Below, piece by piece: positions 1-44,650 of a stretch of DNA of 44,650 nt. The notes beneath the pieces are model-generated. The model saw nothing but the letters and a program-made list of their open reading frames with translations, searched no databases and was not told the DNA's origin. The translations under genes and the position numbers were made by a program. Every line of letters begins with the position of its first letter. Position 1 is the first letter of the stretch. Location: the NCBI GenBank assembly GCA_035697485.1, contig DASSCU010000035.1:1-44650 (forward strand). The letters are read 5' to 3'. Source of the stretch: Actinomycetota bacterium. Lineage in GTDB: Bacteria > Actinomycetota > UBA4738 > HRBIN12.

Positions 1-1
1 C

Positions 2-73
2 GGGCGCTTAGCTCAGGGGGAGAGCGCTTCCTTGACGCGGAAGAGGTCAGAGGTTCAAATCCTCTAGCGCCCA
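2..73 (+). tRNA. tRNA-Val (GAC)
   Basis: A complete cloverleaf can be folded. The acceptor stem gggcgct (2-8) pairs with agcgccc (66-72), followed by discriminator A73. The anticodon stem cttcc/ggaag closes a seven-base loop ttgacgc, giving anticodon GAC, which reads valine codons GUC and GUU. The T arm agagg-ttcaaat-cctct is canonical. The bases after the discriminator read CCG, so the 3' CCA is not fully encoded and must be completed by nucleotidyltransferase. Confidence 0.95.
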
Positions 74-82
74 CCGGTGGAG

Positions 83-100
83 CCCGCTGCTCACAGCGGG
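83..100 (+). terminator. Hairpin after tRNA-Val
   Basis: A perfect 7-bp stem cccgctg/cagcggg with loop ctca lies 10 bases after the tRNA. It is a plausible terminator or 3' processing structure, although no T-tract follows (tgtgg). Confidence 0.5.
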
Positions 101-141
101 TGTGGCACGCGTTGTCGACGTCTACCGCGAGGAGAGCACAC

Positions 142-546
142 GTGATCGACGCCGCGCGACTCCGATCCGTGCCGCTCTTCGGGGATCTCGACGAGTACGA
201 CCTCGCCCACGTGGCTCGGTGGGTCGTGGAGGTCCGGGCTGAACCCGGCGAATCGCTGATCGAGCAGGGAAGCATGCCGTACGAACTCTTCGTCATCGAA
301 GAGGGAACGGTCGACGTGGTTCGCGACGGGGAACCCTTGGCGACGCTCGGGGTGGGAGATGTCGTCGGCGAGATCGCGCTGCTCGCGCGGCACCGTCGGA
401 TGGCCTCGGTGGTCGCCCGGACCCCGGTCCGCGCCCTCGCGCTGCACGTCGATGCACTGCAGGAACTCACCGAGGAGATGCCTGAGTTGGGCGACGAGCT
501 TCGCGCCTTGATGGAACGGCGACGCGCCGAGAACGACCCAGGCTGA
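142..546 (+). CDS. Cyclic nucleotide-binding domain protein
   Basis: This 134-residue protein is essentially one CRP/cNMP-type beta-barrel. It shows the typical GESLIEQG segment, the strand FVIEEGTVDVV, and the phosphate-binding-cassette pattern GEIALL followed by RRMASV. No helix-turn-helix or membrane segment is present, so it is a free-standing sensor domain rather than a CRP-type transcription factor. The GTG at 142 is chosen because gaggag at 129-134 sits 7 bases upstream; an in-frame ATG at 100 would have no such site and would overlap the tRNA hairpin. It lies alone between two valine tRNAs. The ligand (cAMP, cGMP or none) and the partner are unknown. Confidence 0.8.
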   Translation: MIDAARLRSVPLFGDLDEYDLAHVARWVVEVRAEPGESLIEQGSMPYELFVIEEGTVDVVRDGEPLATLGVGDVVGEIALLARHRRMASVVARTPVRALALHVDALQELTEEMPELGDELRALMERRRAENDPG

Positions 547-638
547 GCGCTCCCCGCGGCATTGCACCGACCTTGCGGATGTCGTGTCATCGTGAAACAC
601 TCCGGTCTTCGATGGGTGTCCGGGCTCCGGCTCGGGCT

Positions 639-671
639 GACGGCGGCACGACGCGGGCACGTGCCGCCGTC
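639..671 (+). terminator. Terminator-like hairpin after the cNMP-domain gene
   Basis: A perfect 11-bp stem, gacggcggcac (639-649) with gtgccgccgtc (661-671), encloses an 11-base loop. It is followed by acttcgttc, so the U-tract is weak, as is common in high-GC actinobacteria. It separates the cNMP-domain gene from the second tRNA. Confidence 0.6.
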
Positions 672-710
672 ACTTCGTTCGGGCTCGGCCCCGGTCGGCG
701 CTCATGTTGC

Positions 711-716
711 TATCGT
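711..716 (+). promoter_or_regulatory. Putative -10 box (TATCGT) for tRNA-Val(CAC)
   Basis: TATCGT lies 9 bases before the mature tRNA end, the right position for a tRNA promoter. No convincing -35 box is seen 16-18 bases upstream. Confidence 0.4.
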
Positions 717-725
717 GGCTGACCC

Positions 726-797
726 GGGCGCGTAGCTCAGCGGGAGAGCGCTCGCCTCACACGCGAGAGGTCGCAGGTTCAAAACCTGCCGCGCCCA
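726..797 (+). tRNA. tRNA-Val (CAC)
   Basis: The acceptor stem gggcgcg (726-732) pairs with cgcgccc (790-796), with discriminator A797. The anticodon stem ctcgc/gcgag closes the loop ctcacac, giving anticodon CAC, which reads GUG. The T arm is gcagg-ttcaaaa-cctgc. The 3' CCA is again not fully encoded (CCG). It resembles the tRNA at 2-73 along much of its length and reads the GUG codon that the first does not. Confidence 0.95.
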
Positions 798-892
798 CCG
801 GATCCGACGACGCACACGAGTACAGGGTGGTCGTTGCCTGCGCCTTCGATAGGGTGAAGTGCGAACCGTTCCCGACCGCGAAAGGCTCTGCG

Positions 893-1645
893 ATGGATAC
901 CGCTCTGCCCTCCGCGCCAGTCGGCGCAGCTGCCCGCGCCGATGAGTTGCGCAAGCTGTACGGCGAAGGCGATGCCGCCGTCGAAGCCCTGCGAGGCATC
1001 TCGATCGAGTTCGCGCGGGGGGCGTTCACGGCGATCATGGGGCCATCGGGCTCGGGGAAGTCGACCCTCCTGCACTGCCTGGCCGGACTCGACAGCCCGA
1101 CGTCGGGCAGCGTCTGGATCGGTGACGTCGACCTCACGACGCTGAGCGAGAAGCTGCTCACCGCCCTGCGCCGGGACAAGGTCGGGTTCGTCTTCCAGGC
1201 CTTCAACCTCGTGCCGACGCTCACGGCGTCCGAGAACATCACGCTGCCGCTCGATATCGCAGGGCGCGACGTCGACGGCGCCTGGTACGACCAGGTGGTC
1301 GACACCATCGGGCTGCGCGACCGGCTCACGCATCGACCCAGCGAGCTCTCGGGCGGCCAGCAGCAGCGCGTCGCCGGTGCCCGTGCGCTCGTGAGCCGGC
1401 CGGAGATCGTGTTCGCGGACGAGCCGACCGGCAACCTCGACTCGCGCTCGGGCGCGGAGCTCCTGGGATTCTTCCGCGAGGCGGTCACGACATACGGTCA
1501 GACGACCATCATGGTCACGCATGACGCGAACGCCGCGAGCTATGCCGACCGTGTCGTGTTCCTGGCCGATGGGCACGTGGTCGACGAGATGCGGGAGCCG
1601 ACCGCCGCGAGCGTCCTCGACCAGCTGAAGTCGCTGGAGTCGTAG
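893..1645 (+). CDS. ABC transporter ATP-binding protein (MacB/LolD type)
   Basis: This 250-residue protein is the nucleotide-binding subunit of an exporter- or mechanotransmission-type ABC complex. It contains Walker A GPSGSGKST (50-58), the Q-loop FQAFNLVPTLTASEN, the signature LSGGQQQRV (from 152) and Walker B IVFADEPTGNLD (from 172), all typical of the LolD/MacB/FtsE branch. The ATG at 893 has aaagg at 881-885 as a ribosome-binding site; the longer reading frame upstream runs through the tRNA and is rejected. The permease gene begins 4 bases after its stop, so the two form one operon and one transporter. The substrate is unknown. Confidence 0.92.
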   Translation: MDTALPSAPVGAAARADELRKLYGEGDAAVEALRGISIEFARGAFTAIMGPSGSGKSTLLHCLAGLDSPTSGSVWIGDVDLTTLSEKLLTALRRDKVGFVFQAFNLVPTLTASENITLPLDIAGRDVDGAWYDQVVDTIGLRDRLTHRPSELSGGQQQRVAGARALVSRPEIVFADEPTGNLDSRSGAELLGFFREAVTTYGQTTIMVTHDANAASYADRVVFLADGHVVDEMREPTAASVLDQLKSLES

Positions 1646-1649
1646 CGCC

Positions 1650-4217
1650 GTGTGGCGAGCGACCTTCAAGAGCCTGCTCGCGAAGAAGCTCCGGTTGGTG
1701 CTCACGGCGGTCTCCGTCGTGCTCGGCATCGGGTTCGTCTCGGGCACCTACGTACTGACCGACACGATGAACGCGGCGTTCGAGGAGCTCTTCGCCCAGA
1801 CGTCGGGTGCGTCCGACGTCGTCGTGCGCTCGGCCTCGGCCTTCGACTCCACGGCCGCGGGTCCCGGAGGCGGCAGCGGCAGCGACGACCGTGAGCCGTT
1901 GGCGGAGAGCGTGCTCGACGAGGTGGCGGCCGTGCCCGGCGTGGCGATCGCGGTCGGCGATGTGCAGGGCTACGCCCAGATGGTCGATCCGGCGACCGAT
2001 GAGGTGATCGGCGGGGTGGGCCCTCCCACGATCGGCACGAACTGGAACGAGCTTGCCGATGAGATCTTGTCGCTGCGCGGAGACAGCGTGCCGCCGACCG
2101 GGCCGGACGAGGTGCTGATCGATGCCGCCACGGCCAGCAACGCAGGGTTGGAGATCGGCGATCGCATCCGCATCCTGTTCCAGGGGCCGCCGCAGGAATT
2201 CTCGATCGTGGGCATCGCGGGCTTCGGTGAGGCCGACAACCTGGGCGGCGCCACACTCGCGGTGTTCGACACCGAGACCGCCCAAGACGTGCTCCGCAAG
2301 CGAGGCGTCTTCGATGCGATCAGCGTGGTCGGCGACGAGGGCGTCGCGGCGTCGAAGCTGCGTGCCTCGGTCGCCGCGGTGCTGCCCGAGGGAGCCGAGG
2401 CCGTCACGTCGACCACCGTCGCCGACGAGGCGTCGCAGATCCTGCAAGAGGGTCTCGGATTCTTCCGCACGGCCCTGCTTGTGTTCGCGGCCGTGGCGCT
2501 CTTCGTCGGGTCGTTCATCATCTTCAACACGTTCTCGATCATCGTGGCGCAGCGCACGCGTGAGCTGGCCTTGCTCAGGGCGCTCGGGGCGTCGAGGCGA
2601 CAGGTCGTGGTCTCGGTCGTGGTCGAGGCATTCGTGGTCGGGCTCGTCGCCTCCGTGGTGGGCATACTGGCGGGTATCGGCATCGCGATCGGGCTCCAGG
2701 GCCTGCTGGGCGCCTTCAACATCGACCTGCCGAGCACCGCGATCCAGCTGCTGCCACGCACGATCATCGTCTCCCTCGTGCTTGGGGTGGTCGTGACCGT
2801 GGTCGCCTCGGTGCTGCCCGCCCGCAGAGCGGGCTCGGTGGCGCCGATCCAGGCGCTGCGCGAGGCCGCCGACGCGCCGCCTCCGCGGGGCCTCGTCGGG
2901 CGCCGGCTCGCGATCGCGGTGGCCGTGACCGCTCTGGGGGCCGGCACCCTCGCCTATGGGCTCTTCGGCGCCGAGACCAACGGCGCATCCGTGGTGGGCG
3001 CGGGCGCCGCGATCACGTTCATCGGCGTCGCGATGCTCTCCCCGCTGGCCGCCAGGCCGATCGCCGGTGCCCTGGGCGCCCCGATCAAGCGGCTGTCGAT
3101 CCAGGCGCGTCTCGGGCGCGAGAACGCGATGCGAAGCCCGAGACGGACCGCCTCTACGGCGACCGCCCTCATGATCGGCCTCGGCCTCGTGTCGATGGTG
3201 GCGATCCTGGCCTCGTCGCTCAAGGCGTCGTTCGACGCCGCGCTGACGGAGACGCTGAAGGCGGACTACACGCTTTCGACGAGCTCGTTCACATCGTTCA
3301 GTCCGGAGGTCGCCGCCCGAGTGGCGGCCCTGCCGGAGGTCGGCGCCGCGTCGGTCTTCCGGCAGAACGGGTTCCGGGTCGACGGGGCCACGTCGTTCGT
3401 GACCGCGGTCGACCCCACGACCGTGGAGGAGGTGGCCACCCTCGATGTCTCCGGGGGCTCGGTCGCGTCGTTGTCCGAGGCCACCGAGACCGTGCTCGTG
3501 CATCGCGAGCTCGCGCAGGACAACGGATGGGCGCTCGGTGACGATCTCCCAGCCGAGTTCGGCTCATCCGGCGACGTGCCGCTCACGATCGTCGGGATCT
3601 TCGACGAGAACCGACTGGTGGGCGACTATGTCATCTCGCTCGAGTCGTACGAGGGGCTCTACAGCGAACAGCTCGATTCCTTCGTCTTGGTGAAAGCCGC
3701 CGAGGGGGTGCCGCTCGACGAGGTCGACGCTGCGATCCAGGAGGCGGTCGCCGAGTTCCCCAACGTGCAGGTGCAGGATCAGGCCGCGTTCCGCGAACAG
3801 CAGGCGGGGTTCATCGACCAGCTGCTCGGCCTGGTCACGGCGCTGCTCGCGATGGCGATCGTGATCGCGCTCTTCGGCATCGTGAACACGCTCGGGCTCT
3901 CGATCTACGAACGGACCCACGAGCTGGGATTGCTCAGAGCGGTTGGGATGAGCCGGCGACAGGTCAAGCGCATGATCCGGTGGGAGGCGATCATCATCGC
4001 CGTCTTCGGTGCCGTACTCGGCGTCGCGATCGGCGTGCTGTTCGGGTGGGCGCTGCAGCAGGCGCTGCGGAACGAGGGCGTCACCGAGTTCGTGGTGCCG
4101 GTGGGCCAGCTCGTCGTCTACCTGATCCTCGCCGGGCTCGCGGGGGTGCTCGCGGCGATCTGGCCGGCCCGACGGGCGGCCAAGTTGAACGTGCTCGAAG
4201 CGATCTCCTACGAGTAG
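1650..4217 (+). CDS. ABC transporter permease with two FtsX domains
   Basis: This 855-residue membrane protein carries two MacB-PCD/FtsX units in tandem. An N-terminal membrane helix (about 13-33) is followed by an extracytoplasmic domain (about 35-260). Next come an FtsX core with the typical TRELALLRALGASRRQV loop, a second soluble domain (about 520-690) and a second FtsX core with the matching THELGLLRAVGMSRRQV loop. Such fused permeases act as a single chain with a LolD-like ATPase, here the gene just upstream. They usually move lipids, lipoproteins or peptides, or transmit force to cell-wall enzymes; nothing in the sequence fixes which. It starts with GTG. Confidence 0.9.
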   Translation: MWRATFKSLLAKKLRLVLTAVSVVLGIGFVSGTYVLTDTMNAAFEELFAQTSGASDVVVRSASAFDSTAAGPGGGSGSDDREPLAESVLDEVAAVPGVAIAVGDVQGYAQMVDPATDEVIGGVGPPTIGTNWNELADEILSLRGDSVPPTGPDEVLIDAATASNAGLEIGDRIRILFQGPPQEFSIVGIAGFGEADNLGGATLAVFDTETAQDVLRKRGVFDAISVVGDEGVAASKLRASVAAVLPEGAEAVTSTTVADEASQILQEGLGFFRTALLVFAAVALFVGSFIIFNTFSIIVAQRTRELALLRALGASRRQVVVSVVVEAFVVGLVASVVGILAGIGIAIGLQGLLGAFNIDLPSTAIQLLPRTIIVSLVLGVVVTVVASVLPARRAGSVAPIQALREAADAPPPRGLVGRRLAIAVAVTALGAGTLAYGLFGAETNGASVVGAGAAITFIGVAMLSPLAARPIAGALGAPIKRLSIQARLGRENAMRSPRRTASTATALMIGLGLVSMVAILASSLKASFDAALTETLKADYTLSTSSFTSFSPEVAARVAALPEVGAASVFRQNGFRVDGATSFVTAVDPTTVEEVATLDVSGGSVASLSEATETVLVHRELAQDNGWALGDDLPAEFGSSGDVPLTIVGIFDENRLVGDYVISLESYEGLYSEQLDSFVLVKAAEGVPLDEVDAAIQEAVAEFPNVQVQDQAAFREQQAGFIDQLLGLVTALLAMAIVIALFGIVNTLGLSIYERTHELGLLRAVGMSRRQVKRMIRWEAIIIAVFGAVLGVAIGVLFGWALQQALRNEGVTEFVVPVGQLVVYLILAGLAGVLAAIWPARRAAKLNVLEAISYE

Positions 4218-4236
4218 GGGAGGCGCGCGCGGTCGC

Positions 4237-4242
4237 TATCAT
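4237..4242 (+). promoter_or_regulatory. -10 box (TATCAT) of thrS, leaderless arrangement
   Basis: TATCAT fits the actinobacterial TAnnnT -10 consensus and is exactly 6 bases from the ATG at 4249. Transcription would therefore begin at or next to the A of the start codon. No good ribosome-binding site is present before this gene. The -35 region is weak. Confidence 0.55.
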
Positions 4243-4248
4243 GCCCGC

Positions 4249-6198
4249 ATGCCGACCCTGACACTGCCTGAGGGGGTGCACGTCGAGCTCCCCGACGGGG
4301 AGCCGGTCGGGGCCGCGCTGCCGAAGGGCACGATCGCGTCACGCGTCGACGGGACGTTGCGCGACCTGTCGTACACGCCTGACGACGATGCGTACGTCGA
4401 ACCGATCTCGCCACACTCCGATGACGGCCTCCACGTGCTGCGTCACTCCACCGCGCACGTGCTCGCACAGGCTGTCTGGGACCTGTATCCGGGGGCGAAG
4501 TACGCGATCGGGCCCGCCGTCGCCGACGGCTTCTACTACGACTTCGAGCTGCCCGAACCGGTGCACGCCGGCGACCTCGCGAAGATCGACCGTCGGATGC
4601 GGCAGATCGCGAAGCGGAACCAGCGCTTCGTCCGCGAGGAGGTCTCGCGCGACGAGGCCATCGAGCGCCTGCGAGATCAGCCGTTCAAGGTCGAGATCAT
4701 CGAGGGCATCGGGGACGACCCCGAGACGGCGGGCGAGACCGGCGCCGGGGAGGTCGTGTCGCTCTACTCGAACGACGGATGGACCGACCTGTGCATGGGC
4801 CCGCACGTGCCGCACACGGGCATGCTCGGGGCGTTCAAGCTCACGAACGTGGCCGGCGCCTACTGGCGCGGCGACGAGAAGAACCCGCAGCTGACCCGCA
4901 TCTACGGCACCGCGTGGGCGACCCAGGACGATCTCGATGCCTACCTGCACCGTCTCGAGGAGGCCGAGCGACGCGACCACCGCAAGGTGGGGGCGGACCT
5001 CGACCTGTTCTCGTTCCCCGAGGAGATCGGGTCGGGACTCGCCGTGTTCCACCCCAAGGGCGGGCTCGTGCGACGGCTGATGGAGGACTACTCGCGTCGG
5101 CGGCACGAGGAGGCCGGCTACGACTTCGTCTACACGCCACACATCACGAAGTCGATCCTGTTCGAGATCAGCGGACACCTGTCGTGGTTCGCCGACGGCA
5201 TGTTCCCGCCGATGGAGCTCGACGGCGGCACGCAGTACTACCTGAAGCCCATGAACTGTCCGATGCACATCCTGATCTACAAGAGCCGAACCCGGAGCTA
5301 CCGCGAGCTGCCGATGCGGCTCTTCGAGTTCGGCACGGTGTATCGCTACGAGCTCTCGGGCGTGGTCCACGGGCTCACGCGCGTCCGCGGGATGACGATG
5401 GACGACGCCCACATCTTCACCACGAAAGAGCAGGTGGGGGAGGAGCTCAGGTCGGTGCTCACGTTCGTGCTCGACCTGCTGCGTGACTACGGGCTCGACG
5501 ACTTCTACATGGAACTGTCGACCCGCCCCGAGGGGAAGGCGGTCGGCACGCAGGAGGAGTGGGACGAGGCCACCGAGACGTTGCGGCAGGCCGCCGAGGC
5601 GATGGACGTGCCGCTCGTGATGGACCCGGGCGGTGGCGCCTTCTACGGGCCTAAGATCAGCGTGCAGGCCAGGGACGCGATCGGACGCACGTGGCAGATG
5701 TCGACGATCCAGGTCGACTTCCAGCTGCCGCAGCGGTTCGAGATGGAGTACTCGGGCGACGACAACGCCCGGCATCGGCCGGTCATGATCCACCGAGCGC
5801 TGTTCGGCTCGGTGGAGCGGTTCTTCGGCGTGCTGACCGAGCACTACGCGGGCGCGTTCCCGCTCTGGCTCGCACCCGAGCAGCTGCGGTTCGTCCCGGT
5901 CGCCGACCGGCACGTCGAGCACTGCGAGAAGCTCGCCGCCCGGGCCGAGGACGCCGGACTGCGAGCCGTCGTCGACGACTCCAAGGAAAGCGTCGGCAAG
6001 AAGATCCGCGCGTCACAGCTCGCCAAGACCCCGTACACGCTCGTGGTGGGTGATCAGGAGCTCGAGTCCGATGCGTACACCGTTCGCGACCGAGCCGGCA
6101 CCGAGTTCACCGGCGTGACCTTCGATCGGGTCGTCGATGCGCTCGTCGCGGAAGACTCGAGCCGCGCGCTCGAACAGACCGATTTCGGATCGCCCTGA
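4249..6198 (+). CDS. thrS: Threonyl-tRNA synthetase
   Basis: This class II synthetase charges tRNA-Thr. Its 649 residues show a TGS domain (about 1-60), the editing domain with the HSTAH motif (H66, H70), a C-rich editing segment around DLCMGPH, and the catalytic core. The core contains the zinc-ligand motif MNCPMH and motif 2 (FRFG-like FEFGTVYRYE ... GLTRVRGMTMDDAHIF). An anticodon-binding domain lies at the C-terminus. The length is normal for the family. It is followed after 10 bases by a HIT-family gene, the order found in mycobacteria. Confidence 0.97.
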   Translation: MPTLTLPEGVHVELPDGEPVGAALPKGTIASRVDGTLRDLSYTPDDDAYVEPISPHSDDGLHVLRHSTAHVLAQAVWDLYPGAKYAIGPAVADGFYYDFELPEPVHAGDLAKIDRRMRQIAKRNQRFVREEVSRDEAIERLRDQPFKVEIIEGIGDDPETAGETGAGEVVSLYSNDGWTDLCMGPHVPHTGMLGAFKLTNVAGAYWRGDEKNPQLTRIYGTAWATQDDLDAYLHRLEEAERRDHRKVGADLDLFSFPEEIGSGLAVFHPKGGLVRRLMEDYSRRRHEEAGYDFVYTPHITKSILFEISGHLSWFADGMFPPMELDGGTQYYLKPMNCPMHILIYKSRTRSYRELPMRLFEFGTVYRYELSGVVHGLTRVRGMTMDDAHIFTTKEQVGEELRSVLTFVLDLLRDYGLDDFYMELSTRPEGKAVGTQEEWDEATETLRQAAEAMDVPLVMDPGGGAFYGPKISVQARDAIGRTWQMSTIQVDFQLPQRFEMEYSGDDNARHRPVMIHRALFGSVERFFGVLTEHYAGAFPLWLAPEQLRFVPVADRHVEHCEKLAARAEDAGLRAVVDDSKESVGKKIRASQLAKTPYTLVVGDQELESDAYTVRDRAGTEFTGVTFDRVVDALVAEDSSRALEQTDFGSP

Positions 6199-6208
6199 GG
6201 GAGTGATC

Positions 6209-6697
6209 GTGGATCACCTGTGGAGCCCATGGCGCATGCAGTACATCGCCACGGCCCGCGAGGAGCTCGAGGAAGACGGCGGTTGCGTCTTCTGCGCCGT
6301 GCCGGCGCGAGAGCCCGAGCGCGTCCTGGCGCGGAGCGACCTAGCCTATGTGGTGCTGAACAAGTTCCCGTACAACCCGGGGCACATGCTGATCGTGCCC
6401 ATGCGCCATACCGGTGACGTCGAGGACCTCACCCCGGACGAGAACGCCGAGCTGCAGGTGCTGCTGCAGCGGTCGATCCGAGCGCTGCGCGAGGAATCGG
6501 AACCGCATGGGTTCAACGTGGGGATGAATCTCGGGTCGACCTCAGGGGCGGGCATCCCCGATCATCTGCACTGGCACCTCGTGCCCCGGTGGAACGGCGA
6601 CACGAACTTCATGCCGGTCGTCGGGGAGGTCCGGGTGCTGCCCGAGCTGCTCGCCGACACCGCTCGCCGCCTCGGCCCGAGGTTCGCCGATGCGTGA
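6209..6697 (+). CDS. HIT-family hydrolase/phosphorylase (Ap4A phosphorylase-like)
   Basis: This 162-residue protein has the histidine-triad motif HLHWHL near its C-terminal half and the HIT strand FPYNPGHMLIVPMRHTGDVEDL. The N-terminal pair CVFCAV is typical of the actinobacterial Ap4A-phosphorylase-like branch (the Rv2613c family), which in mycobacteria also sits between thrS and pgsA. The GTG at 6209 is preferred because tgaggga (6196-6202) is well spaced; a GTG at 6203 is an alternative. A role in dinucleoside polyphosphate turnover is inferred from the family. Confidence 0.85.
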   Translation: MDHLWSPWRMQYIATAREELEEDGGCVFCAVPAREPERVLARSDLAYVVLNKFPYNPGHMLIVPMRHTGDVEDLTPDENAELQVLLQRSIRALREESEPHGFNVGMNLGSTSGAGIPDHLHWHLVPRWNGDTNFMPVVGEVRVLPELLADTARRLGPRFADA

Positions 6698-7514
6698 AGG
6701 CGAGGATGGCTTCGCCGACCTGCCCCACGGTGGACGGCTCCACTACGAGATCGCCGGCGACCCGGCGAGCCCCGCCGTCACCCTGCTGCATCCGGGATTG
6801 TGGGACGCGCGGACGTGGGACCCGCACTTCGAACGGTGGGCCGAGCGGCTCCGCGTGATGCGCTACGACCAGCGAGGGTACGGGGGATCGTCGAGGCCAG
6901 ACGGCTCCCCCTACTCCCACGTTCGCGACCTCGTGGCGCTCCTCGACCATCTGGGCATCGAGCGCACGGCGCTGGTGGGCTGCTCGATGGGCGGGGGGCT
7001 CGCGATCGACGCCACGTTGACGGTGCCCGAGCGTGTCTGGGCCCTCGTGCCGATCGCTCCCGGGCTCGGCGGGTTCGAGGACAACGAGGAGGAAGAAGCC
7101 TGGTGGGACGAGCTGGCTCCCCCGATCGACGCGGCGATCGAGGCGGGCGAGTACGAGCGCGCGCAGGACTTGTTGCTGGAGATCTGGGCGCCGTTGGGGG
7201 TCGACGACCCGGCGGGAGCACGCATCAAGCAGATCGCCCGAGACAACATCCACGAGATGACGATGGACGAGTCAGCCGAAGAGTCACTCGATCCGCCCGC
7301 TGCGCTGCGACTCGCCGAGATCGACGTGCCGACCCTGGTCGTCGACGCGTCGAAGGACCCGCCGGACATGCGGCGCGCATCGCAACTCATCGCGCGCGAG
7401 GTGCTGGACGGAAGGCTCGTGACGATCGAGGCCGACCACGTGGTGAACCTTCGCGCCCCGGGTGCGTTCGACGATGCGGTGCTGCCGTTCCTGGAAGCGC
7501 ACGCGCCGGAGTGA
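6690..7514 (+). CDS. Alpha/beta-hydrolase fold protein
   Basis: This 274-residue protein has a complete alpha/beta-hydrolase signature. The oxyanion region is LLHPGLWDARTW, the nucleophile elbow GCSMGG carries Ser99, an acid sits in the VVDASKDPPDM segment, and the histidine is in EADHVVNL (about residue 250). It resembles the small esterase, perhydrolase or 3-oxoadipate enol-lactonase group, but the substrate cannot be read from the sequence. Its start overlaps the HIT gene by 8 bases, so the two are cotranscribed. It converges on the EF-G-like gene. Confidence 0.82.
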   Translation: MREGEDGFADLPHGGRLHYEIAGDPASPAVTLLHPGLWDARTWDPHFERWAERLRVMRYDQRGYGGSSRPDGSPYSHVRDLVALLDHLGIERTALVGCSMGGGLAIDATLTVPERVWALVPIAPGLGGFEDNEEEEAWWDELAPPIDAAIEAGEYERAQDLLLEIWAPLGVDDPAGARIKQIARDNIHEMTMDESAEESLDPPAALRLAEIDVPTLVVDASKDPPDMRRASQLIAREVLDGRLVTIEADHVVNLRAPGAFDDAVLPFLEAHAPE

Positions 7515-7559
7515 GCAGCCCGACCTGGCTCGTGTCGAACGTGCTCGTCGCGTGCTGAG

Positions 7560-9644
7560 CTACTTCTTCTCGGCCTTCGCCGCCTGGTACTCGTCGATCA
7601 CCTTCTGCGCGAGGTGTTGCGGCATCTCTTCGTAGTGGGAGAACGTCGCCGTGTAGGCACCTCTCCCGCCGGTCATCGATCGCAGGTCGATCACGTAGCG
7701 CGCCACCTCGGCCTGAGGCACCTGTGCGTTGATGCGCGACTTCCCGCCGCCGACCTGGTCCATGCCGGCGATCTTGCCGCGCTTGGAGTTCAGGTCACCC
7801 ATGATGTCGCCCGTGTAGGACTCCGGCACGACCACCTCGAGGTCGACGATCGGCTCGAGGAGCGCGACGCCCGCCTGCTCGACCGCGTCCTTCAACGCCA
7901 TCGAGCCCGCGATCTGGAACGCCATGTCGCTCGAGTCCACCGGGTGGAACTTCCCGTCGACGAGCGTGACCTTCAGGTCGACCATGGGGTTCCCGCTGAT
8001 CACGCCATCGGCCATCGTCCTGACGATGCCTTTCTCGATCGACGGGATGAACTGTTGCGGGATCGCGCCGCCGAAGATCTTGTCCTCGTACACGAACCCC
8101 TCGCCGTGGCCGAGCGGCTCGATCTCGATGTTGCAGACGGCGTACTGACCGTGACCGCCCGTCTGCTTCACGTGGCGGCCGAGGCCCTTCGCGCTGCCCC
8201 GGATCGTCTCGCGGTACGCGATCTTCGCGGGGGCCGTCGTCACCTCGACGCCGAACTTGCGCTTGAGGCGTTCGATCATCACCTCGAGATGGGCCTCGCC
8301 CATGCCGTGCATCACGGTCTCGTGCGTCTCCTCGTTCCGGGAGACACGAAGGGTCGGGTCCTCCTCACGCAATCGCGCGAGACCGGTCGCAAGCTTGTTC
8401 TCGTCGCCCTTCGTCTTCGGAGCGATCGCGTACGCGAGCAGCGGCTCGGGCAGGTCGAGAGCCGGTACGTGCACCGGCGCATCCTTCGGGGCGAACGTGT
8501 CGCCGGTGTGGGCCTGTTGCAGCTTCGCCACGGCGCCGATGTCGCCGGCCGTGACCTCCGGGACGGAGTCGTGCTCCTTCCCGACGAGGGTGAAGAGCTG
8601 GCCGATGCGCTCGTCGATGCCCTGGGTCGCGTTGTGGAGGGTGGAGTCGGGGCGCACGGCACCGCTGAAGACACGGAACATCGTGATGTGGCCGACGAAC
8701 GGGTCCGACAGGGTCTTGAACACGAACGCGGTGAGGGGGCCGGACACGTCGGTCGGCCGTTCCGACTCCGCGCCGTCCTTCGCGAACACCGTGACGGGGG
8801 CGCGATCGAGCGGCGACGGGAACTCCTCGACGATGAAGTCCAGCAACCGGTCGATGCCGATCGCCTTGGCCGCGGACCCTACGATCACGGGCGCGAGGCG
8901 CGCGTTCGCGAACCCCAGTTTGGCGCCCGACACGATGTGCTCCTCGGGCAGCGTGCCCTCCTCGAGGTACTCCTCGATCAAGGCGTCGTCGGACTCGGCG
9001 ACAGCCTCGATCAACTTCTCCCGGGCCGGGTCGGCCATCGCATGGATCTCGTCGGGCCACTCCGACTCCTCGGCCTTGGGGCCCGACGGGTAGACGTCGG
9101 CCTTTTCGTGGAGCAGGTCGGCGACCCCTTCGAACTCGTGCTCGGCGCCGATCGGCAGTTCGAACGGCGCGACCTGGTTCCCGAACGCGGCGACGAGCTG
9201 ATCCAAGGTGGACTGGAAGTCGGATCGCTCCCGATCGAGCTTGTTCACGAAGATCGCGCGAGGCAGCCCAGCCTCGACCGCGAGCTCCCACGCGACCTCG
9301 GTCTGCACCTCGACGCCGTCGACCGCGGAGACGACGACGATCACGGCGTCGGCGGCCCGGATCGCGGAGCGCACGTCGCCGATGAAGTCGGCGTACCCGG
9401 GGGCATCGAGCATGTTGATCTTGACGCCGTTCCACTCGATCGGTGCCATCGAGAGCGAGACCGAGATGCCCTTGCGCTGCTCGTCGGGGTCGTGGTCGCT
9501 GACGGTGTTGCCGTCCTCGACGACGCCCATGCGCGTGATCGCGCCGGCCGCGAACAGCATGGCCTCGAGCAGGGTGGTCTTTCCCGACCCCCCGTGGCCG
9601 ACCAGCAGGACGTTGCGGATATCCTTCGCGTCGTAGGTCTTCAA
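7560..9644 (-). CDS. EF-G-like translational GTPase (EF-G2/FusA2 type)
   Basis: This 694-residue protein has all EF-G domains: the G domain with P-loop GHGGSGKTT, G3 DAPGYADF and G4 NKLD, then domains II-V, including a domain IV segment with KQTGGHGQYAVCNIEIEP. It differs from housekeeping EF-G because the P-loop is GHGGSGKTT rather than AHIDAGKTT. The G3 motif also has Tyr where EF-G has the catalytic His. Both are marks of the poorly characterised EF-G-like paralogue family. The start is TTG at 9644 because aaggag lies 6 bases upstream (9651-9656 on this strand); the frame upstream has only unsuitable starts. It is on the opposite strand from its neighbours and interrupts the lipid cluster. 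Confidence 0.9.
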   Translation of the reverse strand: MKTYDAKDIRNVLLVGHGGSGKTTLLEAMLFAAGAITRMGVVEDGNTVSDHDPDEQRKGISVSLSMAPIEWNGVKINMLDAPGYADFIGDVRSAIRAADAVIVVVSAVDGVEVQTEVAWELAVEAGLPRAIFVNKLDRERSDFQSTLDQLVAAFGNQVAPFELPIGAEHEFEGVADLLHEKADVYPSGPKAEESEWPDEIHAMADPAREKLIEAVAESDDALIEEYLEEGTLPEEHIVSGAKLGFANARLAPVIVGSAAKAIGIDRLLDFIVEEFPSPLDRAPVTVFAKDGAESERPTDVSGPLTAFVFKTLSDPFVGHITMFRVFSGAVRPDSTLHNATQGIDERIGQLFTLVGKEHDSVPEVTAGDIGAVAKLQQAHTGDTFAPKDAPVHVPALDLPEPLLAYAIAPKTKGDENKLATGLARLREEDPTLRVSRNEETHETVMHGMGEAHLEVMIERLKRKFGVEVTTAPAKIAYRETIRGSAKGLGRHVKQTGGHGQYAVCNIEIEPLGHGEGFVYEDKIFGGAIPQQFIPSIEKGIVRTMADGVISGNPMVDLKVTLVDGKFHPVDSSDMAFQIAGSMALKDAVEQAGVALLEPIVDLEVVVPESYTGDIMGDLNSKRGKIAGMDQVGGGKSRINAQVPQAEVARYVIDLRSMTGGRGAYTATFSHYEEMPQHLAQKVIDEYQAAKAEKK

Positions 9645-9693
9645 CGCGCGCTCCTTCAGCTTCGGCGGGTCATCAGGTGGGCGAGGTCTGGGC

Positions 9694-9699
9694 ATCCTA
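9694..9699 (-). promoter_or_regulatory. Putative -10 box (TAGGAT) of the EF-G-like gene
   Basis: Read on the minus strand, TAGGAT lies about 50 bases before the TTG start, leaving a leader that contains the strong aaggag ribosome-binding site. A -10-like TACGCT (9717-9722) faces the other way for the pgsA-like gene, so the region may hold divergent promoters. The -35 boxes are not clear. Confidence 0.35.
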
Positions 9700-9738
9700 C
9701 CCAAGTGGCGAGTTGCTACGCTCGCCCGGTCCTCGCCC

Positions 9739-10266
9739 ATGGTGCGATTCGAACGACAACCGCCGGGCACCGCGATCACCCGCACGACCCTGTCGGTGGG
9801 CGCGCTGCTCGCCGCCCTGGCGGCATGGCTCGTGGTCGCCCGGGAACCGGAGCTGGCCGCCGTCGCGGCGCTCGGGTCGGGGGCCCTGCTCCTGCTCGGT
9901 GGTCACCGAGCGAACCACGGAGCGGGCGGGCCCACCGACCGCATGCTCGACGAACTGCTCGACCGCGTCTGGGACGGTGCGGTGCTCGGCTCGATGGCGT
10001 GGGTCGCGAGGACCGAAGACCCGAGCCTGGCGATCGCGACCCTCGCGGCGCTCTGCCTGAGCGGGCTCTCGGCGTACGTGCGCGCTCGAGGCGCATCGCT
10101 CTCCTACAGCCTGGAGGAGAGCCATCTCACGAGGGGGTTGCACTACGCCCTCGTCGTCGTGGGCCTCGGCTTCGACCTGACCTGGGTGATCTGGGTGGCC
10201 GTGAGCGTGTCCGCGCTCGCCGTGGTAGTGCGCACGTCGCAGGTCGCCCGCGAGGAGCGCGGATGA
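9739..10266 (+). CDS. CDP-alcohol phosphatidyltransferase-like membrane protein with degenerate active site
   Basis: It occupies the position of pgsA (phosphatidylinositol-phosphate synthase) before a PatA-like and a PimA-like gene. The 175 residues contain several hydrophobic helices. The second half of the family signature, Asp71 and Asp75 in MLDELLDRVWDGA, aligns well, and so does the downstream AYVRARG segment. The first half of the motif (D-x2-D-G-x2-A-R) is absent: the equivalent positions 50-56 read LLLLGGH, with Leu for both aspartates. The protein is also shorter than the usual 200 or more residues. It may be inactive, have a changed role, or act as a partner. It overlaps the next gene by ATGA. 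Confidence 0.65.
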   Translation: MVRFERQPPGTAITRTTLSVGALLAALAAWLVVAREPELAAVAALGSGALLLLGGHRANHGAGGPTDRMLDELLDRVWDGAVLGSMAWVARTEDPSLAIATLAALCLSGLSAYVRARGASLSYSLEESHLTRGLHYALVVVGLGFDLTWVIWVAVSVSALAVVVRTSQVAREERG

Positions 10267-11156
10267 CGTCGGGCGACGAGACCTGGCGAGAGACGATCGC
10301 GTTCCTCGTCTACGGCTCCGTGGCCTGGCTCGCGCGGGTGCTACCGAAAGACGTCGGACGACGGCTGTTCCGCCTCGGGGGCAAGCTCGCGTTCGAGCTC
10401 GCCCCCGGGACCCGGGCCGTGGTGGCGCGCAACCAGGCGCAGGTGCTCGGTCGCGCACCGTCCGATCCCATCGTTCGTGCCGCGACGCGGGAGGCGTTCG
10501 ACGCGTACGCGCGGTACTGGTTCGACTCGTTCCGGTTCGCCGTGATGCCGCCCGATGAGGTGGCCTCGCGGTTCGAGTCCGTCGACGCCGACCATCTGTG
10601 GCATGCGCTCGATGAGGGAAAGGGCGCGATCGTGGCGCTTCCCCACGTCGGTAACTGGGACGCCGCGGGTCCGTGGCTGCGCTCGCTCGACCGGCCGATC
10701 GTCGCGGTGGCCGAGCAGCTGCGGCCACCTCGCCTGTACGAGCTGTTCGTCGCGAATCGAGCAGCGTTCGGTGTCGAGGTGGTCGGCTTGGGAGACGAGG
10801 GCATCGCCAGGACCCTCGCCGGCAAGCTCGCCGACGGCTACATCGTCGCGCTCGTCGCCGACCGCGACCTGACCGGCCGTGGCGTGGTGGTGACGATGTT
10901 CGGCAGGAAGCGTCGCCTGCCGGCAGGACCCGCGCTGCTGTCGATCACCACCGGGGCGCCACTGATCGTCACCCCCGTCTTTCAGACCCAGCGAGGGTGG
11001 CGATGCGTGATGACGCCGCCGCTCACGGTCGACGCGACGGGCGACCGCCGTGCCGACGTCACCGCCCTCACTCAGCGCATGGCCGAGGCGTTCGAGCGCG
11101 CGATCGCCTCGGCGCCGACCGACTGGCACATGTTCCAGCCGGCCTGGGAGGACTGA
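10263..11156 (+). CDS. PatA-like phosphatidylinositol mannoside acyltransferase (LpxL/HtrB family)
   Basis: This 297-residue protein belongs to the HtrB/LpxL acyltransferase family. The catalytic HX4D motif is HVGNWD (His128, Asp133), embedded in GAIVALPHVGNWDAAG. The downstream segment ADRDLTGRGVVVTMFGRKRRLPAG is typical of the family, and so is the C-terminal DWHMFQPAW. Its place between a pgsA-like and a pimA-like gene matches the mycobacterial order, where this enzyme acylates the mannose of PIM at the inner face of the membrane. The ATG at 10263 overlaps the previous stop (ATGA). A longer open frame upstream runs antisense to the EF-G-like gene and is not real. Confidence 0.85.
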   Translation: MTSGDETWRETIAFLVYGSVAWLARVLPKDVGRRLFRLGGKLAFELAPGTRAVVARNQAQVLGRAPSDPIVRAATREAFDAYARYWFDSFRFAVMPPDEVASRFESVDADHLWHALDEGKGAIVALPHVGNWDAAGPWLRSLDRPIVAVAEQLRPPRLYELFVANRAAFGVEVVGLGDEGIARTLAGKLADGYIVALVADRDLTGRGVVVTMFGRKRRLPAGPALLSITTGAPLIVTPVFQTQRGWRCVMTPPLTVDATGDRRADVTALTQRMAEAFERAIASAPTDWHMFQPAWED

Positions 11157-11160
11157 CCTC

Positions 11161-12243
11161 ATGCGCGTGGCACTCGTGTGCGCTTACGACCTCGACGCGC
11201 CCGGCGGCGTGCAGGTACACGTCGGCGAGTTGGCCGACCAGCTGCGGACACGAGGACACGAGGTGGCGGTCCTCGGACCCGGGCGGGGAGGCCTGGGGAA
11301 GCCGATCCGCGTGTCGTATCGAGGCACGGTGGCGCCGATCGCCCCGTGGCCCGCGGGCGTGGAGCTGGCCCGCCGGACCTTCGAGGGGTTCGCTCCCGAC
11401 GTGGTGCACGTGCACGAGCCCTTCACGCCGAGCGCCTCGATGTGGGCGACGATGGCCGCGACCGTGCCGGTCGTGGCGACGTTCCACGCGTGGCTCGATC
11501 GCTCTCGCATCTACGAGGTGGCCGGACCGCTGCTCCGGCGTGTGGGGCGCCGGCTGGCCGCGACGATCGCCGTCTCGGACGCTGCCGCGGACTTCGTCCG
11601 TCGAGCGATGCCTGATCTCGAACCGGTGGTGATCCCGAACGGGGTGGCGGTGGCGCGATTCGCGGACGCGACACCGCGTGTGTGGCCGTTCGGAGCCCGC
11701 ATCGTGTGGGCGCATCGGCTCGACCGCCAGAAGGGGTTCCCGGTGTTGGTCGAGGCGTTCACCCTGCTCGCCGAGGACCGGTCCGACCTGCTCCTGACCG
11801 TCGTCGGCGACGGGGCGGACCGCGCAGCGGTGGAGCGCTTGTCGCCGTCGACGCGGTCCCGGGTAGCGATGCTCGGCCGGCTCGACCATGGCGACGTGCC
11901 CTCGGTCCTCGCCGAGGCCCGGGTGGCTGTCGCCGCAGCCACCGGTCAGGAGAGCTTCGGCTACTCCGTCGTGGAGGCCATGGCCGCCGGGGTCCCGGTC
12001 GTCGCCACCGACATCGAGGGCTATCGACAGGTCGCGACCGATGACCTCGACGCACTGCTCGTGGCGCCAGGCGACGCCGGTGCCCTCGCATCGGCCATCG
12101 GCCGGGTCATCGACGACGAGGACCTCGCGCGGCGGCTCGCGGCGGCGGGTCGCGAGAGGGCGGCCACCTTCGACTGGGGCGTCGTGGTCGATCGCATCGA
12201 GGACGTCTATCGGTCGGCCCTCGACGGACCGTCGCTACGATAG
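11161..12243 (+). CDS. pimA: GT4 glycosyltransferase, PimA-like phosphatidylinositol mannosyltransferase
   Basis: This 360-residue GT-B fold enzyme has the N-terminal acceptor loop GGVQVHV (15-21) and the C-terminal GDP-mannose site with AHRLDRQKGFPVL. The GT4 EX7E motif follows in ESFGYSVVEAMAAGVPVVATD. Together with the acyltransferase just upstream (4 bases) and the pgsA-position gene, this points to the first mannosylation of phosphatidyl-myo-inositol. The gene symbol rests on this context plus the GGVQxHV loop; another GT4 acceptor remains possible. The stop codon overlaps the -10 box of the next gene. Confidence 0.8.
   Translation: MRVALVCAYDLDAPGGVQVHVGELADQLRTRGHEVAVLGPGRGGLGKPIRVSYRGTVAPIAPWPAGVELARRTFEGFAPDVVHVHEPFTPSASMWATMAATVPVVATFHAWLDRSRIYEVAGPLLRRVGRRLAATIAVSDAAADFVRRAMPDLEPVVIPNGVAVARFADATPRVWPFGARIVWAHRLDRQKGFPVLVEAFTLLAEDRSDLLLTVVGDGADRAAVERLSPSTRSRVAMLGRLDHGDVPSVLAEARVAVAAATGQESFGYSVVEAMAAGVPVVATDIEGYRQVATDDLDALLVAPGDAGALASAIGRVIDDEDLARRLAAAGRERAATFDWGVVVDRIEDVYRSALDGPSLR
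12236..12241 (+). promoter_or_regulatory. Putative -10 box (TACGAT) of lemA
   Basis: TACGAT matches TAnnnT and ends 8 bases before the ATG at 12250, overlapping the pimA stop codon. This would give a leaderless or nearly leaderless message. The aggg in the gap could instead be a weak ribosome-binding site. Confidence 0.4.
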
Positions 12244-12249
12244 GGCTCC

Positions 12250-12816
12250 ATGTCACCGGTCATCTGGGTCGTGCTCGGGCTCGGCGTCGTCGCCCTGCTG
12301 GCGCTCGTCTGGCTCTACAACCGACTGGTGCGCCTGCGCACCCGCGCCGACGATGGATGGGCGACGATCGACGTGCAGCTGCGACGCCGGTACGACCTGA
12401 TCCCGAACCTGGTCGAGACGGTGCAAGGGTACGCGACCCATGAGCGCGAGCTCTTCGAGCGCGTCACCGAGGCGAGGACCCGGGCGATCGCGGCCGCCGG
12501 CGTGCCCGATCAGGTCACCGCTGAGAACGCCGTGACCGCCGGCCTCGGGCGGCTGATGGCGGTCGTCGAGGCGTACCCGGAGCTCAAGGCCGATCAGCAC
12601 TTCCTCGCCCTGCAGGAGGAGCTCGTCGGCACCGAGTCGAAGATCGCCTACGCGCGTCAGTTCTACAACGACCAGGTCCGGCGCCTCAACACCGCGATCG
12701 ACACGTTCCCGTCGAACCTCGTCGCGAACGCGTTCGGCTTCCGGGAGCGGGCGTTCTTCGACATCGACGACCCCGTGAGCGAGCCCGTGCACGTCGACCT
12801 CGGGCGGGACGAGTAG
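12250..12816 (+). CDS. lemA: LemA family membrane protein
   Basis: This 188-residue protein has an N-terminal membrane helix (about 4-24) followed by the hallmark LemA sequence NRLVRLRTRADDGWATIDVQ, then RRYDLIPNLVETVQGY. The C-terminal part contains FYNDQVRRLNTAIDTFPSNLVANAFGF, also diagnostic. LemA proteins form helical bundles at the membrane; their biochemical role is not settled. It is directly abutted by an HtpX-type protease (ATG follows the stop with no gap), a pairing seen in other bacteria that suggests a membrane-quality-control function. Confidence 0.92.
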   Translation: MSPVIWVVLGLGVVALLALVWLYNRLVRLRTRADDGWATIDVQLRRRYDLIPNLVETVQGYATHERELFERVTEARTRAIAAAGVPDQVTAENAVTAGLGRLMAVVEAYPELKADQHFLALQEELVGTESKIAYARQFYNDQVRRLNTAIDTFPSNLVANAFGFRERAFFDIDDPVSEPVHVDLGRDE

Positions 12817-13722
12817 ATGCACGAGCAGATCGCGGCGAACAAACGGAAGTCGGTGCTGCTCGTGGTCGGCGCGTTCGTCTTCTTCGGCCTCGTCGGCATG
12901 GCGCTGGGCTATGTCTTCGGCACCGGCGTGACCGGCCTCGTGGTCGCGCTGGTGATCGCGACCGTGCTCTCGGTCAGCTCCTACCTCTACGGCGACCGGT
13001 TGGTGCTCGCGTCGTCACGGGCGCGGGAGGTGACCGCGCAGGACGAGCCGCGCCTGCACAACCTCGTCGAGGGGCTCGCGATCGCAGCGGGCATCCCGAA
13101 GCCGCGGATCTACGTGGTGCCCGAGCAGGCCCCCAACGCGTTCGCGACCGGGCGCGACCCTGAGCACGCCTCGATCGCGGTCACCCAGGGCCTGCTCGCC
13201 ACGATGAACCGCGTGGAGCTCGAGGGCGTGATCGGCCATGAGCTCGCCCACGTGCTCGACCGAGACATGCTGCTCGGCACGATCGTCGCCACGCTCGTGG
13301 GCGCGGTCGTGCTGATGTCGGAGTTCCTGATGCGCTCGTGGTTGTGGGGCGGCATCGGCGGGCGTCGTGGCAACGACAGCAACGGAGGTCCGGCCACGCT
13401 GATCCTCTTCGGCATCGGGTTCGCGCTGATGGTGATCGCGCCGCTCGCGGGGGAGATCATCAAGCGCGCCGTGTCGCGCAATCGGGAATTCCTGGCCGAC
13501 GCGCAGGGCGCGATGCTGACCCGCTATCCCCCGGGACTGGCGGCGGCCTTGCGCAAGATCGCCGCGTCCCCGACGGCGATGCACTCGGCGAACAACGCCA
13601 CCGCGCATCTGTGGCTCTCCCAGCCCTCCCGCATCGAAGGTGAGAAGCTCGGGCCGTTGGAGCGGATCTTCGCGACGCACCCTCCGATCGCCGAGCGGAT
13701 CCAGCGTCTGGAGGAGATGTGA
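12817..13722 (+). CDS. htpX: HtpX-like membrane zinc metalloprotease (M48)
   Basis: This 301-residue protein has two N-terminal membrane helices (about 14-34 and 38-58) and the zinc-protease motif HELAH (141-145). A second membrane pair follows, and the third zinc ligand lies in NREFLADAQGAML. The C-terminal HPPIAERIQRLEEM matches HtpX ends. The family cleaves misfolded membrane proteins at the cytoplasmic face. The gene forms an operon with lemA. A terminator-like inverted repeat follows at 13745-13761. Confidence 0.92.
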   Translation: MHEQIAANKRKSVLLVVGAFVFFGLVGMALGYVFGTGVTGLVVALVIATVLSVSSYLYGDRLVLASSRAREVTAQDEPRLHNLVEGLAIAAGIPKPRIYVVPEQAPNAFATGRDPEHASIAVTQGLLATMNRVELEGVIGHELAHVLDRDMLLGTIVATLVGAVVLMSEFLMRSWLWGGIGGRRGNDSNGGPATLILFGIGFALMVIAPLAGEIIKRAVSRNREFLADAQGAMLTRYPPGLAAALRKIAASPTAMHSANNATAHLWLSQPSRIEGEKLGPLERIFATHPPIAERIQRLEEM

Positions 13723-13744
13723 CGTTCGTGTCGAACTGCTCCTA

Positions 13745-13779
13745 GGTGTTTGGAACACCTCGATCCCGGGTCTAGCATC
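13745..13779 (+). promoter_or_regulatory. Promoter with inverted repeat over the -35 box, upstream of the DUF3048 gene
   Basis: TTGGAA (13751-13756) and TAGCAT (13774-13779) are separated by 17 bases, the best-formed promoter in the window. A perfect 7-bp inverted repeat, aggtgtt (13745-13751) and aacacct (13755-13761) with a 3-base centre, covers the -35 box. It could be an operator for a repressor. It could also act as the htpX terminator, although no T-run follows. Confidence 0.6.
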
Positions 13780-13857
13780 GCTGTGCCGATCCCCGTCGGG
13801 GGTCGATCCCACTCGCTCATCATTCCGACACGATCCGTCCCAGGAGGTCCCCTCACC

Positions 13858-14919
13858 GTGGCTCTCACCTCACGCGGCAAGGCACTCGTCGCCGGCGGCG
13901 CGGTCGTCGCCGTGCTCGGCGGCGGCATGGCGGCGCTGGCGCTGTCAGGGAATGCCCCTGCGCCGATCCAGAAGGCGCTGAGCGACATCGGTGTCGCTCC
14001 CGAGCCGATCGAGCCCTGCCCGCTCACCGGCGAGATGCTTCCCGGCGACAAGCAACCGCCGAACCGTCCGGTGCTCGCGGTGAAGGTCGAGAACACCCCC
14101 GACGCACAGCCGCTCGCCGGCTTGCAGGGCGCCGACATCGTCTACGAGGAGGTCGTCGAGGGGGGCATCACGCGCTTCGTCGTGCTGTTCAACTGCGACG
14201 AGGCCAACCGGGTCGGTCCGGTACGCAGCATCCGCACGACCGATCCCGAGATCCTCGCGCCGTTCAGCGAACACCCGCTGCTCGCGTTCAGCGGCGGGTC
14301 GAAGGGCGTCCGCGCGGTCGTCGAGGACGCCGGCATGACGGCGATGGACGAGGACAGCGCCGCCAAGGCGTTCACCCGTGACGACGCGCGCATCGTGCCG
14401 CACAACCTGTTCACGTCGACGAAGCCGCTGTGGGCCAAGGGGAAGTCGCTCGCGAAGGGTGAGCCGGCCCCCGCCTCGCCGTTCGTCTACACCGACGACG
14501 TGCCCACGCCGAGCAAGAAGGCGCGGCGCGCAACCGTCGTGTTCTCCGGTCTCGCGACCGCCGAGTGGCGCTGGTCCAAGGGACAGTGGGTCCGCTACCT
14601 CGACGGGTCGCCCATGACGCTCGAGAGCGGCGATCCGATCACCGCCGACAACGTGGTGATCCAGGTCGTGAAGACGACCGAGAGCGAGTTCCACGACGTC
14701 GCCGGCTACCCGTCGCCCGAGGTGCACACGGTCGGCAAGGGGAAGGCGTGGGTCCTGCGCGACGGCAAGCTGGTCGTCGGGAAGTGGGAGCGTTCCGACG
14801 AGGGCGAGTTCACCACGTTCCTCACAAAGTCGGGCGAGGAGATCACGCTCAAGCCGGGCACTACGTTCGTCGAGCTCGCCCCCGTCGGCATGTTCGACGC
14901 TGAGATCTCCTTCGGCTGA
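13858..14919 (+). CDS. DUF3048 (YerB-like) exported protein
   Basis: This 353-residue protein has a membrane helix near the N-terminus (about 11-33) and the two-part DUF3048 fold. The characteristic NRPVLAVKVENTPDAQPLAG comes first, followed by EEVVEGGITRFVVLF and NRVGPVRSIRTTDPEILAPF. The C-terminal half ends in LKPGTTFVELAP. The start is GTG 13858 because aggagg (13842-13847) lies 10 bases upstream; an in-frame ATG at 13750 lies inside the promoter. Family function is unknown; the protein is probably anchored at the outer face of the membrane. It has its own promoter. Confidence 0.88.
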   Translation: MALTSRGKALVAGGAVVAVLGGGMAALALSGNAPAPIQKALSDIGVAPEPIEPCPLTGEMLPGDKQPPNRPVLAVKVENTPDAQPLAGLQGADIVYEEVVEGGITRFVVLFNCDEANRVGPVRSIRTTDPEILAPFSEHPLLAFSGGSKGVRAVVEDAGMTAMDEDSAAKAFTRDDARIVPHNLFTSTKPLWAKGKSLAKGEPAPASPFVYTDDVPTPSKKARRATVVFSGLATAEWRWSKGQWVRYLDGSPMTLESGDPITADNVVIQVVKTTESEFHDVAGYPSPEVHTVGKGKAWVLRDGKLVVGKWERSDEGEFTTFLTKSGEEITLKPGTTFVELAPVGMFDAEISFG

Positions 14920-14928
14920 ACGAAGCGG

Positions 14929-14950
14929 TCCCCGCGTCACACACCGGGGA
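14929..14950. terminator. Weak bidirectional hairpin between convergent genes
   Basis: Tccccg (14929-14934) pairs with cgggga (14945-14950) across a 10-base loop, at the junction of the DUF3048 gene and the minus-strand sulfotransferase-like gene. The stem is only 6 bp and overlaps the end of the latter. Confidence 0.3.
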
Positions 14951-15653
14951 GCAGCGCCCGGTACAGGGCGTGCGCATCCGCCAACGTCGTCGGTGGGATC
15001 TCGCGGCGAACCCGCTGCTCGACCTCCGCCTTGAGAACGTCACGAGACGATGAGGGACGTGGGATCACGGCCTCGAGCCGCTCCCCGGAGCCCTCGCGCG
15101 CCCGGTAATCCGCCTCGATCTCACCCTCGATGCGCGCCACGTGCTCCGGGGTGTGCTCGAACGGGACGAACGTGGTGCCGAACCGGGCGTTGAGCCGCTC
15201 GATCGCGGTGCCGAACGACCCCACGACCTCGTCGAACGTCGCGGTCACGAACCCGCTCCGCAGCGCGAGGAGCGGTCCGTAGAAGCGGAGGTATCCGCGC
15301 ATCGAGGTCCGGGCGCCGAGATCGGGGCTGCGGATCAGGTGGGAGACGATCGCGTCGACCGCGGGCCGCACGAGCACCATCGTCGGGAGCCCACGACGCA
15401 CCCCTTCCATCACCTGCGCGGGCATGTGCGTGTGGTGCGCGATGTTCGTCGGGTTCGGCTCCTGGGCCAGACGGAACGCCGCCACCGCGAACGACGACGC
15501 GCATCGCGGGAAGGCCTCGATCACGACCCGGGTGTCGTCGTCGATCAGCTCGCCGCGAGCACGGATCCGCTGCATCGGCAGGGCGATCACGGGGAACCGG
15601 GCGAGCGATGTCTTCGCGTCGTAGAGCGCGTCGGCGGCGACGTGGCGGAGCAC
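14937..15653 (-). CDS. Sulfotransferase-like protein
   Basis: This 238-residue protein looks like a P-loop sulfotransferase. An N-terminal strand-loop [14 protein letters not shown] (44-57) takes the place of the PAPS 5'-phosphosulfate loop (PRSGSS in relatives). The segment [18 protein letters not shown] (about 93-110) matches the 3'-phosphate loop vRxPxdaxxS. The match is by motif only, and the acceptor is unknown. The GTG at 15653 is preceded by TAGGGT 6 bases upstream on this strand. The gene is monocistronic between the DUF3048 gene (convergent) and pdxS (divergent). Confidence 0.6.
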
Positions 15654-15659
15654 GGGCCG

Positions 15660-15665
15660 ACCCTA
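15660..15665 (-). promoter_or_regulatory. -10 box (TAGGGT) of the sulfotransferase-like gene, leaderless
   Basis: On the minus strand TAGGGT is followed by 6 bases (cggccc) and then the GTG start. This is the same geometry seen before thrS, alaS and mltG. Confidence 0.5.
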
Positions 15666-15728
15666 GCAGGGGCCGCCTGCAGCTCCGTCGGCGAGGTCTG
15701 AGGCTTCAGGTTGCGCGTTCGCCTCCGG

Positions 15729-15734
15729 TACACT
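15729..15734 (+). promoter_or_regulatory. -10 box (TACACT) of pdxST
   Basis: The context ccggTACACTcgg shares its flanks with the -10 boxes of yajC, alaS and mltG (cGGTAnnCTcg). It lies about 50 bases before pdxS, leaving a leader with an aggagg site at 15771-15776. Confidence 0.55.
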
Positions 15735-15784
15735 CGGATGGTCGGTCCTGGTTCCCGCAGGGCCCCGATCAGGAGGCGATATCC

Positions 15785-16666
15785 GTGCAGCGCGAGACCG
15801 GCACCTTCACCGTGAAGTCCGGCCTGGCCGAGATGCTCAAGGGCGGCGTGATCATGGACGTCACGACCGCCGAGCAGGCGAAGATCGCCGAGGACGCCGG
15901 TGCGTGCGCCGTGATGGCCCTGGAGCGTGTGCCGGCCGATATCCGTCGCGACGGCGGCGTCGCGCGGATGGCCGATGCCACCAAGGTCGAGGAGATCCAG
16001 CAGGCCGTCACGATCCCCGTCATGGCGAAGGCGCGCATCGGACACTTCGTCGAGGCCCAGATCCTGCAGTCGCTCGGTGTCGACTACATCGACGAGTCCG
16101 AGGTGCTCACCCCGGCCGACGAGGAATTCCACATCGACAAGTGGGCGTTCACGGTTCCCTTCGTCTGTGGTGCGAGGAACCTCGGAGAGGCCTTGCGCCG
16201 CATCGCCGAGGGCGCCGCGATGATCCGTACCAAGGGGGAGGCGGGCACGGGCAACGTCGTGGAAGCCGTGCGGCACGAGCGCGCGATCCTGCGCGAGATC
16301 GCCGAGGTCACGACGCTGCGCCCGGAGCAGTACGTGACGAAGGCGAAGGAGCTCGGGGCGCCCGTCGAGCTCGTGCGCACGGTGGCCGAGCAGGGCCGCT
16401 TGCCGGTCGTGAACTTCTCAGCCGGGGGCATCGCGACCCCCGCCGACGCGGCGCTGATGATGCAGCTCGGCGTCGACGGTGTCTTCGTGGGATCCGGCAT
16501 CTTCAAGAGCGAGGAGCCGGCCACGATGGCCAGGGCGATCGTCGAGGCGACGACGAACTTCGAGAACGCCGACGTGCTCGCGAAGCTCTCGCACGGGCTC
16601 GGCGACCCGATGGCCGGGCTCGAGATCGGATCGCTCGAGACACGCATGCAAGAGCGCGGCTGGTAG
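15785..16666 (+). CDS. pdxS: Pyridoxal 5'-phosphate synthase subunit PdxS
   Basis: This 293-residue TIM-barrel enzyme makes PLP from ribose 5-phosphate, glyceraldehyde 3-phosphate and ammonia supplied by PdxT. It carries Asp25 and the two catalytic lysines, Lys82 in VMAKARIGH and Lys150 in [11 protein letters not shown], plus the phosphate-binding [19 protein letters not shown]. The start is GTG 15785, 8 bases after aggagg (15771-15776). The gene is 15 bases from pdxT and clearly part of the same operon. The sequence is strongly conserved. Confidence 0.97.
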
Positions 16667-16681
16667 GTCGCGCCGAGCGGT

Positions 16682-17248
16682 GTGTCCGACGTGAAGGCCG
16701 GCGTCCTCGCGCTGCAGGGAGACTTCCGGGAGCACGGCCGCATGCTCGCCGCCGCCGGGGCCACGCCGGTCGAGGTACGCGATGCCGACGAGCTCGCGGG
16801 CGTCGACTGCCTCGTGATCCCGGGGGGCGAGTCGACCACGATCGGCAAGCTCGCCAGGGCCTACGATCTCGTCGAGCCCGTACGGGCGCGAGTCGCCGCC
16901 GGGATGCCGGTGTTCGGAACATGCGCCGGCATGATCGTGCTCGCCGAGCGGGTGCTGCGTGGCGCCCCGTTGTTCGCCGTGATGGACATCGGCGTCGAGC
17001 GCAACGCCTACGGGCGCCAGGTCGAGTCGTTCGAGGCCGACGTGGTGGTCGCGGGCATCGAGCATCCCGTACGAGGCGTGTTCATCCGTGCGCCGCGCAT
17101 CACTGACGTGGGCACGGGCGTTCGGGTGCTCGCCGAGTACGAGGGGGCACCGGTCGTGCTCGAACAGGGCAACCTGCTCGTATCATCGTTCCATCCGGAG
17201 CTGATCGGCGAGACGCGACTCCACCGCTACCTGCTCGAGAAGCTCTGA
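16682..17248 (+). CDS. pdxT: Pyridoxal 5'-phosphate synthase glutaminase subunit PdxT
   Basis: This 188-residue class I glutamine amidotransferase has the signature VIPGGESTTIGKL, nucleophile Cys81 in GTCAGM, and the His171-Glu173 pair in SFHPEL. It hydrolyses glutamine and channels ammonia to PdxS, the gene just upstream. It starts with GTG. The yebC start follows 18 bases after its stop, preceded by gggagg. Confidence 0.96.
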   Translation: MSDVKAGVLALQGDFREHGRMLAAAGATPVEVRDADELAGVDCLVIPGGESTTIGKLARAYDLVEPVRARVAAGMPVFGTCAGMIVLAERVLRGAPLFAVMDIGVERNAYGRQVESFEADVVVAGIEHPVRGVFIRAPRITDVGTGVRVLAEYEGAPVVLEQGNLLVSSFHPELIGETRLHRYLLEKL

Positions 17249-17266
17249 GCCTCGGGAGGGAACGAG

Positions 17267-18019
17267 ATGTCCGGCCATTCGAAGTGGGCCACGATCAAGC
17301 GGAAGAAGGCCGCGAACGACGCGAAGCGGTCGAACCAGTACGCGAAGCTGCTGCGCGCGGTCGAGGTCGCGGCGCGCGAGGGCGGCAGCGGCGACGTCGC
17401 GGCGAACATGACGCTCGCGTCGGCGGTCGAGAAGGCCAAGAGCTTCTCGGTGCCGACCGAGAATATCGAGCGCGCGATCAAGCGGGGCACCGGGGCCGAC
17501 GACTCCGGCGCTCGTTACGACGAGATCAGCTACGAGGGGTACGCCGCCGGCGGCATCGCGCTCTATGTGGAGGCGCTCACCGACAACCGCAACCGTACGG
17601 CCCAGGAGGTCCGCCATGCGTTCACCCGTCACGGTGGGAACCTGGGGGAGACGGGCTCGACCGCGTGGATGTTCACTCGCAGGGGCGTCGTGGTGGTCGA
17701 GAAGGACCGGGCGCCCGACGAGGAGCGGCTCCTCGAGCTCGCCCTGGAAGGCGGCGCCGAGGATCTGCGCGACTCCGAGAGCTCGTGGGACATCATCAGC
17801 GATCCGGTCGCGTTCAAGGACGTCCGCGACTCGTTGGAAGCCGCCGGCGTCGAGGTGTTCTCAGCCGAGATCTCGATGGTGCCGCAGTCCACGATCCCCG
17901 TCGACGGCGGGGAGGCGAAGCAGGTGCTGAACCTGATCGAGGCGCTCGAAGAACTCGACGACGTGCAGAACGTTTACGCGAACTTCGACATCCCCGAAGA
18001 GGTCATGGCTTCGCTCTGA
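17267..18019 (+). CDS. yebC: YebC/PmpR family protein
   Basis: This 250-residue protein begins with the family signature MSGHSKWATIKRKKAANDAKR and contains EGYAAGGIALYVEALTDNRNRTAQEVRHAF, then GNLGETGSTAWMF. The length is typical. Family members have been described as transcriptional regulators and, more recently, as ribosome-associated factors that relieve stalling on proline-rich stretches. The gene lies between pdxT and ruvC as in other actinobacteria; a separate promoter precedes ruvC. Confidence 0.95.
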   Translation: MSGHSKWATIKRKKAANDAKRSNQYAKLLRAVEVAAREGGSGDVAANMTLASAVEKAKSFSVPTENIERAIKRGTGADDSGARYDEISYEGYAAGGIALYVEALTDNRNRTAQEVRHAFTRHGGNLGETGSTAWMFTRRGVVVVEKDRAPDEERLLELALEGGAEDLRDSESSWDIISDPVAFKDVRDSLEAAGVEVFSAEISMVPQSTIPVDGGEAKQVLNLIEALEELDDVQNVYANFDIPEEVMASL

Positions 18020-18153
18020 GGCTCAGTCCGCGCACCAGGTGGTGGCATCCCCCGGCCTCGCTGCAGCTCGGGATCCCCATCGGAGACGGTCCGTCCCATG
18101 CATGTCGACACGAGCATCTCGTTCGCGACATGAGGAATCCGGCTCCTGGCTGC

Positions 18154-18181
18154 TTGCCCCGCCAGACCCCGGCACTAAACT
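18154..18181 (+). promoter_or_regulatory. Promoter of ruvCAB
   Basis: TTGCCC (18154-18159) and TAAACT (18176-18181) are separated by 16 bases. The -10 ends 10 bases before the ruvC ATG, so the message should have a leader of only a few bases. Confidence 0.6.
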
Positions 18182-18191
18182 GCACGAACGG

Positions 18192-18704
18192 ATGTTCGAT
18201 TCCTGCGTACTCGGCGTGGACCCCGGCGTGGCGAAGCTCGGCCTCGCCGCGGTCGCCCGTGATGGTCGACGACCCATCTTGCTCTGGGCCGATACCGTGA
18301 CGACCGGTGCCGACGTGCCCGAGGCGGAGCGGCTGTGGGCCGTGGCCGAAGCCGTGCGCACGGCGATCACAACCCATGCACCGCTGAGCCTCGCAGTGGA
18401 GCGCGTGGCGTTCAATCGGAATCAGGTGAGCGCTCTGACCGTTGCCCGCGCGACCGGCGCGGTGATGGTGGTCGCCGTCGAGGCAGGGATCGACATCGAG
18501 GAGTACAGCCCGACGGAGGTGAAGAGCGCCGTCACCGGCATGGGCAACGCCGACAAGGCTCAGGTACGCCACGCGCTCGTGCGCGTGCACGGCTTGCGCG
18601 ATCTGCCGACGAAGCCCGATGCCGTGGACGCAGCCGCGATCGCGTTGACGCATCTGGTGGGGGCTCGGCTGAAGGCGGCCACGCGCGCTGGAGGCGCCCG
18701 ATGA
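18192..18704 (+). CDS. ruvC: Holliday junction resolvase RuvC
   Basis: This 170-residue RNase H-fold nuclease resolves Holliday junctions with RuvAB. Catalytic acids are visible in LGVDPGVAKLG (first Asp), LAVERVAF (Glu) and the C-terminal PDAVDAAAIAL (paired acids). The ATG at 18192 gives the standard length and matches the promoter just upstream; the open frame extends further upstream but has no homology there. Its stop overlaps the ruvA start (ATGA). Confidence 0.94.
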   Translation: MFDSCVLGVDPGVAKLGLAAVARDGRRPILLWADTVTTGADVPEAERLWAVAEAVRTAITTHAPLSLAVERVAFNRNQVSALTVARATGAVMVVAVEAGIDIEEYSPTEVKSAVTGMGNADKAQVRHALVRVHGLRDLPTKPDAVDAAAIALTHLVGARLKAATRAGGAR

Positions 18705-19270
18705 TCTCGTTCCTCGAAGGCGAGGTCGTCCACAAGGGAGCCACGAGCGTGGTGCTCGCGGTCGGCGGCGTCGGCTACGACGTCTCGGTGCCGACCTCCG
18801 TCGTGAGCCGGCTCCCCGCCGTTGGGAAGGCCGCGCGCGTGCACACCCGCATGGTGGTCCGCGACGACTCGATGACCCTGTACGGATTCTCCACGACCGA
18901 CGAACGTGAGCTCTTCGATCTGCTCACGGGCGTGACCGGCGTCGGCCCCAAGGTCGGTCTGTCCTTCCTGTCAGCGCTCTCCGCCGATGCGCTCCGACGC
19001 GCCGTGATCGCCGGCGACGCCGACGCCCTCACGGTCGTACCGGGCGTCGGCACGAGGGTCGCGCAGCGCGTCGTCGTGGACCTGCGCGACCGGCTCGGTG
19101 GAGAGTCCGAGCTCCCGAGCGAAGGCGGACCGATCGTCGACGTGCGCGAGGCGCTCGTCTCGCTCGGCCTGACGCCGCACGAGGCCGCGGAGGCGACCCG
19201 CGACGTCGACGCCGACGGGCGCGAACTCGATGACATGCTCCGCGAGGCGCTGCAGAAGGTCGGCCGATAG
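18701..19270 (+). CDS. ruvA: Holliday junction branch migration protein RuvA
   Basis: This 189-residue protein has the N-terminal OB domain [28 protein letters not shown], tandem helix-hairpin-helix motifs ([18 protein letters not shown] and [19 protein letters not shown]), and a C-terminal RuvB-binding domain after an acidic linker. Together with RuvB it drives branch migration. The ATG at 18701 overlaps the ruvC stop and has ggagg at 18690-18694. Confidence 0.96.
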
Positions 19271-19271
19271 C

Positions 19272-20288
19272 GTGGACGACGATCGCCTGATCGAGGCCGC
19301 CGTCGTCGATCCGGAGGATCGCGAGTTCGACGTCGCTTTGCGGCCGACGTCGCTCACCGACTTCGTTGGGCAGGACCGCGTGAAGGAGCAGCTCCAACTG
19401 CTGATCGACGGTGCCCGGCGCCGCGGCGAGCCCGTCGACCACCTGCTCTTCAGCGGCCCGCCGGGGCTCGGCAAGACCACGCTCGCCCAGATCGTCGCGA
19501 ACGCGATGGGGGCGGGGTTCCAACCCACGAGCGGGCCCGCCCTCGACCGCCCGAGCGATCTGGCCGCGATCCTCACGAACCTCGAGGACGGCGACGTTCT
19601 CTTCGTCGACGAGGTCCACCGCATGCCGAGGCCGGTCGAGGAGGTCCTGTACCCGGCGCTCGAGGACTTTGTGCTCGACGTCGTGCTCGGCAAGGGTCCG
19701 ACCGCCAGGTCGATCCGGCTCGAGCTCCCGAAGTTCACGCTCGTCGCCGCCACGACACGGCCCGGGCGCATCACGCTTCCGCTCCGGGAGCGCTTCGGGT
19801 TCTCACCTCGGCTCGACTACTACCCGGTCGACGATCTCTCGCGCATCGTCGGGCGGTCCGCGGGCATCCTGGAGGTGCGGCTCGACGAGCAGGGTGCGGC
19901 CGAGATCGCTCGTCGCTCGCGTGGCACGCCCCGCATCGGGAACCGGCTGCTCCGCCGCGTGCGAGACTTCGCCGAGGTGCGTCACGACGGCGCGATCACG
20001 GGCGAGGTTGCCCGGGCCGGCCTCGAGGTGTTCGAGGTCGACGAGGAAGGGCTTGACCGTCTCGACCACGCGATCCTGCAGGCGATCGTGCAGCGTTTCG
20101 GCGGCGGTCCGGTCGGGCTCTCGACCCTCGCCGCCTCGGTCGGTGAGGAGCCCGACACGGTCGAGGACGTGGTCGAGCCGTACCTGCTCCAGCTCGGATT
20201 CCTGCATCGCACGCCGCGGGGTCGCGTCGCGACCGAGCGTGCATATCACCACCTGGGCACCCAGCCGCCGGGCACGCTACCGCTCTAG
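19272..20288 (+). CDS. ruvB: Holliday junction helicase RuvB
   Basis: This 338-residue AAA+ motor has Walker [12 protein letters not shown], Walker [12 protein letters not shown], sensor 1 in [11 protein letters not shown], an arginine-finger region and a C-terminal winged helix ([22 protein letters not shown]). The start is GTG 19272, one base after the ruvA stop; the frame extends further upstream but would overlap ruvA. The N-terminus before [15 protein letters not shown] is short, as usual. Confidence 0.96.
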
Positions 20289-20310
20289 CCTCGGGCGCCG
20301 CCCGGGGCGG

Positions 20311-20316
20311 TAGACT
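20311..20316 (+). promoter_or_regulatory. -10 box (TAGACT) of the yajC-secDF operon
   Basis: The context gcggTAGACTcggccgg is nearly the same as the alaS -10 region (ccggTAGACTcgccgg). It lies about 54 bases before yajC, leaving a leader with gaaagg (20357-20362). Confidence 0.55.
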
Positions 20317-20369
20317 CGGCCGGTCGGCGACACGCCCGGCACCCTCGGACGCCAACGAAAGGTCGACCC

Positions 20370-20723
20370 ATGTTCGAACTCCTCGCCCAGGAATCATCGG
20401 GAGGCGGCAGCCTGGTCGCGTTCCTGCCGCTGCTGCTGATGGGCGTCATCTTCTACTTCCTGCTCATCCGGCCGCAGCAACGGCGAGCCCGCGCGCAGCG
20501 GGAGCTGCTGAGCAGCGTGGAGGTCGGTGACGAGGTCGTCACCACCTCCGGCATGTTCGGCACCGTGATCGACATCGACGAGGAGGACGACATCCTGACG
20601 CTCGAGATCGCCCCCGGAACGCGCGTGCGCATCCTGCGAGCGGGCATCGGTCGCATCGTCGTCGACGAGGCGATCGAGGGAGACGCGCCCGACGGCCAGG
20701 ACGGGCCGTTCCAGCAGACGTGA
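20370..20723 (+). CDS. yajC: Preprotein translocase accessory subunit YajC
   Basis: This 117-residue protein has a single membrane helix (LLLMGVIFYFLLI), the diagnostic RPQQRRARAQ after it, and a cytoplasmic SH3-like domain VEVGDEVVTTSGMFGTV. YajC associates with SecDF. The gene heads the yajC-HD-secD-secF operon; its stop overlaps the next start (GTGA). The acidic C-terminal tail is ordinary. Confidence 0.94.
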   Translation: MFELLAQESSGGGSLVAFLPLLLMGVIFYFLLIRPQQRRARAQRELLSSVEVGDEVVTTSGMFGTVIDIDEEDDILTLEIAPGTRVRILRAGIGRIVVDEAIEGDAPDGQDGPFQQT

Positions 20724-21517
20724 TCGGCGAGCCAGATCCGGCGGACGGCGTCGTGTCGGGAGAGACGAGCGACGCATCGACGGTCGTCGCGTCCGACACG
20801 ACGCCTGAGCCCGCCCCCTTGCCCGTCGAGCCGGTGCCGCCGACCGGCGTCGACGTCGCGACGATCACCCTCGAGGACGTCCAAGCCAACGAGGAGCTTT
20901 CGCGTTTCATCGCATCGGCCGACCGCGTGATGGACGCGATGGGGTTCACCGAGCACGGCTTCCGCCACGCCAACCTCGTGGCGCGCATCTCCTATCAGGT
21001 GCTCTCACGGCTGGGCTACGGCGAGCGTGACGCGACCCTCGCCTGCGTGGCGGGGTACCTGCACGACGTCGGGAACGCCCTCGCCCGGGACGCACACGGC
21101 CAGACAGGCGCCGTCCTCGTGCACCACGCGCTCCGAGACTCCGTGGCCGCGGCCGACCTGATGCCGATCATCGCCGCGATCGCCAACCACGAGGAGACGG
21201 AGGGCACCGCGGTGTCGCCGATCTCCGCGGCGGTGATCCTGGCCGACAAATCCGACGTGCATCGCAGCCGCGTGCGGACCACCGGACAGATCGATCTCGA
21301 CATCCACGACCGGGTCAACTACGCCGTGGAACAGTCGTTCCTTCGGGTAGACTCCGCTGCCCGCACCGTCAGCCTCGAGCTGACGATCGACACGGGCATC
21401 AGTCAGGTCATGGAGTACTTCGAGATCTTCCTCGGACGGATGCAGCTCTGCCGCGTCGCGGCCGAGCACCTCGATGCTCGCTTCCGCCTGGTCGTGAACG
21501 GGGCGGAACTGGCGTGA
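20720..21517 (+). CDS. HD-domain phosphohydrolase in the Sec operon
   Basis: This 265-residue protein has a disordered N-terminus rich in Thr, Ser, Pro and Val (about 1-45). An HD metal-dependent phosphohydrolase domain follows: HGFRHANLVAR, then GYLHDVGNALAR, then HH, and a late Asp in ILADKSDVHRSRVR. The tail (about 185-265) appears to be a small beta-rich domain. No membrane segment is seen. The domain could act on nucleotides or cyclic nucleotides; nothing fixes the substrate. It is translationally coupled on both sides (GTGA with yajC, 4-base overlap with secD), so expression is tied to the Sec machinery. Confidence 0.8.
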   Translation: MIGEPDPADGVVSGETSDASTVVASDTTPEPAPLPVEPVPPTGVDVATITLEDVQANEELSRFIASADRVMDAMGFTEHGFRHANLVARISYQVLSRLGYGERDATLACVAGYLHDVGNALARDAHGQTGAVLVHHALRDSVAAADLMPIIAAIANHEETEGTAVSPISAAVILADKSDVHRSRVRTTGQIDLDIHDRVNYAVEQSFLRVDSAARTVSLELTIDTGISQVMEYFEIFLGRMQLCRVAAEHLDARFRLVVNGAELA

Positions 21518-23643
21518 AGCGGACCCGCGGCCTCTGGGCCTCGATCTTCTTCGTGCTCGCGCTGACGCTCGCGTCGCTGATCGGGTTCGCGACCGGGGCG
21601 TTGCAGCCGATCCTCGGACTCGACCTCGAAGGGGGAGTCTCGGTCACGCTCTCGGCGCCCGACGGCACGCCCACCGAGGTGATGGAGCGGGCACGCACGA
21701 ACATCTCGAACCGGGTCGATGCGTTCGGGGTCGGTGAGCCCGACATCGCTGTCTCGGGCAACACGATCGAGGTGCAGATTCCCGGTCTGGCCCAGGGCAC
21801 GATCGAGCAGCGGGCGGAGACCAGGTACTGCCTCGTCGGTCCTGATGGCGAGAACTACGGGTGCGCCGCTTCGCAGCAGGCCGCCGACGATGCGCTGGCC
21901 GAGCTGACGGTCGTGCCCCAGGTCGCCGAGGCGTGTCTCATCGGTCCCGACGGCGAACAGGTGGAGTGTTACGCGACGGAGGAGCTTGCCCAGGCCTCGA
22001 AGGCGGCGATCACGGTCGCTCCCCGAGCCGACGTGACACCGACCGCCACGCCCGGCGCGTCTGCGTCGCCGGCAGCGACCGAGGACGGCTTCTGCCTGGT
22101 GAGTGCGGCGGGGGAACAGCTCGACTGCTTCCCGACGAAGAAGGAGGCGGAGGCCGCCCAGAAGGCCCTTGAGATCGAGGTGACGGAGCGGACGTACTGC
22201 GTGACGGATGGCGAAGGGAAGGGCGCGACCGAGGAGCCGACGACCTCCCCGTCGCCTTCGGCCTCGGTCTCACCATCGGCGTCGCCGTCGCCCGAGCCGA
22301 CCGCCTTCTCGGGCCTTTCGTTGGGAGCCAACGGTCTCCCGTGTGGCCTGGCGTCGAAGGACGCTGCCGCTTCGGCGATCGACGACACACGAGTGGAGAC
22401 GGTCGAGGCGCTCTTCTGCGTGGTCAGCTCAGCCGGCGAGAACCTCGGGTGCTACATCGACCGAACCTCGGCCGAGGAGCGGCGACGGTCCACCGGGCAG
22501 CAACGGCTGCTCGACGTGATCGGTCAGACCGCACGCCTCGAGGAACGACCCGTGCTCGCGATCGTCCCTCCCGGCGACCCGGCCTACTCCACGACGCCGG
22601 TGACCTGCCCCACCGACGAGGATCGCCAGACGAAGGAGTGCTCGTTCTCCGCGCTGGAAGACCAGGAGGCCGTCTACGAGGACGAGGCCGGGAACCGGTA
22701 CCGCCTGGCGCCGGCAGTCATCGCCGGCGGCGACGTCGCCGAGGCGAACGCGATCCTGGGCGGTGCGACCGGGTCGGAGTGGACCGTCAACTTCCAGCTC
22801 ACCGGCGATGCCGCCGATCGGTTCGCCGAGGCCACGACGACCGCGGTATCGTTGCCGCCGCCGCAGAACCAGATCGCGATCGTCGTCGACCGGGTCGTCA
22901 TCTCCGCGCCGACCGTCCAGAGCCCGATCACCGGCGGCACCGGCGAGATCACCGGTGGGTTCGCCGAGGCGGAGGCACGCGACCTTGCGACCGTGCTGAA
23001 CGCGGGCGCCCTGCCCGTCGAGCTGACCCGCCAGCAGGTGCAGACCGTGAGTCCCACGCTCGGCTCCGAGTCGCTGCGCCAGGGCATCGTCGCCGGGCTC
23101 GTCGGACTCGCGTTGCTCCTCCTCTACCTGCTCTTCTACTACCGGCTCCTCGGCATCGTGGCATGGTTCGGCATGACGATCTGGGCGATCCTCGCGATCG
23201 CGCTGATCTCGCTCGCGGGCGTCCAATTCGGGTACGCGCTCACCCTGGCGGGCGTCGCCGGGCTCGTGATCTCCCTCGGGGTGACCGCCGACTCCTACAT
23301 CGTGTTCTTCGAGCGGTTGAAGGACGAGGTGAGGGCGGGCAAGAGCGCCCGTGCGGCGGTGCAGCCGGCCTTCGCCCGGTCGTACAAGACGATCATCGCG
23401 GCCGACGTCGTCGCGGGGATCGCCGCGGTGGTCCTGTACCTCACCGCGGTGAGCTCGGTGCGCGGGTTCGCCCTCACCCTCGGCGTGGCCACGCTGCTCG
23501 ACCTGTTCGTCGTGTACTTCTTCAAGCGGCCGACGGTGTTCCTCGTCGCCCGGAACCAGCGCCTCGTCTCGCTCAAGGGATTCGGGCTCGAGGCGGGGGT
23601 CGCCGGTGAGGCCGACGACGCTGCCGAGGGAGCGGGAGCGTGA
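21514..23643 (+). CDS. secD: Protein translocase subunit SecD with cysteine-pair insert modules
   Basis: SecD uses the proton motive force to help complete export through SecYEG. This protein has 709 residues, longer than typical SecD of about 550-615. The N-terminal helix (about 8-28) and the GLDLEGGVSVTL motif are canonical, as are the C-terminal membrane domain (from about 522; GVTADSYIVFFERLKDE) and the P1 head (AEANAILGG ... ISAPTVQSPITGG). Between residues 105 and 376 the P1 domain is expanded by repeated modules, each with two cysteines 10 residues apart, and by two Ser/Pro/Thr-rich linkers (about 173-190 and 240-263). All 12 cysteines of the protein are in this region. It starts with GTG. 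Confidence 0.93.
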   Translation: MKRTRGLWASIFFVLALTLASLIGFATGALQPILGLDLEGGVSVTLSAPDGTPTEVMERARTNISNRVDAFGVGEPDIAVSGNTIEVQIPGLAQGTIEQRAETRYCLVGPDGENYGCAASQQAADDALAELTVVPQVAEACLIGPDGEQVECYATEELAQASKAAITVAPRADVTPTATPGASASPAATEDGFCLVSAAGEQLDCFPTKKEAEAAQKALEIEVTERTYCVTDGEGKGATEEPTTSPSPSASVSPSASPSPEPTAFSGLSLGANGLPCGLASKDAAASAIDDTRVETVEALFCVVSSAGENLGCYIDRTSAEERRRSTGQQRLLDVIGQTARLEERPVLAIVPPGDPAYSTTPVTCPTDEDRQTKECSFSALEDQEAVYEDEAGNRYRLAPAVIAGGDVAEANAILGGATGSEWTVNFQLTGDAADRFAEATTTAVSLPPPQNQIAIVVDRVVISAPTVQSPITGGTGEITGGFAEAEARDLATVLNAGALPVELTRQQVQTVSPTLGSESLRQGIVAGLVGLALLLLYLLFYYRLLGIVAWFGMTIWAILAIALISLAGVQFGYALTLAGVAGLVISLGVTADSYIVFFERLKDEVRAGKSARAAVQPAFARSYKTIIAADVVAGIAAVVLYLTAVSSVRGFALTLGVATLLDLFVVYFFKRPTVFLVARNQRLVSLKGFGLEAGVAGEADDAAEGAGA
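21826..22641 (+). repeat. Cysteine-pair module array within SecD
   Basis: Protein-level repeats occupy residues 105-376 of SecD. The consensus is [FYA]C[LV][VI][GS]xxGExxxC[FY]x[ST]xxxA. Copies have cysteines at 106/117, 141/152, 194/205 and 302/313, always with 10 residues between. A fourth copy (229/277) is interrupted by the Ser/Pro-rich linker. A final, more diverged pair, 365/376, keeps the 10-residue spacing. The even number and fixed spacing suggest disulfides outside the membrane. Confidence 0.8.
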
Positions 23644-24749
23644 CCACCCTGCACCACGCGCTCGAGACCTACCGCGGTCACACGATCCCGCACTTCCGAT
23701 TCGTCGAACGCCGACGGGTCTTCTTCGCGTTCTCGGGCGCGCTGATCGCGCTGTCGATCCTGGGGCTCGTCGTCGGCGGGCTGAATTACTCGATCGACTT
23801 CGACGGCGGCGCGAAGATCCAGTTCCCGCTCGAGGCCGATGTCAGCGTGGCCGACATCCAGGCGGCGATGTCCGATGCGGGTCGCGAGGGCGCCGAGGTG
23901 CAAATCGTGGGCGGCGACCAGGTCGCGATCCGGACCGAGTCGCTCGCCGATGCCGGCGACAGCGACGCCTTGCTCCGGGGCCTCGCCGATCAGGCGGGCA
24001 TCGACGTGAACGACGTGAGCGTCGAGGACATCGGTCCCACGTTCGGCGCCGAGGTGCGGAGGCAGGCGATCACGGGACTGATCATCGTGCTGGCCGCGAT
24101 CTCGCTCTACATCGCGATCCGCTTCGAGCCCAAGATGGCGATCGGCGCCATGATCGCGCTCGTCCATGACGTGGTGATCACGGCGGGCCTGTACGCGCTG
24201 GTCGGACGGGAGGTCACTCCCGAGACGGTCATCGCGATCCTCACGATCCTCGGCTACTCGCTGTACGACACCGTCGTGATCTACGACAAGATCAAGGAGA
24301 ACACGGAGTCCAGCGCGCTCGTGTCACGCCTCGGGTACGCAGGGGTCGTCGACCTGTCGCTGAACCAGGTGCTGATGCGGTCGGTGAACACGTCGTTGGT
24401 CGTGTTGTTGCCGATCCTGTCCCTTCTCCTGTTCGGCGGCGACACGCTGAAGGACTTCGCGTTCGCGATGTTCGTCGGGGTCGCGATCGGTGCTTACTCG
24501 TCGATCTTCCTCGCCGCTCCGTTGCTCGCGGTGCTGAAGATGCGGGAGAGGCGTTATCAGCAGATGGAAGCACGCCGGACGGCTCGCTCGCGGATCGGCG
24601 CCTCGCCGGAGGGCGATGAGGCCCCGACCGCGAGGGTGAGCGCCGCGCAGACGTCGGACGCCGCCGCACGAGCGGCGACGGCCCGCACCGGCTCGCGCCC
24701 CCGTCCGAAGAGCAAGCGACGTCCGCCCGCGAAGCGGAAGCGGCGATAA
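23640..24749 (+). CDS. secF: Protein translocase subunit SecF
   Basis: This 369-residue partner of SecD has an N-terminal helix, the YSIDFDGGAKIQF motif, a short P4 domain and the five-helix C-terminal membrane block (IGPTFGAEVRRQA ... LGYSLYDTVVIYDKIKEN). The final 70 residues form a cytoplasmic tail rich in Ala, Thr, Arg and Lys that ends in RPRPKSKRRPPAKRKRR. GTG at 23640 overlaps the secD stop (GTGA), so the two are translationally coupled. Confidence 0.95.
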   Translation: MTTLHHALETYRGHTIPHFRFVERRRVFFAFSGALIALSILGLVVGGLNYSIDFDGGAKIQFPLEADVSVADIQAAMSDAGREGAEVQIVGGDQVAIRTESLADAGDSDALLRGLADQAGIDVNDVSVEDIGPTFGAEVRRQAITGLIIVLAAISLYIAIRFEPKMAIGAMIALVHDVVITAGLYALVGREVTPETVIAILTILGYSLYDTVVIYDKIKENTESSALVSRLGYAGVVDLSLNQVLMRSVNTSLVVLLPILSLLLFGGDTLKDFAFAMFVGVAIGAYSSIFLAAPLLAVLKMRERRYQQMEARRTARSRIGASPEGDEAPTARVSAAQTSDAAARAATARTGSRPRPKSKRRPPAKRKRR

Positions 24750-24777
24750 CGGAACCCGGTCGACGCGGAGGGAGCGC

Positions 24778-25299
24778 ATGGACATCGAACAGATCAAGGG
24801 CCTGATCCGCGACGTGCCCGACTTCCCGGAGCCGGGCATCGTCTTCAAGGACATCACACCGGTGCTCGCCGACCCGATCGCGTTCTCGACGATCACCGAC
24901 CTGATCGTGGTGCGGTTCGGGCGAGGCAACGTGGACAAGGTCGTCGGCATCGAGGCGCGCGGGTTCATCATCGCCTCGCCGGTCGCGTATCACTTCGGCG
25001 CCGGCTTCGTGCCGATCCGCAAGCAGGGGAAGCTGCCGTCGGTCACCGTCGACGAGGACTACGCGCTCGAATACGGCAGGGCCACGTTGGAGCTGCACGT
25101 CGACGGCATCAACCCGGGGGAGCGGGTGCTGATCGTCGACGACGTGCTCGCGACCGGTGGCACGGCCCAGGCCGCCGCGTCGCTCGTGGAGCAGGTCGGC
25201 GGCAAGGTCTGCGGCATCGCCACGGTGATCGAGCTCGACTTCCTGCACGGGCGCGAACGGCTCGTCGAGCACGAGCTGTACACCTTGATCCACTACTGA
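24778..25299 (+). CDS. apt: Adenine phosphoribosyltransferase
   Basis: This 173-residue enzyme salvages adenine to AMP using PRPP. It carries the adenine-binding segment DFPEPGIVFKDITPVL, VVGIEARGFIIASPVA, and the PRPP loop VLIVDDVLATGGTAQAA. Ggaggg lies before the ATG. The order secF-apt-rel is the standard actinobacterial one. The length is normal. Confidence 0.96.
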   Translation: MDIEQIKGLIRDVPDFPEPGIVFKDITPVLADPIAFSTITDLIVVRFGRGNVDKVVGIEARGFIIASPVAYHFGAGFVPIRKQGKLPSVTVDEDYALEYGRATLELHVDGINPGERVLIVDDVLATGGTAQAAASLVEQVGGKVCGIATVIELDFLHGRERLVEHELYTLIHY

Positions 25300-25342
25300 C
25301 CGGTCTCGACTGACCGGTCGCGCCGTCTCCACCCCCTACACT
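25295..25342 (+). promoter_or_regulatory. rel upstream region: tandem palindromes and -10 box
   Basis: Actgaccggtc occurs twice (25295-25305 and 25309-25319), so the 8-bp palindrome GACCGGTC is repeated 14 bases centre to centre. TACACT (25337-25342) follows as a likely -10, 18 bases before the rel start codon and just ahead of the ribosome-binding site aggagg (25351-25356). The repeats lie where a regulator controlling rel would bind. Confidence 0.45.
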
Positions 25343-25360
25343 TGCGGGGAAGGAGGTGCG

Positions 25361-27628
25361 GTGGACAGCAGGGAAGACCTCAAGGCTGAGCAGCCCCCCG
25401 CACGGCGGAGTACTCGTCTTCCACGCCCGCGCCTGCGCCGGGGAGACACCGGCGCGCCGTCGCCGATCGACCCAGTGCTGAAGAAGGTCCGCGGCTACAA
25501 CCCGAAGGCCGACGTCCGGGAGATCGCCCGCGCCTATGCGTTCGCCGAGGCCTCGCACGAGGGGCAGAAGCGGAAGTCTGGAGAGGACTTCATCACCCAT
25601 CCCCTCGCCGTCACCGAGATCCTCGCCGACCTCCGGCTCGACACCACGACCCTCGAGGCGGCGTTGCTGCACGACACGGTCGAGGACACCGAAGTCAGCC
25701 TCGCCGACATCGAAGAGGAGTTCAGCCCCGAGGTCGCGCGCATCGTCGACGGACTGACCAAGCTCGACCGGCTCGAGTTCCACTCGCGCGAGCAGGAGCA
25801 GGCGGAGAACGTCCGCAAGATGATCGTCGCGATGGCCGGCGACATCCGCGTGCTGCTGATCAAGCTCGCCGACCGGCTCCACAACATGCGCACGCTCGGC
25901 GTGTTCCCCGAGGCGAAGCAGCGGCGGATCGCGACCGAGACCCTCGAGATCTACGCCCCGCTCGCACATCGCCTCGGCGTGCAGGAGATCAAGTGGGAGC
26001 TCGAGGACCTGTCGTTCAAGACCCTGCACCCCGGGCCGTACCGCGAGATCGCGAGTCTGGTCGACGCCAGGCGGGGCGAGCGGACCGCCCTGATCGAGCA
26101 GGTCACGAAGGAGGCGCGGGCGAAGCTCAAGGAGCTCGGCGTGAAGGCCGAAGTGGAGGGCCGCCCGAAGCACCTGTACTCGATCTACGAGAAGATGGTG
26201 ATCCGCGGCAAGGAGTTCAACGAGATCTACGACCTCGTCGGGGTCCGCATCCTCGTCGACTCGCTGCGCGACACCTACGCCGCGCTGGGGGCGGTGCACG
26301 CCCTCTGGAAGCCCATCCCCGGCCGCTTCAAGGACTACGTGGCGATGCCCAAGTCCAACATGTACCAGTCGCTGCACACGACGGTGGTCGGGCCGGGGGG
26401 CAAGCCGCTCGAGATCCAGATCCGCACCCGCGACATGCACCGCACGGCGAAGTACGGCATCGCCGCTCACTGGCGGTACAAGGAGGGCAGCAAGCAAGCC
26501 AAGGAGGCCTCCGCCGAGGCCGCGTGGCTCGGACAGATGATGGACTGGCTGAAGGACATGGCCGACCCGCGCGAGTTCATGGACTCGCTGCGGATCGACC
26601 TGTACGGGGGCCAGGTCTTCGTCTTCACCCCCAAGGGCGACGTGGTGAACCTGCCGGCGGGCGCGACCCCGGTCGACTTCGCCTACGCGATCCATACCGA
26701 CGTCGGCCACCGCACGATCGGCGCGAAGATCGGTGGCAAGCTCGTGCCGCTCGACTACGAGCTGCGTACCGGCGATACGGTCGAGGTCCTCACGTCGCGC
26801 GCGCAAGGCGAAGGGCCATCACAGGACTGGCTCCAGTTCGTGAAGACGCCGCGCGCGCGGTCCAAGATCCGCCAGTGGTTCTCTCGCGGGCGTCGTGAGG
26901 ACGCCCTGGAGCAGGGCCGCGACGCGGTCACGCGCCTGATGCGCAAACAGAACCTTCCGATCAAGCGCCTGGCGACGACCGAGTCGCTCGCCACCGTCGC
27001 CGAGGAACTCAAGTACCAGAACCTCGAGGCGCTCTACGTCGCCGTCGGCGAGGGGCACGTCTCCCCGCAATCGATCGTCGCGCGCGTCTCCCGCCTCGTG
27101 GTCGGCGACACCGACGAGGAACACGTCGCCGAGGTTCCGCTCGCCCGGCCGGTGAGGATCGCCCGCGACGACGACATCTCGAAGGGCGTGGTCGTGCGAG
27201 GGCTGCCCGACGTCTGGGTGCGTCTCAGCCGCTGCTGTACCCCCGTGCCGGGCGACGAGATCCTCGGGTTCGTGACGAAGGGCCAGGGCGTCAGCGTGCA
27301 CCGCACCGACTGTCCGAACGTCGCCTCCCTGCGCAAGCAGCCCGAGCGGTTGATCGAAGTGACCTGGGCCGAAGGCAAGCCGACCTCCTTCGTCGTGGCG
27401 ATCCAGGTCGAGGCCCTCGACCGCAGACGGCTCCTCTCGGACGTGGCCACGGTGCTCTCCGACAACCACGTGAACATCCTCTCGGCGACCTCGGCGACCG
27501 GGAAGGACCGCATCACGCGCCTGCGGTTCACGTTCGAGCTCGCCGACATCGCCCACCTATCGAGCGTGCTCGCGGCGGTGAAGCGCGTGGAGAGCGTCTA
27601 CGACGCGTACCGCGTCGTGCCGAGCTGA
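25361..27628 (+). CDS. rel: Bifunctional (p)ppGpp synthetase/hydrolase Rel
   Basis: This 755-residue protein makes and degrades the stringent alarmone. The hydrolase HD domain holds HPLAVTEIL (about residue 80) and LLHDTVEDT (about 101). The synthetase holds [13 protein letters not shown] and PGRFKDYVA; the RFKD motif is the type found in bifunctional Rel proteins. TGS ([22 protein letters not shown], about 420), a zinc-finger segment ([12 protein letters not shown], about 621) and a C-terminal ACT domain (about 673-750) complete the layout. Both active sites look intact. Start: GTG 25361, 4 bases after aggagg. Confidence 0.96.
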
Positions 27629-27630
27629 CC

Positions 27631-28077
27631 GTGCGGCTCGTGCTCCAACGGGTCGCCAGGGCGTCGGTCTCGGTCGACGGCGCCGAGGTGGCCGGCATCG
27701 GCCGGGGGTACCTCCTGCTGGTGGGGGTCGGGCACGACGACGGATACGCAGAGGCTCGACGTCTCGCCGGGAAGGTCTCGACCCTGCGCGTGTTCGCCGA
27801 CGACGCCGGGAAGATGAACCTCGCGCTCACCGACGTCGGCGGCGAGGCGCTGGTGGTGTCGCAGTTCACGCTCTACGCCGATCTGCGCAAGGGCCGCCGT
27901 CCCTCGTGGACCGATGCCGCCGAACCCGTGCGGGCCGCCGAACTCGTGGAATCGTTCGCCTCGGCGCTGGAGCGTGCTGGACTCCCGGTCGCGAGGGGGG
28001 TGTTCGGCGCCCACATGCAGGTCGAGCTCCTGAACGACGGCCCGGTCACGCTGGTGCTCGACACCGCCACCCTCTAG
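27631..28077 (+). CDS. dtd: D-aminoacyl-tRNA deacylase
   Basis: This 148-residue homodimeric hydrolase removes D-amino acids and glycine mischarged on tRNA. The two active-site signatures are present: SQFTLYAD (DTD SQFTL motif) and, near the end, [11 protein letters not shown], equivalent to the NxGPVT cis-proline motif. GTG start 2 bases after the rel stop, so it is cotranscribed with rel. Confidence 0.95.
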
Positions 28078-28108
28078 CGACGTCGGCAGGGCACGAGTTG
28101 GTGTCAGC

Positions 28109-28114
28109 TAGCAT
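28109..28114 (+). promoter_or_regulatory. Putative -10 box (TAGCAT) of the metallohydrolase-hisS-aspS-rarA operon
   Basis: TAGCAT ends 10 bases before the ATG at 28125, giving a very short leader, as for ruvC. If an upstream ATG at 28113 were the true start it would overlap this box. Confidence 0.4.
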
Positions 28115-28124
28115 GGGCGGCCTG

Positions 28125-28748
28125 ATGTGGCTCGACGTCTTCAACGCCAACCCGTACGGCACGAACTGCTGGGTGTTGTCGTCCGACGCGAGCACCGACG
28201 CGGTGGTCGTCGATCCTGGGTTCTCGCCGGAGGGGGTACACGGCCTCCTCGCCGCCGCCGGGAAGACCCCGGTCGCCGTGCTGGCGACCCACGCCCACCT
28301 CGATCACGTGGGTGAGGCGGGCGACTTCGCCGGCGAGATGCCGGTCTTCATCCACGAGGCCGACGCGGTGGCCTTCACCGACGAGCCCGCCTGGCGGGCC
28401 GGGTTCCCCAACCCGCTGGCACCGGTGAAGGAGCTCCGGACGGTCGCAGACCGCGATGTGTTGCGGCTCGCGGGCCTCGAGATCGAGGTGATGCACACGC
28501 CCGGACACACGCCAGGTCACTGCTCGTTCCGCATCGACACGGACGCCGTCCTCTGCTCGGGCGATCTCGTGTTCGCAGGCTCGATCGGCCGCTCGGACTT
28601 CCCGAACTCCGATCCCGGCGCGATGCAGGCGAGCCTGCGCCGATTCCTCGAGCTTCCAGACGAGCTTCCTGTGCTTCCCGGACACGGCCCCGAGACGACC
28701 GTGGGCCGTGAACGATCGACCAACCCCTTCCTCTCGGAGCTGGTCTGA
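28125..28748 (+). CDS. Metallo-beta-lactamase-fold hydrolase (glyoxalase II-like)
   Basis: This 207-residue protein has the zinc motif THAHLDHVG, then HTPGHTPGHCSF, the bridging Asp in LCSGDLVFAGSIGRSDFP, and a last His in LPGHGPETT. These are the signatures of the YcbL/glyoxalase II group. Mycobacteria have a family member at the same place before hisS. The substrate is a thioester such as a hydroxyacyl-thiol by family, but this is not proven. Start ATG 28125 is preferred; 28113 is an alternative four codons longer. Its stop overlaps the hisS start. Confidence 0.85.
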   Translation: MWLDVFNANPYGTNCWVLSSDASTDAVVVDPGFSPEGVHGLLAAAGKTPVAVLATHAHLDHVGEAGDFAGEMPVFIHEADAVAFTDEPAWRAGFPNPLAPVKELRTVADRDVLRLAGLEIEVMHTPGHTPGHCSFRIDTDAVLCSGDLVFAGSIGRSDFPNSDPGAMQASLRRFLELPDELPVLPGHGPETTVGRERSTNPFLSELV

Positions 28749-30031
28749 TGGAGCTCACGCCGCCCCGCGGCACCCAGGACCTGCTGCCCGACCGGGCCGA
28801 CGCGATGCTCGGCCTCTATGAGGACGCGCATCGCGTCGCGCGGTTGTACGGCTACCGCTACCTGGAGACACCGACCTTCGAGCAGACGGAGCTGTTCTCC
28901 CGCACGTCGGGCGAGACCTCCGATGTCGTGACGAAGGAGATGTACACGTTCGAGGACAAGGGTGGACGGTCCGTCACCCTCCGGCCCGAGAGCACCGCGG
29001 GGGTCGTGCGCGCCTACCTCACCCACGCTCAGGCGTTGCCGAACCCGTTCAAGGGCTACTACGTCGCATCGGAGTTCCGGCACGGGCGTCCGCAGGCAGG
29101 ACGGATGCGGGAGTTCCGGCAGTTCGGGGTCGAGGTGATCGGCACCGATGCGCCTGGGGCCGACGTCGAGGTGATCGCGCTCGGCGACCGTTTCCTGCGG
29201 TCGCGTGGGCTCACCGACGTCACGCTCCACCTCAACTCGATCGGCGACGAGGTATGCCGCCCGGCCTATCGCGAGCGGTTGATCGCTCACCTCGAGCCCT
29301 TCCGCGACCAGCTCGACCAGGACTGCCGCACGCGGCTCGCGCGGAACCCCCTGCGGGTGTTCGACTGCAAGGTCGACGGCGACAAGGACTTCGTCCTCGC
29401 CGCGCCGACGATCGTCGACCACCTCTGTGAGGACTGCGCCTCGCACTTCGCTGCCGTGCGTGAGAGGCTCGACGCGGCCGGGGTCGCGTACGTGCTCGAT
29501 CCGCGCATGGTCCGCGGACTCGACTATTACACCCGCACCGCGTTCGAGTGGATCTCCGGCGTGCTGGCGGTGAACAAGGCCGGAACGGTCAACGCCGGTG
29601 GCCGATACGACGGGCTCGCGGAGACGCTCGGCGGTCCGCCCACGCCCGGGGTCGGGTTCGCGATGGGCCTCGACCGCGTGCTGCTCGCGCTGGAGGGCGA
29701 GGGGCGAGCCGTGCCGCCCGCGCGCGCCCCGACCTGCTTCGTGGTCGCGCTGGGTGAGGACGCCCGCGACGCAGGAACGCGGCTGGTCGACGCGCTCCGA
29801 ACCGAGGGTGTCGCGGCGGCACACGCGTTCGAAGAGCGTCCCCTCAAGGCGCAGCTCAAGATGGCGGATCGTGCCGGCGCGGCGTTCGCGGCCATCGTCG
29901 GGGAGCGGGAGCTCGCCGGCGGCACGATCACGTTGCGCCGGCTCGTCGACGGCGTGCAGAAGTCGGTGCCGCGCGACGACGTGGCCGACTGGCTCGCGAA
30001 GCTCGACGACCGGATGGACGGATCCGCATGA
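28748..30031 (+). CDS. hisS: Histidyl-tRNA synthetase
   Basis: This 427-residue class II enzyme shows PRGTQDLLP at the N-terminus and motif 2 in the ASEFRHGRPQAGRMREFRQF segment. The histidine-specific motifs VRGLDYYTRTAFEW and AGGRYDGL follow, and motif 3 GVGFAMGLDRV leads to the C-terminal anticodon domain. The length is normal. ATG overlaps the preceding stop, and its own stop overlaps aspS (ATGA), so four genes up to rarA are coupled. Confidence 0.97.
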   Translation: MELTPPRGTQDLLPDRADAMLGLYEDAHRVARLYGYRYLETPTFEQTELFSRTSGETSDVVTKEMYTFEDKGGRSVTLRPESTAGVVRAYLTHAQALPNPFKGYYVASEFRHGRPQAGRMREFRQFGVEVIGTDAPGADVEVIALGDRFLRSRGLTDVTLHLNSIGDEVCRPAYRERLIAHLEPFRDQLDQDCRTRLARNPLRVFDCKVDGDKDFVLAAPTIVDHLCEDCASHFAAVRERLDAAGVAYVLDPRMVRGLDYYTRTAFEWISGVLAVNKAGTVNAGGRYDGLAETLGGPPTPGVGFAMGLDRVLLALEGEGRAVPPARAPTCFVVALGEDARDAGTRLVDALRTEGVAAAHAFEERPLKAQLKMADRAGAAFAAIVGERELAGGTITLRRLVDGVQKSVPRDDVADWLAKLDDRMDGSA

Positions 30032-31839
30032 CCACACCGTTCGCGACGACGATGCGGTCGCACGCCTGTGGCGAGCTGCGAGCCGGCCACGACGGCCGGG
30101 GCGTGACGCTCTGCGGGTGGGTGGGACACCGCCGTGACCACGGGGGTGTGACGTTCATCGACCTGCGCGACCGTGAGGGCGTCGTCCAGGTCGTCTTCCA
30201 TCCCGAAGACGCCGCCGACGCCCATGCCGCCGCGCAGCGGCTCGGGGCCGAGGACGTGGTGCGTGTCGTCGGCTCCGTGCGACGTCGGCCCGACGGCATG
30301 CAGAACCCCGACCTCGCGACCGGAGACGTCGAGGTCGCAGCATCCGCGCTCGAGGTGCTGAACGCCTCAGAGACACCGCCGTTCCCGATCGAGGACCGCA
30401 TCGAGGCCGGTGAGGATCTGCGGTTGCGCTTCCGCTACCTCGACCTCCGTCGTCCCGAGATGACGAAGGTGCTGGCGATGCGCGCGCACATCGTGCGGCT
30501 GATGCGCGAGCACATGGACGGGCAGGGCTTCGTCGAGATCGAGACGCCGATCCTCACCCGGTCGACGCCCGAAGGGTCGCGCGACTTCCTCGTGCCGAGC
30601 CGGCTGTGGCCGGGCACGTTCTACGCCCTGCCGCAGTCCCCGCAACAGCTCAAGCAGCTGCTCATGGTGGGCGGCCAGGACCGCTACTACCAGATCGTGC
30701 GGTGCTTGCGCGACGAGGCTGCGCGCGCCGACCGAGGGTTCGAGTTCACTCAGCTCGACGTGGAGATGTCGTTCGTCACCGAGGAGGACCTGATCGCGCT
30801 GATCGAGCCGCTGTACGCGAGCATCGTGCGCGAGACCGCGGGGGCCGAGGTCGCGACGCCCTTCCCGCGCCTCACGTATGGCGAGATGATGGACCGGTAC
30901 GGCTCCGACAAGCCCGACCTGCGCTACGACATGGAGCTCGTCGACCTCGGCCCGGTCTTCGCGTCGACCGCTTTCAACGCGTTCGCGAAGGTGCTGGGCG
31001 AGGGAGGGGTGATCAAGGCGCTCGCCGCGCCGGGCGCGGGGTCGTCCTCGCGCAAGGAGCTCGACCGACTGATCGAGGATGCCAAGGGGCGCGGTGCCGC
31101 GGGGCTCGTCTGGATGGCCGTCGGCTCCGGCGGCTCGGTCCGCTCGCCCGTCGAGAAGTTCCTCACGCCCGAGGAGCTCGCAGGGGTCGTGGAGCGGACC
31201 GGCGCCGCCGACGGCGACCTCGTCTGCATCGTCGCCGACCAGGAGGACCGGGTCAACGTGGCGCTCGACGGTCTCCGCCGCGAGATGGCGGCGCGGCTCG
31301 GGCTGATCCCCGACGATGCCTGGTCGTTCTGTTGGATGGTCGAGCCGCCGTTGTTCGAGTACAGCGCCGAGGAGGACCGGTGGGTCTCGGTGCACCATCC
31401 GTTCACCTCTCCCGCCTCCGACGATCTGTCCCCGCGGACCGCCAGAGCGCGTGCGTACGACCTCGTGCTGAACGGATTCGAGATCGGCGGGGGCAGCATC
31501 CGCATCCACGATGAGGCGACCCAACGGGGGGTCTTCGAGGCCCTCCAGCTTCCACCCGAGGACGTCGAGGAGCAGTTCGGGCACCTGCTGCGCGCCCTCG
31601 CGCTCGGGGCTCCGCCTCACGGGGGTATCGCGATGGGCGTCGATCGCCTCGTGATGATCCTCGCCGGCAAGGAGGCGATCCGCGACGTGATCGCGTTCCC
31701 GAAGTCGCAGTCGGGGAGCGACCCACTCACCGGAGCCCCCGCCCCCGTCGACGCCGCCCAGCTGCGGGAGCTCGGCCTCGTATCGATCGTCGAGGCGCCG
31801 GCCGCGCCCCACGAGCCGCCGGCGCCGCGGGACGGTTGA
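30028..31839 (+). CDS. aspS: Aspartyl-tRNA synthetase (bacterial type, possibly non-discriminating)
   Basis: This 603-residue enzyme has the N-terminal OB anticodon domain (CGWVGHRRDHGGVTFIDLRDREG), the class II core and the bacterial GAD insertion domain (about 290-420). Motif 3 is in GIAMGVDRLVMIL. The anticodon-domain loop reads RRDHGG. In described non-discriminating AspRS enzymes this position is His, whereas the Asp-specific E. coli enzyme has Leu. This suggests it may also charge tRNA-Asn with Asp for later amidation. That is an inference from one loop. Confidence 0.94.
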   Translation: MTTPFATTMRSHACGELRAGHDGRGVTLCGWVGHRRDHGGVTFIDLRDREGVVQVVFHPEDAADAHAAAQRLGAEDVVRVVGSVRRRPDGMQNPDLATGDVEVAASALEVLNASETPPFPIEDRIEAGEDLRLRFRYLDLRRPEMTKVLAMRAHIVRLMREHMDGQGFVEIETPILTRSTPEGSRDFLVPSRLWPGTFYALPQSPQQLKQLLMVGGQDRYYQIVRCLRDEAARADRGFEFTQLDVEMSFVTEEDLIALIEPLYASIVRETAGAEVATPFPRLTYGEMMDRYGSDKPDLRYDMELVDLGPVFASTAFNAFAKVLGEGGVIKALAAPGAGSSSRKELDRLIEDAKGRGAAGLVWMAVGSGGSVRSPVEKFLTPEELAGVVERTGAADGDLVCIVADQEDRVNVALDGLRREMAARLGLIPDDAWSFCWMVEPPLFEYSAEEDRWVSVHHPFTSPASDDLSPRTARARAYDLVLNGFEIGGGSIRIHDEATQRGVFEALQLPPEDVEEQFGHLLRALALGAPPHGGIAMGVDRLVMILAGKEAIRDVIAFPKSQSGSDPLTGAPAPVDAAQLRELGLVSIVEAPAAPHEPPAPRDG

Positions 31840-31840
31840 C

Positions 31841-33109
31841 GTGGGCGACGTGCCCCTCGCGGCGCGCATGCGTCCCCGATCGTTCGAGGAGTTCGTGGGT
31901 CAGGGTCATCTGGTCGGAGAGGGAAGGGCGCTCACGCGTGTGCTGTCGAGGGGCACGCTCCCGTCGATCATCCTGTGGGGACCGGCGGGCACGGGCAAGA
32001 CGACCCTCGCCTATCTGCTGGCCGATGCGGTCGGCGCCGAGCTCGTGCAGCTCTCGGCCGTGAACTCCGGCGTGGCCGACGCCCGCAAGGTGATGGACGG
32101 CGCTCGAGGCGGGCTCTTCCGCACCGTGCTCTTCGTCGACGAGGTGCACCGGTGGTCGAAGGCCCAGCAGGACGTGTTGCTTCCCGCGGTGGAAGAGGGC
32201 ACCGTCACGCTGATCGGCGCCACGACCGAGAACCCGTACTTCTCGCTCAACACGCCGTTGCTCTCCCGATGCCTGCTGCTCCGTCTCGAGCCGCTCGACG
32301 ACGAGGCGGTCGCCGTCCTGCTCCGGCGGGCGCTCGACGACGACGATCGGGGTCTCGGACGCGCAGGCCTCACGATCGCCGACGACGCGCTGGAACATCT
32401 CGTCACCATCGCCGGCGGCGACGCGCGCATGGCGCTCACCGGGCTCGAGGCCGCCGCCGAAGCCGCTCGGGCCGCCGACACGACTGAGATCACCCGGGAG
32501 ATCGCCGCCGACGCCGTGCAGAAGAAGGCGATCGTCTATGACCGACAGGGCGACGCCCACTATGACGTGATCAGCGCGTTCATCAAGTCGATCCGTGGCT
32601 CGGATCCCGACGCGGCGTTGTTCTGGCTCGCCCGCATGATCGAGGCGGGGGAGGACCCTCGCTTCATCGCTCGCCGTCTGATCGTGCACGCCAGCGAAGA
32701 CATCGGCATGGCCGACTCGAACGCGCTGGTCGTGGCCGTCGCGGCGGCCCAGGCGGTCGAGCACGTCGGGCTCCCGGAAGTACGCCTGAACCTCGCGCAC
32801 GCGACCGTGTACCTGGCCACCGCGCCGAAGTCGAACAGTATCTACACCGCGATCGCGGCGGCGTTCGAGGACGCACGGTCCGCCGAGCCCGTGCCACTGC
32901 ACCTTCGCGACGCGAGCTACCGGGGGGCGAAACGGCTCGGACACGGCGAGGGCTACCGGTACCCTCACGACTTCCCGGGGCATTCGGTGGAGCAGCAGTA
33001 TCGGCCGGCGGGCGTGCCGAACCGCCGCTACTACGAGCCGTCGGGCCAGGGGGACGACGTCGAGCGGGAGCCCGGCACCGGGCGCCGGACCGATCCCGGC
33101 CGAGCCTGA
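31841..33109 (+). CDS. rarA: Replication-associated recombination protein A (AAA ATPase)
   Basis: This 422-residue MgsA/WRNIP1-type clamp-loader-like ATPase has [17 protein letters not shown], Walker A [16 protein letters not shown], Walker [18 protein letters not shown] and sensor 1 in [13 protein letters not shown]. The C-terminal tetramerisation block follows ([34 protein letters not shown] is split here as [13 protein letters not shown] and [16 protein letters not shown]). GTG start 1 base after the aspS stop. It acts at stalled forks. Confidence 0.95.
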   Translation: [422 protein letters not shown]

Positions 33110-33140
33110 GCACGGCTCCCTGCCTGGCAGATGGGTCGGG

Positions 33141-33146
33141 TAGGCT
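33141..33146 (+). promoter_or_regulatory. Putative -10 box (TAGGCT) of the DUF948 gene
   Basis: The context cgggTAGGCTagg resembles the cGGTAnnCT form seen elsewhere in the window. It lies 37 bases before the ATG; ggagg at 33171-33175 serves as the ribosome-binding site. Confidence 0.45.
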
Positions 33147-33182
33147 AGGCCCTCACGCGACCACGACCACGGAGGCTCGACG

Positions 33183-33557
33183 ATGACGCTCCTCGCGATC
33201 ACCGGCGGTGACACCGCCCTCATCATCCTGGCGGCCTTCTGGGGCTTGTTGGTGCTGGCCCTGTGCGTCGTGCTGCTGAACACGTTCCGGGTGCTCGAGA
33301 GCACGAAGATGACGATCGACACGATGCGCGAGGAGACGGTGCCGTTGCTGCGCGAGGTCAGGGGGTCGGTCGAACGAGCGAACCGCGAGCTCGACCGGGT
33401 CGACACGATGCTGGTGAGCGCCACCGACATCGTCGGCCGCGTCGAGAAGCTCTCAGGGTTGGTCGAGCAGGCTGCGGCGAGCCCCTTGGTCAAGGTGATC
33501 AGCGTGGGCGCCGGGTTGCGCCAGGGCTTCGCGAAGGCGCGGGGCCGCAAGAAGTGA
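33183..33557 (+). CDS. DUF948 membrane protein
   Basis: This 124-residue protein has an N-terminal membrane helix (about 13-37, IILAAFWGLLVLALCVVLLNTF). A soluble helical region follows (RVLESTKMTIDTMREETVPLLREVRGSVERANRELDRVDTML) that looks like a coiled coil. These are the marks of DUF948, a family usually found near alaS or cell-envelope genes with unknown role. Its stop overlaps the next gene (GTGA). Confidence 0.82.
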   Translation: MTLLAITGGDTALIILAAFWGLLVLALCVVLLNTFRVLESTKMTIDTMREETVPLLREVRGSVERANRELDRVDTMLVSATDIVGRVEKLSGLVEQAAASPLVKVISVGAGLRQGFAKARGRKK

Positions 33558-33805
33558 AACGGGGCTTCTGGGTCGCGCTCGGGCTCGGCGCCGGGGCGAC
33601 CGGAGCGATCATCGCCTCGCGTTGGACCCGCAAGCAGGCCCAACGCGTCGCGCCCCAGACGCTCGCCCGCGAGGCCAAGGGCGGTCTGATGGATCTCTCG
33701 AAGCTCGTCTCCGAATCGATCCAGGAGGGGAAGAAGGCGATGGACGAGCGCGAGGCCGAGCTGCGCCGCGAGAGCGGCCTCGACGAGACCCGGCCTCGGT
33801 CCTAG
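33554..33805 (+). CDS. Small single-pass membrane protein (DUF6167/YtxH-like)
   Basis: This 83-residue protein begins VKRGFWVALGLGAGATGAIIASRW, a short glycine-rich membrane helix. A basic stretch (TRKQAQRVAP) and an amphipathic helix (LMDLSKLVSESIQEGKKAMDEREAELRR) follow. The start GTG 33554 overlaps the DUF948 stop; a longer reading in the same frame would run antisense to common sense and out of frame through DUF948. Streptomycetes have a similar small gene between DUF948 and alaS. Probably a partner of the DUF948 protein. Confidence 0.75.
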   Translation: MKRGFWVALGLGAGATGAIIASRWTRKQAQRVAPQTLAREAKGGLMDLSKLVSESIQEGKKAMDEREAELRRESGLDETRPRS

Positions 33806-33808
33806 GAA

Positions 33809-33838
33809 CGGGGCCCCGGTCTCGCCGCACGGGCCCCG
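33809..33838 (+). terminator. Hairpin between the small membrane protein gene and alaS
   Basis: Cggggccc (33809-33816) pairs with gggccccg (33831-33838) across a 14-base loop. It lies just ahead of the alaS -10 box and would separate the two transcripts. No T-tract. Confidence 0.45.
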
Positions 33839-33842
33839 CCGG

Positions 33843-33848
33843 TAGACT
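33843..33848 (+). promoter_or_regulatory. -10 box (TAGACT) of alaS, leaderless arrangement
   Basis: Extended -10 ccggTAGACT is followed by 6 bases and the ATG at 33855. It matches the yajC -10 region almost base for base. There is no ribosome-binding site before alaS. Confidence 0.6.
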
Positions 33849-33854
33849 CGCCGG

Positions 33855-36455
33855 ATGGACGGCGCGCGCATCCGTGAGACCTTCCTGGCGTTCTTCGAGG
33901 AACGCGGGCACGCACGTGTCCGGTCCTCGTCGCTCATCCCGCCGCCCGAATCGGGGTTGCTGCTCGCGAACGCGGGCATGAACCAGTTCATCCCGTACTT
34001 CCTCGGACAGGCGGAGCCGCCGTTCCCGAGAGCGACGAGCGTGCAGAAGTGCTTCCGCGCGAACGACATCGAGAACGTCGGACACACGGATCGCCACCTC
34101 ACGATGTTCGAGATGCTCGGCAACTTCTCGTTCGGCGACTACTTCAAGGCGGAGTCGTGCGCGTGGGGCCTCGAGCTCGTGACCGAAGGCTACGGCATCG
34201 ACCTCGACCGTCTGTGGACGACGGTCTACGAGACCGACGACGAGACGATCGATATCTGGCAGGACCTGGGCATCCCGCCGGAGCGCATCGTGCGCCGCGG
34301 CAAAGCCGACAACTACTGGTTCGTCTCGGCCGGCCCGGCCGGGCCGTGCAGTGAGATCTTCGTGGATCGGGGAGCCGAGCACGGCGCCGAGGGCGGCCCT
34401 GAGGTCGACGAGGACCGCTACATGGAGATCTGGAACCACGTCTTCATGCAGGAACAGGTCGACGAGCACGCGGAGGTCGTCGGGGAGCTACCGAAGAAGA
34501 ACATCGATACCGGGGCGAGCATCGAGCGCATCGCGGTCGCGCTCCAGGGCACCGGGAGCTTCTTCGAGACCGACCTGTTCGCGCCGTTGCTCGAGGCGGT
34601 TGAGTCGATGTCCGGGAAGCACTACGGCGCCGACGAGCGCAACGACATCGCGATCAGGGTGATCGGCGAGCACGCGCGCGCCACGGCCTTCCTCGTGGCC
34701 GACGGCGTCCAGGCCTCGAACGAGGGGCGCGGATACATCCTGCGGCGCATGGTGCGGCGGGTCGTCTCGAGGGCTCGCCAGTTGGGCGTGCAGGGTGAGG
34801 TGCTGCGGCCGCTCGTCGACGTCGTGGTCGAGGGCTTCGGCGAGGCGTACCCGGAGCTCGTCGAGAACCGGGCCTTCGTCGAGCAGGTGCTGGGCTCGGA
34901 AGAGGAGCGTTTCAGCGCCACCCTGCGCCAGGGCATGGTGCTCTTCGACGAGGCGAGGGGTCGCGCACAGGGTCGCGAGGTGAGCGGCGCCGACGCGTTC
35001 AAGCTCTCCGACACGTTCGGGTTCCCGATCGAGCTGACGGTCGAGCTCGCAGCCGACGCCGGCCTGGCCGTCGACGAGCAGGGGTTCCGAGAGTTGCTCG
35101 AGGAGCAACGCTCCCGCGCGCGGGCCGCGGCGAAGAAGGTTGCGCTCGGCCTCGACGCCGGCGCAGTGCCGCCGAGCGAGTTCCTGGGGTACACGCAGCC
35201 CGAGGCCGAGTCACCGATCCGCCTGCTCCTCGACGCCGAGCACGGGGAGCTCGATGCTGCACAGGAAGGCGACGAGGTGGCGCTGTTCCTCGACCGCACA
35301 CCGTTCTACGCCGAGTCGGGGGGGCAGGTCGGCGATCACGGGGAGATCCGCACGCACACGGGCACCGTGCGCGTGCACGACGCTCAGTGGGCGGGCCCCT
35401 CATCGATCATGCACGTCGGCACCGTGACCTCGGGGGAGATCCGCGCCGGGCAGGACGCGATCGCCGAGATCGACCGCCAGCGCCGTGAGGCGACGGCTCG
35501 GTCGCACACGTCGACCCACGTCGTGCACTGGACCCTGAAGCACATCCTGGGCGAGCACGCCCGTCAGGCCGGCTCGCTCGTCGCCCCGGGGCGGCTCCGG
35601 TTCGATTTCCCGAACCCGGGGGCAGTGTCGAACGATGTGCTCGAGCAGGCCGAGCTCGAGGCGAACCGACTGCTCGCGCGCGACGACGCACCGCACATCT
35701 TCGAGACCTCGATGGACGAGGCCAAGGCCCTCGGCGCGACGATGCTGTTCGACGAGAAGTACGGCGACGTCGTGCGCGTGGTCGAGATCGGTGACTACTC
35801 GCGTGAGCTCTGTGGCGGCACCCACGTCGAGCGCACCGGTCGCATCGGCGTGCTCCGGATCCTGCACGAAGGCTCGATCGGCTCCGGCATGCGCCGCGTC
35901 GAGGCGCTCGTCGGTCCGGATGCTCTGCGCGAGATCAACGCCGAACGCGAGCTGCTGCGCGGTCTGGTCGAGGCGCTCGGGAGCAAGGACGCCGCCGCCG
36001 CCCTCGATCACGCCCGCCGGGTGGTCGAGGAGAACAAGCGCCTGAGGAACGAGCTCGGACGGTTGTCGCAACAGCAGGCGGCGGGTCGGGTCGACGAGAT
36101 CGTCGCGGCTGCCTCGAACGTCGACGGGGTGCGCCTGGTCGCCACGGTGACCGACGACGACGCCGACACGCTGCGTGACCTCGCCCAGAAGACGGTCGGC
36201 AAGCTCGGGGGCGAGGCCGCGGTGGTGCTCGGTTCCGCGCAGGGAGGGAAGGCGCTGCTCGTGGCCGCGTGTTCGAAGCCACTCACCGACCGTGGAGTGA
36301 CCGCCCCGGCTCTGCTCGAACACGCGGCGGCCGTGATCGGCGGCGGTGCGGGCGGCAAGCCCGGGCTCGGGTTCGCCGGGGGCAAGCTCGCCGAGGGGGT
36401 CGTGCCCGCCGTCGAGAGCATCGCGGCACGCCTCGAGGAGCTCCTCGACGCGTGA
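33855..36455 (+). CDS. alaS: Alanyl-tRNA synthetase
   Basis: This 866-residue class II enzyme carries the catalytic core (RETFLAFFEERGHARV, NAGMNQFIPYFLG, MFEMLGNFSFGDYFK), the editing domain with zinc residues HTSTHVVH and CGGTHVERTG, and a C-terminal DHHA1 oligomerisation domain (GGGAGGKPGLGFAGGK). The length is normal. It is transcribed from its own promoter with ruvX, mltG and aroE following at short distances, in the same order as in mycobacteria. Confidence 0.97.
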   Translation: MDGARIRETFLAFFEERGHARVRSSSLIPPPESGLLLANAGMNQFIPYFLGQAEPPFPRATSVQKCFRANDIENVGHTDRHLTMFEMLGNFSFGDYFKAESCAWGLELVTEGYGIDLDRLWTTVYETDDETIDIWQDLGIPPERIVRRGKADNYWFVSAGPAGPCSEIFVDRGAEHGAEGGPEVDEDRYMEIWNHVFMQEQVDEHAEVVGELPKKNIDTGASIERIAVALQGTGSFFETDLFAPLLEAVESMSGKHYGADERNDIAIRVIGEHARATAFLVADGVQASNEGRGYILRRMVRRVVSRARQLGVQGEVLRPLVDVVVEGFGEAYPELVENRAFVEQVLGSEEERFSATLRQGMVLFDEARGRAQGREVSGADAFKLSDTFGFPIELTVELAADAGLAVDEQGFRELLEEQRSRARAAAKKVALGLDAGAVPPSEFLGYTQPEAESPIRLLLDAEHGELDAAQEGDEVALFLDRTPFYAESGGQVGDHGEIRTHTGTVRVHDAQWAGPSSIMHVGTVTSGEIRAGQDAIAEIDRQRREATARSHTSTHVVHWTLKHILGEHARQAGSLVAPGRLRFDFPNPGAVSNDVLEQAELEANRLLARDDAPHIFETSMDEAKALGATMLFDEKYGDVVRVVEIGDYSRELCGGTHVERTGRIGVLRILHEGSIGSGMRRVEALVGPDALREINAERELLRGLVEALGSKDAAAALDHARRVVEENKRLRNELGRLSQQQAAGRVDEIVAAASNVDGVRLVATVTDDDADTLRDLAQKTVGKLGGEAAVVLGSAQGGKALLVAACSKPLTDRGVTAPALLEHAAAVIGGGAGGKPGLGFAGGKLAEGVVPAVESIAARLEELLDA

Positions 36456-36456
36456 G

Positions 36457-36915
36457 ATGACGTCCGCACCTGCCGGAGACGGCCCCGGGGAGACCGCGGC
36501 GCCGGGGAGGGTGCTCGGCCTCGACCTCGGCGATGCCCGCGTCGGCGTTGCGATCTCGGACCCGGAGCGGCGCGTCGCGGTTCCCCACGGGACGATCAGG
36601 GTGGGACAGCCGCCGGGCGAGCTCAAGGCCGTCGCCGCCCTCGTCCACGACCTGGGTGTCGCCGTGGTCGTCGTCGGCCATCCCAGGTCGATGTCGGGCG
36701 CGTCGGGACCTCGCGCCCAGCAGGCGGAGGCCTTCGCCGAGGCGCTCGGATCGATCGTCGGGGTGCCTGTCGAGCTGCAGGACGAACGCCTGAGCACCGT
36801 CGAGGCCGAGCGTGCGCTCCGAGAGGCCGGGGTCACCGGGGCGCGACGGCGCCGCGTCGTCGACCAGAGCGCGGCCACCGTGATCCTCGGTGCCTGGCTC
36901 GATGCGCACCGATGA
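36457..36915 (+). CDS. ruvX: Putative pre-16S rRNA nuclease / Holliday junction resolvase-like YqgF
   Basis: This 152-residue RNase H-fold protein shows VLGLDLGDARVGVAISDP at the N-terminus, VVVVGHPRSMSG in the middle, and QDERLSTVEAERAL then DQSAATVIL at the end, the YqgF pattern. A disordered 17-residue N-terminal extension precedes the domain. In E. coli the family matures the 5' end of 16S rRNA. ATG lies 1 base after the alaS stop. Confidence 0.92.
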   Translation: MTSAPAGDGPGETAAPGRVLGLDLGDARVGVAISDPERRVAVPHGTIRVGQPPGELKAVAALVHDLGVAVVVVGHPRSMSGASGPRAQQAEAFAEALGSIVGVPVELQDERLSTVEAERALREAGVTGARRRRVVDQSAATVILGAWLDAHR

Positions 36916-36939
36916 CACATCGCCACCACGACTGACCGG

Positions 36940-36945
36940 TATCCT
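36940..36945 (+). promoter_or_regulatory. -10 box (TATCCT) of mltG, leaderless arrangement
   Basis: CcggTATCCT is followed by 6 bases (cggccg) and the GTG at 36952. There is no purine-rich ribosome-binding site between them. Confidence 0.55.
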
Positions 36946-36951
36946 CGGCCG

Positions 36952-38016
36952 GTGCAGACGACCACGCCGCGACGTGCGGACCGCCATGCGCAGCCTGACC
37001 GTCCTCGGCGGACGACTTCCCTCCTGATCCTATTCGTCGTGCTCGCGGGGCTCACGGTGGGTCTCGTGATGGCGAGCAGGCACTACGAGCGCTGTCAGGG
37101 AGCGGCGGAAGGGCCGAAGCGCCCCGTGTCGTTCACCGTCGACGACGGCGTCACCGCGGAGCGGGTCGTGGAGGATCTGGCGGCGGAACGCGTGATCCCC
37201 TGCAGCGGCTTCATCGGGAACCTGTTGATGCGGGGCACCGGGCGCTCCGACGAGATCAGGGCAGGGACCTTCACGCTCACGACCGGCATGACCCTCGACG
37301 AGGCCGTCGACGTGCTCACCACGCCTCCGAAGCAGATCCCCACCGCCGATCTGTTGGTGCCGCCCGGGTATCGCGTCAGCCAGATCGCCGACGCGGTCGA
37401 GGAGTCGCTCGGCATCCCAGCCGACGAGTTCCTCGCCCGCGTCGAGACGGGCAGGTTCGATCGCCCGGCCGCGCTTCCCGCCGGTGCGTCGCTGGAGGGG
37501 TTCCTGTGGCCCGAGACGTATCGCATCCCGATGAGGGACGACGCCGACGCGGTGATCCAGCGTCTGCTGACCCAGTTCTCCGAGGAGACGTCGAGCCTTC
37601 CGTGGGAGCGGGCCCAGGACCTCGGCGTGACGCCCTACGAGATCGTCGTGATCGCCTCGATGATCGAGAAGGAAGCGGCCGTGCAGCGCGACCGGCCGCT
37701 GATCGCAGGCGTGATCTACAACCGCCTGCGGGACGGGATGGCCCTGGGCATCGATGCCACGTTGCTGTACGACGACCCGACCCCCGACGGAGAGCTGTCG
37801 ACGGCCGACATCGAGACCGACGGTCCGTACAACACCCGGATGCGCACCGGGCTGCCGCCGACCCCGATCGCGAGCCCCTACCTCTGGTCGCTGCGGGCTG
37901 CACTGAACCCTGCCGACACGCCGTACTACTACTACGTGCTCTGCGGCGACGACGGGGGGCACCGATTCGCCGTGACGTACGACGAACATCTGGCGAACGT
38001 CGATGCCTGCCTCTGA
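36952..38016 (+). CDS. mltG: Endolytic transglycosylase MltG (YceG family)
   Basis: This 354-residue membrane protein has a basic cytoplasmic N-terminus, one helix (about 22-44) and a LysM-like region (SFTVDDGVTAERVVEDLAAERVI). The YceG catalytic domain follows, with the signature VIASMIEKEAAVQRDRPLIAGVIYNRL including the catalytic Glu, and the late ALNPADTPYYYYV. It cleaves nascent glycan strands outside the membrane and limits their length. The last 14 bases overlap aroE. Order alaS-ruvX-mltG-aroE is conserved in actinobacteria. Confidence 0.94.
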   Translation: MQTTTPRRADRHAQPDRPRRTTSLLILFVVLAGLTVGLVMASRHYERCQGAAEGPKRPVSFTVDDGVTAERVVEDLAAERVIPCSGFIGNLLMRGTGRSDEIRAGTFTLTTGMTLDEAVDVLTTPPKQIPTADLLVPPGYRVSQIADAVEESLGIPADEFLARVETGRFDRPAALPAGASLEGFLWPETYRIPMRDDADAVIQRLLTQFSEETSSLPWERAQDLGVTPYEIVVIASMIEKEAAVQRDRPLIAGVIYNRLRDGMALGIDATLLYDDPTPDGELSTADIETDGPYNTRMRTGLPPTPIASPYLWSLRAALNPADTPYYYYVLCGDDGGHRFAVTYDEHLANVDACL

Positions 38017-38875
38017 TGACCTTCGGGTGCCCATCTCGATCGGGGGAGGCACGCATGTCGTCGGGGTGATCGGTTGGCCCGTCGAGCACAGCCTCTCGCC
38101 GGCGATCCACAACGCGGCGTTCGCATCGCTCGGCATGGATTGGGTCTACGTACCCCTTCCGGTGGCGCCCGGCGCGATGCGCGCGGCCGCCGACGGGCTG
38201 GTGGGTCTCGGGCTCCGTGGCGCCAACGTCACGATGCCGCACAAGACCGAGAGCGCCGATCTCGCCGACGAGCTGTCCGAGGATGCGCGGCGACTGCGAG
38301 CGGTCAACACGTTCGTGGTGGCCGGAGACCGGCTGGTCGGGCACAACACCGACACGCCCGGGTTCGATCGGTTCCTGCGGCGCGACGCAGGGTTCGACGC
38401 CGCCGGACGGTCCGCGCTCGTGCTGGGTGCGGGTGGTGCCGCACGGGCGGTCGCACTCGCCCTGGCGCTCGCGGGCGCCGCCGAACTGTGCGTCGCCGTG
38501 CGGGACGCCGGACGCGCCGACGACCTCCTCCTCGCGATCGAGGGGACGGACCTCGCGGTCGAGGTGGTGCCGTTCGACGAGGCGGCGGCCCGGCGTGCCG
38601 ATCTCGTCGTGAACGCCACCCCGGTCGGCGCCGACGGTCGATCGTTCCCGCCCATTCCCGTGCTCGGGCCGGATGTGCTGGTGATCGATCTCCTCTACCG
38701 GCCGGTGGTGACCCCCCTCCAGGTGCGCGCTCGCGAGGCGGGGGCCGAGTCGTTCGGGGGACTCGGACTGCTCCTGCATCAGGCCGCGCTGTCGTTCGAG
38801 CTGTGGACCGGGACCCCGGCGCCGCTCGACGTGATGTCGGCGGCGGCCGTGGCCACGGTTGCCGAGCACGACTGA
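38003..38875 (+). CDS. aroE: Shikimate dehydrogenase
   Basis: This 290-residue NADP-dependent enzyme of the shikimate pathway has GWPVEHSLSPAIHNAAF, the catalytic Lys in NVTMPHKTESADL, the Asp in NTDTPGFDRFL, the Rossmann loop VLGAGGAARAVALAL, and the C-terminal GLGLLLHQAALSFELW. The ATG at 38003 overlaps mltG by 14 bases. No other aro gene follows; the next operon is the pilus locus. Confidence 0.95.
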   Translation: MPASDDLRVPISIGGGTHVVGVIGWPVEHSLSPAIHNAAFASLGMDWVYVPLPVAPGAMRAAADGLVGLGLRGANVTMPHKTESADLADELSEDARRLRAVNTFVVAGDRLVGHNTDTPGFDRFLRRDAGFDAAGRSALVLGAGGAARAVALALALAGAAELCVAVRDAGRADDLLLAIEGTDLAVEVVPFDEAAARRADLVVNATPVGADGRSFPPIPVLGPDVLVIDLLYRPVVTPLQVRAREAGAESFGGLGLLLHQAALSFELWTGTPAPLDVMSAAAVATVAEHD

Positions 38876-38976
38876 CCGGCCCGCCGTCGGCGCTGGTCTC
38901 TGACCACCCTCGGTTCGGCTGCCATCGCCGGCTCTCTCTCAAGGGCGGTCGTCGCGCCGTCGATGCAGCTCGTGAG

Positions 38977-39693
38977 ATGGACGACTACTCCGCGCTCGCG
39001 CAGCGGATCTCCGTGAGCGTGAGCGGGGTGTCGGGCGCCCTCATCCTGTCGAGGGACGGGCTGGTGCTCGGCGCCCACCCGAACGAGGACGAGAGCCTCG
39101 CCAAACCGGCGTGGCTCAAGTTCGTCACGCTCGGCGAGCCCGACCGGAGCTTCGTGGAGTTCCCCGATCAGGTGTGGGCCTACGTCAAGCGCGGACCGTA
39201 CGCGGCCTTCGCCACGGCGCAAGCGGGGACCCGACCGGGCATCCTCGTCGACCAGATGGAGCAAGTGCTCCTGATCGCGGAGGACGGACGGGCACGTCGT
39301 GACACGCTCAGGGTCCCCGATTCGAACGCGGCCCCTTCAGGCAAGCCACGGACGTCGCTCCATCCGTCGGCGGACAACCCATCGCCCGTGGAGGTCACGG
39401 CGGGTCCTCGAGAACGAGGCGCGACCGCGGCTTTCCAGCCCGACCGTCGCGGCTTCTCCCAGGATCCAGGCGGGAAGGGAGGCAAGGAGACGTTCGTCGC
39501 CGCAGGCGATCCGGAGGGGGCACCGGTGGCCGACGTGGCCCCCTCGACGCTGAAGAAGAAGCACCGGAAGCTCGCCGGCACGGGCGGTGACTTGGGCTTC
39601 GACGAGGACGCGGAGGTGGACCGGGTCCTCCTGGCCAAAGAGTTCTCGGGATTGCTTCAGGTGGATTCGGAGGATGACGAAGGAAGTTCTTGA
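38977..39693 (+). CDS. Roadblock/LC7-like protein with disordered tail, head of the pilus operon
   Basis: This 238-residue protein has an N-terminal alpha/beta domain (about 1-105) that resembles roadblock/LC7 (MglB-like) folds. A helix is followed by VSGALILSRDGLVLGA, a second helix, WAYVKRGPYAAFATAQ and a final helix DQMEQVLLIAED. The rest is disordered, rich in Pro, Gly, Arg and Ser, and ends in an acidic helix (about 208-238, DRVLLAKEFSGLLQ then DSEDDEGSS). No membrane segment. Start ATG 38977. It stands 32 bases before pilB, on the same strand. The fold assignment is by pattern, not by search. Confidence 0.6.
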   Translation: MDDYSALAQRISVSVSGVSGALILSRDGLVLGAHPNEDESLAKPAWLKFVTLGEPDRSFVEFPDQVWAYVKRGPYAAFATAQAGTRPGILVDQMEQVLLIAEDGRARRDTLRVPDSNAAPSGKPRTSLHPSADNPSPVEVTAGPRERGATAAFQPDRRGFSQDPGGKGGKETFVAAGDPEGAPVADVAPSTLKKKHRKLAGTGGDLGFDEDAEVDRVLLAKEFSGLLQVDSEDDEGSS

Positions 39694-39725
39694 GACCTAA
39701 GCCCAACGGGAGCACAAGGACGGCG

Positions 39726-41411
39726 ATGACTACGGTCAAGCGCAAGTCGAAACAGCTGGGTCAGATCCTGATCGAGCTGGGCATGATCACGCCCGAACAG
39801 CTGGAAACGGCGCTCGAGGAGCATCGACGCACGCCCAAGTCGTTGGGTCGCGTGCTGATCGACATGGGCATGATCAAGGAAGGCGACCTGGTGCGCGCCC
39901 TCGCCGAGCAGGTCGGACTCGAGTTCGTCGACCTCTCCGAGCACCAGATCGACCCCACGGCGACGACCCTGCTGCCCGAGGCGCTGGCCCGTCGGTACCG
40001 GGCGATCCCGATCGGCGAGCGCGACGGCAAGCTGCTCGTGGCGATGTCGGATCCGGCCAACGTCTACGCGCTCGACGACATCCGCACGATCACGAACCGC
40101 GACGTCCAGCCCCTGGTGGCCACGGCCGCCGACGTCGAGCGTGCGATCCAGAAGTTCGCGGGCATCGACGGGCAGGTCGAGGCGCTCGCGAGCGTCGCGG
40201 CCGACGCGATCGAGTCCGAGGACGAGCAGCTGGAAGCCGCCCTCGAGGACGCCCCCATCGTCAAGCTCGTGAACGCGATCATGACCCAGGCGGTCGGCGA
40301 CCGAGCCTCCGACGTGCATATCGAACCCGCCGAGAAGAACGTCCGCATCCGCTTCCGCGTCGACGGCGTGCTCCACGAGCCGATGCCGCCGGCCCCCAAG
40401 AACATCCAGGGCGGCCTGATCTCCCGGTTGAAGGTCATGGCCGAGCTCAACATCGCGGAGAAGCGCGTGCCGCAGGACGGACGCATCTCGATGAAGGTCG
40501 GCGGGAAGCAGCTCGACCTGCGTCTCGCGACCCTGCCGACGGTCTTCGGCGAGAAGGTCGTGATCCGCATCCTGGACAAGTCCCAGGCGCTGCTGAGGCT
40601 CGAGGATCTCGGCTTCCTCGAGGACCCCTACAAGCGGTTCGCCCAGTCGTTCCGCAAGCCCTACGGCGCGATCCTCGTGACCGGTCCCACCGGCTCGGGC
40701 AAGTCGACCACGATGTACTCGACGCTCAACATCCTGAACGAGGAAGACAAGAACATCATCACGGTCGAGGACCCGGTCGAGTACCGGCTGAACGGCGTGA
40801 ACCAGATGCAGGTGAACCCGAAGGCCGGTCTCACGTTCGCGAGCGCCCTGCGGTCGATCCTGCGCGCCGACCCCGACATCGTGCTGATCGGTGAGGTCCG
40901 GGACCGAGAGACCGCGACGATCGCGATCGAGGCCGCGCTGACGGGTCACCTCGTCCTGACCTCGCTGCACACGAACGACGCTCCGAGCGCGATCACGAGG
41001 CTGACCGAGATGGACGTCGAGACCTTCCTCGTGGCCTCGGCGATCGACTCGGTCGTCGCCCAGCGACTCGCCCGCAAGCTGTGCGAGCGCTGCAAGGTCG
41101 CCTACCGGCCCGAGGAGCCCGAGCTCCAGGCGGCGGGCTTCCCCCAGTGGCTGTGGCCGGAGATCACCGAGATCTACCGGGCGCAGGGATGCGCGGCGTG
41201 TGCCAACACCGGCTACCGCGGCCGGATGGGTCTCTACGAAGTGATGCCGATGACCGAAGAGATCGAGCGTCTGACCGTCGAGCGAGCCTCCTCGGACGTG
41301 ATCAAGGCCACGGCGATCCAGCAGGGCATGATCAGCCTGCGGGACGACGGCCTCGAGAAGGTTCGCATGGGCGTCACCTCGATCGAGGAAGTCGCGAGGG
41401 TGGTGAAGTGA
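39726..41411 (+). CDS. pilB: Type IV pilus assembly ATPase PilB
   Basis: This 561-residue GspE/PilB motor powers pilus extension. Two MshEN-like repeats occupy the N-terminus (about 8-33 and 38-63). The ATPase core has Walker A GPTGSGKST (320-328), the Asp box around 347-350, Walker B DPDIVLIGE (382-390) and the His-box HLVLTSLHTNDAP. The zinc cysteines 453, 456, 489 and 492 are present. The ATG at 39726 is chosen because aagga (39716-39720) lies 5 bases upstream; a TTG at 39690 overlapping the previous stop is less likely. pilT starts 1-7 bases downstream. Confidence 0.93.
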   Translation: MTTVKRKSKQLGQILIELGMITPEQLETALEEHRRTPKSLGRVLIDMGMIKEGDLVRALAEQVGLEFVDLSEHQIDPTATTLLPEALARRYRAIPIGERDGKLLVAMSDPANVYALDDIRTITNRDVQPLVATAADVERAIQKFAGIDGQVEALASVAADAIESEDEQLEAALEDAPIVKLVNAIMTQAVGDRASDVHIEPAEKNVRIRFRVDGVLHEPMPPAPKNIQGGLISRLKVMAELNIAEKRVPQDGRISMKVGGKQLDLRLATLPTVFGEKVVIRILDKSQALLRLEDLGFLEDPYKRFAQSFRKPYGAILVTGPTGSGKSTTMYSTLNILNEEDKNIITVEDPVEYRLNGVNQMQVNPKAGLTFASALRSILRADPDIVLIGEVRDRETATIAIEAALTGHLVLTSLHTNDAPSAITRLTEMDVETFLVASAIDSVVAQRLARKLCERCKVAYRPEEPELQAAGFPQWLWPEITEIYRAQGCAACANTGYRGRMGLYEVMPMTEEIERLTVERASSDVIKATAIQQGMISLRDDGLEKVRMGVTSIEEVARVVK

Positions 41412-41412
41412 C

Positions 41413-42579
<1,167 letters not shown>

Positions 42580-42591
42580 GGGAGACCCTCG

Positions 42592-43803
42592 ATGGCTCAG
42601 ACCTTCCAGTACAAGGTCCGCGACAGGGCGGGCAACATGGTCACCGGCACGCTGGTGGCCGACAGCGAGATGCTCGTGCTCCAGCGCCTGCGCGAGATGG
42701 GGTACACGCCGCTCGAGGTCGGCAAGGAGAAGAAGGGACTCAACCTCGAGATCAACGTCAGGAAGGCCAAGGTCAAGCTGAAGGACCTCTCGGTCTTCTC
42801 GCGGCAGTTCGCGACGATGATCAACTCGGGCCTGCCGATCCTGCGGGCGCTGGCGATCCTGTCGGAGCAGACCGAGAACAAGCTGCTCGCCGAGACGCTC
42901 ACGGCCTGTCGCATGGACGTCGAGCAGGGCTCTTCGCTCTCTGGTGCGATGCAGAAGCACCCGAAGGTCTTCAACGACCTCTACATCTCGATGGTGAAGT
43001 CCGGTGAGATGGGAGGCTCGCTCGACACGACCCTGCTGAAGCTCGCCGCGATGCTCGAGCGAGAGGTGCACCTGCGGGGCAAGATCAAGTCGGCGATGAC
43101 CTATCCGGTCGCCGTGCTCGGCCTCGTGTTGCTGATCATGTCGGCGATGCTGCTGTTCGTCGTGCCGCAGTTCAAGGGCATCTACGGGCAGCTCGGCGGC
43201 ACGCTCCCGCTCCCGACCCGCGCGCTGATCACGATGTCCGACCTGATGAAGCAGTTCTGGTACATCTTCGTCGCAGGGTTCTTCATCGCACGGTTCTTCT
43301 TCCGCCGGTACAAGAAGACCGAGAACGGTCGCACGCAGGTCGACCGCCTGAAGCTGCGGGCGCCGGTGTTCGGGCCCCTGTTCCACAAGACGGCGCTGTC
43401 GCGGTTCTCGAGCACCCTTGCGATGCTGCTCTCGGCCGGCGTGCCGATCCTTCAGGCCCTCGACATCGTCGCCGACACGGTCAACAACAAGATCATCTCC
43501 CGGGCGGTCACCGACGTGCAGTCGAGCGTGCGCGAAGGCGAGTCGATCGCGAAGCCGCTTTCGAAGCATGAGGTGTTCCCACCCATGGTCGTCCAGATGA
43601 TCGCGGTGGGCGAGGAAACCGGGCAGGTCGACACGATGCTCACGAAGGTGGCGCAGTTCTACGACCAGGAGGTCGAGGCGTCGGTCGACGCCCTGACGTC
43701 GTTGATCGAGCCGCTGCTGATCGCGGTGATCGGCGGCTTCGTGGGCGCGGCCGTGATCGCCCTGTACATGCCGATGTTCAACATCATCAAGCTGATCAAG
43801 TAG
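42592..43803 (+). CDS. pilC: Type IV pilus inner-membrane platform protein PilC
   Basis: This 403-residue GspF-family protein anchors the assembly ATPases. Two T2SSF domains are visible: LSVFSRQFATMINSGLPILRAL with SGAMQKHPKVFNDLYISMVKSGEMGGSLD, and the second with LSRFSSTLAMLLSAGVPILQALDIV and FPPMVVQMIAVGEETGQVDTML. Membrane helices follow each domain (about 180-200, 226-244 and 370-395). ATG at 42592 with ggag upstream. It ends the pilB-pilT-pilC operon, followed by a strong terminator. Confidence 0.95.
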   Translation: MAQTFQYKVRDRAGNMVTGTLVADSEMLVLQRLREMGYTPLEVGKEKKGLNLEINVRKAKVKLKDLSVFSRQFATMINSGLPILRALAILSEQTENKLLAETLTACRMDVEQGSSLSGAMQKHPKVFNDLYISMVKSGEMGGSLDTTLLKLAAMLEREVHLRGKIKSAMTYPVAVLGLVLLIMSAMLLFVVPQFKGIYGQLGGTLPLPTRALITMSDLMKQFWYIFVAGFFIARFFFRRYKKTENGRTQVDRLKLRAPVFGPLFHKTALSRFSSTLAMLLSAGVPILQALDIVADTVNNKIISRAVTDVQSSVREGESIAKPLSKHEVFPPMVVQMIAVGEETGQVDTMLTKVAQFYDQEVEASVDALTSLIEPLLIAVIGGFVGAAVIALYMPMFNIIKLIK

Positions 43804-43827
43804 AGCACCCCGTCGAGTTAGGTCCAA

Positions 43828-43853
43828 GAGCCCGGCGCCCATGCGCCGGGCTC
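43828..43853 (+). terminator. Terminator after pilC
   Basis: A perfect 11-bp GC-rich stem, gagcccggcgc (43828-43838) with gcgccgggctc (43843-43853), has loop ccat and is followed by cttcc. It separates the pilBTC operon from pilA, which must have its own promoter. Confidence 0.8.
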
Positions 43854-43870
43854 CTTCCATCTCCGCTTCG

Positions 43871-44020
43871 ACCGACCGCCTCTGAAGTCACTACCCGGTT
43901 GCTGGTAGGTCCGATGGCGGATGAGGAACCTCCACCCTCTGGTGGCTTCAGGTCGGGTCAGACGCGACCGACAACATCACGGAACGCACACCGACGTGGT
44001 GTGCACGAGCAAGGAAAGGA
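43871..44020 (+). promoter_or_regulatory. Structured leader upstream of pilA
   Basis: About 150 bases before pilA contain a run of short hairpins. The first is ctacc/ggtag (around 43894-43911). A nested acct-ccacc-ctct-ggtgg-cttc-aggt structure follows around 43927-43952, then ggtcg/cgacc (about 43950-43968) and a 7-bp stem gcacacc-gacgt-ggtgtgc (43986-44004) right before the strong ribosome-binding site aaggaaaggag (44010-44020). It does not show the conserved bases of the c-di-GMP GEMM riboswitch. The transcription start and any ligand are unknown. Confidence 0.45.
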
Positions 44021-44031
44021 GTTGACAGCAC

Positions 44032-44535
44032 ATGCTCAAGCGCTTGATGAAGCGCGCAGATGAGGAGCAGGGTTTCACCCTCATCGAGCTGATGGTGGTC
44101 GTTCTGATCATCGGCATCCTGATCGCCATCGCGCTGCCGACGTTCCTCGGCGCCCGCGAGCGGGCGCAGAACCGCGCTGCTCAGTCGAGCCTGCGGAACG
44201 CTTTGGCCGCCGCGAAGACGGCCTACACGGACACGAGCGACTTCTCGGGAGCCACGCACGCGGCGGGGGATCTTCCCGCCATCGAGCCCTCGCTCGGATA
44301 CGTGGTTGGTACTGCGACGTCAACTGGGCCTTCGTCCGTCTCCGTCTACCTTGACGGGACTGTTGATGACCAGGTGTGGGCAGCGGCCGCACTTTCCGAG
44401 AGTGGCAACTGCTACTACATCCATGAGGTTGCCAGCGGTGGTACGGCGGGGACGTTCTATGACTTCATCCCGGATGCCGTGGGTAACTGCCTCGGTGACA
44501 ACGCAACTGGGGCGGACGCGACGACGTCCTGGTAA
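44032..44535 (+). CDS. pilA: Type IV major pilin PilA
   Basis: This 167-residue prepilin has a 14-residue basic leader ending in Gly14. The mature N-terminus is FTLIELMVVVLIIGILIAIALPTFLGARERAQ, shown here as FTLIELMVVV then LIIGILIAIALP, with Glu at mature position 5. The globular domain is small and contains a pair of cysteines (127 and 153) that would close a C-terminal disulfide loop. Base use in the second half is less GC-rich than in neighbours, with many T-ending codons. Strong ribosome-binding site; terminator follows. Processing needs a prepilin peptidase, not in this window. Confidence 0.95.
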   Translation: MLKRLMKRADEEQGFTLIELMVVVLIIGILIAIALPTFLGARERAQNRAAQSSLRNALAAAKTAYTDTSDFSGATHAAGDLPAIEPSLGYVVGTATSTGPSSVSVYLDGTVDDQVWAAAALSESGNCYYIHEVASGGTAGTFYDFIPDAVGNCLGDNATGADATTSW

Positions 44536-44557
44536 CACACAGTAGGACGACGGAGTT

Positions 44558-44591
44558 GAGAGGGGGACGGTCTCCGGGCCGCCCCCCTCTC
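44558..44591 (+). terminator. Terminator after pilA
   Basis: Gagagggggacgg (44558-44570) pairs with ccgcccccctctc (44579-44591) with one A-C mismatch and an 8-base loop. It is followed by ggcgtttctt, which has a partial T-run. The remaining bases to the window end show no gene. Confidence 0.75.
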
Positions 44592-44650
44592 GGCGTTTCT
44601 TGGACCGCCCCCGTTTGAGCGGGGCTCGGCGAATGGCGTCGGTGAGATGG

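Follow-up and report, generated by a model that had tools for sequence, protein, structure and literature searches.

An actinobacterial family encodes a SecD whose extracytoplasmic P1 domain carries, in its base, five tandem β-β-α modules, each with its own pair of cysteines, in an array that is fixed in the clade and probably akin to a mini-domain found among phage head genes. The array was identified in the 44,650-nucleotide stretch of DNA analyzed here (the window), contig 35 of a 96%-complete MAG, and was compared across 27 genomes of the class, all from one order and four families (f1 to f4), with the window belonging to f1. This clade-fixed SecD variant is undescribed as far as the literature was searched, and that search returned no account of a SecD with such an array.

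The gene product is, as judged by sequence models and fold comparison, a bona fide SecD. It scores 307.9 bits against TIGR01129 (cutoff 244.4), and its P1 head (SecDF_P1_head), SecD_SecF_C, and SecD_1st domains all exceed the Pfam cutoffs; a Foldseek search matched it to SecDF (5yhf) with an E-value of 9e-22, and the gene lies in an operon with yajC and secF. An HD-domain gene (PF01966; positions 20720–21517, + strand) is found between yajC and secD, with a 4-base overlap with each. A homologue is located immediately 5′ of secD throughout the order, in each of its four families, as well as in several other Actinomycetota (53–56% identity; L031, L050, L053, L059, and L085).

As the first-pass annotation had stated, all 12 cysteines of the protein (residues 106, 117, 141, 152, 194, 205, 229, 277, 302, 313, 365, and 376) fall within residues 106–376, with 10, 23, 10, 41, 10, 23, 47, 24, 10, 51, and 10 residues between successive ones. 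Random placement of 12 cysteines in 271 residues gave five equal gaps in 43 of 200,000 simulations, a post hoc comparison. The Cys-rich stretch is an insertion, since the Pfam match for the first half of P1 ends at residue 93 and the best stretch of the SecD model starts at residue 329; canonical SecDs have about 15 residues at this site. The module unit, [YF]C[LVI]V-x3-G-x2-[LY]GC[FY]-x-[ST]-x3-A-x2-A-L, is of β-β-α type and recurs with a period of 35 residues. Six cysteine-pair modules had originally been proposed: the repeat is real, and the interrupted pair 229/277 belongs to it as module 4, but C365/C376 does not, as the module profile misses this pair and no Ala helix follows it. The window SecD is thus composed of five modules, four of them with exactly 10 residues between the cysteines, and one unrelated cysteine pair with the same spacing. 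The latter, ahead of the P1 head, is an independent second pair conserved in f1 and also in f2, where a Ser/Pro linker splits the equivalent cysteines; a P1 cysteine pair 21–23 residues apart is present in many further actinobacterial SecDs.

Table 1. Features of the window secD gene and of its inserted array (window coordinates; residue numbers refer to SecD).
Feature	Coordinates	Strand	Description	Basis
secD	21514..23643	+	709 aa; GTG start overlaps stop of upstream HD-domain gene	ORF call
Whole inserted array	21793..22497	+	residues 94–328, between P1-base strand IEVQIPG and helix LLDVIGQTA(RL)	alignment
Module 1	21817..21921	+	C106-x10-C117, β-β-α; AF2 strands 96–108, 114–118, helix 121–129	profile match
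Module 2	21925..22026	+	C141-x10-C152; AF2 strands 131–143, 149–153, helix 156–165	profile match
Linker A, Ser/Pro/Thr	22015..22083	+	between modules 2 and 3; low pLDDT at 176–178 and 184–187	
Module 3	22081..22185	+	C194-x10-C205; AF2 strands 193–196, 202–206, helix 209–217	profile match
Module 4	22189..22395	+	C229...C277, Ser/Pro linker in place of hairpin turn; AF2 helix 282–291	
Linker B, Ser/Pro	22213..22326	+	inside module 4; pLDDT <50 at 235–263	
Module 5	22408..22509	+	C302-x10-C313; best conserved; the sister families have their one module at this site	
C365-x10-C376	22606..22641	+	separate P1 loop pair, not a module	

With a module profile built from other genera only, modules 1, 3, 5, and 2 of the window scored 50, 46.6, 37.1, and 31.6 bits, respectively, against 10.6 bits for the best of 500 shuffles of the array, which bears out the earlier remark that the residues around the cysteines also repeat. 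Module 4 reaches only 9.6 bits with this profile because it is interrupted. When the tested position was left out of the profile, modules 1, 2, and 3 were weaker yet retained (36.5, 18.7, and 38.5 bits), while modules 4 and 5 dropped to 10.1 and 11.5 bits, so that the membership of these two rests on their position, their cysteine pairs, and the sister-family module. By its sequence relatives, module 4 (C229/C277) is a genuine module: it is a plain Cx10C in G009 (L018), where the five modules follow in tandem without linkers at a period of 34–35, and its cysteines are spaced x15–17 in G003, G005, G011, and G015. The Ser/Pro/Ala/Thr linkers vary in length among species, the module 4 loop ranging from 10 residues (G009) up to 70 (G002), and linker A is missing from G009 and G003. 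A profile search of the window's own genome found no other module protein (best non-SecD E-value 0.1).

In an AlphaFold2 model computed with 25 SecDs, each module is a β-hairpin followed by a helix, with block pLDDT values of about 85–94, in agreement with the duplicated mini-domains that had been proposed; both linkers are of low confidence and the remainder folds as SecD. The hairpin-helix units were again predicted when the array was modeled alone. The second cysteine appears to close the hairpin opened by the first, as a cross-strand disulfide would.

That the intramodule pairs form disulfides outside the membrane, as first suggested, is likely, and the cysteine parity of exported proteins supports it. 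An even number of cysteines is accepted as an indication of oxidative folding. Among 28 predicted soluble exported proteins of the window genome, 19 contain cysteine, with 18 even counts against 1 odd, compared with 103 even and 117 odd in cytoplasmic proteins (p = 4e-5); the sample comprised about 335 kb of genome stretches plus the window, possibly more, and a simple in-house rule for signal peptides served to assign exported proteins. For actinobacteria, the oxidative folding of such proteins is treated in PMC9974433 and PMC12421883. Dedicated oxidases are patchy across the MAGs of the class: VKOR was found in 5 of the 27 genomes and a Thioredoxin_4 DsbA-like protein in 8, neither of them in the window's 96%-complete MAG, which has a weak DSBA-family match only. 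The strong even-cysteine bias of exported proteins (G000, L237–L269) is seen despite neither VKOR nor a Thioredoxin_4-type DsbA being found in the MAG.

All five modules and all twelve cysteines are present in 15/15 f1 genomes with a complete secD (an apparent gap at Cys277 in L013 is a shifted alignment column), so the array is anything but absent from close relatives. A single module occupies the same site in f2 (G017) and in f4 (G019, G021, and G025), and the SecD of f3 (G018) has none; f2 and f3 are represented by one genome each and f4 by three. A profile search of 396 Actinomycetota genomes detected the array nowhere else, and none of the outgroup SecDs examined has even one module. With the array left out, a SecD tree was calculated on the membrane part plus the latter half of the head. 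It recovers the order (support 100/99), with f3 outside the rest (99/81), f2 next, f4 beside f1 (93/77), and f1 itself (99/98). Taken with the distribution, the tree indicates as the simplest history that one module was gained after the f3 split and that five were present before the f1 radiation. The nearest relative of 54 of 55 modules is the same position in other genomes, not another module of the same genome, and this grouping by position implies that the five copies predate the family. Clade-wide presence with variable copy number had been named at the outset as support for a real module, and families with 0, 1, and 5 copies bear it out. Pairwise identity is 35–38% for modules 1–4, 50% for module 5, and 78% for the SecD membrane part, module 5 being the slowest-evolving module. 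For the lone module of f2 and that of f4, the position-5 profile gives the highest scores (30.7–34.4 bits), position 3 nearly tying for f2 (32.4 against 32.6 bits). We hold the anatomy of the array and its 0 to 1 to 5 history with high confidence.

The resemblance to short phage cysteine-pair motifs, mentioned in the first-pass annotation, is real. The best non-SecD match of the module profile is a 52-residue prophage protein (MIVKRGKEWCVISHRTGKNLGCYPTEKEAKERLGQI...) encoded directly behind a portal-like gene. Its phage relatives are common; they occur as standalone proteins, N-terminally in prohead proteases, at portal-gene ends, and beside a terminase-like gene, and they match phrog_3684 and phrog_2859 (down to 4.6e-9), both families of unknown function. 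Aligned with hhalign, the phage and SecD-module profiles match over 30 columns (Prob 98, E-value 2e-13). Conversely, a phage-derived profile (A4) run against the 396 genomes retrieved SecD modules in nine f1 genomes (best 6.5e-8), chiefly module 5, as well as prophage copies in G201 and G382. Module 5, the slowest-evolving of the five, is taken as the founder. Foldseek gave short matches to small phage proteins, with r.m.s. deviations of 0.4–0.6 Å and weak E-values. The phage link is seen only with profiles, as a BLAST-type search with one SecD module against phages gave nothing. Searches of the module profile against Pfam, PHROGs, and the PDB yielded nothing significant, a Foldseek search of the array against the PDB gave no match, and the SecD modules match no PHROG model better than E 0.017, that match being neither phrog_3684 nor phrog_2859. 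The SecD modules lie in a SecD context, whereas the prophage copies adjoin portal or terminase genes. Kinship of the two kinds of module, as opposed to convergence, is probable from these sequence comparisons, convergence being possible for a module as short as about 30 aligned residues; the transfer would have run from phage to SecD. The phage mini-domain itself (GKNLGCYPTKxEAxxRLxQVxxFKH; L165 1456–1614; L271 1429–1626; L183–L193) is very common and of unknown function, and its two cysteines are mostly present together or absent together. Among the weaker hits, small-subunit-like proteins of aconitase/isopropylmalate isomerase (L170–L172 and L174) matched weakly across the phylum over a Cys-helix stretch only and were set aside as chance, and inspection of a stretch of G005:C42 (E-value 6.4e-4) gave no clear module protein.

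Taken as a whole, the explanation that we consider best, at about an even chance, is that SecD captured a phage-type mini-domain, which was multiplied and stapled to form an arm at the exit of the translocon. A single β-β-α mini-domain of the phage head-gene kind would have been inserted between the P1-base strand and helix in the ancestor common to f1, f2, and f4, and in the f1 ancestor it would have been duplicated in tandem to five modules and then fixed. Each module would be closed by a cysteine pair at the hairpin ends, most likely as a disulfide formed outside the membrane. The stapled modules may make up a stiff, protease-resistant arm, partly hinged by the Ser/Pro linkers, which would project from the moving P1 domain beside the SecY exit and could provide a spacer or a holding surface of low specificity for the chains that SecDF pulls out. 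The array is placed on the base of P1, next to the head; P1 is considered critical for stimulating transport (PMC9508474), and the periplasmic domains of Escherichia coli SecDF have been proposed to bring the chaperone SurA to the site of exit (PMC9987972). Across the family, the net surface charge varies from −28 to +11 with the cysteines invariant. This variable surface charge speaks against one specific ligand, and the combination of fixed copy number and cysteines with free charge points to a structural arm, a generic surface for holding, or a spacer more than to a specific receptor. The holding or spacer function is tentative, and we consider it rather unlikely that the full proposition holds, namely that a phage head-gene mini-domain, now a five-module disulfide-stapled arm, handles polypeptides at the translocon exit.

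Neutral accretion is a strong rival to such a working arm, although somewhat unlikely in our estimate: the insert would be tolerated ballast without selected function, its cysteines kept only for the folding of the modules. The fast divergence, the free charge, and the Ser/Pro insertions within module 4 all agree with it, as does the lack of any matching cysteine change in SecF or YajC, both of which are devoid of cysteine. Pure ballast would be expected to lose or gain copies, whereas exactly five modules are kept in 15/15 SecDs despite the low identity of modules 1–4. Ordinary P1 variation, with cysteines scattered in normal P1 loops, or a misassembly is already refuted; P1 length does differ among actinobacterial SecDs, but the same five-module array recurs across 15 separately assembled genomes with intact reading frames, its repeat profile is far above shuffles, and its insertion point is precise. 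It is very improbable that the pairs sense redox state, as had been suggested, that they pass disulfides on to exported proteins, or that they bind metal. The invariance of the twelve cysteines and the patchy oxidases of the class could be read in that sense; against it, there is no CXXC motif, cysteines at both hairpin ends fit a structural pair, their invariance is that of structural disulfides, and no His, Asp, or additional Cys that could act as a ligand is conserved in the module. A thiol-disulfide oxidoreductase was likewise rejected, the cysteine spacing being at least 10 throughout and the units β-β-α, not a thioredoxin fold.

The strand order of two adjacent modules in the AlphaFold2 model raised the question of a SPOR-like contact with the wall, in which neighboring modules would pair as β-α-β-β-α-β units, bind peptidoglycan glycan, and tie the translocon to the wall. 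The period of 35 residues and the order of strands and helices in two neighbors correspond to the SPOR topology, SPOR is the top Pfam match of the compact G009 array (E-value 0.052), and there is a structural match over 28 columns (r.m.s. deviation 0.6) to a phage protein of 44 residues whose annotation names a SPOR domain. The score is, however, 14.3 bits at best against a curated gathering score of 21, the SPOR model is silent on SecD in all 27 genomes of the class, no SPOR structure appears in the Foldseek results against the PDB, the surface charge is not conserved, and in families that have only one module, it could not make up such a pair by itself. Membership in SPOR (PF05036) was rejected, as the array is below cutoff with no significant profile or fold match, and we regard wall contact of this kind as improbable. 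Assignment to CHASE8 (PF17152) was also discarded (20.0 bits over modules 1–2, 27-bit cutoff).

The domain composition of core Sec components is generally regarded as conserved. In this clade, a module was added to the exit-side domain of SecD and then amplified, and the copies are locked in across f1. As copy-number intermediates with 0, 1, and 5 modules are all extant, the effect of added P1 mass on the SecDF pulling cycle can be tested directly. The finding suggests a flow of phage mini-domains into host core machinery, and it provides a profile for a phage module that is very common and has no assigned function. If phage capture and chain handling are both true, the array would be a working component, derived from phage and confined to this lineage, of a machine that is otherwise universal.

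Compared with known systems, a pair of modules resembles SPOR (PF05036) in having two 35-residue halves with a like strand-helix order, and the likeness to the CHASE8 sensor domain, to which modules other than 1–2 have no match, probably stems from Ala-rich helices. The phage mini-domain (xWCVxSxxTGKNLGCYPTKxEAxxRLxQVxxFKH) has the same length as the SecD module, the same hairpin-helix layout, and the same GxxLGC(Y/F)xT motif, and in many members its cysteines are 10–11 apart, as in the SecD modules. The phage copies are single, lie within or next to genes for portal, terminase, or prohead protease, and often lack the cysteines, unlike the SecD copies, which are tandem, extracytoplasmic, and always possess both cysteines. 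With the SecD/SecDF translocation motor (TIGR01129; Thermus SecDF, 3AQP and 5YHF), the window SecD has in common the membrane part, the P1 base, and the P1 head, as well as the gene order ruvCAB-yajC-(HD)-secD-secF-apt-rel; it differs from canonical SecDF by about 235 added residues that form five modules in the P1 base and by an additional cysteine pair ahead of the P1 head.
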